Shown here in pieces: positions 1-37,907 of a DNA stretch of 37,907 nucleotides (positions within the stretch are counted from its first letter, which is position 1; every line of letters starts with the position of its first letter). The stretch spans positions 1-37,907 of the IMG/VR virus record IMGVR_UViG_3300008517_000278, one strand, 5' to 3'. A program made the position numbers and the translations under genes. The notes beneath the pieces were generated by a model. That model saw only the letters and a program-made list of their open reading frames with translations. It was not told the origin of the DNA and did not search any database. The DNA is from a virus.

Positions 1-119
1 AACAGGAAAGCCCATTAGCCAGTCCTCCCAGTTCGGGTTCAACTTCCCACCAGTTACCCTGGGAAGGGGCTTGCCTCTCTTGCCATATAATTCCTCGTCC
101 GTCATCTGGCTCTGGTCTG
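1..119. repeat. Terminal direct repeat, left copy (circular closure)
   Basis: These 119 bases are identical to 37789-37907. The minus-strand methyltransferase frame reads through the junction without a break if the two copies are merged. The repeat is therefore best read as assembly overlap of a circular or circularly permuted genome rather than a true terminal repeat, giving a unit of 37,788 bp. Confidence 0.95.
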
Positions 120-829
120 AGCGCCAATCCCTCTCTGTTGGTGTTGGCAACATCTTGACTACTTGACATAGTGGGGGCTGTTGTCCCCCTCTTGGATTGT
201 ATTTGCGGGGTTTTTGTATATCTGCTGAATCCATAACTGTTGCAGTTGCCCACAATCCAAATTCTGTCTCGTCTATGCCAGGCATTGACGGCACAAGCTG
301 GAATAACAAGCGTTTCGTGTCCGTAACCCGCACCTTCCAGGTCAGATAGCACCGTGTCGAGTGCCAGGTTGATGATTCCAGTAACATTTTCAAGCAATAC
401 CCACTTGGGCTTGACGGCTTCAATAACTGCGAGTGTTTCAGGCCAGAGGTAGCGGTCATCTCTATCGCCTTTTCGCTTCCCGGCAACACTGAAAGGCTGG
501 CAAGGGATTCCAGCGGTAACAAGGATGGCTGGAGATTCTGCAACTGTTCCTCTTCCTCGGGTGTTCGTATCCACTTCGCTAGATTCATTCTCCGTTTCCC
601 CCCACACTTCACATTGCTGCTGTCGTCCTCTTGTGGCGTTGGCAACAATCTCTTTGATTTTCTCGACATCTCTAATATTCTCTACTATCGGCACATTCGG
701 CCAGTGTTTCTTGAGTACCTTCTGGCAATACTTGTCTATCTCGACGAAGAGTATGGTTGGGATTCCATTCCACAGACAAGCTAGAGCGAACCCTGCTATG
801 CCAGCATATAAGTCCACATGAACCAACAT
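1..829 (-). CDS. DNA (cytosine-5) methyltransferase, N-terminal 276 codons (continues at 37788)
   Basis: This gene methylates C5 of cytosine in DNA, most likely to protect phage DNA from host restriction. The reading frame starts at the ATG at 829, directly after the stop of the VRR-NUC gene (TGAATG), and runs off the left edge; joined to 37788-37628 it gives 329 residues. Visible family motifs are the SAM-binding motif I near the N-terminus (VDLYAGIAGF, residues 5-14), motif IV GIPCQPFSVAG with the catalytic cysteine at about residue 110, motif VI ENV at about 147 and motif VIII RRDRIWIVG at about 185. Motifs IX/X lie in the right-hand part. The length is normal for a compact monospecific phage enzyme; the target-recognition region lies at about 195-300. 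It is the second methyltransferase of this phage. Confidence 0.95.
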   Translation of the reverse strand, partial: MLVHVDLYAGIAGFALACLWNGIPTILFVEIDKYCQKVLKKHWPNVPIVENIRDVEKIKEIVANATRGRQQQCEVWGETENESSEVDTNTRGRGTVAESPAILVTAGIPCQPFSVAGKRKGDRDDRYLWPETLAVIEAVKPKWVLLENVTGIINLALDTVLSDLEGAGYGHETLVIPACAVNAWHRRDRIWIVGNCNSYGFSRYTKTPQIQSKRGTTAPTMSSSQDVANTNREGLALRPEPDDGRGIIWQERQAPSQGNWWEVEPELGGLANGLSC

Positions 830-1144
830 TCACTGTATCCTCAATATCCTTGCTATGTCCTCGATGTCCCCCGGGCGCCACAGGTAAACCTCCTGCCCGC
901 AGGCTTTCAGTTCGTCAAAGACTTGCTGTTGTTCAGGGGTCATTTTCCCTTTTTCTGACTTCAATTCGGCGAATATAACTCGCTTCTGCTCGGCATTTAT
1001 AAGAAACAAGTCCAGCATACCTTTAGGACTATGAATTGATGTCCAGGTAAATAGAAATCGCCACCCGAAGAGCTTGCAGAGAGTCCTTATCTGCTCTCTC
1101 AGGTCTTTCTCCGTGACGGGGATGGTGTCAATCCTTCTTTGCAT
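830..1144 (-). CDS. VRR-NUC domain nuclease
   Basis: This 104-residue protein is a small PD-(D/E)xK-superfamily nuclease of the VRR-NUC type, a family acting on branched or damaged DNA in replication and repair and common in phages as a stand-alone domain. The sequence shows the typical core: an N-terminal helix, then GMLDLFLI (the G-x-x-D-L motif, residues 42-49), AELKSEKG with the catalytic E-x-K (about 60-67), and a downstream glutamine helix ending in VYLWRPGD. Length matches stand-alone family members. Its ATG lies inside the 3' end of the preceding gene (17-bp overlap), and its stop abuts the start of the C5 methyltransferase, so the three genes are probably co-translated. It could act as a junction resolvase; that is inferred from the family. 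Confidence 0.88.
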   Translation of the reverse strand: MQRRIDTIPVTEKDLREQIRTLCKLFGWRFLFTWTSIHSPKGMLDLFLINAEQKRVIFAELKSEKGKMTPEQQQVFDELKACGQEVYLWRPGDIEDIARILRIQ

Positions 1145-1439
1145 AAGTCTCTATCTTGTGAAAAGGGCCTATACCGCTAACAGCTTTCTTGAAGTCTATT
1201 ATTGCTCTCACTACAGTCTTAACCATCGTGGCTTCGTCAAACTTTCCGTCACGCCAGACTTCTGGGTGGAGCAGTGGTCCAATGGCTTCATCCTTGGCTA
1301 TCTCCTGAGACATTTGTGCCAAGTCCTCCATACTAATATCATTCATAGCTCCCACGATAGCTCCCATCTTCTTATAGACTTCTAGCTGTTTATCATTCCA
1401 GCCCATCGCTTGTTTTACTGCCTCTTCAGCTCTACTCAT
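1128..1439 (-). CDS. Hypothetical phage protein, 103 aa
   Basis: I do not recognise the family. The product is soluble, charged and mostly helical by appearance, with no membrane segment and no cysteines. I chose the ATG at 1439 because a GGGGGTG ribosome binding site sits immediately upstream; a GTG two codons earlier (1445) is in frame but would lie inside that site. The 3' end overlaps the VRR-NUC gene by 17 bp, suggesting translational coupling. Its upstream neighbour is the gene bracketed by the 23-bp inverted repeat. A function in DNA processing is only suggested by location. Confidence 0.75.
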   Translation of the reverse strand: MSRAEEAVKQAMGWNDKQLEVYKKMGAIVGAMNDISMEDLAQMSQEIAKDEAIGPLLHPEVWRDGKFDEATMVKTVVRAIIDFKKAVSGIGPFHKIETYAKKD

Positions 1440-1458
1440 GTTCACCCCCTTTTAATTG

Positions 1459-1481
1459 GGTATCGTTCTGTTTTGGGGTAT
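1459..1481. repeat. 23-bp perfect inverted repeat, left arm
   Basis: This 23-base sequence is the exact reverse complement of 1843-1865. The two arms occupy the two intergenic gaps on either side of the gene at 1487-1828 and touch nothing else. The arm overlaps a small palindrome (GGGGTATAACCCC, 1475-1487). I saw no third copy in the window. Confidence 0.95.
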
Positions 1482-1486
1482 AACCC

Positions 1487-1828
1487 CTAGAACCTTTCAA
1501 TAACATGCCCTCCCTTCTTTAGTCGTAGCTTAGCTATACGTTTTGCCTTAGCTAGTGGGACTTCTCTAGCCAGCATTGTCCAACCAGCCCTCGGACACCA
1601 TGCTGTAAATCCCTCAGCGTCCTTAAAGATTACAATGTGCTTATACCTTTTTGGTGGCTCATAATAGCCATAACCATAGTCTGCGAACGTCCCACAGTCA
1701 AAGAATATCCGCATCGTGTCATAGAAATCTTGCCGTTCGCCATAGCACAGATGTTTGTGGAATGGGCACATTGCACGAGTTCGAGCTGGTTGCTCACAGC
1801 GATAAATGTGTAATCCTGCTTCTTCCAT
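1487..1828 (-). CDS. Hypothetical protein bracketed by an inverted repeat, 113 aa
   Basis: The product has 113 residues and no family I recognise. It is rich in aromatic residues and has four cysteines in the N-terminal half (11, 21, 28, 45), including a CPFHKHLC stretch that could bind metal. The C-terminal third is strongly basic (KAKRIAKLRLKKGG), suggesting nucleic-acid contact. The ATG at 1828 is preceded by AAAGGAGTTAACG, a strong ribosome binding site. The gene sits alone between the two arms of a perfect 23-bp inverted repeat (1459-1481 and 1843-1865), unlike its neighbours, which overlap or are separated by a few bases. It may therefore be a recently gained cassette. Confidence 0.75.
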   Translation of the reverse strand: MEEAGLHIYRCEQPARTRAMCPFHKHLCYGERQDFYDTMRIFFDCGTFADYGYGYYEPPKRYKHIVIFKDAEGFTAWCPRAGWTMLAREVPLAKAKRIAKLRLKKGGHVIERF

Positions 1829-1842
1829 CGTTAACTCCTTTC

Positions 1843-1865
1843 ATACCCCAAAACAGAACGATACC
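1843..1865. repeat. 23-bp perfect inverted repeat, right arm
   Basis: This is the reverse complement of 1459-1481, all 23 bases matching. It begins 1 bp after the stop codon of the upstream 84-aa gene (1867) and ends 14 bp before the start of the bracketed gene. Possible roles are a cassette boundary, a recombinase or inversion site, paired operators, or a long-range RNA stem enclosing the gene. Confidence 0.95.
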
Positions 1866-1866
1866 T

Positions 1867-2121
1867 TTAATTGACTGCTTCATAGGTCTGCTCGAAGATG
1901 TCTGGCTTGCAGGGATAAAACTCGCCTTTCACACCCCTAATTATCCAATCACCTATATCTGCTCTGTGTTCGCCTTCGAGTGTTGGAATTATGATTGGCA
2001 TATCTGGGATAACTTCTCCCTGTCTTGTTGTGTGCCCCCTAAGAAATACAGCAACTTCTTGGGAGTTATACCCCTTCCATTGAATAGCTTCAATAACTAC
2101 TGGCTTTTTTCTGAATTTCAT
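1867..2121 (-). CDS. Ubiquitous small phage protein (GDWIIRGVKGEFYPCKPDIF motif), 84 aa
   Basis: This belongs to a very widespread family of small phage proteins of unknown function, recognised by the C-terminal signature GDWIIRGVKGEFYPCKPDIF followed by a tyrosine and glutamate. The N-terminus (MKFRKKPVVIEAIQW) is also typical. Length is as usual for the family. The start ATG at 2121 is preceded by AAGGGGGTGAAGTA, a good ribosome binding site. It lies directly downstream of the replication initiator gene and upstream of the inverted-repeat cassette. Family membership is a recognition from memory; no biochemical role is known to me. Confidence 0.88.
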   Translation of the reverse strand: MKFRKKPVVIEAIQWKGYNSQEVAVFLRGHTTRQGEVIPDMPIIIPTLEGEHRADIGDWIIRGVKGEFYPCKPDIFEQTYEAVN

Positions 2122-2171
2122 TACTTCACCCCCTTAAATTGATTATCCATTCTCTGTTCAATCATTGCCTA

Positions 2172-3131
2172 TCACCGGGAGTTAGGTTTGCCGTCCCGTT
2201 CCCAAGTATTCAGGATATTACCAATACGACTCATCAGTGCCCACCGCGGAGCCTTTAGCATGGCAACTTCCTTGACAGCATCAACAACCCAAGCAGGCGG
2301 AAACCGCTGGCAGGCACGTTTTAATTCTTCCTGTATGTCCTCAGTGATAGTATCGCCATAATTGATATTCTCCTGATAAGCATTGATGGCATCTTCAAGG
2401 GTATTTTTTTTATTATTTGATAACAGGATACTGTTTATAGTTTCTTTAGTTTCCTCTTTTTTAATTTCTTTTCCTTTAATTTCCTTTCCTTTCCTTTCGC
2501 CAGTAGAAATCGCTTTGTTGGGTGTAGTTATAGGATTTCTACTTGTAGTTATGCTTTTACCAGATGTAGATTGAAAATTATCCGTTTCATTATCCGTTTC
2601 ATTATCCGTTTCACGAAATCCCTTTATCCGACATTGTTCAGAGCAATATTTAGCGTCTGTCCTCATTCCCTCAAGGCTTCTACCACAAACAATGCAATTC
2701 CTTTCTGTAGTTATGGCATTATCACCTGTAGTTAAGAGTCTAATAGCAGAAGGTATAGGTTTTTCAGGAATTGATCGGCGCCGATTTGCATAGACAACAG
2801 CTAAGTTGTCAACAAGATTTTGACACCACAGTATCTTATTCGTGTTCCATAGCTCTTTGTCTACGGCCCCCATTTCTACAAGTAGATTAACCATTTCTAC
2901 ACCTTTATCCTCTGTAATATGGGCTTTCCCACAAAAAACCTGTAAGCGACGCGAATCGTGCCAGTCTAGAAAGTGACCATCGCTAGAGGCTAGTTTTTCC
3001 AGGAGCTTGAACCAGAAGGCATATCCATCATTGCCGAATTGCCCCTCTAGCACGGTAAGGGTGGCGCTTTCAGTGCTAGCATGTGCATCATGCGGGAAGT
3101 AGTCTGCCGTGTTCTTCAGTGTTCTAGCCAT
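2172..3131 (-). CDS. DUF4373 / DnaD-like replication initiation protein
   Basis: This 319-residue protein is the likely replication initiator or helicase-loading factor of the phage. The N-terminal part (about 5-90, with TADYFPHDAHAS and GYAFWFKLLEKL) matches the DUF4373 (Lin1244/Lin1753) winged-helix domain found at the start of phage DnaD-like proteins. A zinc knuckle (CIVCG, then CSEQC, about 146-168) follows. A low-complexity linker contains three ETDN repeats and several I/L-T-T motifs. The C-terminus (about 240-315: NYGDTITEDIQEEL to MSRIGNILNTWERDG) looks like a DnaD domain. The linker DNA carries repeated TGTAGTTA elements and an AT-rich block, so the gene may contain the origin. No polymerase, primase or helicase gene is visible, so it should recruit host machinery. 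Confidence 0.85.
   Translation of the reverse strand: MARTLKNTADYFPHDAHASTESATLTVLEGQFGNDGYAFWFKLLEKLASSDGHFLDWHDSRRLQVFCGKAHITEDKGVEMVNLLVEMGAVDKELWNTNKILWCQNLVDNLAVVYANRRRSIPEKPIPSAIRLLTTGDNAITTERNCIVCGRSLEGMRTDAKYCSEQCRIKGFRETDNETDNETDNFQSTSGKSITTSRNPITTPNKAISTGERKGKEIKGKEIKKEETKETINSILLSNNKKNTLEDAINAYQENINYGDTITEDIQEELKRACQRFPPAWVVDAVKEVAMLKAPRWALMSRIGNILNTWERDGKPNSR
2400..2735. other. Candidate replication origin inside the initiator gene (iterons plus AT-rich block)
   Basis: Within the linker-coding part of the initiator gene I see TGTAGTTAT at 2523, 2544 and 2706 and TGTAGTTA at 2727 (plus strand). They form two pairs, each with exactly 21-bp spacing. A 12-bp unit ATTATCCGTTTC is repeated three times at 2577-2612, and a strongly AT-rich, purine/pyrimidine-biased stretch lies at about 2400-2500. 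Lambda-type phages carry iterons and an AT-rich unwinding region inside the initiator gene, and this layout resembles that. The repeats also encode ITT and ETDN peptides, so protein-level repetition is the competing explanation. Confidence 0.4.
2577..2612. repeat. Three tandem 12-bp repeats
   Basis: The unit ATTATCCGTTTC occurs three times in perfect tandem and encodes the peptide repeat ETDN in the linker of the initiator protein. Being in frame and perfect, it could vary in copy number by slippage without breaking the gene. Confidence 0.9.
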
Positions 3132-3151
3132 TATTAACCTTGCTGATAAAT

Positions 3152-3571
3152 CTACCGCGGGCCATTCAAAATCTCTTTAACCAACCTTCTATGCTTTTCA
3201 GTTCGTGCCTTTTCCTTTCCGTGAAGATAAATAGCTTTATATAGGGCATCGATTTGAGGACTGTTAAGCATTTTGGATTGAATACACTTACCAATCGGGC
3301 AGGGTAACTCAACACTTACCCCTAGAATACGGCAAAGGAAGGGACGGACAGGATAAATACGACATCGCTTATCGGGAGTCAGATAGGGACAGTTACCCTC
3401 ATCTGTAATGTTGAGAAAGTCCCTATACTCAAGATGATGCCTCTCGCACCAGTCCTTAACATTCCTCAGCTCGGCCAGGCTGGGCATTATGGGACCGCAG
3501 CATTCACCACAGTTAGGTTCACAGGTAGATTGTGGGATTTGAGCATAAATCTCAGCTAGTTTTGAGTTCAT
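3152..3571 (-). CDS. YkgJ-type cysteine-cluster protein
   Basis: This 139-residue protein belongs to the YkgJ (zinc/iron-chelating CxxxCxxCC) family. The clusters are CEPNCGECCG (about 17-26), a central CPYLTPDKRCRIYPVRPFLC (about 61-80) and CPIGKC near 91-96; this spacing is diagnostic of the family. Members bind metal, probably Fe-S or zinc, but their reaction is generally unknown. It lies between the initiator gene and a DNA methyltransferase and starts 7 bp after the latter's stop, so it is part of the same operon. Phage copies are often near DNA-modification genes; a role as an accessory to modification is only inference. Confidence 0.85.
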   Translation of the reverse strand: MNSKLAEIYAQIPQSTCEPNCGECCGPIMPSLAELRNVKDWCERHHLEYRDFLNITDEGNCPYLTPDKRCRIYPVRPFLCRILGVSVELPCPIGKCIQSKMLNSPQIDALYKAIYLHGKEKARTEKHRRLVKEILNGPR

Positions 3572-3578
3572 TTTGCTT

Positions 3579-4253
3579 TCAATCCTTTAGCTCCATAACT
3601 TCTTGACAGCATCGTTTGGCTGCGATTTCACAATACCTTTCCTCTATTTCTATTCCTATAGAGTAGCGGTTGAGTTTCTTAGCACAGAAGCAAGTCGTGC
3701 CTGAACCGAGAAAGGGGTCGAGGATGGTCTCTTCATAGTCGGTTGATTTCATAATGAGATAGGAGATAAGCATCTCTGGTTTTTCCGTGGGGTGCTGTAG
3801 CACAGTTGGATGCACTCTTGGTATGGATATAAGGTTTGAATCCCTACTCCCTCGTAACTTAGCATATTTACGCTTACTATAAACTATAAACTCACACCTA
3901 CTTGCGTAATCATCCAAATTACCTGCAGTAGTTGAGCCCTTATCCCATACCAAGAGTCGCAGAGTGTTAAAACCTATCTGCCTTATTGATTGCCTTGTAT
4001 CGTCTAGGGATACTTCATTGGCAAAAACATAAAAGCTACCATTTTCTGTCAATGTGGCTTTACGAAGCCACTCAAAGGATAGCTTGTCATCCCCAGCAAG
4101 CCTAGCGAATTTAACAGAGCGATAGTTACTTTGATAGTTTATCCCATAAGGCGGGTCAGTCAGTACCAAATCCACCTTAACATCTAATTGGGGAAGTATC
4201 TCCCTACAATCCCCGTGATAGATTGTTACCCACTTATCTTGATAATATGCCTT
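3579..4253 (-). CDS. DNA adenine-N6 or cytosine-N4 methyltransferase (beta-class)
   Basis: The product methylates an exocyclic amino group in DNA using SAM. The catalytic motif IV DPPYGINY is near the N-terminus (about 34-41), and the SAM-binding motif I DPFLGSGTT follows near the C-terminus (about 187-195). That order defines the beta class, which includes both m6A and m4C enzymes, so the product base cannot be decided here. HPTEKP precedes motif I, as usual. I prefer the ATG at 4253 (224 aa), next to an AAGAGTAGAGGG purine run and starting the usual MxxYYQDKW beginning; an in-frame ATG at 4319 would add 22 residues, overlap the DUF5131 gene by 37 bp and lacks a ribosome binding site. Probably anti-restriction. 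Confidence 0.9.
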   Translation of the reverse strand, partial: KAYYQDKWVTIYHGDCREILPQLDVKVDLVLTDPPYGINYQSNYRSVKFARLAGDDKLSFEWLRKATLTENGSFYVFANEVSLDDTRQSIRQIGFNTLRLLVWDKGSTTAGNLDDYASRCEFIVYSKRKYAKLRGSRDSNLISIPRVHPTVLQHPTEKPEMLISYLIMKSTDYEETILDPFLGSGTTCFCAKKLNRYSIGIEIEERYCEIAAKRCCQEVMELKD

Positions 4254-4282
4254 CATCCCTCTACTCTTAAAAGATTGCTCTC

Positions 4283-5191
4283 TCACTTCGGCATTTCCTG
4301 TCTTAATACCATATCCCATTTAATACCAAACAAGGCACCAGACCTCGATATATAGAATGGTGACTCGTCCTTTGGTAATAAAGGCTTCAAGTTATCCTTC
4401 AGAAATACCTTGACCCCCGCCTTGTCCGCAGACTCGACAATCTCTTTTACCCACTCGATACGAGGCTGTGCTGTGAATAGCTTGCCGTAGCGCATTATTG
4501 ATAGAGTTTCAGGGGGGTATCTGTCAACAAGTCTCACCATTTCAGGTAATGTCCCCGTGCAAGCCCCATTGACGAGCCAGTTGATACCCCTCTTATCCGT
4601 CAATAGGTCTAAAACAGCCTTGCCTATACGTCCAAGAAGAGGCTCCAAGGAAAGAAACTTTATCTTAGCCGTAACTGAAGCCAGATTAGCCGAACCGTTA
4701 AGTGCCATTTCATTGTTCGTAGCCGTCACACCCACCCAGCAATTCTCAGGAAATTCCCATTGAGGAAGGTTCTGAGGTTGCTTTGTCAACGTATAAAACC
4801 TGTGCTGCGGGCAATCCCTCATTACCTGAAGCTCTTGTCTAGTCCACTCTTCAGGCCAGTAATCACCCATCCAGTCGCTCATATCATCGAGGAAGATACC
4901 AGTGGGCTTCTTAATGCTTCTTATCCTGTCAAGGCGTTCTGGCCAGAAGCGAGGATAGAAGGGGTCATCAAGTGGCTTTGCTCTATAAAATTCGTCATCA
5001 TAAACGCCAACTGGAAATATTTGATGGTTCAAATACCTCTGCTTCAATCTCCCATTCGCCAGCTTATAGGCATAGCAAGGAAAGCCACCGCCTTTGCACA
5101 ATCCGTTATCGTGGTTTAGGCAACCAGTCTTAGAATTAACTGTTATGCCCCTTGTTCCGTCCGGGTTGAGCACCCATTCAATTCCTGTCAT
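4283..5191 (-). CDS. DUF5131 / phage Gp37-Gp68 family protein
   Basis: This 302-residue protein matches the DUF5131 family (phage Gp37/Gp68), whose biochemical role is not established. Family features visible are the IEWVLNPDGTRGITVNSKTG start, an N-terminal cysteine cluster (C24, C32, C39, with FPCYAYKLA), the IFLDDMSDWMGD segment in the position of the usual N-S-M-S-D motif, FYTLTKQPQNL, GVTATNNE, FLSLEPLLG and a late AGVKVFLKDN block. The N-terminal cysteines have led to comparisons with radical-SAM folds; that is not demonstrable here. ATG at 5191 follows TTAGGAGGTAATT, an excellent ribosome binding site. It is directly upstream of the beta-class methyltransferase, so a nucleotide- or DNA-modification role is a reasonable inference. 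Confidence 0.85.
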   Translation of the reverse strand: MTGIEWVLNPDGTRGITVNSKTGCLNHDNGLCKGGGFPCYAYKLANGRLKQRYLNHQIFPVGVYDDEFYRAKPLDDPFYPRFWPERLDRIRSIKKPTGIFLDDMSDWMGDYWPEEWTRQELQVMRDCPQHRFYTLTKQPQNLPQWEFPENCWVGVTATNNEMALNGSANLASVTAKIKFLSLEPLLGRIGKAVLDLLTDKRGINWLVNGACTGTLPEMVRLVDRYPPETLSIMRYGKLFTAQPRIEWVKEIVESADKAGVKVFLKDNLKPLLPKDESPFYISRSGALFGIKWDMVLRQEMPK

Positions 5192-5213
5192 AATTACCTC
5201 CTAAAGTTGTGGC

Positions 5214-5237
5214 GGGGGCAGGGTCGATGCTGCCCCC
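5214..5237 (-). other. Strong GC-rich hairpin between two early genes
   Basis: GGGGGCAG and CTGCCCCC form an 8-bp all-matched stem with an 8-base loop, in the 93-bp gap between the 87-aa gene and the DUF5131 gene. No T-run follows on either strand, so it is not a standard intrinsic terminator. It sits a short distance upstream of the DUF5131 ribosome binding site and could stabilise or separate mRNA segments. Confidence 0.7.
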
Positions 5238-5284
5238 ACCTATAAACAGAAAGGAGTTAGAAGTGAAAAAGATGGTCATTAGTC

Positions 5285-5548
5285 TTAGCTCTCTACGGTT
5301 GCCAGCTCTTTTGACTCTTCAGGCAGGTCAAGGGATTGCTGAGGGCTGCTGAAGGTCACATTAACTTCGTGGCCGGCCCGGAGTGTGTGCATCACATCAT
5401 CGAGCTTGCCAGGGACGCCGACATACTCTATCTTGACTTCGGTGATGATGTCCCGGTCAACCACAGCGCCACCCTCGCCCTTTTCCTCGACAATCTTGCT
5501 CTTTGTCTCCAACTTGTTTGTTTGGACTTTTATCTCTAACTTAGCCAT
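5285..5548 (-). CDS. Hypothetical phage protein, 87 aa
   Basis: I do not recognise this acidic 87-residue protein. It appears beta-rich in the first two thirds (alternating hydrophobic residues in KLEIKVQTNKLETK and DIITEVKIEYVGVPG) with an acidic C-terminal tail. No cysteine or membrane segment is present. ATG at 5548 is preceded by AAAGGAGGAACGA, a near-ideal ribosome binding site, which is why I reject the six-codon-longer start at 5566. It lies in the recombination/replication cluster downstream of the Cas4-like nuclease; small acidic proteins here could be DNA mimics or recombination accessories, but nothing in the sequence proves it. Confidence 0.7.
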   Translation of the reverse strand: MAKLEIKVQTNKLETKSKIVEEKGEGGAVVDRDIITEVKIEYVGVPGKLDDVMHTLRAGHEVNVTFSSPQQSLDLPEESKELATVES

Positions 5549-5559
5549 TCGTTCCTCCT

Positions 5560-5787
5560 TTACCATTTTTCAGTTTCTTTCAGAAAGGCATCCCACATCT
5601 TCGTGATGATTTTTTCCAAAAACTCATCAGTGAGCAGAGCCTTTACTCTATCGTCTATTTGAGCCTTGTATTTAGACTGAATCAATTCTCTAGCAATACA
5701 AGTTGTCGTTCCGATGGTACTGTTAATGACAGCCTCAACTACAGCTTTATTAAACTCTTCGGGTTTTATATCTACCTTGATAGCCAT
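5560..5787 (-). CDS. Hypothetical phage protein, 75 aa
   Basis: This is a 75-residue, predicted all-helical protein of unknown family, with one cysteine and no membrane segment. Its ATG at 5787 overlaps the stop of the Cas4-like nuclease by one base (TAATG type), with GGAGGGCT just upstream, so it is probably translated by coupling. The arrangement suggests a partner or accessory of the nuclease module, by context only. Confidence 0.7.
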   Translation of the reverse strand: MAIKVDIKPEEFNKAVVEAVINSTIGTTTCIARELIQSKYKAQIDDRVKALLTDEFLEKIITKMWDAFLKETEKW

Positions 5788-6734
5788 TAGCCCTCCTTAT
5801 TTGCTTCTATTGGTATAATCTTCTTCTGCCAGCTTTGCGATGTATCCTCATACTTCGCCTTGACATCATCCGGGACGTGGTAGACTTTCCGCTCAATCCA
5901 TTTACCCTCAATGAAGTAGTCGCCAACCAGGATTTTCTCTCTGCCCTGGACGAGTTCGTTAATCCTCTTGTTTACCCCATCAAATTCCTTGGCCCCAGGC
6001 TTCAGTTCAAAGTAGCGAGTAACGAGTCCCAGGAGCTCCCCGTCTTGTGAGACCTCGACTTCCTTGCCGATCCTGTCCGGTAGACAGATATGGGCAAATC
6101 CGCAATCGCTACAGATGTCCTCGTCATACTCCATTGGCTCCGGCAGCGTCCCCTCAGCCACATGCTTGTTAATGGTTTCGGCTTTCTGGACAAGGGACTC
6201 GGCAAATTCATAGTCCAGATCCATCCAGATTTCCTTATACTCCCCGGTACTCTTGTTCTTGAACAGGAAAAGCCCCTCGTCCTTGTTGTCCATCAGAAGG
6301 TAGAGTGTAAGCTGAGCGGGATACTTTCTCATGTAGGGATACTTATGCTTGAGCATATCTGCCACTGAGTTAATTGAGGCAAAGGGGTTAGGTGCTGCCG
6401 ACTTGACTTCCGTAGGGTAAACCTTGCCGTCTATCGCCAGCTTGAAGTCTATCGAGCCGGTGATCTGATACTTCGCCCAGGAGAAGGGACGCTGCTGTTC
6501 CACTATCGTAAACCCAGCTTCCTTGAGGTCCTGAAAAACCAGGTCCTCAACTGCCCTTCCCATGTCGAATATCATCTGCAACCTGGCATCATGTAGGGTT
6601 TTCTCCTGCCAGCGCGTCCGGTTCAATACCAGGTAGCGCAGGCACTCATGCCCGAGCTCACTGGCGCGGTTAGCGTTTACAGGGTATTGCTTTATCTTGC
6701 GTTCCTTAGCTTCCAGTATCTTCTCGACTATCAT
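5787..6734 (-). CDS. Cas4-like PD-(D/E)xK exonuclease with Fe-S cysteines
   Basis: The 315-residue product is a RecB-family nuclease of the Cas4/AddB iron-sulfur type, expected to resect DNA ends for phage recombination. The nuclease core is visible as GSIDFKL (the catalytic aspartate) followed by YPTEVKS (E-x-K), about residues 92-112, and a later AQLTLYLLM helix with the conserved glutamine. One cysteine lies near the N-terminus (C31, in ELGHECLRY), and three cluster at about 207-216 (CSDCGFAHIC). This one-plus-three pattern binds 4Fe-4S in the family. It is not a CRISPR gene here: no cas genes or array are present. Its upstream partner is the 288-aa putative recombination protein, the usual exonuclease plus annealing-protein pairing. 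Confidence 0.87.
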   Translation of the reverse strand: MIVEKILEAKERKIKQYPVNANRASELGHECLRYLVLNRTRWQEKTLHDARLQMIFDMGRAVEDLVFQDLKEAGFTIVEQQRPFSWAKYQITGSIDFKLAIDGKVYPTEVKSAAPNPFASINSVADMLKHKYPYMRKYPAQLTLYLLMDNKDEGLFLFKNKSTGEYKEIWMDLDYEFAESLVQKAETINKHVAEGTLPEPMEYDEDICSDCGFAHICLPDRIGKEVEVSQDGELLGLVTRYFELKPGAKEFDGVNKRINELVQGREKILVGDYFIEGKWIERKVYHVPDDVKAKYEDTSQSWQKKIIPIEANKEG

Positions 6735-6919
6735 TTTTTCACCCCGTATGGGAAACTTGCCTCAGCTACCTCATCAGGAAAGTTGGGATTATCTCCATTT
6801 GCATTGTGTTCACATTCCCATTCCTCACATTCATAACAAAAATTCCCCATTGGATTATCCACCCCATCCCATCTATCTAATTCATCTTCGCTATATGGAC
6901 AATCTAAAGGACTACTCAT
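6731..6919 (-). CDS. Small acidic cysteine-containing protein, 62 aa
   Basis: This 62-residue acidic protein has cysteines in CPYSEDELDRWDG and FCYECEEWECEHN, a possible treble-clef or zinc-binding arrangement. I do not recognise the family. ATG at 6919 lies within the last codons of the upstream gene, with a GGGGGTG ribosome binding site; the longer in-frame start at 6955 lies deep inside that gene and is less likely. The 3' end overlaps the nuclease start by four bases. Sitting between the two presumed recombination genes, it may be a regulator or cofactor-binding accessory; that is inference. Confidence 0.65.
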   Translation of the reverse strand: MSSPLDCPYSEDELDRWDGVDNPMGNFCYECEEWECEHNANGDNPNFPDEVAEASFPYGVKK

Positions 6920-7778
6920 TTTCACCCCCTTCTTCCTCCTTCTGCAATGCTGCAATCACTGTGCTCGCCTGGCTCTTGGTGAGCTTGCCCACGGCAGTAG
7001 GCGCTTCCTTGAGACCTAAAATTCTGGCCACTTCCTGCATCTTCGCCAGCTCGTCGTTTATACCCTTATTGCCGAGTATGGAGTGAATAGCCTGAGCCTG
7101 AGCCATGGTCGCCGGCTCATCCCCATTGCTGGGCTGTGTCTCTTTCTTAGCTGGGGAAGAGGGGGGGGCTTTACCTGTTGATACTGGCTTGCCCGCCTTC
7201 TTATACTCGACTGAGGTAAGCTGTTCCTTTGTGATGCCTGCGAATTCCTTTAAGTCCTCATAAGTGAGGTTCCTGATACCCAATAATCGAGTAATTCCAT
7301 TGGCAAGCAGATTAGTATAGGCGGACTTTTTCACGTCGCCAGGATCAATTTCCGATACAGGCAACTCAACCCTAGTCCTCTTCTCACCTTCCCCTTTCCA
7401 TTCATACTTCTTGAAGAATCCATCTTTGCTTGACCGAGTTCCGATCGCCTCAATGCTGGCACCGGCAAGTGAAAACTCTCCATGATATGTGTATGTAAAA
7501 TGCCCGCCTTCAATGATGTCTCGAACTGGTTCTGAAATTCGCCAAGATATACCAAAAAGCCGAGCCACTTTTTCACCACCGGATGCCTGGAGATATGGCT
7601 TCCCATTCTCATCTACCCAATCATGGGGGTTGGTGAGCTTTAAAGCCATTCTTTTGATTTTATGCATAGCTTCAACACGTTTCTCGGCTTGTTCAGCTAC
7701 AGCAACTAAGGTATTATCTGCTATGGCAGGTAGAACTTCACTCTCTTCCTCAATAGTTGCTAAATTCCTTTCAATCAT
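6912..7778 (-). CDS. Putative phage recombination protein (annealing-protein candidate), 288 aa
   Basis: I recognise this as a conserved phage protein usually found next to an exonuclease gene but cannot assign it to RecT, Erf, Rad52 or Sak families from motifs. The N-terminal two thirds carry the conserved block LTNPHDWVDENGKPYLQASG followed by EKVARLFGISW, then HGEFSLAGASIEAIGTRSS and an AYTNLLANGITRLLGIRNL helix. The last 90 residues form a proline/serine linker and a separate helical C-terminal domain (MAQAQAIHSILGNKG onward). ATG at 7778 is preceded by AAGGAGGACTAGAAC. It is followed by the Cas4-like nuclease, so a single-strand annealing or recombination-mediator role is the best inference. 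Confidence 0.6.
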   Translation of the reverse strand: MIERNLATIEEESEVLPAIADNTLVAVAEQAEKRVEAMHKIKRMALKLTNPHDWVDENGKPYLQASGGEKVARLFGISWRISEPVRDIIEGGHFTYTYHGEFSLAGASIEAIGTRSSKDGFFKKYEWKGEGEKRTRVELPVSEIDPGDVKKSAYTNLLANGITRLLGIRNLTYEDLKEFAGITKEQLTSVEYKKAGKPVSTGKAPPSSPAKKETQPSNGDEPATMAQAQAIHSILGNKGINDELAKMQEVARILGLKEAPTAVGKLTKSQASTVIAALQKEEEGGENE

Positions 7779-7781
7779 GTT

Positions 7782-7865
7782 CTAGTCCTCCTTCTTATTC
7801 TTTGGTCTCCGTGCTGGGTTCCGGCGATTATGCCTTTTCGCCAGCTTTACATTCTGCTTTGCCAT
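7782..7865 (-). CDS. Tiny basic peptide, 27 aa (tentative)
   Basis: A 27-residue frame with a very basic composition (KLAKRHNRRNPARRPKNKK) overlaps the 3' end of the zinc-ribbon gene at 7828-7989 in another frame and ends just before the 288-aa gene. The ATG at 7865 has only a weak GAAG upstream. Basic tiny proteins are common in phages, but this could be a chance frame: its last codons coincide with the strong ribosome binding site of the next gene. Confidence 0.3.
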   Translation of the reverse strand: MAKQNVKLAKRHNRRNPARRPKNKKED

Positions 7866-7989
7866 CTTCTATTTCCCCTTCTTCTTCAATGTTCTCGGAT
7901 AGACAACCCGGACACTGCCCAAATTTAGCTTCAGACAGAGTTTGCTCCATCTGGCTAAACCTGTTCCCGCAATCCTCACAGATAAACAT
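7828..7989 (-). CDS. Small zinc-ribbon protein, 53 aa
   Basis: This 53-residue protein has two CxxC knuckles, CEDC at 4-7 and CPGC at 26-29, followed by an acidic tail (IEEEGEIED) and one further cysteine. It is a typical rubredoxin-like zinc ribbon. Such mini-ribbons are common in phage early operons and may contact nucleic acid or RNA polymerase; no specific role can be assigned. It is one of several zinc-binding small proteins in this stretch. The ATG at 7989 lies 5 bp after the stop of the 80-aa gene, in line with the operon. Confidence 0.7.
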   Translation of the reverse strand: MFICEDCGNRFSQMEQTLSEAKFGQCPGCLSENIEEEGEIEDGKAECKAGEKA

Positions 7990-7994
7990 TTCAT

Positions 7995-8237
7995 TTAGCC
8001 ATCCTTAATACTTTGGGGGAGTTTCCAATTACCACCATCCCTCAGTCCCCAAACCCTAGGCTCTTCGTATCTACTAGCATGGGCATCAGCCTTAGCATCA
8101 TCCTTGGTATAGTAATGTCCACAATCCTCGCAGTCCTGCCTATCTCCCTCTGCCCATTCATCTTCAAGGTCAGGGCATTTACACTCTCGCCAATTAACAT
8201 CTCTTTCCTCATAAAACCACACGCAATCCGTATTCAT
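7995..8237 (-). CDS. Small cysteine-rich phage protein, 80 aa
   Basis: The product is 80 residues, acidic and cysteine-bearing: DCVWFYE (C5), RECKCPDLE and QDCEDCGHYYTKDDAKADAH, giving two CxC/CxxC-type pairs and histidines that could bind zinc. The ATG at 8237 is preceded by GTGGAGAGAAA, a good ribosome binding site; an in-frame TTG at 8252 is possible but would overlap that site. I do not recognise a named family. It is part of the run of small zinc-binding proteins in the early operon. Confidence 0.68.
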   Translation of the reverse strand: MNTDCVWFYEERDVNWRECKCPDLEDEWAEGDRQDCEDCGHYYTKDDAKADAHASRYEEPRVWGLRDGGNWKLPQSIKDG

Positions 8238-8248
8238 TTTCTCTCCAC

Positions 8249-8545
8249 TCAATACCTATAAGGTAGTTTTATCCCTGGGAAGAAATGCCTTGCATCTTTT
8301 TCTGATAATTTGCAGCCACGGTCAGCAACGTGAATAAGAGTAGCATCTTCTGTATAGGAGTTGGGAGCATCAGTCCCAATGTAGGCTGCCCAATCGCCAT
8401 GATTGCCTATTGCCGTGACAATGGCGACTATCGCAAGCTGCTTTCCCCCTTGATTCCAAAATCTTCCCTCTAGGTATCGTTTACTTTCGGTTTTCTTGAA
8501 AGCGTAATAAGGGAGTGCATCTAGGTTTATTGCTTCTTTTTGCAT
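8249..8545 (-). CDS. Conserved small phage protein (DWAAYIGTD / KLSEKDARHFFP), 98 aa
   Basis: This 98-residue protein resembles a widespread unnamed phage family seen in early regions of many siphovirus and podovirus genomes. It is recognised by DWAAYIGTD in the centre and CKLSEKDARHFFPGIKLPYR at the C-terminus. No catalytic motif is evident. The ATG at 8545 follows GAAAGGAGGGATAAA, clearly better than the in-frame ATG at 8581, which lies inside the previous gene. Function unknown; I rely on remembered family likeness. Confidence 0.75.
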   Translation of the reverse strand: MQKEAINLDALPYYAFKKTESKRYLEGRFWNQGGKQLAIVAIVTAIGNHGDWAAYIGTDAPNSYTEDATLIHVADRGCKLSEKDARHFFPGIKLPYRY

Positions 8546-8559
8546 TTTATCCCTCCTTT

Positions 8560-8727
8560 CTATCGTTCCCCCCAATCCCATTCACCTATTCCTAGTTTTC
8601 TCTGGCAGGTCCGGCACCAGTAAAAGGGGACGCGCATAAAGCGATTATAGATATGATGAATAAGGTAGATTTTGACTACCGAACCACACTCTAGGCATAT
8701 TCTTGGTCTCCATCTTTTAGTTGCCAT
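8560..8727 (-). CDS. Small zinc-ribbon protein, 55 aa
   Basis: The frame encodes 55 residues with CLECG at 11-15 and CRTC at 38-41, two CxxC knuckles separated by a basic, aromatic linker containing HH and RFMRVPFYW. It looks like a minimal zinc ribbon that could bind nucleic acid. The ATG at 8727 overlaps the stop region of the 107-aa gene in a different frame, as in the rest of the operon. No named family can be given. Confidence 0.65.
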   Translation of the reverse strand: MATKRWRPRICLECGSVVKIYLIHHIYNRFMRVPFYWCRTCQRKLGIGEWDWGER

Positions 8728-9040
8728 CTGCACTCCCTTCGGCTTTGGCTAAGGCTTTTGTAATAACACCTGTGATTTCCTTAACCCACCCCTTGCCAGA
8801 ATCCAATGTAGCTATTGCCCCCAATGCACTAAGCAATGCCTCATACATATCCTTGACAGCCTCGCCTACAGCTTGTGGATTATCAGGGTTGACTGAGATA
8901 CAGCCATTAACGGCTGCGGCGATTAGGTGGGCATTGGCATTGGGTGATTTCTGGTGAATGGAGCAGGTGCATATCTCAATATGTTCTTCATCCCTAACGG
9001 ATTTGCCAACTGCCTCCCATTTTCCCTTTGTATAGTTCAT
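8717..9040 (-). CDS. Conserved small phage protein (NAHLIAAA type), 107 aa
   Basis: This is a ubiquitous phage protein of unknown function. Its hallmarks are an N-terminal YTKGKWEAVGKSV block (the usual T-P-G-P-W-E-V pattern), a central NANAHLIAAAVNGC, and a C-terminal helix DMYEALLSALGAI ending in ALAKAEG. The true start is the ATG at 9040, overlapping the stop of the previous gene as ATGA and preceded by GGGGGGCAGAGAA; the in-frame ATG at 9055 is less likely. Length fits the family. No biochemical function is known to me. Confidence 0.85.
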   Translation of the reverse strand: MNYTKGKWEAVGKSVRDEEHIEICTCSIHQKSPNANAHLIAAAVNGCISVNPDNPQAVGEAVKDMYEALLSALGAIATLDSGKGWVKEITGVITKALAKAEGSADGN

Positions 9041-9192
9041 TTCTCTGCCCCCCACATAACCCAGCAGCCTTGCCTTGACATATCCTTTGAGATTTCCCCC
9101 AGGGTAAGGTTTCCGTACTCCTGGCAGAATAGGTCAAAGAGCCAGAACGCTTGACACGCCCTGCCTGCCACCGCTATAATTAGTTTATTCAA
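9037..9192 (-). CDS. Hypothetical 51-aa protein starting with TTG
   Basis: A 51-residue frame fills the gap between two clear genes. It starts with TTG at 9192, preceded by GGAAGGAGTAGGAAA, one of the best ribosome binding sites nearby, and ends in an ATGA overlap with the next gene. The product is mildly hydrophobic in its first half (LIIAVAGRACQAFWLFDLFC) with three cysteines; it might be membrane-associated. I do not recognise it. The signal plus exact fit between neighbours supports a real gene. Confidence 0.6.
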   Translation of the reverse strand: MNKLIIAVAGRACQAFWLFDLFCQEYGNLTLGEISKDMSRQGCWVMWGAEK

Positions 9193-9220
9193 TTTCCTAC
9201 TCCTTCCGGCAGGGAGAGTC

Positions 9221-9571
9221 CTAAGCCCTCCCTGCCTCTGTTTTATTTCTATTGCTATTCGACCTATAGCACAGCTTATAAAGCCTCAATAGCTCAGTCC
9301 GATTATTAGAAGCTAAAATACTTGGGGTATCCTTGCCTCCGTTATTATTTTCTTGAGCAAGAAGCTCTTGCTGCCTTAGTTCGGCTAAAGTTGGATTTCG
9401 CGGCCTACCACCTTTTTCTGTTGTCATTTGTCGTTTCCAAAATTCATCTATATCGCAATAAGGGCATGCTCTAAGCCCATATTTACCTGTGCCCAAATAT
9501 TCTCCATGTATTGGGCAAAGACCCCCGCCAATAGCATCCACAATCCTTGCCGTCCTTTCTCTTTTATTCAT
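9221..9571 (-). CDS. Zinc-ribbon protein, 116 aa
   Basis: This 116-residue basic protein has a likely zinc site formed by CPIHGEYLGTG (C19, H22) and CPYCDIDEFW (C36, C39). The rest is a basic, low-complexity tail containing KGGRPRNPTLAELRQQELLA, which recalls DNA-binding linkers. Its ATG overlaps the stop of the DUF5658-like gene (ATGA). The family is not recognised. A DNA- or RNA-binding accessory role is plausible from composition. Confidence 0.72.
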   Translation of the reverse strand: MNKRERTARIVDAIGGGLCPIHGEYLGTGKYGLRACPYCDIDEFWKRQMTTEKGGRPRNPTLAELRQQELLAQENNNGGKDTPSILASNNRTELLRLYKLCYRSNSNRNKTEAGRA

Positions 9572-9885
9572 AATGTCAGTCCTATCCCGTTAAATAAGCA
9601 AATCCCTGCCATTACGCCGACCAAGATTAGTAGTATCCTGTTTACTTTTTGGTAGTACCTATCTGCCAGTAGCAGAAGTATGCAAGTAAAAAGTACCGTC
9701 ACCCCTAGCTTCACCAGCCAGAACGACAAGTGGTTGCCTGAGTTCAAGGCAACCCTCATTAGTGGATTCAACTCATACCCACCCCGGCTAAATAGAATCG
9801 AAGTAAAAACTCCATCAATAATATTTAGGATAATAAAGGCAATCGCCAGTCCTACTATCCACTTTAAGCTGCTAACCTTTTCCAT
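9568..9885 (-). CDS. DUF5658-like membrane protein, minus-strand paralogue
   Basis: This 105-residue protein has three hydrophobic segments (about 10-28, 50-72 and 83-103) and the signature NIIDGVFTSILFSRGGYELNPLM, typical of DUF5658-type small integral membrane proteins of unknown role. The ATG at 9885 has GAAGGAATTGAGT upstream; a longer in-frame start at 9921 lies inside the previous 41-aa gene. A paralogue with the same layout and nearly the same length is encoded on the opposite strand at 12730-13050. Possible jobs are superinfection exclusion or host membrane modification; neither is shown by the sequence. Confidence 0.8.
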   Translation of the reverse strand: MEKVSSLKWIVGLAIAFIILNIIDGVFTSILFSRGGYELNPLMRVALNSGNHLSFWLVKLGVTVLFTCILLLLADRYYQKVNRILLILVGVMAGICLFNGIGLTL

Positions 9886-9887
9886 AC

Positions 9888-10013
9888 TCAATTCCTTCTC
9901 AAATAGCCCACCAACTTCCACTCATCCAGCTCTCTCTCGAAAATGAGATAGTCCTTATCTTCGGTCCCCAGCAGCATCACCACGGCAGTAAAAATTGTTT
10001 CAGTAAGAGTCAT
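9888..10013 (-). CDS. Small hypothetical protein, 41 aa
   Basis: A 41-residue frame starts at the ATG at 10013 after TTAAGGAAAGCGAATAG and ends three bases before the DUF5658-like gene start. It has a hydrophobic N-terminal part (IFTAVVMLLG) followed by a charged C-terminus (DYLIFERELDEWKL). It resembles many tiny phage proteins but I cannot name it. Its ribosome binding site and coupling to the next gene support it. Confidence 0.55.
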   Translation of the reverse strand: MTLTETIFTAVVMLLGTEDKDYLIFERELDEWKLVGYLRRN

Positions 10014-10050
10014 TTTCTATTCGCTTTCCTTAACCTCTGAATATTGGGCA

Positions 10051-10359
10051 TTAGGCTACCTCATTGGGAACTGCTATCTCCCCTAGAGCTTGCTTAATCC
10101 ACCTTTTGTAAAGATTATGGCTAAGCAATCGAACAGGAATATCTGCCCCTATTTCCTTACCGTGCCATATCCTCATGTGCCTTCGTACAATATCCCAATC
10201 TTTCTCATTGCCTATACCCTTGCTGAGAATAACTTTTCTATCGTTACACAGAGCACATTTAAGTCTTGTTTGCCGAATTATCTTCTTGAACGGATTACCT
10301 TTATTCAAGATTTCCTCTTCTCTTATTACCTCAGGAATACTAATTATTAACTGTGTCAT
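10051..10359 (-). CDS. Hypothetical zinc-finger-like protein, 102 aa
   Basis: The product has 102 residues with CALCNDRKVIL followed by VRRHMRIWHGKEIG; the CxxC...HxxxxH spacing resembles a C2H2 finger. The remainder is basic and could bind nucleic acid. ATG at 10359 is preceded by AAAGGTGGGGCG, a good ribosome binding site; nine further in-frame codons upstream (10386) are less likely. It follows the 121-aa gene in the int operon. The family is not recognised. Confidence 0.7.
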   Translation of the reverse strand: MTQLIISIPEVIREEEILNKGNPFKKIIRQTRLKCALCNDRKVILSKGIGNEKDWDIVRRHMRIWHGKEIGADIPVRLLSHNLYKRWIKQALGEIAVPNEVA

Positions 10360-10428
10360 CGCCCCACCTTTTTCCTTTGCAAACAATCCTTTCCTTAATC
10401 CTCCCTAGTAATCCCACGAAAAACCTTT

Positions 10429-10794
10429 TTAACCCCCTGCCTTTCTTCGTCCGGCAGTAGAATTACCCTCAGAAATTGTTTTCGCCTGAGAAACGCTCAG
10501 TCCTGTGGTATTTTTTGACCTAATAATTGATTTCTGGTTGCGATGTTGGGCAAGTCTCTTTGCCAGTTTTTCCCTTTGTTCTGGGGATAAAATTCTCGCT
10601 GGCTGTGGCATCCGTATTCTTTTCTTGGGAATGTGATATTCCTTGCCACCATAGCCATTGTTCATTGTCGGCTTGATTCCGAGCTTCTGTTCGATTTGCT
10701 TTTGCCAAGCCTTGTTGTAGGTAAATATCACAGCATCGGCAGGAGTTTCATCAAAGCTGATTAAGGTTTCCTTTTCTTCATTGCTTAATTGCAT
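10429..10794 (-). CDS. Conserved hypothetical phage protein, 121 aa
   Basis: This basic 121-residue protein resembles an unnamed phage family: an N-terminal NEEKETLISFDETPADAVIF block, TYNKAWQKQIEQKLG, NGYGGKEYHIPKKRIRMPQ and a C-terminal LSPEQREKLAKRLAQHR. No catalytic motif is seen; the basic C-terminal half suggests nucleic-acid binding. I start it at the ATG at 10794, which overlaps the integrase 3' end by 17 bp and has GGTTATGGAAG upstream. A longer frame (10848) would lie well inside integrase. Confidence 0.72.
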   Translation of the reverse strand: MQLSNEEKETLISFDETPADAVIFTYNKAWQKQIEQKLGIKPTMNNGYGGKEYHIPKKRIRMPQPARILSPEQREKLAKRLAQHRNQKSIIRSKNTTGLSVSQAKTISEGNSTAGRRKAGG

Positions 10795-11617
10795 CTTCCA
10801 TAACCTTCCCCGGACTATGCTTATGATGTAGTCTAATCGTATCTTCAACTGTCCAAGCTACGTAATGTTTCATTGTAGTTTTTATGTCAGCGTGTCCCAG
10901 TTGGAGCTGTAAACTCTTGGGGTCTCCACCTTCTTCAAACCAGAATTTACTAAAAGATGTTCTTAGAATTTGCGGTCCGAAGTGCTTACCTGTATAACCT
11001 ATCCTCTTGAGGAATTTCTTGACCACACCATAGAAACCATATTTAGTTAATGGTTTTCTGCCTTTGCCATAAAATAAAAAGCCATCACTGTGAATTGGTA
11101 GTGCTAGGAGTAAATCTCTAGCATATTCTGAAATGGGGACTATCCTATATCCTGTCTTACCGCTTACGATAATATAGTTGTCTTTAACATCTTCTCTTTT
11201 TAAGCCACAAGCCTCCCCGAGTCGTATAGCGGTATCAACAAATAGAGTGACGATAGCCCTATCTCTATTACTTGCTGTGCGTATTGACCATGCCAATAAA
11301 CTAAGTTCTGTTGGTGAAATTGTAGGTTGAATCTCTTTAGGCAATCGCGGCTTAGTAACAAGCCTCATAAAGTTGGGTTTTTTATAACGCTTTTCAGCGT
11401 AGTTGCCTAAAGCGTGCCAATACCTATAAAAAGTAGCAGCATATTGTGGATTGACGGTAGCAAGAAATTGCTGTATTATCTCTGGCCTTGGCGGGAATTT
11501 TGGGGATAATTGAGCTAGTCGCTTTCCGTAATACTCATGGTTTTTGAGGGTTATGGGTGAAACCCCCATGAGTTTGCGGTCAGCGATGAAGCTAATGAGA
11601 ACCTCCGTTGTCCTCAC
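10778..11617 (-). CDS. int: Tyrosine recombinase / phage integrase
   Basis: This 279-residue protein catalyses site-specific integration and excision, showing the phage is or was temperate. It has an N-terminal SAM-like core-binding domain (about 1-85) and the catalytic domain (about 95-265). Visible catalytic residues are R132 (TAIRLGEACGL), K154 (SGKTGYRIVP), R219, H242 (LQLGHADIKTT) and the nucleophile Y252 (MKHYV). At the usual H-x-x-R box the sequence reads Q-I-L-R (216-219), so the first histidine is glutamine. It starts with GTG at 11617 after AAGGGAGGCGAGAACA, a strong ribosome binding site. It lies near the beginning of the early operon. attP is not identifiable here. Confidence 0.95.
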   Translation of the reverse strand: MRTTEVLISFIADRKLMGVSPITLKNHEYYGKRLAQLSPKFPPRPEIIQQFLATVNPQYAATFYRYWHALGNYAEKRYKKPNFMRLVTKPRLPKEIQPTISPTELSLLAWSIRTASNRDRAIVTLFVDTAIRLGEACGLKREDVKDNYIIVSGKTGYRIVPISEYARDLLLALPIHSDGFLFYGKGRKPLTKYGFYGVVKKFLKRIGYTGKHFGPQILRTSFSKFWFEEGGDPKSLQLQLGHADIKTTMKHYVAWTVEDTIRLHHKHSPGKVMEDAIKQ

Positions 11618-11747
11618 TGTTCTCGCCTCCCTTCTTTAATAGACGTGAATGTATGCTACTTAGTACATTGGACTCACCCCCTGAAAAGAACCTATCGGAG
11701 TTTATCATATTAAGGTGAATCCCGTAAATAAACTTCTGTCGTTTCAT
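11592..11747 (-). CDS. Small hypothetical protein overlapping int, 51 aa
   Basis: A 51-residue frame begins at the ATG at 11747 after TAAGGAATCGCC and overlaps the first 26 bases of integrase in another frame. The composition is polar and basic with no recognisable domain. It could couple translation of integrase to the upstream HTH gene, or act as a small excisionase-like protein; the sequence gives no motif for that. It might also be a chance frame. Confidence 0.4.
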   Translation of the reverse strand: MKRQKFIYGIHLNMINSDRFFSGGESNVLSSIHSRLLKKGGENSEDNGGSH

Positions 11748-11768
11748 TTTGGCGATTCCTTACAGAAT

Positions 11769-11786
11769 GGAATGGCTAATCATTCC
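11769..11786. promoter_or_regulatory. 18-bp inverted repeat at the end of the HTH gene (operator candidate)
   Basis: GGAATG GCTAAT CATTCC is a perfect 6-bp inverted repeat around a 6-base centre. It overlaps the stop codon of the 50-aa HTH gene, upstream of the integrase leader. It could be a binding site or a small mRNA hairpin. Confidence 0.4.
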
Positions 11787-11928
11787 CATCCTTTGACCAT
11801 GTAAGGTATATATTCCTAATCTGAGTATGAGATAACTTAAAAATTCTGGCTAATGCCCGATAAGTTGACCCTCGATTACGGTAGCGAACAATATTCTCAT
11901 TCCTTTTTCGGATTCGCTTTGTTATCAT
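11776..11928 (-). CDS. Small HTH regulator, 50 aa, probably leaderless
   Basis: The frame encodes 50 residues, basic at the N-terminus (MITKRIRKRNENIVRYRNRG) and then a helix-turn-helix-like segment, TYRALARIFKLSHTQIRNIY, resembling the HTH of sigma-like and resolvase/Hin-type DNA-binding domains. It is expected to bind DNA, perhaps its own divergent promoter region. A consensus promoter (11936-11964) places the transcription start at about 11929, one base before the ATG, so the mRNA would be leaderless, as for lambda cI from PRM. It is the first gene of the early operon, with integrase two genes downstream. The assignment rests on HTH likeness and promoter placement. Confidence 0.6.
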   Translation of the reverse strand: MITKRIRKRNENIVRYRNRGSTYRALARIFKLSHTQIRNIYLTWSKDGND

Positions 11929-11935
11929 TGTCTAT

Positions 11936-11964
11936 ATTGTAAACCCACCTTACATTTTTGTCAA
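11936..11964 (-). promoter_or_regulatory. Early promoter, sigma70 consensus
   Basis: On the minus strand TTGACA (11959-11964) is followed by a 17-bp spacer and TACAAT (11936-11941). That is a 6/6 and a 5/6 match at optimal spacing. The predicted start is at about 11929, adjoining the HTH gene ATG. It would drive the early operon including integrase. Confidence 0.8.
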
Positions 11965-11985
11965 GCCCCCCTGCAAAGCTAAGCC

Positions 11986-12011
11986 CTAAAATCCGGTTGA
12001 GAAAATTTTAG
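11986..12011. promoter_or_regulatory. Operator candidate between divergent promoters
   Basis: CTAAAAT (11986-11992) and ATTTTAG (12005-12011) form a perfect 7-bp inverted repeat centred between the minus-strand early promoter and the plus-strand promoter at 12020. A dimeric regulator bound here would be placed to affect both promoters. Its protein is unknown; the adjacent HTH gene is the obvious candidate. Confidence 0.5.
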
Positions 12012-12019
12012 CTATGGGA

Positions 12020-12047
12020 TTGACATTTCGAGTAAAGGGGTTAGAAT
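12020..12047 (+). promoter_or_regulatory. Plus-strand sigma70 promoter
   Basis: TTGACA (12020-12025), a 16-bp spacer and TAGAAT (12042-12047) form a good sigma70 promoter, ending 17 bp before the ATG of the 36-aa membrane-protein gene. It diverges from the early promoter, leaving 55 bp between the two -35 boxes. Confidence 0.7.
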
Positions 12048-12064
12048 AATAATGGAAGGGCGAG

Positions 12065-12175
12065 ATGAAGAGTGAAATATCGGGCAAGGCTCTGTTAATC
12101 ATCTTCATACTCTGGTTGTTATTTATGTGCCTTCTTGTCTATTACACCGGGCATCCAGACCCACCTTTTAGATAA
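12065..12175 (+). CDS. 36-aa single-span membrane microprotein
   Basis: This plus-strand gene encodes 36 residues: a short polar N-terminus (MKSEISGK), one strongly hydrophobic segment (about 9-28, LLIIFILWLLFMCLL) and a short tail ending in HPDPPFR. The ATG is preceded by GGAAGGGCGAG and by a well-formed promoter at 12020-12047. It lies against the direction of nearly all other phage genes, between the end of the late operon and the early promoter, where lysogenic-conversion genes are often found. Possible roles include superinfection exclusion, a toxin-like or holin-like peptide; none is demonstrable. Being tiny, it would be missed by most gene callers. Confidence 0.6.
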   Translation: MKSEISGKALLIIFILWLLFMCLLVYYTGHPDPPFR

Positions 12176-12320
12176 TTAGGAAATAAAAAGGCTGCCCCCT
12201 CCTTGATGGAGAGGTTTATTATCAATAAAATTCAGAGTTAAAATCTTCCTTGAGTATTAAGACACGCAAAAAGAATTTCGCCCTCAAAATCCTACATAAT
12301 ATAGGGCGTCCAAGCACCAA
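12176..12320. other. Non-coding boundary between late and early operons
   Basis: I see no convincing gene here. CTCC-TTGAT-GGAG followed by AGGTTTATTATC (12199-12225) is a weak plus-strand terminator candidate for the 36-aa gene. CGCCCT (12281-12286) and AGGGCG nearby (about 12303-12308) form a 6-bp inverted repeat after the last late gene, without a clear T-run. Confidence 0.4.
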
Positions 12321-12503
12321 TTAAGCGATTTCTACGGGTGTCCTTAGGTCGTTTTCGGCACGAGTCATTATCTCTAGGTCTTTTGTTAGCGTAATAAAAA
12401 GATGATGGATGGTTCTATGCGGAATCCCGTCATGTCTCATGTCGAGCATGATTTGACGGAGCTGGGCATCATATTTGTCAGTGAGCTGAGGATTATCGGG
12501 CAT
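12321..12503 (-). CDS. Small hypothetical protein, 60 aa
   Basis: A 60-residue polar, helical protein of unknown family, the last minus-strand gene of the late operon. Its ATG overlaps the stop of the coiled-coil gene by one base (TAATG type), so it is probably translationally coupled. The histidine-rich stretch GIPHRTIHHLFITL in the middle resembles a possible HTH second helix but is not convincing. No function can be assigned. Confidence 0.65.
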   Translation of the reverse strand: MPDNPQLTDKYDAQLRQIMLDMRHDGIPHRTIHHLFITLTKDLEIMTRAENDLRTPVEIA

Positions 12504-12700
12504 TATTTTTTCTCAGGCTTGTCGCCGTTGAGCCGATTGAGTACCCGAATCTCGCCATCGAGCCGTAGAACCTCTTGGAGTAACTGCTGCTCCTGCTGCT
12601 GGAATTGCCGTCTGAGCTGGTTCAGCTTCTCTACGGCTTCCTTTTGCTTTGCTACTGTTTCTTTCAGTTCCTTTTGTATTTCCATGTGCCTCCTTGACAA
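12503..12700 (-). CDS. Small coiled-coil protein, 65 aa
   Basis: The 65-residue product is almost entirely a charged, glutamine-rich amphipathic helix (about 5-57, e.g. KQKEAVEKLNQLRRQFQQQE and LLQEVLRLDGEIRVLNRL) and should form a coiled coil. ATG at 12700 is preceded by AAGGAGGCAC, a strong site. Similar small coiled-coil proteins occur at the ends of phage tail modules with no known activity. It could be a structural spacer or a lysis-related accessory, but it lacks a signal peptide or membrane segment. Confidence 0.72.
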   Translation of the reverse strand: MSRRHMEIQKELKETVAKQKEAVEKLNQLRRQFQQQEQQLLQEVLRLDGEIRVLNRLNGDKPEKK

Positions 12701-12729
12701 ATAGTTATAATGGGGATTATCCTTGAAAT

Positions 12730-13050
12730 GTGGAAATGCTAAGAAATATTAAGAACCTAGAGCATATAAAATTAGCCATAATTTTTATTGCCCTGAATGT
12801 TCTTGATATGTTTTTGACTCAGATAATCTTATTAAAGGGTGGCTGGGAAGCAAATCCGATTATGAAGTATCCCTTGGGTTATTCCATGGCTTTAAGTTGG
12901 TCAATTAAGTTAACTGCCATAATATCTGTTACTATTGTTCTCTTGTATTGTGCAACCTTTCACCCACGCCCTATAAAAATAACCTTTATATCTATAATTG
13001 GTTTCATGTCAATCGTTTGCTTATATAATGGATTACAATTAGTATCCTAA
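12730..13050 (+). CDS. DUF5658-like membrane protein, plus-strand paralogue
   Basis: A 106-residue integral membrane protein with three hydrophobic segments (about 15-35, 53-73 and 85-104) and the signature NVLDMFLTQIILLKGGWEAN, homologous to the phage's other copy at 9568-9885. Here the start is GTG at 12730, or an ATG two codons later; neither has a strong ribosome binding site. The gene runs against its neighbours and is AT-rich, facing the tail gene tail-to-tail with 9 bp between stops. This looks like a moron: an accessory gene inserted at the end of the late operon. I see no clear promoter for it. Confidence 0.78.
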   Translation: MEMLRNIKNLEHIKLAIIFIALNVLDMFLTQIILLKGGWEANPIMKYPLGYSMALSWSIKLTAIISVTIVLLYCATFHPRPIKITFISIIGFMSIVCLYNGLQLVS

Positions 13051-13059
13051 CTCAACCGA

Positions 13060-13926
13060 TTATGTCCCCTCAAAACACCTCTCATTGCCATCATCGTCTA
13101 TATAGCAATAATTAGTTCCTGACATCGGCGCTTTCGTATTGATTGATATTTGGGAAGGAATCTTACCAATAAGTCCAGTCAGAGTGCCCTCTATGTATCG
13201 TTCATTGCCACTGGAATCTATATATCTTTGTTTCGTTCCCTCTACCCAAGGATGCCCTCCTATTTTACCAGTAGCACCATCCAACGTTCCTTCCTTCAAT
13301 CTCTTAGAGTAATCTGTACCTAGATAAGCGAGATTATCTCCCTCTACCCAAATATATCCAGCAGGACTTTCTCGCAGCGTTGAGTCTGGAATAGTCAGAT
13401 AGGTGTCCCCTTCTGGTGGGCCAGCCATATCGTAATCTGCACTGTGAACCCATATTAGGACTGTATACCCTTCACTATTTATATGCTCACTAGGGATATT
13501 AAAATATACATATTTCCCAATAACTAACTCAGATATATTCTTGGAAGCTATCAGGTATTCTGCCGAGAACCGCCCACGTATCCAGCCATATATCTCTGTA
13601 CCAAAGTCTGGGTCTGCCCCATTTCCATTAAGGATAAGAAGCTGCCCACTTCCACCAAAATCAGTACACAAAACACGAAGAACAACGTCTTCGTTAATGC
13701 CTGTAGTATCATAAAATGTAATACATCTCTGCATACCACAAGGTAATGGCCCTCCTGCATACCAATTACGAGGGGCATTATATGGGTAGCTTGGTTTTTG
13801 GAAGTCCTCTGCAGTGGCGTGCCCCCAGCACCATAGCCAAGTTTCCATAACAGTCCAGCCATATGGCTGAATCAATGCCCTACGCCCAAACGCACTTATA
13901 CTTACACTTATCGGAAGTTCTGCCAT
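13060..13926 (-). CDS. Tail/fibre protein with YIDxxGNER repeats
   Basis: This 288-residue protein is probably a virion-surface tail or fibre component. The N-terminal two thirds is an all-beta, aromatic-rich domain containing WCWGHATAEDFQKPSYP and LIWVHSADYDMAGPP, similar to domains in other phage tail proteins. The C-terminal third holds imperfect repeats: RYIDSSGNERYIEGT and CYIDDDGNERCFEGT, each preceded by GKI, plus a degenerate first copy. Such YID-x-x-G-x-E-R repeats are common at the tips of phage tail proteins. ATG at 13926 follows TTAGGAGATT. It is the last of the tail genes before the small coiled-coil proteins. The receptor-binding role is inferred. Confidence 0.7.
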   Translation of the reverse strand: MAELPISVSISAFGRRALIQPYGWTVMETWLWCWGHATAEDFQKPSYPYNAPRNWYAGGPLPCGMQRCITFYDTTGINEDVVLRVLCTDFGGSGQLLILNGNGADPDFGTEIYGWIRGRFSAEYLIASKNISELVIGKYVYFNIPSEHINSEGYTVLIWVHSADYDMAGPPEGDTYLTIPDSTLRESPAGYIWVEGDNLAYLGTDYSKRLKEGTLDGATGKIGGHPWVEGTKQRYIDSSGNERYIEGTLTGLIGKIPSQISINTKAPMSGTNYCYIDDDGNERCFEGT

Positions 13927-13932
13927 AATCTC

Positions 13933-16056
13933 CTAATCATACATATCCTCACCTACAGGGATTTTGAGCCGAGACTTGAAGTAGCCACCGTGGAATTGCT
14001 TGGATGAAGTGCCTATATTTCGACTATTATCATTATTGGGGCGAAAATTACCGCCATACAAAGTCACATCGCCATCAGTAGGCCACAACCAAATATCTTT
14101 GTCTGAATACAGATAAACCGTTTTCTCACTACCTTCAGGGGTTGCAACTATAAGGCAATCTGCATTAGCTCCGATATTGCCAATAAGTGTATCTCCATGA
14201 TAAAACCGAATAATCGCATCTCCATAAAAATGGCCCCCACTTGCATCAAGTTTAATGTTCCCACCAGCAGCATAGAACTTCCCATCTGTCCCGATGTAAA
14301 CCTGAACAGGTGTGCCAGCGTCGTAATCTTCCTTTGAGGCAAAAGTCCTGAAGGCGTTGATACCCTCACCGCCGTAGAGTGCTATACCATAAGTGGCATC
14401 TAAAACGACTCCGCTTTCCTCATACCACAGTCCATCCTTAACCGTCTTGGAGAGGAGAATATTCCCAGCATCTATACTTGTAAGTAGAACCAGCCCGTAA
14501 GTACCCTCTTGAACTTCGTCTAAGACAACGAGCCCACTGGCTGTTAGCGAAGAAGACTTTAATCTTCTAACAATCGTAGCCCTGCCAAACTCTATTAGCT
14601 GTGCAGATGTAGCCTCTTCCCAGGAGTCCCCGTCCCAGATCATAACTTTGTTGGGAATATAATTCGTGTCGAGCCAGAAATCGCCAGCCTCTTCTGCTGT
14701 CGGCGCACTGTCCTGCTTCCATAGGTTGTACTCTGCCTCACCAGGAACGCGGATAGCGTAGAGTGTATTTTCCGATACATAAACGCCCGTAGCATCTAGG
14801 TGTAGATAATTCTGCCTTATATATAGGTCTGGCCCGTCCTTTATCTCATCCAAATAGGCAAAAAGTTCACCTACTTGCACTCTCGCAAAGTAATTGCTGG
14901 GGTCCGTGTAAGTCTCCAGGTTTTTTAGTATCTCACGATACCTCAGCATTTCCAGCCAGTTCCCGAAACCGAAGGTCATTGTCCACTTGTCTTGTCCAAA
15001 CCTTCGGTGAACATACCCCAGGTTGCCAGTCCGCTCATCTCCCTGCCGGGAATCGGTGACTTTCACATAGTCAAAGACTTCAGCACCGACATTAAGCGGA
15101 ACTTCAGCAGCGCCCCTCTTGCTCCACATCTCGGCTTTAGCTATCAACGCTTCGGCAATGTCATCAGCCTGGTCGTTGCTTTCGAGTTTGGCCTGGATGT
15201 AGTGAATTTTCTTGACCTCATCAGGCAGAGAGTCATAATCCGAAGTTGAAGCCTCGCCCAGATATTGAGGGTCATCATCCTCATAAGACATAACATAGAC
15301 CCTACTGGGAATGACTAGGGTGTTCTTGTAGGCTTTGGAGAAAAACTTATGGCTACCTCTTTCAAGGCTATACTCATAGTCATAATCCGTTCCTGTAGTA
15401 ACTGGCTTCAAGATATGGACTTTGCCATCTTCTTCCCATCGAGCTACATTGGAAGTGTAGTCTAATAGTCGTCTTAATGCAGCGAGCCTATTCCCGCCAA
15501 CATAAATTCTAAATCCTCCCTTCGGCTTGTAAGTGTCAGCCAGAGTATCATAGCCATCATCCCATACTACATCAAATTCTTCGCAATGACCATAACAATC
15601 TAATGTAGCACCGACAACCGCATCTACCAAGTCCTTGACTGTTTCTTCGTTATCATCATCTGGAATATAACTTTGATTGGCTTGGTCATCGGCCATGAGG
15701 TCAAGAGCCCCCCGTAATTCCAGAGTACAGTTTAGTTTGTTCGGGTCAGAGTCCCATTGCTGGTCTATCACCCATAGTGGAGCCGTTCCTGAATATTCCT
15801 CACCAGCTCTTGTGATCGCCCCGTATGAGATTACCCCCTTGAATCCCTTGAGGTCTATATCATCTAATTCACCATCTCGATTATGTAGAATAATCGTCGC
15901 TCGGTGAGAGTAATTTTCTTCGTCATGTGCTGAAGGCAAGATGCGTTCGTTGCCGTAAGTATATGTTGCTGCTCCTTTAGTCAAGACAATCTTGTATAAA
16001 TTTTTAACAGAGCCAGCCTGTTGAGCATCCTTTAATGTGTCTGAAAGTGTCCTCAT
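13933..16056 (-). CDS. Tail hub / fibre fusion-type protein, 707 aa
   Basis: The N-terminal 380 residues resemble baseplate-hub type proteins of phage tails: TIILHNRDGELDDIDL, KDLVDAVVGATLDCYG, LRRLLDYTSNVARWEEDGKV, then FFSKAYKNTLVIPSRVYV and FDYVKVTDSRQGDERTGNLG. The rest is fibre-like: beta repeats, DFWLDTNYIPNKVMIWDGDSW, and a final NIGTSSKQFHGGYFKSRLKI segment, which in other phages precedes an S74 chaperone domain; no S74 domain is present. It is likely a structural tail protein joining the hub to fibre. The ATG overlaps the preceding stop (ATGA). A hub-like protein in a genome lacking visible tail-tube genes is noteworthy. Confidence 0.78.
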   Translation of the reverse strand: MRTLSDTLKDAQQAGSVKNLYKIVLTKGAATYTYGNERILPSAHDEENYSHRATIILHNRDGELDDIDLKGFKGVISYGAITRAGEEYSGTAPLWVIDQQWDSDPNKLNCTLELRGALDLMADDQANQSYIPDDDNEETVKDLVDAVVGATLDCYGHCEEFDVVWDDGYDTLADTYKPKGGFRIYVGGNRLAALRRLLDYTSNVARWEEDGKVHILKPVTTGTDYDYEYSLERGSHKFFSKAYKNTLVIPSRVYVMSYEDDDPQYLGEASTSDYDSLPDEVKKIHYIQAKLESNDQADDIAEALIAKAEMWSKRGAAEVPLNVGAEVFDYVKVTDSRQGDERTGNLGYVHRRFGQDKWTMTFGFGNWLEMLRYREILKNLETYTDPSNYFARVQVGELFAYLDEIKDGPDLYIRQNYLHLDATGVYVSENTLYAIRVPGEAEYNLWKQDSAPTAEEAGDFWLDTNYIPNKVMIWDGDSWEEATSAQLIEFGRATIVRRLKSSSLTASGLVVLDEVQEGTYGLVLLTSIDAGNILLSKTVKDGLWYEESGVVLDATYGIALYGGEGINAFRTFASKEDYDAGTPVQVYIGTDGKFYAAGGNIKLDASGGHFYGDAIIRFYHGDTLIGNIGANADCLIVATPEGSEKTVYLYSDKDIWLWPTDGDVTLYGGNFRPNNDNSRNIGTSSKQFHGGYFKSRLKIPVGEDMYD

Positions 16057-16382
16057 TTTACTTCAAATGCGAATTTGCTAGGAGATATGATAGCCGTTTC
16101 CCCTGTTCCATCAATAACCAGGATTTCGCCTCGCCATTGCCCTTCATCCATAGGGTCAGAATCTACTCCCTTATGATAGAAGTATTCGTAAATCCCTGTT
16201 GTGCTTTCATATTGCGTCATAGCCTCCCCATCAACCTTCGGCTCGTCGCTAGGGTCAGTGATAGAAACCTTCACCGCCGTTGGGTCAACAAGCGCCTTAT
16301 TCTCATCATAGATAAGGGCGAGAACCCACACACTAGCCTTGTCGGGGAATACTATTACTTGAACAATGCCTTCTAATGCCAT
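16053..16382 (-). CDS. Small tail-associated Ig-like protein, 109 aa
   Basis: This 109-residue beta-rich protein has a short hydrophobic N-terminus and a layout (VKVSITDPSDEPKVDG, then STTGIYEYFYHKG and WRGEILVIDGTG) resembling the Ig-like extracellular modules that recur in this phage's tail cluster and in phage baseplate upper proteins. It most likely forms part of the fibre or tail tip. The ATG at 16382 is preceded by TTCGGGAGGCTAAT. It overlaps the hub/fibre gene by four bases. Confidence 0.65.
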   Translation of the reverse strand: MALEGIVQVIVFPDKASVWVLALIYDENKALVDPTAVKVSITDPSDEPKVDGEAMTQYESTTGIYEYFYHKGVDSDPMDEGQWRGEILVIDGTGETAIISPSKFAFEVK

Positions 16383-16383
16383 A

Positions 16384-16641
16384 TTAGCCTCCCGAAGTAG
16401 TAACCTTGACCTTTCTGTACTGCGATGTGGTTGCCTTTATATTTCTGTACTGCGATGTGGTTGCCTTTATATTTCTGTACTGCGATGTGGTTGCCTTTAT
16501 ATTTCTGTACTGCGATGTAATGACCTTTACAAATAATGTCCTTCCTTCAAGGGAAAGCTCACGGCTTACCCAATTAAATATATGCCCTAGAGTAAAACTC
16601 TGCGCACCATGCCACGGATATACTTTCCAATCTATAATCAT
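16384..16641 (-). CDS. Repeat protein with TSQYRNIKAT decapeptides, 85 aa
   Basis: The 85-residue product has a unique N-terminal half (MIIDWKVYPWHGAQSFTLG...) and a C-terminal half of four tandem decapeptides TSQYRNIKAT, the last degenerate (TSQYRKVKVT). The repeats are encoded by perfect 30-bp DNA repeats. Short repeat proteins of this sort lie among tail genes of many environmental phages and may decorate or extend fibres; no function is known to me. The ATG at 16641 follows the 191-aa gene directly and has only a weak binding site, so coupling is likely. Copy number could vary by slippage in frame. Confidence 0.65.
   Translation of the reverse strand: MIIDWKVYPWHGAQSFTLGHIFNWVSRELSLEGRTLFVKVITSQYRNIKATTSQYRNIKATTSQYRNIKATTSQYRKVKVTTSGG
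16412..16530. repeat. Tandem 30-bp repeats, 3 perfect plus 1 degenerate
   Basis: A 30-bp unit is present three times without mismatch (16412-16441, 16442-16471, 16472-16501) and once as a partial, diverged copy (16502-16530). It is in frame with the 85-aa gene and encodes the decapeptide repeat. Perfect identity means the repeats are recent or homogenised. Confidence 0.97.
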
Positions 16642-16642
16642 T

Positions 16643-17218
16643 TTACGTACTCGTCAAGATAGTTATAGTCCTCTGGTCGCAATCTGCCTCCGTGAATTTC
16701 AGCGTTATCACGTCTGCGTTCATCTCTGTCTGCGTGAAGTTTATTTTATAGACACCTGCGCTAATCTCGCTAACTGAATTCTCTGTATTCGCGAAAGCTG
16801 CACCATCCTTTGATATTTGCGAGGTAATTGTTTTACCCGTAGCTGGAGTGATGTGGTCAGCCGACAATACCATTAAGAACTCAAAATTACTCAGGGCGAC
16901 ATTTTTGGATATGCCAGACGGTAACAAGTCAGTTTTGGCCTTGACCGCATCTAGCGTTGCTTCTAGAGCTAATTCCTTGACTCTGAATATTCCACTAGCT
17001 TTAGATACATCGTTCTCGAAGAATAGCCCTGACCATGTTCCAGCAATAGTGAAGTTGAAGTCGAGATAATATAATCCCAACTCAATCTCGGTAAAGGTCT
17101 GAAGGTCACTCTTGACATTCGCTGGACTCCACAGATATGCAGTAACAGTCTTTCCGGTGCCAAATGCTTCGGCTCTGTAGATTATCCTATTTGTACCCGT
17201 ATTATAAAGTTCTGCCAT
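16643..17218 (-). CDS. Modular tail protein with two beta domains, 191 aa
   Basis: The 191-residue protein has two modules. The first (about 5-70, with GKTVTAYLWSPANVKSD and GLYYLDFNFTIAGTWSG) resembles the Ig-like module at the start of the 209-aa protein. The second (about 125-190, SQISKDGAAFANTENSVSEI and VYKINFTQTEMNAD) is clearly related to the 113-aa protein at 17973-18314. They are joined by a helical linker (LEATLDAVKAKTDLLPSGI). It is likely a baseplate or fibre component; role inferred from location and module reuse. An ATG at 17218 follows GAAGGATAAAA. Confidence 0.7.
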   Translation of the reverse strand: MAELYNTGTNRIIYRAEAFGTGKTVTAYLWSPANVKSDLQTFTEIELGLYYLDFNFTIAGTWSGLFFENDVSKASGIFRVKELALEATLDAVKAKTDLLPSGISKNVALSNFEFLMVLSADHITPATGKTITSQISKDGAAFANTENSVSEISAGVYKINFTQTEMNADVITLKFTEADCDQRTITILTST

Positions 17219-17230
17219 TTTTATCCTTCA

Positions 17231-17270
17231 GGATTCAGAGAGGAGGGAATAAAGCACCTCCCCTGAATCC
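17231..17270 (-). other. Intercistronic hairpin between two tail genes
   Basis: GGATTCAG (17231-17238) pairs with CTGAATCC (17263-17270), with further GAGG/CCTC pairing inside. On the minus strand it is followed by TGAAGGATAAAAATGG, the ribosome binding region of the next gene, not a T-run. It probably affects mRNA stability or translation rather than ending transcription. Confidence 0.6.
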
Positions 17271-17275
17271 TTTCG

Positions 17276-17905
17276 TTAACCTACCATCGCTGGCGAGGCT
17301 ATAGCATCCACAGCGTCTTTTATCGCTCCCAGGCCATCGGTTCCATTACTGAGGTCTGTCTGAATTCCGTCTACGACAGTATCTACGGTAGTTATCAATC
17401 CATTAGTCGTGGAATGAGCACTATCCATTTCATCTTTAGTTGGTGCATCGTAATCACCTAGGGCAGTGTCAACCTCAGCGTTTATTGCCGCTGCATCAGG
17501 CAATGCGGCTAACCCAGAATCCAATTCAGCCTTAGTAGGAGCATCGTAGTCACCGAGAGCTGTATCAACTTCGGCATTGATTGCTGCTGCATCAGGCAGT
17601 GCAGCTATAGCATCACCGACAGAATCCATGTCGTGTCCAGCTACGGGGAAAGCCTTGACCACTTCGCCGTTGTTGTCGGTGGTATTCTTCATTATGATAA
17701 TCCACTCACCCTCAGCATCCGGCGTAAACGTGGCGTAATACCTACCAGTAGAGACTACCTCAGTCATTTCAGCCACGCACTTAGCTTCATCCTTAGCATG
17801 TGCCTCATCGTACACATCCATTGTGACAGTCTTGCCGGTAGCGGAATTCACCGCCTGATAGGTTACTATGATTGCTACTCCATTTTTATAAGTTCCTGCT
17901 GCCAT
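17276..17905 (-). CDS. Modular tail protein with 32-residue repeat, 209 aa
   Basis: The N-terminal part (about 5-85) is an Ig-like module (VAIIVTYQAVNSATGKTVTM, TGRYYATFTPDAEGEW). Residues about 98-165 contain two copies of a 32-residue repeat, ALPDAAAINAEVDTALGDYD followed by APTK, almost identical in protein but differing at many synonymous sites. A C-terminal helical stretch ends in AIASPAMVG. Similar alternating Ig plus ALPDAAAI-type helical repeats occur in fibre-region proteins of uncultivated phages. ATG at 17905 follows AGGAGGAACAAACC. Probably a fibre or baseplate component; role inferred from context. Confidence 0.7.
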   Translation of the reverse strand: MAAGTYKNGVAIIVTYQAVNSATGKTVTMDVYDEAHAKDEAKCVAEMTEVVSTGRYYATFTPDAEGEWIIIMKNTTDNNGEVVKAFPVAGHDMDSVGDAIAALPDAAAINAEVDTALGDYDAPTKAELDSGLAALPDAAAINAEVDTALGDYDAPTKDEMDSAHSTTNGLITTVDTVVDGIQTDLSNGTDGLGAIKDAVDAIASPAMVG

Positions 17906-17972
17906 TGGTTTGTTCCTCCTTTTTAGATTTTATTTGCTTCTTATCGTTTCAACATCTCTTCATGCTTACCTC

Positions 17973-18314
17973 CTATCCCTTCTGAGCGTCAGGGTTTGCT
18001 CTAATATCTCCTGTCTCCTCTGGATAAAGGACTATAGGAGTCGTCTTGGCGCCGCTCGTCGAGGTTTTTACTATTATTGCCACGGTATCGGCGTTCATCT
18101 CAGTTGCCGTAAGGTCGAGATAATACATACCGCTACTAGTAGCTATCTCCGTGGCCTCATTATCACAATCAGCGAACGTCCCTCCATCCTTGCTGATTTC
18201 GGAATCGAGGTCTGCCGCTCCAGTGACTAAATCGCCATCAGCATCGAGCAAGACAAAAGTTACTCGATAGGCAATCCCTTTCTTTGGTATTGGCATAGCA
18301 TCAGTTGAACCCAT
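17973..18314 (-). CDS. Tail-associated Ig-like protein, 113 aa
   Basis: This 113-residue beta-rich protein begins PIPKKGIAYRVTFVLLDADG and carries SEISKDGGTFADCDNEATEI followed by SGMYYLDLTATEMNADTVAI. That block matches the C-terminal module of the 191-aa protein at 16643-17218 (ISKDG, TEMNAD in the same order), so the two are paralogous. It lies between the FN3-containing fibre protein and the repeat proteins. A structural role in the tail tip or fibres is inferred. The ATG at 18314 has AAGGATGGTGAAAT upstream. Confidence 0.7.
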   Translation of the reverse strand: MGSTDAMPIPKKGIAYRVTFVLLDADGDLVTGAADLDSEISKDGGTFADCDNEATEIATSSGMYYLDLTATEMNADTVAIIVKTSTSGAKTTPIVLYPEETGDIRANPDAQKG

Positions 18315-18317
18315 ATT

Positions 18318-20201
18318 TCACCATCCTTTACCTATCCTTTGTGCTCCGATGGGCAAGATAGAACCTCCCCATCGTCGCATAGTAGGCTGCCCTACTAGGG
18401 TTTCAAATTCTTCAGAATCACTCCACTCACCTTCGCCAGCACTATTCTTAGCCTGCGTCTGAAATTCGTATTCTGTGCCAGAGTCTAGCTCAGTTAAGTC
18501 CTCATAGTATTCATCATTGGTTTCCAAGGTGTTCTGCCACTCGGTTATTACCCATTCCCCTACACCCAATTCCTCAAACATGAAATCCCTGGTATTGTTG
18601 GAGAGCCAATTACTCCCACCATCAATACTGTATTCAGCATTTCCGCCAGTATAAGTTGGAGAGCTGCCATCCAGTCTCCAGCCTACATGATTAGAACCGT
18701 CACCATCTAAAGCTCTTACTACAATGGCATACTTTGTACCCTCAGATAAGTTATAACCATCGCCAAGGGTAATTTCTCGCCACTCACCATCAGTATCAGT
18801 CGTTAGAGTATTGCCATTAGTAGTTCCAGAACAGAGGTCTTCACCAGTAGGATGTCCGCTTCCATCAGTAGCTTTTATACTAACCGTGATTGTTCCAGGG
18901 CTTAGTGTGCGGTATAATTTCAATTTAACAAGCTTAATTTTATGCGATTCTAAAGGAGTAATTGTATGTGCTTGCCAAAGGTCGTCATGTGCGTAAAGAA
19001 CATCATCATCACCAGTGTTGTAATGCTCATATAATGCCTCTGCCTCTAAAGGCCTCCACCTGAACCTCGCCTCACAGGACTCTCCGCCATCATCCGAGAT
19101 TTTCCCGTTGATTCGGGCTGTAGTGCCTCCTACATTAGTGGCGGCCTGCCGAATGGCTGTAGGAACTACTGCCTCCTGCAAGTCAAGGTTTGATATTGTG
19201 CAACTTATCGTTGCTGTACCACCTATATCATAACTTGCTATCCCAAAGACAAACTCAAAATCTTGTTGCTCAGTTAATACAACAGTTAAAGTATCAACTA
19301 GATTTGTTCTTTCAGAATCATCATAGATATATTCATATAACTTACCATATGAACCCTCATCATCATCTCTTTTTATCTTAGGATAGTAGTCTGTGCTAAG
19401 ACTAAAATTTGAATAGAGGTCGTATGCCGATTCACTACCGCCATTAATCTCACTGAGAATAATATAATAATTTACACCATTACCACTACGAGATGAGTAA
19501 GACTGCAAGGAGTCTCCACTAGCACCAAAAATACCATGGAAGTCAACCTGTAAATTGGCGAGCATCCAATGGCAAGTCACGGCACCAGCCCCAATCGCAG
19601 TAACCTCCCATTCCAATAGATGCTCGAAATCAGCATTAAAGTGGTTAGAGCCTTTGCTGTCTGAAACATGAAAGGTTTCACCTAAACAATCAGCACTGAC
19701 CGCAGTTATTGTTGTGCTGGTTTTAGTAATATCATTGCCTTCATCAGTCTCATCATAGGTAGAGAAATCCTCAGTTGGGTCAATGCCTTCACCTACAGAT
19801 AAAGCATCTAAGCGGACTAATTTAAGTTCATCTAAAATAGGCGACGCCGCAAGTGTAAGTTTTGTTTTTTCCTTTGCCTTATCACCAAAGAGGCTTTCGT
19901 ATATGGCTATTCGCTGCTCAATGTTAAGTCTGCCAATATCCTTCCATTCTTTGGGAGTATAGTTAGCATCCCTGATAATACCCTTTAACCTATCCCTCTC
20001 TGCTAATACTTGCTCTAATGACGACTCAAATTGCTTTTGGTAAGACCTGAATTTGCCTGTCTTAAGATACTTACTAGGATTACTACGAGCTATTTCGCCC
20101 TGCCTATTGTGCTCGTCAATCATCTGCTGGACAAGCGAATAGCAGGCAAAGAGCTTGTCTTTGTCCTTATTCACGTTTTTGGGATAGATTACTACTTCCA
20201 T
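18318..20201 (-). CDS. Tail fibre-like protein with split FN3 and inserted anchor-R-like domain
   Basis: This 627-residue protein starts with a helical region (about 1-125), continues with a beta-sandwich, lectin-like region (about 150-340), then a fibronectin-III-like domain. The FN3 appears split: its first half (TTARINGKISDDGGESCEAR, about 370-395) and second half (LDSGTEYEFQTQAKNSAGEG, about 575-595) flank about 150 residues matching a choice-of-anchor-R type sandwich (IKLVKLKLYRTLSPGTITVS, LSEGTKYAIVVRAL). It ends RRWGGSILPIGAQRIGKGW, a C-terminus common in phage tail proteins. Likely surface-exposed and host-binding, by inference. It directly follows the head adaptor gene. Confidence 0.75.
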   Translation of the reverse strand: MEVVIYPKNVNKDKDKLFACYSLVQQMIDEHNRQGEIARSNPSKYLKTGKFRSYQKQFESSLEQVLAERDRLKGIIRDANYTPKEWKDIGRLNIEQRIAIYESLFGDKAKEKTKLTLAASPILDELKLVRLDALSVGEGIDPTEDFSTYDETDEGNDITKTSTTITAVSADCLGETFHVSDSKGSNHFNADFEHLLEWEVTAIGAGAVTCHWMLANLQVDFHGIFGASGDSLQSYSSRSGNGVNYYIILSEINGGSESAYDLYSNFSLSTDYYPKIKRDDDEGSYGKLYEYIYDDSERTNLVDTLTVVLTEQQDFEFVFGIASYDIGGTATISCTISNLDLQEAVVPTAIRQAATNVGGTTARINGKISDDGGESCEARFRWRPLEAEALYEHYNTGDDDVLYAHDDLWQAHTITPLESHKIKLVKLKLYRTLSPGTITVSIKATDGSGHPTGEDLCSGTTNGNTLTTDTDGEWREITLGDGYNLSEGTKYAIVVRALDGDGSNHVGWRLDGSSPTYTGGNAEYSIDGGSNWLSNNTRDFMFEELGVGEWVITEWQNTLETNDEYYEDLTELDSGTEYEFQTQAKNSAGEGEWSDSEEFETLVGQPTMRRWGGSILPIGAQRIGKGW

Positions 20202-20283
20202 TTTAGCTCTTAGTCACCCTCAAGCTCAGCGTTACTCTTGTGTACATCTTTCTCTCGCTTTGCCTTCCTTTTTAGACTCTTGA

Positions 20284-20868
20284 TTAAAACTCCCAGGCTT
20301 TATTTTCGGTTATCGAATCAAGCCCGGCCTGATATATTGCGAAGTGCTGAGCAGCCCAATCGTGATACCATCTTGACGAAGCCGGCACTATCTGGTCCCG
20401 CATCTTGTTGAGCCAGGCCATAGCAGCCTTAGCCACAGCGCCATCCACAAGAACACTCTCTAGGTCGTCAGTCAGAGTAGATGTTGAGCCTGTTAGCTGA
20501 TGGACTTTATTACAATACAGATAGATGTTCTCTCCCGAAGTCGGCGCTTCCCCTGTTTGCAATGTCAGGGTGTTGCCGAAGATGCTAAATTTGTGTATGT
20601 AATCAGGTGGATTGTTACCAGTGGGATACTCAACCTTCTCTACCTTGTCACCGATTAAACCCTCTATGTCGCTGAGGTCTATATCTATTGTGCCATCGCT
20701 AACTACGGTTTCTCGGGCTTCATAAGGGCATACCTTCGATATTTCCTTCAGGGCTTTGCGGATATATATGTCTAGTTCGTCATTATCAAAATCATTTCCG
20801 CTAGTCTTAAACTCATCACGTAGGATTTGCCTTACTATGCCTCTTATTCCGTCAATGTTATTAGCCAT
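20284..20868 (-). CDS. Head-tail adaptor / connector protein, 194 aa
   Basis: This 194-residue protein matches the size and layout of phage adaptor proteins that assemble below the portal. It has an N-terminal helical part (IRGIVRQILRDEFK, DELDIYIRKALKEISKVCPY), a central beta insertion (DKVEKVEYPTGNNPPDYIH) and C-terminal helices with AVAKAAMAWLNKMRDQI and WAAQHFAIYQAGLDSI. It follows the major capsid gene and a DUF3008-like small gene, the expected location. ATG at 20868 follows GTAGGTGAGGT. The specific family is not certain; the adaptor role is inferred from architecture and synteny. Confidence 0.72.
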   Translation of the reverse strand: MANNIDGIRGIVRQILRDEFKTSGNDFDNDELDIYIRKALKEISKVCPYEARETVVSDGTIDIDLSDIEGLIGDKVEKVEYPTGNNPPDYIHKFSIFGNTLTLQTGEAPTSGENIYLYCNKVHQLTGSTSTLTDDLESVLVDGAVAKAAMAWLNKMRDQIVPASSRWYHDWAAQHFAIYQAGLDSITENKAWEF

Positions 20869-20875
20869 ACCTCAC

Positions 20876-21049
20876 CTACTTCTTGACCGGCTGAAGACAG
20901 TAATCCTTTAGCTGCTCCTCGGTCATCGAGTTTGCCATCTTGATAACAGCCTCTTTGTTCTTGACGCTTTTTATGGCGCTTTCTCCGTGACGCTTATAGC
21001 CTAGTGCCATGCAAGCCATTGTCTTCTGTGCTTCGCTTTCAGCAGGCAT
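20876..21049 (-). CDS. DUF3008-like small protein, 57 aa
   Basis: A 57-residue protein with the layout of the DUF3008-type family of small phage proteins: MPAESEAQKTMACMALGYKR at the N-terminus and SMTEEQLKDYC near the C-terminus, where family members usually read MPAKSKAQ... and SMSEKELKDFA. Function is unknown. ATG at 21049 follows AAGGAGGTAAAC. It lies between the major capsid gene and the adaptor gene. The relationship is from remembered motif likeness. Confidence 0.78.
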   Translation of the reverse strand: MPAESEAQKTMACMALGYKRHGESAIKSVKNKEAVIKMANSMTEEQLKDYCLQPVKK

Positions 21050-21070
21050 GTTTACCTCCTTGAAATGGAA

Positions 21071-21098
21071 TGAGGGGTGATTAGAGGCTCACCCCTCA
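21071..21098 (-). terminator. Hairpin after the major capsid gene (weak terminator)
   Basis: TGAGGGGTG (21071-21079) and CACCCCTCA (21090-21098) form a perfect 9-bp stem. On the minus strand it is followed by TTCCATTTC, only moderately T-rich. The position, just after the capsid gene, suggests partial termination or protection of the capsid mRNA 3' end. Confidence 0.6.
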
Positions 21099-21126
21099 AA
21101 GCCTTTATCGCTACCTAATTATCCGA

Positions 21127-22266
21127 CTATTCAATCAGCCGGCAGGCCAGCTCTTCGGTCAGTGTCTTCACGCCGATCAACATGTCAATGGACACGGTAT
21201 CAACCTTCTTGTTGATGTCGTAGCCCATGACTACTCGGCAGGACACTCCCTTGTATGTTTCCGTCGAAGCCAAAGCGCCACCCATAGGCGGAGCCAGAGG
21301 TGCACTAACTAGGGCAAAAGCGTTCCTGTGAAAAACGATGTTGTTAGCACCTACAGTATCTACTACCGCTATTGCACCGCCCGAAGCTGCTTTAGCAACA
21401 GGCGGATAGTGTGCTACCACTGTCCCAGGAGTTGTTGCAATAGTTGCATCCTCTAGCAGCACATAAGTGCTAGTAGAGGTATCACTGTTGGTTATGGTGA
21501 TAATATCACCCTTCTTTATAGTGCAAGTTGCACCAACACCCACTATGGTCAGGACATCGCCTGATACAACGGCAGTCGCGGTATCTGAAGTGTCTATAGT
21601 GCCCTTGGCATGCGTTACGATGTTCTGATCCATATAAAAGTCCATGCCGAAGATTCGGCCCAGGCTCGCATTTTTCAGACCATCGGTGTCCCCGCGCTTC
21701 TCAGCGTTCAGGAAGGACGGCACAACGATGTATTTCGCCTTAGCAGCAGGTGATAGGACGGCATACCGGCTGTCCGTAGGGACTTTGTTGGTGTTCAACA
21801 TCTGTTCCAGTTCTGCCATGTCTGCCAATTTGCCCGCTTCGTCACTCCCATCAGATGCCACAGAGTAAGGGATATTGACGTACAGCCCAGCCAGAAGTAA
21901 GTCGAGATACTGAGCATGTGCCCTCATAGAAGGCTGTATTACCTGCTCAGAGTAAGCTAAGATGTCCAGAGTCCTCTGCTCGCTTGTTAGTTCGAAACTC
22001 ACGTCAATGAGCTTGTCCAGCTTGACGGCCACGCTGCCTTCACTGATGTTCTGGAGTGTTACGCCCGAAGACCTATCGAACAACTCCGCTGTGAACGTCG
22101 CAGGTTTGCGAACCGTGATGGTATCACCCACCTTGCGAAATTCCTTAGAGTAAGCCCGATAAACGAGCCCAGCCAGGACCATGTTATTCTCCAGAGCCAT
22201 CAAAGCCTCTTTCGCTATGATGGATGGAGTTAGTACAACATTGGTTGAAGATCCCCAAGTTGCCAT
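21127..22266 (-). CDS. Major capsid protein, P22 coat-like
   Basis: The 379-residue product forms the icosahedral shell (HK97 fold). It resembles the P22 gp5-like coat family: an N-terminal LTPSIIAKEALMALENNMVL, YRAYSKEFRKVGDTITVRKP, then KLDKLIDVSFELTSEQRTLD and a C-terminal GVSCRVVMGYDINKKVDTVS. An insertion of about 60 residues (TAVVSGDVLTIVGVGAT to TIATTPGTVV, about 235-290) is Ig-like/beta-barrel in character. It follows the scaffold gene, as expected. ATG at 22266 has a strong AAGGAGGTAAAC, which may be partly sequestered by the hairpin at 22273-22295. Confidence 0.92.
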   Translation of the reverse strand: MATWGSSTNVVLTPSIIAKEALMALENNMVLAGLVYRAYSKEFRKVGDTITVRKPATFTAELFDRSSGVTLQNISEGSVAVKLDKLIDVSFELTSEQRTLDILAYSEQVIQPSMRAHAQYLDLLLAGLYVNIPYSVASDGSDEAGKLADMAELEQMLNTNKVPTDSRYAVLSPAAKAKYIVVPSFLNAEKRGDTDGLKNASLGRIFGMDFYMDQNIVTHAKGTIDTSDTATAVVSGDVLTIVGVGATCTIKKGDIITITNSDTSTSTYVLLEDATIATTPGTVVAHYPPVAKAASGGAIAVVDTVGANNIVFHRNAFALVSAPLAPPMGGALASTETYKGVSCRVVMGYDINKKVDTVSIDMLIGVKTLTEELACRLIE

Positions 22267-22272
22267 TTTTGT

Positions 22273-22295
22273 TTACCTCCTTGTTTTTGAGGTAA
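22273..22295 (-). promoter_or_regulatory. Hairpin covering the capsid ribosome binding site
   Basis: On the minus strand TTACCTC, a 9-base A-rich loop and GAGGTAA form a 7-bp stem whose right arm is the Shine-Dalgarno sequence of the capsid gene. This could modulate capsid translation, for example coupling it to scaffold translation, but the stem is short and may be a consequence of two SD-like complements. Confidence 0.5.
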
Positions 22296-22318
22296 TGAGG
22301 GCAAAGGCTATCGAACCT

Positions 22319-23047
22319 TTATTTAGCCCCCTTTCTCCAGGCAGCATATTGTTCTGGAGTCATTGCATCCAGTTCCTTAGCTGTAGGAGTCCGTCTTCCG
22401 CCAGTAGTCGGCACAGGTACAGGAGTTGTTGGTTTTTTCTCGCCTTCGCCCCCCGGTGGTCGTTCCCCGGTGCTTAACCGCTTGGCGAGTTTTTCGGCTT
22501 GAGCCTCGGTAGTCAGGTCAAGGTCTTTAACATCTTTTTTGAGGTCTTCGGGATTGAGCTCATATCTGGCTGCAATTTCGTAGAGCTTCATTCCCAAAGT
22601 AACCTCCTCAGCAGCCCTAACCTTTCCCACATGCTCAGCCTCTTTGCGGTCTTGCTCTTGCTCCCGCTTGGCTATAGTAGCCTCGCGCTCATCCAGGCTC
22701 TTTGAGCGGGTTTTATCAGATTGCTTAGCCTGGTATGCCCGCAACTTGGTAGGGTCTCTCTGTGCTTCCGCTAGTTCCTCTGCGTCTTTTTGCCTTTCCC
22801 ATTCCTCTATCCTGGCGAATCCCGCCTTGACAGATTCCTCTTGAGACTTGAGAGCAGATTCCCTTGAGGATAGCGTTTTATCATCCCTGCCACGCTTAAT
22901 GCGGTCAGCTTGCAGTGCCTTGTCTAGTTCCTCCTGTGTGTACTGAGTCTTGGCTTCCGTCGTTGGAGTAGTCCCTTCGCTACCCTCAGGAGCCGTTTCC
23001 GTATCTTGGAGGGAATCCTGTGTGGTCTCTTCGGTTTCGTCCTTCAT
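22319..23047 (-). CDS. Scaffolding protein, 242 aa
   Basis: This is the probable internal scaffold guiding capsid assembly. It is highly charged and nearly all helical: an acidic, low-complexity N-terminus (about 1-35), a long coiled-coil stretch with many E/K/R/Q residues (about 36-165), then a proline-rich linker and a conserved-looking C-terminus ELDAMTPEQYAAWRKGAK, the capsid-contacting tail seen in many phage scaffolds. It lies directly upstream of the major capsid gene. ATG at 23047 follows TTTAGGAGGTAAAA. No protease domain is seen in it. Confidence 0.88.
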   Translation of the reverse strand: MKDETEETTQDSLQDTETAPEGSEGTTPTTEAKTQYTQEELDKALQADRIKRGRDDKTLSSRESALKSQEESVKAGFARIEEWERQKDAEELAEAQRDPTKLRAYQAKQSDKTRSKSLDEREATIAKREQEQDRKEAEHVGKVRAAEEVTLGMKLYEIAARYELNPEDLKKDVKDLDLTTEAQAEKLAKRLSTGERPPGGEGEKKPTTPVPVPTTGGRRTPTAKELDAMTPEQYAAWRKGAK

Positions 23048-23063
23048 TTTTACCTCCTAAATC

Positions 23064-23098
23064 AAAAAGCCTCAGAATGTAAAAGATTTTCTGAGGCT
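23064..23098 (-). terminator. Intrinsic terminator upstream of the scaffold gene
   Basis: AGCCTCAGAA (23068-23077) pairs with TTCTGAGGCT (23089-23098), a perfect 10-bp stem, followed on the minus strand by TTTTTGATTT. It stands just upstream of the scaffold and capsid genes. Unless read through by antitermination, transcripts from the giant gene would end here, yet no promoter is seen between it and the scaffold gene. Confidence 0.85.
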
Positions 23099-23140
23099 AT
23101 CGCCACCCTTTAAGGCGGTGGCTTTCCCAACGACCCTATG

Positions 23141-23482
23141 TTATGGGATTAAATCTATTAGCTTATTTACTAACTCTTCGGTAGCTTCAAGTAATTCACC
23201 TTCCGATGAATACCGATAGCGAGCATCTTGGCTTAGTCTGCCTATCAGTAAATGTATTGCCTCATGCTTGGCATCTCGTTTAATATCCTTGAATGGTTTA
23301 TCTTCTTTCCCTATTTTGCTATTCAATCTTACTGTAGCTACCATCTCACCTTGATTGATGGAAATAGAAGCAAAAACACTATCCAGTGGCTCATATTTGA
23401 AGTAGATTTGGTATCCAGTTAAACCAAATATCTTCTGCCACCGCTTAAACTCTTCTTGGAATAAAGCGAAATCTTCATTCAC
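23141..23482 (-). CDS. Small HExxH metallopeptidase-like protein, 113 aa
   Basis: This 113-residue protein carries HEAIH (residues 73-77) and a following glutamate-rich helix (LLEATEELVNKLIDL, about 94-108), the layout of small zincin-like proteins found in phages. It may be an active zinc protease or a remnant domain; the third ligand is not certain. It starts with GTG at 23482, overlapping the previous stop (GTGA), with AGAAGG upstream. It lies between the giant virion protein, which has its own HELGH motif, and the scaffold gene, so a role in head maturation is possible. The upstream hydrophobic beta segments are typical for the fold. Confidence 0.72.
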   Translation of the reverse strand: MNEDFALFQEEFKRWQKIFGLTGYQIYFKYEPLDSVFASISINQGEMVATVRLNSKIGKEDKPFKDIKRDAKHEAIHLLIGRLSQDARYRYSSEGELLEATEELVNKLIDLIP

Positions 23483-23592
23483 CTTCTATTACTCCCCTTC
23501 CCCACAGTCCTCGGTTTATTGCATCCACCTCTGTTTTTGTTCGCCCTGACTCCTCTGCCAGAGCCGTCTCTTTTTGGCGTTCCTTTCGCCAT
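23479..23592 (-). CDS. Small Gly/Arg/Lys-rich phage protein, 37 aa
   Basis: A 37-residue basic, glycine-rich peptide of the type PKRDGSGRGVRANKNRGGC, a pattern I recognise from many small phage open reading frames near head genes, function unknown. ATG at 23592 follows GGAAGGAATAAATAAA. It overlaps the GTG start of the metallopeptidase-like gene. Its recurring pattern suggests it is real. Confidence 0.65.
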   Translation of the reverse strand: MAKGTPKRDGSGRGVRANKNRGGCNKPRTVGKGSNRR

Positions 23593-23593
23593 T

Positions 23594-23716
23594 TTATTTA
23601 TTCCTTCCTATTCTCAGTCTTCTTCTTTGCCTTCGATTCATCGGCACTATCTTTATTAAGTTTCCATCTTTATCCACAATACGAACTTTCTTTGTAGGTG
23701 ATGGAGTAATTTTCAT
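23594..23716 (-). CDS. Small basic protein, 40 aa
   Basis: A 40-residue frame starting immediately after the giant gene stop (TAATAATG) and ending in a basic stretch NRRQRRRLRIGRNK. It has no strong Shine-Dalgarno and would be translated by coupling to the giant gene. The basic tail could bind DNA or RNA. No family recognised. It exactly fills the gap before the 37-aa gene. Confidence 0.55.
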   Translation of the reverse strand: MKITPSPTKKVRIVDKDGNLIKIVPMNRRQRRRLRIGRNK

Positions 23717-23718
23717 TA

Positions 23719-26700
23719 TTAATCGCATCTATCTGTTCCGTATGCTGGCACAAGCCCTCTTAATCTCACAAGTGCAGCGTCTAGGTCTGCGTTCTGACAT
23801 CTAGCCTGAAGTCTAGGTGTGCCAGTCGGCAAGTCATCATATCGGTTAAGTAACTTCTCCTCTGAAATAGTCGGCACCTTGGTAAAGTCCTTCGGCTGAT
23901 TGCCCAAAACACCTTTCCAGACATCTTCGTAGTAATCCTCATGCTCCATCAAGAAGCGTTCCTGGTCATAGCCAGCGACAGGCATTTGGTAATATTCAAC
24001 ATAAAGTCCGATATATTTTTCGGCTACATCTGCTCCGTAGGCTTGCTTCGTGTAGTAAGCCTTGCCGAAATCAGTAATCCTCCCACGATTATCAAATAAA
24101 AGCCCGCGCCTTGCTTCCGCTCTCTGGGCATCATTGGAGATATAGTGTTCTGATTTCCTGTCTCCGTAGGCATCGTATAAGTCAAAATCATCCCTATACT
24201 CCACCTGAAGCCTCAAAACAGGCTCATTCCAGTCCTCGCCAGTATCGGTAAGCAATCCACTCTCCAATGCCCACTGGTGAGCCTCTCCATTGTCAATCAG
24301 CCAGAGTTTAGCCTCTGAGCTGCTGGCTCCATACTCGTCAACGATAATGCCTCTATCTACCCAAGCCTCAACAATATCTTCAGGAGTCGGGTTATCCTCC
24401 GTCCCTTCACTCAAAGCCTCAATACGCCTTATGTCGTTTCTGAATTCGGGGTTTTCTTCGTATAGTTCCTGAATGGCTGTGTCTCTCGCGGTTAAACCCT
24501 CGGGACCCTTGATTTCATTATCAAGTCCGCCATAAGCGTCCAATAAATCAAACAGTTCCTTATTCTTCAGTTTGAGCTTGGCAACCTCATCAAGCTCTCT
24601 AGTTATCATCGCATTTTCAGGTATGCCTAGAGATTTAGCGAGAGAGTCTATCTTATCCAAAGCATCCAGACTGTAAATGTTCGCCTTATCCCATAAAGCT
24701 AGTAGAGCGTTTTCCTCGGGGTGACTTCTCAGCCAATCTTCTCTAGGGTTAGCGTATAACTCAGGATGATTTATCAGGAATTTCGCCTTTCCGTCCTCAT
24801 TGAGATAGTGATATTTAATCAATAAGGAGTATTGCGCCTGAGTCATGTTACCTAGATAAGCGTTCCGCGTCCTCTCATCGCTATCAAAGGCTTTCAGTGA
24901 CTCTTCATCCCCGGAAGCGACAATCTTCTGCCGTTCCTGCCACATCTCATAATACTGTTTGAATGTCGTGCCTTCTTCAGGGTCGGCATTAAGAGAGGTT
25001 AAACGCTTATTCGGCAGTGATTCTATTTGTTCAATAATCTGCAATACCTGAGCGATTGACCTGATATATTCAGGAAAGCCTTTAGATTCGGTTAATTCGC
25101 TGGGATCAACACCCCTGAATTGCGAGGCTGTATCAGCCCAGAAGTCAGCTAGGTCATAGACTGGTTCGGTAATTCCATACCCAGTATTCTCAGGATACTT
25201 GGGAAGTCCTAGTTTAGCCCAGTCCTCACGCCAATCTCCAGTGTATGTTTGAACGCCCTCACCAAAGATAGCTGGGATAATAGCTATCATGCCTTCCCTT
25301 GTGCCTTCATCAAAAGCCTCCCATATATCTTGTACAGCGAAAGGAGCTATCCTTTGAATCCATTGCTCGGCATTAGTAAGGTCAACTGCAACGCCTAAGA
25401 AGTTACGCCCTGTCCAGAAATCCCATAGTATACTCGGTACAGGAGCCAATGAGCCTCTAAGGAAATTAGTTAATGTTTTGATAGGGTCTGCCTCATACTC
25501 TGCTCCTGTAACTGAAGATACGCCAGTGCCAGTTGCTAACCGGGTATAAAGCACAAGGAATTGTCTATACCCAGCCCAAGGGTCTATCCTCATATTGCCG
25601 ATTCTAATGCTCATAAACTCAGCATTGCGTGGGTCTTTTTCTGCTTCCCACCAGTCCATGAAGTCACCAAATAAAACCACACCAGAAATGAGAGCATTGG
25701 TTATCATAAAGTCTCGCCATGTTTCTTTCATTAGGCCACGGCTGAAGTGCCATTCTCCACCCCTTCTATAAATCCCTGTCAATCCTAGTGGGAAGAAAAA
25801 GCGTGCTAGCTTTGACCTGGCAGCGAAGAACATCGTATTGAGTATTGGACCCAACTTGTTATATTGTCCCAATGATGCCCTTTGCACCAAATTGCCAATT
25901 TGCTCTTGATAGATTGACATTTCCTTACGAATATCAACGGATTCACCTTCCTTCAACTTAATCTGCCCAGATGCTACTTTCTCGGCGTAGCGTATAACCT
26001 CTTTGTATTTATCCTTATACAATGTCCAGCTACCTACATTCAGTGGAGTTACAAAAATTCTCTCAAAAGGAGCTGTCACCTTCTGAGTTATTCTGGGGAG
26101 TAACCTTTCAGTAGTGGGATAGCCATATTCTTCAGCAGCACGCCATTGTGCTGTACCCTTCTTTACGCCCATTATCCTCAAGAAGTCAAAGCCAAATTCT
26201 TTTCTAATATCCTCATATAATTCCATCAATGGGTCTTGCATTATACGTTGCTGAATAGCTTCAGCCTCAGCCGTATTAAAAGACTTCCAGAACGCAATGC
26301 CCATTTGATAGGCAATATAAGGATGCCCACACATTAGATACTTGCCTTGCCTTGGGAATGAGGCATCAAAACTAGCCATGCCACCTCTTAGCATATTGTT
26401 TATATCAACTACATTCCATCCCAAACCCTTCAATACCCTGCTAATGGTTTGCTTTTCGCTGAGGGTAAACATTGGTGCTTGCTCAAAGGCACTATTAACT
26501 ATAGGGTCAATCACAACTGGTTGGAATTGCTCTTTTGCTCTTTTAGCTCTAGCCTCAGCCAAACCCCTAGCAGCCTCCATAGTCTCTTTTTGAAGGCGAA
26601 GCTGCTCCTCAGTCCTCTCCTCTGCTAACGCTTCTGGTGCAACATATTCCTCACCTAATCGTGGTTGCCCAAATACTGCACCTGGATAGTAAGCTGCTGG

Positions 26701-29700
26701 TGCTATAGGCTTATGCGGAAATACCCTGTCTTTAGCTATGGCTAACTGGAGTTTGTATTCCTCATTTGAGATAACACCATCCTTCAGAAGATTGTTAAGC
26801 TCGTTCCTTCGCTCCCAGAACCAGGCCTGAGCTATTCTTTTTACATCGTTTTCAGTAATCTCACTTAAAGGCTTTTCGAGTAGAATCCTATCCTCTTCAC
26901 TGATGGTTGACAGTTCCTTCAGCCAGTTTACCGTCTCTTGACTGAGGGAAACTTCGCCCCTACCAGTTTCAAGGTAGATTCCCTCGATTATCTTTGTTAA
27001 AGATTCCCCTCTGTCTAAAGCCTCTAATAGCTCTTCATCACCAATAAACACTCTGGCCAGCCTATCCCATGCAGAACCGCCATCAGGGAAGTATTTAGTT
27101 CCGATTCCTTTCACTCTAGGTATAGACTTGCCAGCTAGTGCATTGGTAAGTGCGGTATAGCCAGCCATGATTTCAGTCCATCCTTCAGGTTTGCCCTTCC
27201 AATAGTTAACGACTTTTGCAAACAGGACATTCCGCATCTCCTGAGTCAAGTCGTTGAAGTAATCGGTTGTAACATCGGGAAGCTTGCCAGTCATAAACAT
27301 CTGTTCTGCTGCCTTGATAGCCTCTTCGGGATTCATACCCTCGACTATCATAGCCTGAGCACTTTCACTGGCGGACTGTGCTCTTTGTGCAAAGACGTGC
27401 TTTCTTAGTTCAATCGCTGCTGCCCTCTGCATCTCAGCGTTAGGAGCTGCGACTGCATCTTTGAATAGCTCTATGGTTCGCTCTACCTGTCTTGGAGTTA
27501 ATTGAGTATTCGTAAGAGCGGGAATACCAGTCGTTATATCCTCAGCCTTAACGAGAGACACTGCGGGGATTTCAGGAGACATCTTTTGCCTTGCCTCTTG
27601 GTAAACCTTCAGCATCTCCTCAAGCTGCCTGCTTGTATATTCAGGGAAGGCGTTAGGTCTTATAGGGTGTCTCGCTAGTTCTATTCCCTTCCTTGCTGGT
27701 CTTCCCTGCCCTGGCAGAGAACGAATACCAAGCTCCTCAGATACTTGCCTTATCAGAGTATCAAGTTCCTCGACAATTTCTATACCATCAAGTTCTCGCA
27801 ACGCCTCTAATCTGGCAAGCTCCAAGCGAAGATTGCCCTTAGTTCCTAAGTCTTTGGGTAGCCTGCCCTTCTTTTCTAGTAGGCTCTTAATCTCAGAGAT
27901 TCTATCTTCAGTGACCTTAGAATTGTATTCCCTCAGCCTCAGATAGTCGTCAAGGCGGGACTGGACTAATTTCCCTCTAGCTTCAGGCCTTATTTCCTTT
28001 GCTGGCACTTCCTCTAGCATAGAAGGCTGAATCCCTGCCTCTGGCATACCTGTGGGGGTTTCGGGGATTGCAGGTGTAAATCCACCTTGACTTGCAGTTT
28101 CTAATAAACGCCCAAAGTCTGCTACACCCAACTTGCTTGAATAATACTCATTCATCCCTAGATGGTCTATGACCGCAGAGTGCAATTCCTGCTTCAATTC
28201 ATTAAACAAGATTAGTTTCTTGGAAGGGTTGGTCTCTTTTTGTATTCTCTTGATGATGCCCGCTATATTGTCAGCTACGTTTTTTACATACCAATCACCT
28301 TTGAATTTGACTTTTATCCCCTTTGTTGCAGTCTCTATATCTGCTACGAATTTATCTATTCTCGCAATCCTGTTAAGTAAAGCAGCTTCAGTCAAATCCC
28401 AAGTAGGTATTGTTATATCCGCATAAAGTTCAGATAGATTTTCCTCAAAAGATGTAACCTCCGCCATACCAGCTTCGGCTGTGGGGACTTCAGGGATAAC
28501 TGGAGTAAACTCTTTGATGCCTAATTTATTACCCGTATCTCTTACTGCCCTTAGGATATTTAGATATTCGTCACTCTCCCAACCAGTTACACCCTTTTCA
28601 ATATACCAGGCATAAGCATCAGCTAATACTTCTTCAGGCTTATTATTAAATCCAAAGGGATTATCAAATGTTGAACGAACCGATATAGATTTGCCTTTAT
28701 CTAATCTGAAAGGTTCGAGTAGAACTTGCCATTCCTCACCCTTCAACATCTCAGCAGCAACATCGTGTCCTAATTCATGCGTTAATAAGGCTTTTCTTTC
28801 CCCTGAATTAAGTTCAAAGAATTTGGGATTGATTGTGGTAATCCCACCCCTACGACTTCCTATCGCCTGTTGTTCTGTATTGAGTTTATAACCACTTATC
28901 CCCGTAATTTCAAATTGCTGTCTAGATATAGTTAATATATCCTCTGTAACCTCTAGTGTAACAGGCTTCCCCTTTGCAACCTCCTCCGCAACCTCTATAT
29001 CCTGTAAAATACTCTCAGGTAGAGTAGAAATCGTGGGTTCTACGCTGGGTTTTTCTACCTCGGGGTGCTCTTCATAATATTCTTCTTGTGCTGCCTCGAT
29101 AGCCTTAGAAAGTTCCACTTCGCCTTCGGGAGTCTTGGCTATCTCGTTGGCTGCCTGTACCTGAGCTTCTTCTTCTGTGAGCCCAGCTTTCTGAAAGTCT
29201 CCTACCAGCTTGTCATATTGCGCGCCTGTTTCCTGTGATAAACCCCCTCTGAATGTTTGAAACGAAGCTCCCCCACCGATAACACCAAACGGTAAGGATG
29301 CTATCACGCCTTGAATATAGGCATGGCTCACACCCTCCATAATAGATTGTGTTGCATCATAGTTTTTAAGGATAGTATTGTGAACCACCTGAGTGACTAA
29401 TTCCTCAACACCTTCAATCTGGGGAATAACAGCACCAGTAATAATTGCTCTAGCGAGTCGGCTTGCCGTACCTTTAAGGATTGTATTCCACATCGGCTTA
29501 ACTGCCTGTCCTATTGGCTTGAATATAAGTCCAATAAATGGCAAGTCTGATACTGTCTCAATTCCACCAACAGCCAGCCCATAAAGCCTGGCTGGGTTCT
29601 GGGCTTGATCGATTGGCACCCCCATGTCAACCAGTTCATCAATCATATTCCCAGCTTCAGGCATACCAGCGACTAACAATCCTACCGGTATTCCAACAGC

Positions 29701-30915
29701 AGGCGTAGCCACAGCCGATACAGCAACTATCGTTCCCATCACAGCCAGCGTGTAAGCCAGACTACTGCTAACGCTATAAGCGATATAGCCTGGGTCTAGG
29801 AATAAGCTGGGATTATCAAATGGACTTTCCAAATATTCAGCCTTCGGTGTCAGCTCGGGATGCTCAGTCCAGAATGTTTGTTGGTCTGCCTTTCTCCTTA
29901 AATACCCATCTATTGTATTCTGTAATGCGTTTTCATACGCTTGTTGTGCAGCTTCAAACTGAAACTCAGGGGGGATTGCAGTTGTATGAGTAGCCACAGG
30001 AAAGGGAACCTCTTTTGAAGGTAGAGACGGGGGATTCGTGAACAGGAATGTCTCTATGCCCTGCTTAAAACTAACAGCACCAGCAATGAATGGGTCCCAA
30101 AGATAATCCTTTGCCCAGCCTTCAGCCTCAAACTCTGGCACAACTGTTGGAGCGAATAACTCGTCTATATCTATATCGCTGAGATGAACAGTACCTCCCT
30201 GTCCATCATCAAAAGGAATCATTTTAAGAAACCTCACCATCTCCTCGGTTGGACCAATCTCCCGTATATCAGCAAGGAATCCTTCACGGTCTCGGTTCAT
30301 ATAGTCTATGACTTCGTTTATATCCTGCTGGGGAAACACAGCGCCGAAGACTTCCTCTTTCTCAAGCCGCTGCCGTTCCCTTAAATCAACCCACCCAGCA
30401 ACATCTAACTCTCCACCTGTAGCTTGGTATTCCCTGTATGCAGCTTTGCCTTCCTCATTCAGATTCTCGATTGTCAATGACCAACTGGGGACTTCCCAAC
30501 CTTCGGGAATAACTTGGCCTGTAGGCTCTGATAACCATGCCTGCATATCGGCCTCAGATAACTTCTGACCGGACGGAGAAATGTAATAGTTATCTTCCGT
30601 AATCTCCCACTTAGTAGGTGTAATAATGCTAGAAGTAAAGCCACCATTCCCTTCCATTGGTGTGAGTTTGAGCATTGCACCTTCTTGAAGTGCCAAGCCC
30701 ATCTCGGCAGCCTCGGAAGCGGTAAAGAATAACGGCTGTGTCGGGAATGTAGTCGTTAGCTGTCTCTGAGATATTGCTTCTGTTAGCTGTGGATACATCT
30801 CGCGGACATCAGCTAGAGATGTCCCATATTGCGACAATAGCCGTTCTATCTGTAGGTCTTTTGCCCTACGATATTTAGTTAGCAGGTCCTCTTCGTTTAG
30901 ATTAAATCCGTTCAT
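23719..30915 (-). CDS. Giant virion (ejected/polyvalent) protein with zincin motif, 2398 aa
   Basis: This single gene takes 19% of the genome. The product resembles the large polyvalent or internal ejection proteins of tailed phages. Features in order: polar helical N-terminus; hydrophobic, probably membrane-inserting segments (about 375-470, e.g. LAYTLAVMGTIVAVSAVATP); a zinc-peptidase motif HELGH (713-717) with a downstream EEVLAD (761-766) that could give the third ligand; long charged helical regions (about 950-1300); and a block at about 1640-1850 (RIGNMRIDPWAGYRQFLVL, FWTGRNFLG) like large-polyvalent-protein associated domains. I start at the ATG at 30915, overlapping the previous stop (ATGA) with GAGGG upstream; the 20-codon-longer frame (30975) lies inside that gene. 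Sited between portal and scaffold. Confidence 0.8.
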   Translation of the reverse strand: MNGFNLNEEDLLTKYRRAKDLQIERLLSQYGTSLADVREMYPQLTEAISQRQLTTTFPTQPLFFTASEAAEMGLALQEGAMLKLTPMEGNGGFTSSIITPTKWEITEDNYYISPSGQKLSEADMQAWLSEPTGQVIPEGWEVPSWSLTIENLNEEGKAAYREYQATGGELDVAGWVDLRERQRLEKEEVFGAVFPQQDINEVIDYMNRDREGFLADIREIGPTEEMVRFLKMIPFDDGQGGTVHLSDIDIDELFAPTVVPEFEAEGWAKDYLWDPFIAGAVSFKQGIETFLFTNPPSLPSKEVPFPVATHTTAIPPEFQFEAAQQAYENALQNTIDGYLRRKADQQTFWTEHPELTPKAEYLESPFDNPSLFLDPGYIAYSVSSSLAYTLAVMGTIVAVSAVATPAVGIPVGLLVAGMPEAGNMIDELVDMGVPIDQAQNPARLYGLAVGGIETVSDLPFIGLIFKPIGQAVKPMWNTILKGTASRLARAIITGAVIPQIEGVEELVTQVVHNTILKNYDATQSIMEGVSHAYIQGVIASLPFGVIGGGASFQTFRGGLSQETGAQYDKLVGDFQKAGLTEEEAQVQAANEIAKTPEGEVELSKAIEAAQEEYYEEHPEVEKPSVEPTISTLPESILQDIEVAEEVAKGKPVTLEVTEDILTISRQQFEITGISGYKLNTEQQAIGSRRGGITTINPKFFELNSGERKALLTHELGHDVAAEMLKGEEWQVLLEPFRLDKGKSISVRSTFDNPFGFNNKPEEVLADAYAWYIEKGVTGWESDEYLNILRAVRDTGNKLGIKEFTPVIPEVPTAEAGMAEVTSFEENLSELYADITIPTWDLTEAALLNRIARIDKFVADIETATKGIKVKFKGDWYVKNVADNIAGIIKRIQKETNPSKKLILFNELKQELHSAVIDHLGMNEYYSSKLGVADFGRLLETASQGGFTPAIPETPTGMPEAGIQPSMLEEVPAKEIRPEARGKLVQSRLDDYLRLREYNSKVTEDRISEIKSLLEKKGRLPKDLGTKGNLRLELARLEALRELDGIEIVEELDTLIRQVSEELGIRSLPGQGRPARKGIELARHPIRPNAFPEYTSRQLEEMLKVYQEARQKMSPEIPAVSLVKAEDITTGIPALTNTQLTPRQVERTIELFKDAVAAPNAEMQRAAAIELRKHVFAQRAQSASESAQAMIVEGMNPEEAIKAAEQMFMTGKLPDVTTDYFNDLTQEMRNVLFAKVVNYWKGKPEGWTEIMAGYTALTNALAGKSIPRVKGIGTKYFPDGGSAWDRLARVFIGDEELLEALDRGESLTKIIEGIYLETGRGEVSLSQETVNWLKELSTISEEDRILLEKPLSEITENDVKRIAQAWFWERRNELNNLLKDGVISNEEYKLQLAIAKDRVFPHKPIAPAAYYPGAVFGQPRLGEEYVAPEALAEERTEEQLRLQKETMEAARGLAEARAKRAKEQFQPVVIDPIVNSAFEQAPMFTLSEKQTISRVLKGLGWNVVDINNMLRGGMASFDASFPRQGKYLMCGHPYIAYQMGIAFWKSFNTAEAEAIQQRIMQDPLMELYEDIRKEFGFDFLRIMGVKKGTAQWRAAEEYGYPTTERLLPRITQKVTAPFERIFVTPLNVGSWTLYKDKYKEVIRYAEKVASGQIKLKEGESVDIRKEMSIYQEQIGNLVQRASLGQYNKLGPILNTMFFAARSKLARFFFPLGLTGIYRRGGEWHFSRGLMKETWRDFMITNALISGVVLFGDFMDWWEAEKDPRNAEFMSIRIGNMRIDPWAGYRQFLVLYTRLATGTGVSSVTGAEYEADPIKTLTNFLRGSLAPVPSILWDFWTGRNFLGVAVDLTNAEQWIQRIAPFAVQDIWEAFDEGTREGMIAIIPAIFGEGVQTYTGDWREDWAKLGLPKYPENTGYGITEPVYDLADFWADTASQFRGVDPSELTESKGFPEYIRSIAQVLQIIEQIESLPNKRLTSLNADPEEGTTFKQYYEMWQERQKIVASGDEESLKAFDSDERTRNAYLGNMTQAQYSLLIKYHYLNEDGKAKFLINHPELYANPREDWLRSHPEENALLALWDKANIYSLDALDKIDSLAKSLGIPENAMITRELDEVAKLKLKNKELFDLLDAYGGLDNEIKGPEGLTARDTAIQELYEENPEFRNDIRRIEALSEGTEDNPTPEDIVEAWVDRGIIVDEYGASSSEAKLWLIDNGEAHQWALESGLLTDTGEDWNEPVLRLQVEYRDDFDLYDAYGDRKSEHYISNDAQRAEARRGLLFDNRGRITDFGKAYYTKQAYGADVAEKYIGLYVEYYQMPVAGYDQERFLMEHEDYYEDVWKGVLGNQPKDFTKVPTISEEKLLNRYDDLPTGTPRLQARCQNADLDAALVRLRGLVPAYGTDRCD

Positions 30916-31052
30916 GCTAACCCTCGCTTGAAGAGTATATGCCAGCAGAGTCGCCATCTTGCCGATAATGGCCACTGCTTGACTGCCCTCACATACTCAA
31001 GGAAGTTTCTCCGGCTATATTTTCTAATCTTTTTTACTACTCTGCCGTTCAT
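30912..31052 (-). CDS. Small conserved-type phage protein, 46 aa
   Basis: The 46-residue basic, aromatic protein has FLEYVRAVKQWPLSARWRLC, which fits a recurring small phage protein found near terminase or portal genes (typically R-F-L-x-Y-x-R-A-x-K-x-x-P-x-R-x-R). It overlaps both neighbours by ATGA junctions. Function unknown; may be a minor head component. The overlap pattern on both sides strongly supports that it is translated. Confidence 0.7.
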   Translation of the reverse strand: MNGRVVKKIRKYSRRNFLEYVRAVKQWPLSARWRLCWHILFKRGLA

Positions 31053-31228
31053 TCCTGTTTCCCTTTATTAAGTTGACCTAGTTTGCCATTGGTCTTTAGC
31101 ATCTCTAGGATATTGGGCTTTTTTACCTCGCCTTTATTTCCCTCGATACCCTCACCCCTGGCAGCATCAAGCACCATCTGGTCGAGGTCTTTTACATTAA
31201 ATTCAAAGTCAAGCTCATCTTTACTCAT
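31049..31228 (-). CDS. Small hypothetical protein, 59 aa
   Basis: A 59-residue acidic-to-basic helical protein (MSKDELDFEFNVKDLDQMVL at the start, NKGKQE at the end). It starts in a TAATG overlap with the portal stop and ends in an ATGA overlap with the 46-aa gene, so it is embedded in the head operon. It may be a head accessory. No family recognised. Confidence 0.68.
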   Translation of the reverse strand: MSKDELDFEFNVKDLDQMVLDAARGEGIEGNKGEVKKPNILEMLKTNGKLGQLNKGKQE

Positions 31229-32979
31229 TATTCGGCCTCCTCAATAGCTTCTTCTGGAGCCGTGGTCAACATAGAACGCCCCTGTGCTGTTTTGCCACCA
31301 GCACTCTCCTTTGTCTCCGTTGGCTCAGGCTTGTTTTTTTCCTCAGCCTGAACTTCAGCGAACTTGTTGCCCTCAATAGGACTCAACTGTCCCATAGCGT
31401 TTCTTTGCTTTATAATGGTCTGTAGCCTTTGAGCCAGCAGATAAGCCTCAATCTTGTTTTGAATACTAGGCTTATCACCCTTCTTAATAGGTTCTATTAG
31501 CTTCCTCGCTCTCCTGTAAAGGAAAAGAACCTCGTCCACCTTTTCGGCTTGTTCGGAGAGATACCTAATCTCTTCACCGTCCGGGTCTTTATCGTGTAGA
31601 TAGTCTCGCCTTATCGTATCCCTAGAGTAGAATAGGCTGGCATCCCTCGCCATCGTCAAGTTGGCAATCCTATCCTCAGCCGATTCGGTGAAAAACCTGT
31701 ATTTAATGGTGTAGTCACCCTTCAGGTCCTCCGGTTTATATTCGTTCTCGCTGCCCGTTGGTCCTACTATTATGGGCTGGCCGAGTGCTATGCACTGGTT
31801 AATAATCATCCGGCTGAGAGCTTGATAAAATGCCGCCTTCGTGTTCACCCTAGGCAGGAATATATCGTTTCTTGAACCTGTCAGTCGTGCCATTGCCACA
31901 GAGGACAGAGGGAAGTTCAATGTGCCATAATCAATCGCTGCCAGACTACCACGTTGTAAGTCAGATTCGAGGATGGAGTAGAACAATGTCGTGGCCCTCT
32001 TTATGTCGCTAACTGGCATTGCCTCAAATCCCCCACCCTTCTCCACAGCATGAACAGACCTTTGCTTGTAGGGTGATGTCTTAGGCTTTTTAGCGTCCCC
32101 TGGCTTTGTAACATGAAGTTGCAAAGCTGCGAACAGCGCATTGACATTGATAGTTTGTAGAATTGTTGCAGTCCTGTTTTTCTCAGGCCATAGATTACGA
32201 TTAGCCCAAAGTATGCTTTCGCCCTTGTGCTCCAATGCATCCTTGCTGTAGAACATGGAGCCGGCGTGGACTACCGAATAGACAAATGGCGGGTATCCGT
32301 AAGTGTTAGGATTCCTGCGAGCTACCTCCTTATTTACAAAGTTGGTATTCCATTCAGGGTTCCAATGGTCAACGACTTCGTTCTCACTTCCCTCTAAATG
32401 GGGGAGTGTGTCACCAGGCTTGTTGTATTCGCGCTCAAGCTCCTCTTTAGTCTGAATGAACCACGGAGCTCCCCAAACCATTCCGTTTTCGCCCAGCTCG
32501 GGAACAAAGAACCTCGTATCCAGCGGGGTAACATCGGGGACAAGCAGGCCATCCCCGCTTATCCTTAGACAAGGACGGGCGCCCACATGACCTCTAATCA
32601 TAATTTGCTCATCCACAAAAGCTCCCAATCCCCAAATACCCTTTTTCTCCAGCCATTCGTCTATCATGTAATAGACATCGGCAAGGAATTGCTCAATCAG
32701 GGTAGTTTGCTTATCGGTCAGCTTATGCCCTTCAATAACTGCCTGCATAGTCGCCCCTCCGAGTATGGATATAGCTTTCACAGCATAGAGAAGGCAATCG
32801 TTTAACGTAACATTGGCTACATCTGGCATTTCCTTTGTGGCATCGTCCAGCATCATCATCTTATAGGGCTTGAGGAAGTAAAGAGCCTCGTCCACGTCCT
32901 GCCGGTCAGTTATGGGCTTCAGGGTGTCCCTCTTTGCTTCAAATGCGGTGTAGTCCTGGTCTATATTTTCTTCTGCCAT
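31228..32979 (-). CDS. Portal protein, 583 aa
   Basis: The portal dodecamer sits at one capsid vertex and is the DNA channel. Evidence is size (583 aa), location after the large terminase and before capsid genes, and typical features: an N-terminal region with YKMMMLDDATKEMPDVANVT, a central wing with YPPFVYSVVHAGS, a long helical stem and a late segment RIANLTMARDASLFYSRDTI with a following YLSEQAEKVDEV, as in portals that end in a charged, low-complexity tail. ATG at 32979 follows AAGGAGTAACT. The precise portal family cannot be named, but alternatives are unlikely. Confidence 0.85.
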   Translation of the reverse strand: MAEENIDQDYTAFEAKRDTLKPITDRQDVDEALYFLKPYKMMMLDDATKEMPDVANVTLNDCLLYAVKAISILGGATMQAVIEGHKLTDKQTTLIEQFLADVYYMIDEWLEKKGIWGLGAFVDEQIMIRGHVGARPCLRISGDGLLVPDVTPLDTRFFVPELGENGMVWGAPWFIQTKEELEREYNKPGDTLPHLEGSENEVVDHWNPEWNTNFVNKEVARRNPNTYGYPPFVYSVVHAGSMFYSKDALEHKGESILWANRNLWPEKNRTATILQTINVNALFAALQLHVTKPGDAKKPKTSPYKQRSVHAVEKGGGFEAMPVSDIKRATTLFYSILESDLQRGSLAAIDYGTLNFPLSSVAMARLTGSRNDIFLPRVNTKAAFYQALSRMIINQCIALGQPIIVGPTGSENEYKPEDLKGDYTIKYRFFTESAEDRIANLTMARDASLFYSRDTIRRDYLHDKDPDGEEIRYLSEQAEKVDEVLFLYRRARKLIEPIKKGDKPSIQNKIEAYLLAQRLQTIIKQRNAMGQLSPIEGNKFAEVQAEEKNKPEPTETKESAGGKTAQGRSMLTTAPEEAIEEAE

Positions 32980-32981
32980 AG

Positions 32982-33224
32982 TTACTCCTTGCTCTTGCCG
33001 TTTCTAGCCTCAAGCCAGGTCTTTAGTCCTCTTACCGATTCAGCTAATTGCTGGCTAATATCTCTACCTTGCGCACTATCTTGATGGTAGTGTTCAATTA
33101 GCGTAGCCATTCGGTCTTCCATAAACATTCTGTCCTGTCGCATCTGACCAACTAAATGTCTCAGGAAGAAGAATAGGGCAACGGCGAGTACCCCAGCTAT
33201 GCCTAAATCTAAAAAATCAACCAT
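32982..33224 (-). CDS. Small membrane protein with coiled tail, 80 aa (holin-like candidate)
   Basis: This 80-residue protein has one N-terminal transmembrane segment (about 5-22, LGIAGVLAVALFFFL) followed by a charged amphipathic helix (about 25-75). That layout resembles BhlA/UviB-like holin proteins, though it also fits generic small membrane proteins. ATG at 33224 follows GAGGAGGGCAAT. It lies between the structured non-coding region and the portal gene, an odd spot for a lysis gene. Assignment as holin is tentative. Confidence 0.6.
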   Translation of the reverse strand: MVDFLDLGIAGVLAVALFFFLRHLVGQMRQDRMFMEDRMATLIEHYHQDSAQGRDISQQLAESVRGLKTWLEARNGKSKE

Positions 33225-33468
33225 ATTGCCCTCCTCAGAATTGACATATACGATGAATTGTGATAACTTGTACCTTGGCTGGGTTAATCTCCCAGAAAGC
33301 TGAGATTGCTTTTGAAAGAGGCTTTAGGTAACCGTGCTGAAATTATAGCTAGGATTCATTACGACCTAGCGTTAATTTCATGGAGTGCAGTGTAACCCCC
33401 GGGGATTAGTAGTAAGTGAAGTCTGCCTATAATTACCACGAAAATAGTGCTTACTAGCCCAGCCCTCC
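33225..33468 (-). ncRNA. 244-bp structured non-coding region between terL and the membrane-protein gene
   Basis: No frame of useful length or with a ribosome binding site exists here, unlike the rest of this tightly packed operon. Several inverted repeats are visible: 33338-33353 with 33365-33380 (16-bp arms, 2 mismatches, 11-base loop); a near-palindrome TAACCCCCGGGGATTA at 33393-33408; AGTAAG/CTTACT arms; and CTGGG/CCCAG near 33280. On the transcribed minus strand these would fold into consecutive hairpins. It may be an RNA element (processing, attenuation, packaging or a small RNA). The class is not recognised. Confidence 0.55.
33338..33380 (-). repeat. Long hairpin in the terL-downstream region
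   Basis: Arms 33338-33353 and 33365-33380 are reverse complements except for two adjacent bases in the middle, with an 11-base loop. In RNA this gives two stacked stems of 8 and 6 bp around a 2-base internal loop. No T-run follows, so it is not a terminator. Confidence 0.85.
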
Positions 33469-34767
33469 TTAGAACTGCCATGCTTCAGCCTCCTCCTTTT
33501 CTACTGCCCTGTCTGGCTCATCCAGGTCTGCTATGATGTAGCGTTCTGCTGCCATCAGGTGATAGTGGGATTCGTTCTCTATTTCATCTATAGGTCGGTA
33601 TCTGTCATCGAGCTTTCGGGAAAATGACTGCTTCTCATCGAGGTAGCCCAAGAGGTCATCGAATACCATAATCCTGTTGAGCTTGTGCCAGGCGAAGACT
33701 TTGAGGATTTGCGTCTCAACCTTGTGGTTCATTTCCGGGGGTTCGCTTATCGGCCAACCGTGAGCCTCATAAGCCTGCCTGATTTCCTCTTCCTGGTGGC
33801 TCCCCCCCACCCTCTTCACCACATTGTAGCCTTTGGTTATCCTCTTAAACTCCTGGACATGCTCATAAACGGATTTATTCTCTTGGGGCAAATACTCCTT
33901 AAAAGCCCAAAGTATGCCCGTTCCCGGGTCCTCAGCGAAGAAGATGGCAGAAGGGTTGGAGCCACCGAAGTCATGCCCTACATAGATTAGCCAGTTATCG
34001 GGTATCTCAAAGCGTTGCTTCTTGCAATGCCTCGGGTCAAATGATGAATAGATTAGCCCAGGGGGAATGTCATATCTCCCGCGATAGAACATATTGAACT
34101 TCCAGCTTGGGAGTTTGGTTTGGACTCTTTCAAACTCAGCCTTCGGGAAGGCCGGGTTCATTGTGGAGTCGAACATGATTACATCATAGTCAGGGTCTCC
34201 CTCTTCCCATCGGTCGTAAACTTCAATCTTGAACCAGCCCAGCCCGTAAAGTGTGGTAGTAAATAGAACTCTTCCCTGCTGAATGGAAAGACGCCTTTGC
34301 ACTGCCTCCCAGGTGTCTCTCCTGAACTGCTTTTGCCCAGCTTCATCAAGCCATGCTGCCTTTGCCTCAGCAGATTCAAGGGATTCAGGCTTGGTGGCAC
34401 TGCCGAAGATTACCCGGATATTTTGTTTATAAAACTGGAATACCCTAGCACCTGTGTTTGTTTGGCTATACTCGCCCAGGTGTAGCAGATCCCGGAACAA
34501 ATGGAGGAACTCCGGCAGCATCCTGAGCTCTAGCAGAGGGAAGGTAGCAGTGACGGCCAGATAGTCCCCGGGCCCGCAGTTCTTTATCTCCCTGTAGAGC
34601 CAATCCGGACCAAAACAAGTCTTCCCCCCCTGAGTGCCGGCCTGCATAGCAATAAATCTTTTATCGCTCTGCCATGTCCGAGACTGCCCGGGGTGGAAGT
34701 TCAGATGTATCTCTTTGTCTATGAGCTCCCGGTAGGGTTTAACTTCCTTTGCTACTGCTTGAACCAT
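33469..34767 (-). CDS. terL: Terminase large subunit
   Basis: The 432-residue motor protein packages and cuts phage DNA. The ATPase domain is shown by Walker A AGTQGGKT (43-50) and Walker B AAWLDEAG (about 134-141). The nuclease domain begins with VGHDFGGSNPSAIFFAED (about 256-273), carrying the first catalytic aspartate, and a later DDLLGYLDE region supplies more acidic residues. Length and order are normal. ATG at 34767 follows AGAGGACAAGA and overlaps the small terminase gene by 29 bp. Packaging type (cos, pac, headful) cannot be read from this; an HNH gene upstream hints at a cos-like process, by analogy. Confidence 0.93.
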   Translation of the reverse strand: MVQAVAKEVKPYRELIDKEIHLNFHPGQSRTWQSDKRFIAMQAGTQGGKTCFGPDWLYREIKNCGPGDYLAVTATFPLLELRMLPEFLHLFRDLLHLGEYSQTNTGARVFQFYKQNIRVIFGSATKPESLESAEAKAAWLDEAGQKQFRRDTWEAVQRRLSIQQGRVLFTTTLYGLGWFKIEVYDRWEEGDPDYDVIMFDSTMNPAFPKAEFERVQTKLPSWKFNMFYRGRYDIPPGLIYSSFDPRHCKKQRFEIPDNWLIYVGHDFGGSNPSAIFFAEDPGTGILWAFKEYLPQENKSVYEHVQEFKRITKGYNVVKRVGGSHQEEEIRQAYEAHGWPISEPPEMNHKVETQILKVFAWHKLNRIMVFDDLLGYLDEKQSFSRKLDDRYRPIDEIENESHYHLMAAERYIIADLDEPDRAVEKEEAEAWQF

Positions 34768-35098
34768 TCTTGTCCTCTGTTACATGAGCCACTATCTTTT
34801 CGACTACGATTGGCATGTTCGGGTCTCCGCCGATAGGCTGAGTAACCTTGCCCTCTGTGCGCTCAAATACTATGGTGATAGCACTGTCACTTTTCTTTGC
34901 CCGGTTTATTAAGTTCTTAGCTATTTCATCAGCCACAGCTTTATTGCCTAGCTGCTCCCGCAGAGCCTCGCTGATATACTTAATTCCCTTTGGTCGCCCC
35001 TTGGGGTTTCCCGATTGCCCTGGCTTCCATCCTTTTTTGAGGTTTGCCAGTGAGTTCGGATTCTTTCCCTTCGGGTATCTAGCTTTCTGTTCTGCCAT
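34739..35098 (-). CDS. Terminase small subunit candidate (DUF5681-like)
   Basis: This 119-residue basic protein begins with a DUF5681-type motif (NLKKGWKPGQSGNPKGRPKG) and ends with RTEGKVTQPIGGDPNMPIVV. The combination of GNPKGRPKG with a late RTEGK...P is common in proteins lying immediately before the large terminase and taken as the DNA-recognition subunit. It overlaps terL in another frame by 29 bp, supporting a functional pairing. ATG at 35098 follows GAGGAAGAAG. Confidence 0.78.
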   Translation of the reverse strand: MAEQKARYPKGKNPNSLANLKKGWKPGQSGNPKGRPKGIKYISEALREQLGNKAVADEIAKNLINRAKKSDSAITIVFERTEGKVTQPIGGDPNMPIVVEKIVAHVTEDKNGSSSSKGS

Positions 35099-35156
35099 CT
35101 TCTTCCTCTAATGTCGTCCCGTCCTCAGTCCATGTATAGTTATCGTTCCATTCCAT
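35079..35156 (-). CDS. 25-aa acidic microprotein (tentative)
   Basis: A 25-residue acidic frame (MEWNDNYTWTEDGTTLEEED) starts at the ATG at 35156, preceded by CCGGAGGTAAAAG, an excellent ribosome binding site that has no other obvious use. It overlaps the stop of the upstream zinc-ribbon gene and the start of the small terminase gene. It could be a real microprotein or a coupling device for terminase translation. Confidence 0.45.
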   Translation of the reverse strand: MEWNDNYTWTEDGTTLEEEDGRTES

Positions 35157-35331
35157 CTTTTACCTCCGGGCATTTGACGTGTATTCGAGAGAATTCAGTG
35201 GTTCTCTGCCCCTGGGATTCAACATATCTTCCCTGTAGATAATAAGGCGTTTTCGGCTTTATCGGCTGTCCGCATTTAGCGCATTTATGCTCATAATTGC
35301 TTACGCATTGGCGCAGTCCTTCTATACTCAT
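35140..35331 (-). CDS. Small zinc-binding protein, 63 aa
   Basis: A 63-residue protein with CAKCGQPI and further cysteines (C9, C55) and a basic, aromatic centre (KPKTPYYLQGRYVESQ). The CxxC plus KPKTPYY pattern is that of a PARP-type/zinc-ribbon-like mini-domain found in small phage proteins. Start at the ATG at 35331 overlaps the previous stop (TGATG); GTG at 35337 is an alternative. Role unknown; possibly DNA-binding near the packaging genes. Confidence 0.68.
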   Translation of the reverse strand: MSIEGLRQCVSNYEHKCAKCGQPIKPKTPYYLQGRYVESQGQRTTEFSRIHVKCPEVKDGMER

Positions 35332-35576
35332 CAGCACCCCTTAAAAATACAAGCCATAGCAGTTATAAAACCTATCAGCGATAACACGCCGAAACCTAAG
35401 CCCGCCTTGTAATAGTGAAGTTCCCTCCTCATCTTTTCCTCTTTGCCGTAAATCTTGTTTATCCCACGCCAGTCAGTATTACGGAATGAAAAACCATCCC
35501 CCCAGCCTATTACTAGGGCATGCCACTCCTGATGTTCGTTGAGAAATTCCTTTAGCCACTTAAAAGGTGGTATCAT
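35331..35576 (-). CDS. Small membrane protein, C-terminal anchor, 81 aa
   Basis: The product has an 81-residue polar N-terminal part (WLKEFLNEHQEWHALVIGWG) and a C-terminal transmembrane segment (about 57-78, GLGFGVLSLIGFITAMACIF). Tail-anchored topology with most residues on one side is likely. It overlaps the 92-aa membrane gene by four bases, so the two are likely to be made together. It may be a lysis accessory or other membrane factor; I do not recognise it. Confidence 0.65.
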   Translation of the reverse strand: MIPPFKWLKEFLNEHQEWHALVIGWGDGFSFRNTDWRGINKIYGKEEKMRRELHYYKAGLGFGVLSLIGFITAMACIFKGC

Positions 35577-35851
35577 GTTACTAACTTATTCACAATATCC
35601 TGGGAAGACCAGCCGAACGTGAAGGCAAATACAAAGACATATTCACTCGAAACTGGGAAACTCGGCAGTATCAATATAGTAGCTATGAGGGCAACGACAA
35701 GGTTAAATACCAGCGTCCAGACATAGCGGTTTTCCCATTTGACTTTCTGCCCTGCCTTTGCTGCCTGGCTGTTCTTCTTCAACCAGGGAAATACAGCTCT
35801 CAGAAAACAGCCCAGGAATATACCGAGTGCTACGATGATTTCAGTCTCCAT
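35573..35851 (-). CDS. Small multi-span membrane protein, 92 aa (holin candidate)
   Basis: The 92-residue protein shows three hydrophobic stretches (about 5-24, 45-64 and 69-82: LGIFLGCFLRAVFPWL, WTLVFNLVVALIATILIL, YVFVFAFTFGW) and a short polar C-terminus (SSQDIVNKLVT). Size and topology would suit a class I holin, and as the first gene after the late promoter-terminator it is placed where a lysis gene could be. However, no endolysin lies next to it and the C-terminus is not strongly charged. ATG at 35851 follows GGGGGTAAAC. Confidence 0.6.
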   Translation of the reverse strand: METEIIVALGIFLGCFLRAVFPWLKKNSQAAKAGQKVKWENRYVWTLVFNLVVALIATILILPSFPVSSEYVFVFAFTFGWSSQDIVNKLVT

Positions 35852-35867
35852 GTTTACCCCCTAAATG

Positions 35868-35889
35868 AAAAAACCACCCTCGTGGGTGG
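35868..35889 (-). terminator. Intrinsic terminator just downstream of the late promoter
   Basis: CCACCC (35874-35879) pairs with GGGTGG (35884-35889) around a 4-base loop, followed on the minus strand by TTTTTTCATTT. The stem is GC-rich and the T-run is perfect. Starting from about 35924 it would end transcription after roughly 55-60 nt, before the first late gene. Confidence 0.85.
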
Positions 35890-35905
35890 CTCTAAAATGA
35901 CTTGA

Positions 35906-35921
35906 GGGCGTTAAGACGCCC
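35906..35921 (-). promoter_or_regulatory. Leader hairpin between late promoter and terminator
   Basis: GGGCG (35906-35910) and CGCCC (35917-35921) form a 5-bp stem with a 6-base loop within the first 20 nt of the predicted late transcript. Outer bases (CTTGA/TCAAG) are also complementary but one arm lies in the -10 region. It is placed like a pause or antiterminator-loading hairpin. Confidence 0.6.
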
Positions 35922-35930
35922 ACTTTGTCA

Positions 35931-35959
35931 AGTATAATTTCAATATGTTTGTTTGTCAA
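35931..35959 (-). promoter_or_regulatory. Late promoter, near-perfect sigma70 consensus
   Basis: On the minus strand TTGACA (35954-35959), a 17-bp spacer and TATACT (35931-35936) form an almost ideal promoter, with an expected start at about 35924. It is the only strong promoter I see in front of the packaging and structural genes. It is directly followed by the hairpin at 35906-35921 and the terminator at 35868-35889. Confidence 0.85.
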
Positions 35960-35973
35960 GTTTTGCATTTTGA

Positions 35974-36405
35974 TTATGCTTTCGTAATCATTTTCCTGTA
36001 TCTTTTCTGTCTCTGCCAGGCATTGAAGTCCATCGCCTTCCGCTTCCTTCCCTTGAGATACATAAGGATTGCCCGAGCTCCATTGCTCAGGTTACTAAGA
36101 GTCCTGCCATCCTCAATCTGTGTTACCAATAGTTCACCCCTGTTTGGCGTTTTGGCTAATCTAGACTCCAGTTCGCCGATGATAAGCTCAGGCTTAACGA
36201 AAGAGGCTTCAGACTTGAATTGCCTATTACCTACTGGATCCTCCGCTTGGCCCTCCTGAATAGGCCAATGACCAGCCCTTAATGTGTCGGCATTAGCCAG
36301 AATCCACAGGCATTGATAAGGGCAGAAGCGGACTTCACTGTAATTCCACCAATCAGGCGGTGCCTTGCAGTCGTGCCAGTTCTTGCACTTCTGGCAATTA
36401 TTCAT
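35974..36405 (-). CDS. Cysteine-rich protein upstream of the late promoter, 143 aa (antiterminator candidate)
   Basis: This 143-residue basic protein has an N-terminal cysteine cluster (C4, C7, C13, C28, C32; CQKCKNWHDC and RFCPYQC), a likely zinc site, a linker, and a C-terminal basic helix-turn-helix-like region (about 103-140: GARAILMYLKGRKRKAMDFN, RQKRYRKMITKA). I do not recognise the family. Its stop lies 15 bp upstream of the late promoter -35 box, exactly where lambda-type phages place their antiterminator gene Q relative to pR'. A role as late-gene activator or antiterminator is inferred from position, zinc site and basic HTH. ATG at 36405 follows AGGGGAGC. Confidence 0.6.
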   Translation of the reverse strand: MNNCQKCKNWHDCKAPPDWWNYSEVRFCPYQCLWILANADTLRAGHWPIQEGQAEDPVGNRQFKSEASFVKPELIIGELESRLAKTPNRGELLVTQIEDGRTLSNLSNGARAILMYLKGRKRKAMDFNAWQRQKRYRKMITKA

Positions 36406-36589
36406 GCCATGCTCCCCTGCTTGGCTTTTTCATCAGCCTGTCTATCTCCTCCAGGCTTTCGAGCTTAGGTTCGACCTTGATAGATCGCTTCTTGCTCCCG
36501 GGCGGTATGAAGAAGTGACCAAAGCGCTTTCTATAGTATCGAGCCAGCTTCCTCTTTTCCTTTATTGACAGAAAGAACCATAGCTCCAT
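36398..36589 (-). CDS. Small basic protein, 63 aa
   Basis: The 63-residue product is basic, with an aromatic N-terminus (MELWFFLSIKEKRKLARYYR) and IPPGSKKRSIKVEPKL in the middle. It looks like a DNA- or RNA-binding mini-protein; family unknown. It starts in a TGATG overlap with the LuxR-type gene, with AAGGGGTGGTTC upstream, and overlaps the cysteine-rich gene by 8 bp. These three genes therefore form one translational unit just before the late promoter. Confidence 0.65.
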   Translation of the reverse strand: MELWFFLSIKEKRKLARYYRKRFGHFFIPPGSKKRSIKVEPKLESLEEIDRLMKKPSRGAWHE

Positions 36590-36822
36590 CAGAACCACCC
36601 CTTACGGATAGCGTAGGTAGTAGCGCGGACCCTATTTCTAACCCCTAACTTCTGGTAGATATGCTGGACATGGTTTTTGACTGTCTGGTGAGATATTCCC
36701 ATGTGGCAGGCGATTTCCTTGTTGGACCAGCCCCGGCACATGTAGCGCAGAACCTCAGTCTCCCTTCTGGTGAGGGGTCTCCGTCTTATCCCCAGGATCC
36801 GCTCTAATAGCTCTCTAATCAT
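36589..36822 (-). CDS. LuxR/GerE-type HTH regulator, 77 aa
   Basis: This is a stand-alone LuxR-type DNA-binding domain: LTRRETEVLRYMCRGWSNKE followed by IACHMGISHQTVKNHVQHIY and KLGVRNRVRATTYAIRKGW (about 17-75), which covers the whole family domain with its conserved E-x-E-V-L, N-K-E-I-A, S-x-x-T-V-K-x-H and KL residues. It lacks any sensor domain. It should bind DNA as a dimer and probably regulates late transcription. An intrinsic terminator lies immediately upstream of the ATG at 36822, and no Shine-Dalgarno is visible, suggesting attenuation or unusual initiation. Confidence 0.85.
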   Translation of the reverse strand: MIRELLERILGIRRRPLTRRETEVLRYMCRGWSNKEIACHMGISHQTVKNHVQHIYQKLGVRNRVRATTYAIRKGWF

Positions 36823-36826
36823 CGTA

Positions 36827-36874
36827 ATAAAAAAGGGCAGAAGATAAGAGATTTACTCTTAAACTTCCGCCCTT
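36827..36874 (-). terminator. Intrinsic terminator abutting the LuxR-type gene
   Basis: AAGGGCAGAAG (36833-36843) and CTTCCGCCCTT (36864-36874) form an 11-bp stem with one mismatch pair, with AGAG/CTCT pairing in the loop. On the minus strand it is followed by TTTTTTATTACG and then the ATG of the LuxR-type gene. It should end early transcripts or attenuate entry into the regulator gene. Confidence 0.85.
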
Positions 36875-36879
36875 CTGAT

Positions 36880-36897
36880 GCGCTCAGTTGAGGCGCT
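36880..36897 (-). promoter_or_regulatory. Small inverted repeat upstream of the terminator
   Basis: GCGCTCA and TGAGGCGC form an imperfect inverted repeat with one bulged base, between the 68-aa gene and the terminator at 36833-36874. It could be an operator or an alternative RNA stem for attenuation. Confidence 0.4.
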
Positions 36898-36907
36898 TAT
36901 TCAGTTG

Positions 36908-37114
36908 TTAATCTATCAAACCATTCTCTTTCGCTATCCTGTCAAATCTTACCACTTCCTCACCGAAGTCACCACTCACTATTGCCTCTAAGGGCACGCC
37001 CTCGTGTATCTTCAATTCCTTAATTCGTGAGTAGGGATGGAGTTTCATCCATTCGATGAAGGCTGCCTGCAAGGGAGTGAGTTTATAGTCTACGAGCTTT
37101 ACTCCGGCAATCAT
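36908..37114 (-). CDS. Hypothetical protein, 68 aa
   Basis: A 68-residue mixed helical protein with no cysteines or membrane segment. LTPLQAAFIEWMKLHPYSRI followed by KELKIHEGVPLEAIV could be helix-turn-helix-like, but the match is weak. ATG at 37114 is preceded by AATAGGAGTAT, a good ribosome binding site. It lies between HNH and the LuxR-type regulator. No function is assigned. Confidence 0.68.
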   Translation of the reverse strand: MIAGVKLVDYKLTPLQAAFIEWMKLHPYSRIKELKIHEGVPLEAIVSGDFGEEVVRFDRIAKENGLID

Positions 37115-37182
37115 ATACTCCTATTATACCACTCCTGAGTTAAGCCAGCTTCATATCAACCTGTTTAATCACCTTAATAATC

Positions 37183-37641
37183 TCATAAGCCACGCTTGCG
37201 TCTTTCTATTTCCTTAATCCAATTACAGTTCCGGCATAGTAACTGAAAGTTGTCTTTAGGATACTTATGCTTGCGAAGCCATCGGTATAATCGCCAACCC
37301 CACATACCCTGCTTTCTTTGTTCTGCTCCATTATTATCAATATGGTCTATATCCAAAACCCTTGAGTCGGTAATTCCACAGACTACGCACTTGCCACCAT
37401 AGGCATTTACCATTTCTTGCCGAATATTAAGCCTATTTTGCCTACCCCAAGCTACATTGTACTTAGGATGTCTCTTATAATATGCCTGTGCATATTCTCT
37501 AGATGACTGGGGATTCCTCCGTTTCCACTCATTCACCCTCGCCGTGTTGCAGTGCTTACAGAGCTTAGAGTTCTTAGCTTTTAATGAAGGGTACCAATTA
37601 GCATCTGTTAATTCACATTGGCAATCATTACACTTGCTCAT
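37183..37641 (-). CDS. HNH endonuclease, 152 aa
   Basis: The 152-residue product is a small HNH nuclease. It has an N-terminal zinc ribbon (CNDCQCELTD with a later CKHC), a basic linker, and a C-terminal HNH core: CVVCG, DIDHIDNNG (about 110-118, the first histidine of the HNH) and NFQLLCRNCNWIKE. I use the ATG at 37641, with CGAGAGGTTGATA upstream; a TTG two codons earlier is possible. It overlaps the C5 methyltransferase 3' end by 14 bp. HNH proteins near terminase genes help terminase cleavage in many phages; here terminase lies 2 kb downstream, so it could also be a free-standing homing-type nuclease. Confidence 0.88.
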   Translation of the reverse strand: MSKCNDCQCELTDANWYPSLKAKNSKLCKHCNTARVNEWKRRNPQSSREYAQAYYKRHPKYNVAWGRQNRLNIRQEMVNAYGGKCVVCGITDSRVLDIDHIDNNGAEQRKQGMWGWRLYRWLRKHKYPKDNFQLLCRNCNWIKEIERRKRGL

Positions 37642-37907
37642 TATCAACCTCTCGTATAACTTTAATCAGTTCAAACGCAACTTGGGGAACTATGGCGTTC
37701 CCGAGGCATTGCACCCTTTCTTTACGATTTTTGATTCCTGTTGCAACTCTTGGGATGCTTGGTTCGGTATCGAAATATCCGTCCAGCCAACAGGAAAGCC
37801 CATTAGCCAGTCCTCCCAGTTCGGGTTCAACTTCCCACCAGTTACCCTGGGAAGGGGCTTGCCTCTCTTGCCATATAATTCCTCGTCCGTCATCTGGCTC
37901 TGGTCTG
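37628..37907 (-). CDS. DNA (cytosine-5) methyltransferase, C-terminal part (continues at position 119 / 1)
   Basis: This completes the gene begun at 1-829. Read from the right edge, the frame passes through the repeated 119 bases and ends at the TAA at 37628-37630. It contains the C-terminal motif RVQCLGNAIVPQVAFELI, the usual motifs IX-X that close the SAM pocket. Merging the redundant bases gives 990 nt and 329 residues without frameshift. The HNH gene starts inside its last codons. Confidence 0.93.
   Translation of the reverse strand, partial: RPEPDDGRGIIWQERQAPSQGNWWEVEPELGGLANGLSCWLDGYFDTEPSIPRVATGIKNRKERVQCLGNAIVPQVAFELIKVIREVDNEQV
37789..37907. repeat. Terminal direct repeat, right copy (circular closure)
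   Basis: Identical to 1-119. It lies inside the methyltransferase gene, so a real, biologically fixed terminal repeat at this place is less likely than linearisation of a circular assembly. Confidence 0.95.

Follow-up and report, generated by a model that had tools for sequence, protein, structure and literature searches.

The window, i.e., the whole stretch of DNA analysed here, is the virus record IMGVR_UViG_3300008517_000278 of 37,907 bases. A 119-bp direct repeat is found at its ends (positions 1-119 and 37789-37907), so that the record is probably one complete circular map, with a length of about 37,788 bp. The presence of an integrase gene (10778-11617) suggests a temperate phage. On the plus strand, a perfect consensus promoter (TTGACA-18-TATAAT) is located at 9151-9180, and more strong promoters occur on both strands near 11.9-12.1 kb, adjoining the integrase gene; perhaps these promoters constitute a lysogeny or early control region. 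The genes for the major head protein and for the terminase large subunit (33469-34767; PHROG 2, E 1e-22) are encoded on the minus strand, downstream of the promoter-terminator unit described below. For most other late genes of the window a family match is absent. The late block also contains an open reading frame of 2418 amino acids (23719-30975, minus strand), for which a PHROG search gave no match. Relatives of the terminase with 37-50% identity are found mainly in Chloroflexota genomes (Herpetosiphon, Anaerolineae, Caldilineae), which makes a Chloroflexota host of the phage likely.

The late promoter, its leader, and the operon upstream

According to the original prediction, the minus strand carries TTGACA-17-TATACT, a leader hairpin, and a terminator in front of the late genes, and all three were found in place by direct reading, scanning, and folding. 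The -35 hexamer TTGACA (35954-35959, minus strand) is identical in 13 of 13 leaders including those of the relatives introduced below; of the -10 hexamer TATACT (35931-35936, minus strand) the relatives keep only TANNNT. Both hexamers were read directly and recovered by a promoter scan, in which the promoter with its 17-bp spacer scores 11/12; the expected transcription start lies at about 35924. The last T of the -10 hexamer is also the first base of a second TTGACA (35926-35931, minus strand), 28 bp after the first one. This second TTGACA is overlapped by the sequence CAAAGT (35922-35927, minus strand), which is situated just before GGG. The corresponding CAAWGT precedes GGG in 7 of the 13 leaders and has few matches to TATAAT; as a possible sigma pause (-10-like) element it is a weak candidate.

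The leader starts with a 5' hairpin (hairpin 1; GGGCGU-CUUA-ACGCCC, 35906-35921, minus strand), which was identified by folding. It is followed by the conserved segment TCAAGTCATTTTAGAGCC (35888-35905, minus strand), marking the boundary where relatives carry tRNAs or extra terminators, and by the intrinsic, tR'-like terminator CCACCC-ACGA-GGGTGG-T6 (35868-35889, minus strand; read, scanned, and folded), which is composed of a stem-loop (35889-35874) and the T6 tract (35873-35868). Counted from the expected start, the terminator stem begins at about 35 nt and the U-tract ends at about 57 nt, in agreement with the distance of approximately 55 nt given originally. The leader RNA folds into hairpin 1 plus the terminator hairpin (-26.4 kcal/mol, z -2.6). 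The pairing of promoter and terminator is beyond chance. When the promoter has to score 11/12 or better and, no more than 120 nt further on, a perfect stem of 6 bp or longer with 5 or more T has to follow, the window contains one such pair and 60 dinucleotide shuffles contain none; with the promoter threshold lowered to 9/12, 0.05 pairs are expected in each window.

The first late gene (35573-35851, minus strand; ATG at 35851) encodes a hydrophobic product of 92 amino acids without significant family match in Pfam or PHROG, which would be holin-like, judging from its hydrophobic stretches and its position. Its Shine-Dalgarno (SD) sequence AGGGGG (35862-35857, minus strand) starts 5 nt after the U-tract, and a similarly close SD sequence is present in L011, L016, L024, and L032. 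Since this leaves no room for another promoter, the first late gene would have to be reached by readthrough.

Directly upstream of the late promoter lies the operon of p143. The gene for this protein of 143 amino acids (35974-36405, minus strand) ends 15 bp upstream of the late -35 hexamer. It is preceded by the gene for the small protein p66 (36398-36598, minus strand), for which tblastn identified homologues in L002, L005, and L011, fragments being present in L018 and L021, and by the first gene of the operon (36589-36822, minus strand), coding for a LuxR/GerE-type helix-turn-helix (HTH) protein of 77 amino acids (PF00196, E 7.5e-22). The operon is itself headed by a second, upstream terminator with a long stem and a T6 tract (36829-36876, minus strand), which is even stronger than the late terminator. 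Comparable segments of -33 to -37 kcal/mol with T5-T7 are found in the window, L002, L005, L011, L015, L016, L020, and L021, and L060 likewise has a terminator before its p143 operon. The start codon follows the U-tract at a distance of about 6-12 nt in the window (ATG at 36822) and seven relatives, and further away in L060; in the intervening stretch (ATTACGATG) no SD sequence is visible. From the location of this terminator directly before the operon, it appears that the p143 operon also needs readthrough, and the upstream and the late terminator together suggest two gates in series.

Conservation among relatives and alternative explanations

Relatives were collected by terminase, p143 protein, and DNA-pattern searches, and 12 further distinct leaders were obtained (L002, L005, L011, L015, L016, L018, L020, L021, L024, L031, L032, and L060). 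The search for conservation in related phages thereby bore out the arrangement: in all 12 relatives the unit stands behind a p143-type gene and consists of TTGACA, a TANNNT -10 hexamer, and a terminator, followed by a small open reading frame. At the start of each leader a G-run and a C-run are able to pair, if weakly so in L011 and L032. The -10 hexamer is poor in most relatives; that of L016 is TACCCT, at a spacing of 17 bp. A counterpart of the late terminator is present in every relative; because automatic parsers miss several of them, which contain U-G pairs or 5-bp stems, the relatives' terminators were read by eye and folded.

The leaders of some relatives contain additional elements. 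L002 and L005 possess one additional terminator each. Between hairpin 1 and the terminator, a tRNA is located in L018 (763-836), L031 (488-563), and L021 (4783-4854), and a degenerate tRNA-like stretch in L015 (approximately 4680-4750). ARAGORN called tRNA-Met in L018 and L031, and Rfam gave matches in L018, L021, and L031; where a type was called, it is Met (CAU). A terminated leader would release a tRNA from these units. The view of the original prediction that the short leader RNA is a by-product thus fits the leader of the window, and is to be qualified for the four relatives with a tRNA or tRNA-like stretch, where the terminated RNA may have a use. In L020, the distance between promoter and terminator is increased by a structured insert (approximately 4490-4620; >100 nt) that contains several strong hairpins and has no match in Rfam. 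Module exchange among these phages seems to be common; the DNA of the window and of L002 is about 85% alike from the terminator onward, while the two p143 proteins are 35% identical.

Several further loci were considered and rejected. L047, a metagenome-assembled genome (MAG) of Anaerolineae, has promoter-terminator units upstream of late-like genes (approximately 3850-4340) and was not counted as a relative because it lacks p143; this distant terL relative may represent an independent or older form. Apart from L047, the more distant Chloroflexota relatives showed no convincing promoter-terminator pair in front of terL. The pattern matches in L058, L059, and L062-L066 are without a p143 relative and were set aside, and those in L026, L028, and L030 are coincidences in coding sequence.

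In 9 of the 13 leaders, the second TTGACA is found at the -10 hexamer or one base further on, 27-31 bp from the first. In the window, L016, L018, L024, and L060 its first base is the last T of the -10 hexamer, at a distance of 28 bp. A script applied to 667 kb of strand (the window and its 12 relatives, lambda, and 19 distant loci) matched only these leaders, lambda pR', and one other site, on the plus strand of the window. The lambda record reads TTGACT, 17 bp, TAAATT, with a second TTGACT that begins on the last T, 28 bp from the first. By this identical placement, the second TTGACA is the counterpart of lambda's -35-like element.

In comparisons with the window, identity is higher over the first 78 nt of the leader than at synonymous third positions of the p143 gene beside it (0.79 versus 0.52 for L018, 0.79 versus 0.45 for L016), with the leader identities being somewhat flattered by alignment gaps. 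In hairpin 1, two base pairs are changed on both sides, and 82.5% of the cells pair, which is above any slid version; because the compared sequences are related, this lends modest support to a conservation of the pairing. The segment after the -10 hexamer shows 0.72-0.93 identity within the window, L015, L016, L018, L024, and L021, and the conserved block extends from about -7 to +38. The spacer between the -35 and -10 hexamers lies outside this block. In most pairs, its identity is near that of shuffled spacers (0.47 +/- 0.09), exceptions being window-L018 (0.83), L016-L024 (0.94), and L011-L031 (1.00). L015 and L018 have p143 proteins that are 94% identical and spacers that are only 0.55 alike, and L021 combines an L002-type p143 (79% identity) with a window-type start region. 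The near-shuffled spacers and the mismatch between L015 and L018 do not speak for a conserved Q site in the spacer, with the reservation that binding sites may be private to each protein. Loading in the start region is possible, as is an RNA signal. Two further candidates within the leader were discarded: a pairing of the 5' arm of hairpin 1 with the terminator (GUGGG/CCCAC) is not conserved, and the inverted repeat ACTTGA/TCAAGT across hairpin 1 was not taken as one site, given that L031 retains TCAAGTCA, and L032 retains ACAAGTCA, without TTGACA.

The position of the conserved block outside the spacer, the maintenance of hairpin 1 with some compensating changes, and the fact that L015 and L018 keep the leader despite their different spacers would also be in line with a leader RNA that acts as antiterminator in cis, in the manner of put RNAs, through hairpin 1 and its conserved tail and without a dedicated phage protein. 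This is considered unlikely: put RNAs are much longer than the single 16-nt hairpin found here, which is weak in L011 and L032, the leader matches no Rfam family, and a constitutive cis element would make the tandem terminators pointless unless it were regulated. Intrinsic terminators leak, and the genes on both sides of the unit are co-directional, so that early readthrough is a real risk. The late terminator might mainly be an insulator that blocks early transcription, and late expression might result from partial readthrough and a rising template number without any antitermination. Such an insulator would have no need of the promoter upstream of the terminator, nor would it account for the second terminator that two relatives have added or for the lambda-like second TTGACA; it, too, is regarded as improbable.

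The tRNAs of L018, L031, and L021 and the degenerate stretch in L015 raise the question of whether the unit is mainly a gene for a small RNA or tRNA, with the late genes served from another promoter or by an activator such as the LuxR-type HTH protein; the poor -10 hexamer of most relatives could indeed mean activation. Yet the leader of the window is without an RNA gene, no promoter fits between its U-tract and the SD sequence of the first late gene, scanning of the late block (35.8 to 13 kb) gave no other minus-strand promoter with a score of 11/12 or more, and several relatives lack the HTH gene, all of which renders this explanation very unlikely. Attenuation, in which a ligand, the ribosome, or another signal would decide whether the leader forms the terminator or an alternative fold, could be read into a short leader with two hairpins before a gene, but it is hardly credible given that in most leaders the hairpins form together without competition, that the terminator has a pairing probability of 0.87-1.0 in nine leaders (the folded L021 segment ended before the terminator), and that the leader has no Rfam match.

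The candidate factor p143

The original prediction had pointed to the genes at 35974-36822 as a possible source of the antitermination factor. Among these, p143 is the best candidate, while the LuxR-type HTH gene is optional, being absent from several relatives (no tblastn match in L005 and L011). The p143 gene recurs beside the leader wherever upstream sequence is present, as a C-terminal fragment in L024, a partial gene in L031, and a divergent homologue in L032. In L005 (4164), the homologue is without an ATG, GTG, or TTG start at the expected place, and it likely starts with an ATA overlapping the upstream stop codon. The protein contains a CxxCxxWxxC motif near the N-terminus (C4, C7, and C13, with C28), which is presumably metal-binding, as well as conserved C-terminal helices.

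Searches of p143 and its homologues against Pfam and PHROGs gave no match for p143 itself, and there is no sequence match to the known Q families PF03589, PF06530, and PF06323. Comparison of the p143 profile with profiles of lambda Q and E. coli QuuD yielded nothing, and comparison with PDB sequences nothing credible. An AlphaFold model of moderate quality was obtained with 11 sequences (pLDDT 70, as opposed to 54 with 4 sequences), and it has no Foldseek match with E <= 0.001 in the PDB or a viral library. The single p143 sequence retrieved no relative from viral contigs, an alignment query being needed to find relatives; the alignment gave no relative in 84,980 host species genomes, and L002 p143 and the L032 homologue gave none in 50,697 phage records. 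By these comparisons, p143 falls outside the known Q protein families.

In the divergent L032 homologue (about 25% identity to L002 p143, E 2e-5), a complete HTH is preserved, which has a match to PHROG 79, "anti-termination protein Q-like" (E 0.0013, and 2.8e-5 for one genome), and a weak one to sigma region 4. These matches hint at, but do not prove, a descent of the family from a Q-like or sigma-region-4-like protein. The HTH in which they lie seems to have been lost from the other p143 proteins. The known Q families have no significant sequence or structural similarity to each other (PMC7171158); hence, the missing match of p143 is not a strong argument against such a function. By virtue of its position p143 is our leading guess for the antiterminator, i.e., a positional analogue of Q.

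Proposed late switch and comparison with known systems

In summary, the promoter-terminator unit exists as predicted, is conserved, and has a layout like that of lambda. With a promoter directly followed by a terminator, late genes are made only if something lets RNA polymerase run through, and we estimate at roughly 60% the probability that processive antitermination, working like lambda Q at pR'-tR', is the late switch. The pR'-tR'-like switch of the original prediction is well supported by the geometry, its conservation, the extra terminators of the relatives, the second TTGACA at the 28-bp spacing of lambda, and the downstream order of a membrane protein and then the terminase; no Q site is apparent in the spacer. 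In the proposed scenario, host RNA polymerase would start at about 35924 and, if unaided, would stop after approximately 52-57 nt. At the late stage of infection, the polymerase would acquire a phage factor in the promoter-proximal region, p143 being the most likely one. There, as in lambda, the second TTGACA would probably enable sigma region 4 to retain the early complex during loading. The loaded polymerase would ignore the late terminator and others, so that one transcript would span the late block. The upstream terminator would delay p143 itself, resulting in a two-step timer.

More tentatively, p143 could represent a new, non-homologous Q-like family of phages with Chloroflexota-like hosts, loaded in the start region via the second TTGACA and the hairpin and not via a spacer site, with two gates and with a slot in the leader from which a tRNA could be expressed before the late genes. 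If true, the lambda-style late switch, which has been worked out in detail in proteobacterial phages and elements, would also run a distant phage lineage and would do so with an unrelated protein. The promoter-terminator geometry, including lambda's -35-like element, would then be a recurring solution that can be used to locate novel antiterminators in uncultured phages, and p143 would be a small, testable protein.

HK022 put shares with the present leader a structured RNA at the start of the transcript. The put RNAs, however, belong to early promoters and comprise about 70 nt with two long stem-loops (PMC9378689), in contrast to one short 16-nt hairpin at a late promoter. A leader hairpin much like hairpin 1, GGGGCGTTGAGACGCCCC, is present after quuD in the E. 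coli K-12 element DLP12 (L069, 3374-3391), in a region common to 36 coliphage records; this likeness may be a coincidence.

In Pseudomonas aeruginosa, the terminator lies 54 nt after the start of the AlpA-controlled alpB promoter, and the other AlpA target has two predicted terminators (PMC7969949). The distance from start to terminator is, thus, similar, but AlpA is an HTH protein with a site in the spacer, and no family match between AlpA and p143 was found. CAAWGT shares A2 and T6 with the sequence CACGAT at the AlpA-controlled promoter (PMC9371919). GafZ of the Caulobacter gene transfer agent is an antiterminator of a phage-like late cluster that is unlike Q in sequence and fold (PMC11150451). 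In this lack of likeness to Q it resembles p143; it differs in working together with GafY and IHF and in having the terminator after the first gene. The sites of Q, AlpA, and GafZ all lie in the spacer between the -35 and -10 hexamers, unlike the conserved block described here. Phage 21 pR' has a similar geometry, and the weak match of the L032 homologue to sigma region 4 recalls the sigma-region-4-like HTH fold of 21Q (PMC6606751). Its known site, a direct repeat between the -35 and -10 hexamers, is not seen in the present leaders, and p143 is without a match to phage 21 Q (PF06530).

As compared with lambda itself, the late leader is shorter (194 nt in lambda, about 57 nt here), homology to Q and a clear spacer site are missing, and the -10-like pause hexamer has no clear equal, CAAWGT being the best candidate. 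The 5' hairpin of the leader and, ahead of the Q-like operon, the second terminator are additional features of the window. The -35-like sequence is a cis element that lambda Q needs and that the late promoters of other lambdoid phages lack (PMC6606751). In lambda, pR'-tR' likewise places a late promoter and a terminator before the lysis and packaging genes, and the Q gene lies directly upstream of the promoter, in the position held by the gene for the candidate p143 in the window. The order of Q-like gene, promoter-terminator unit, small membrane protein, and terminase resembles that of lambda.
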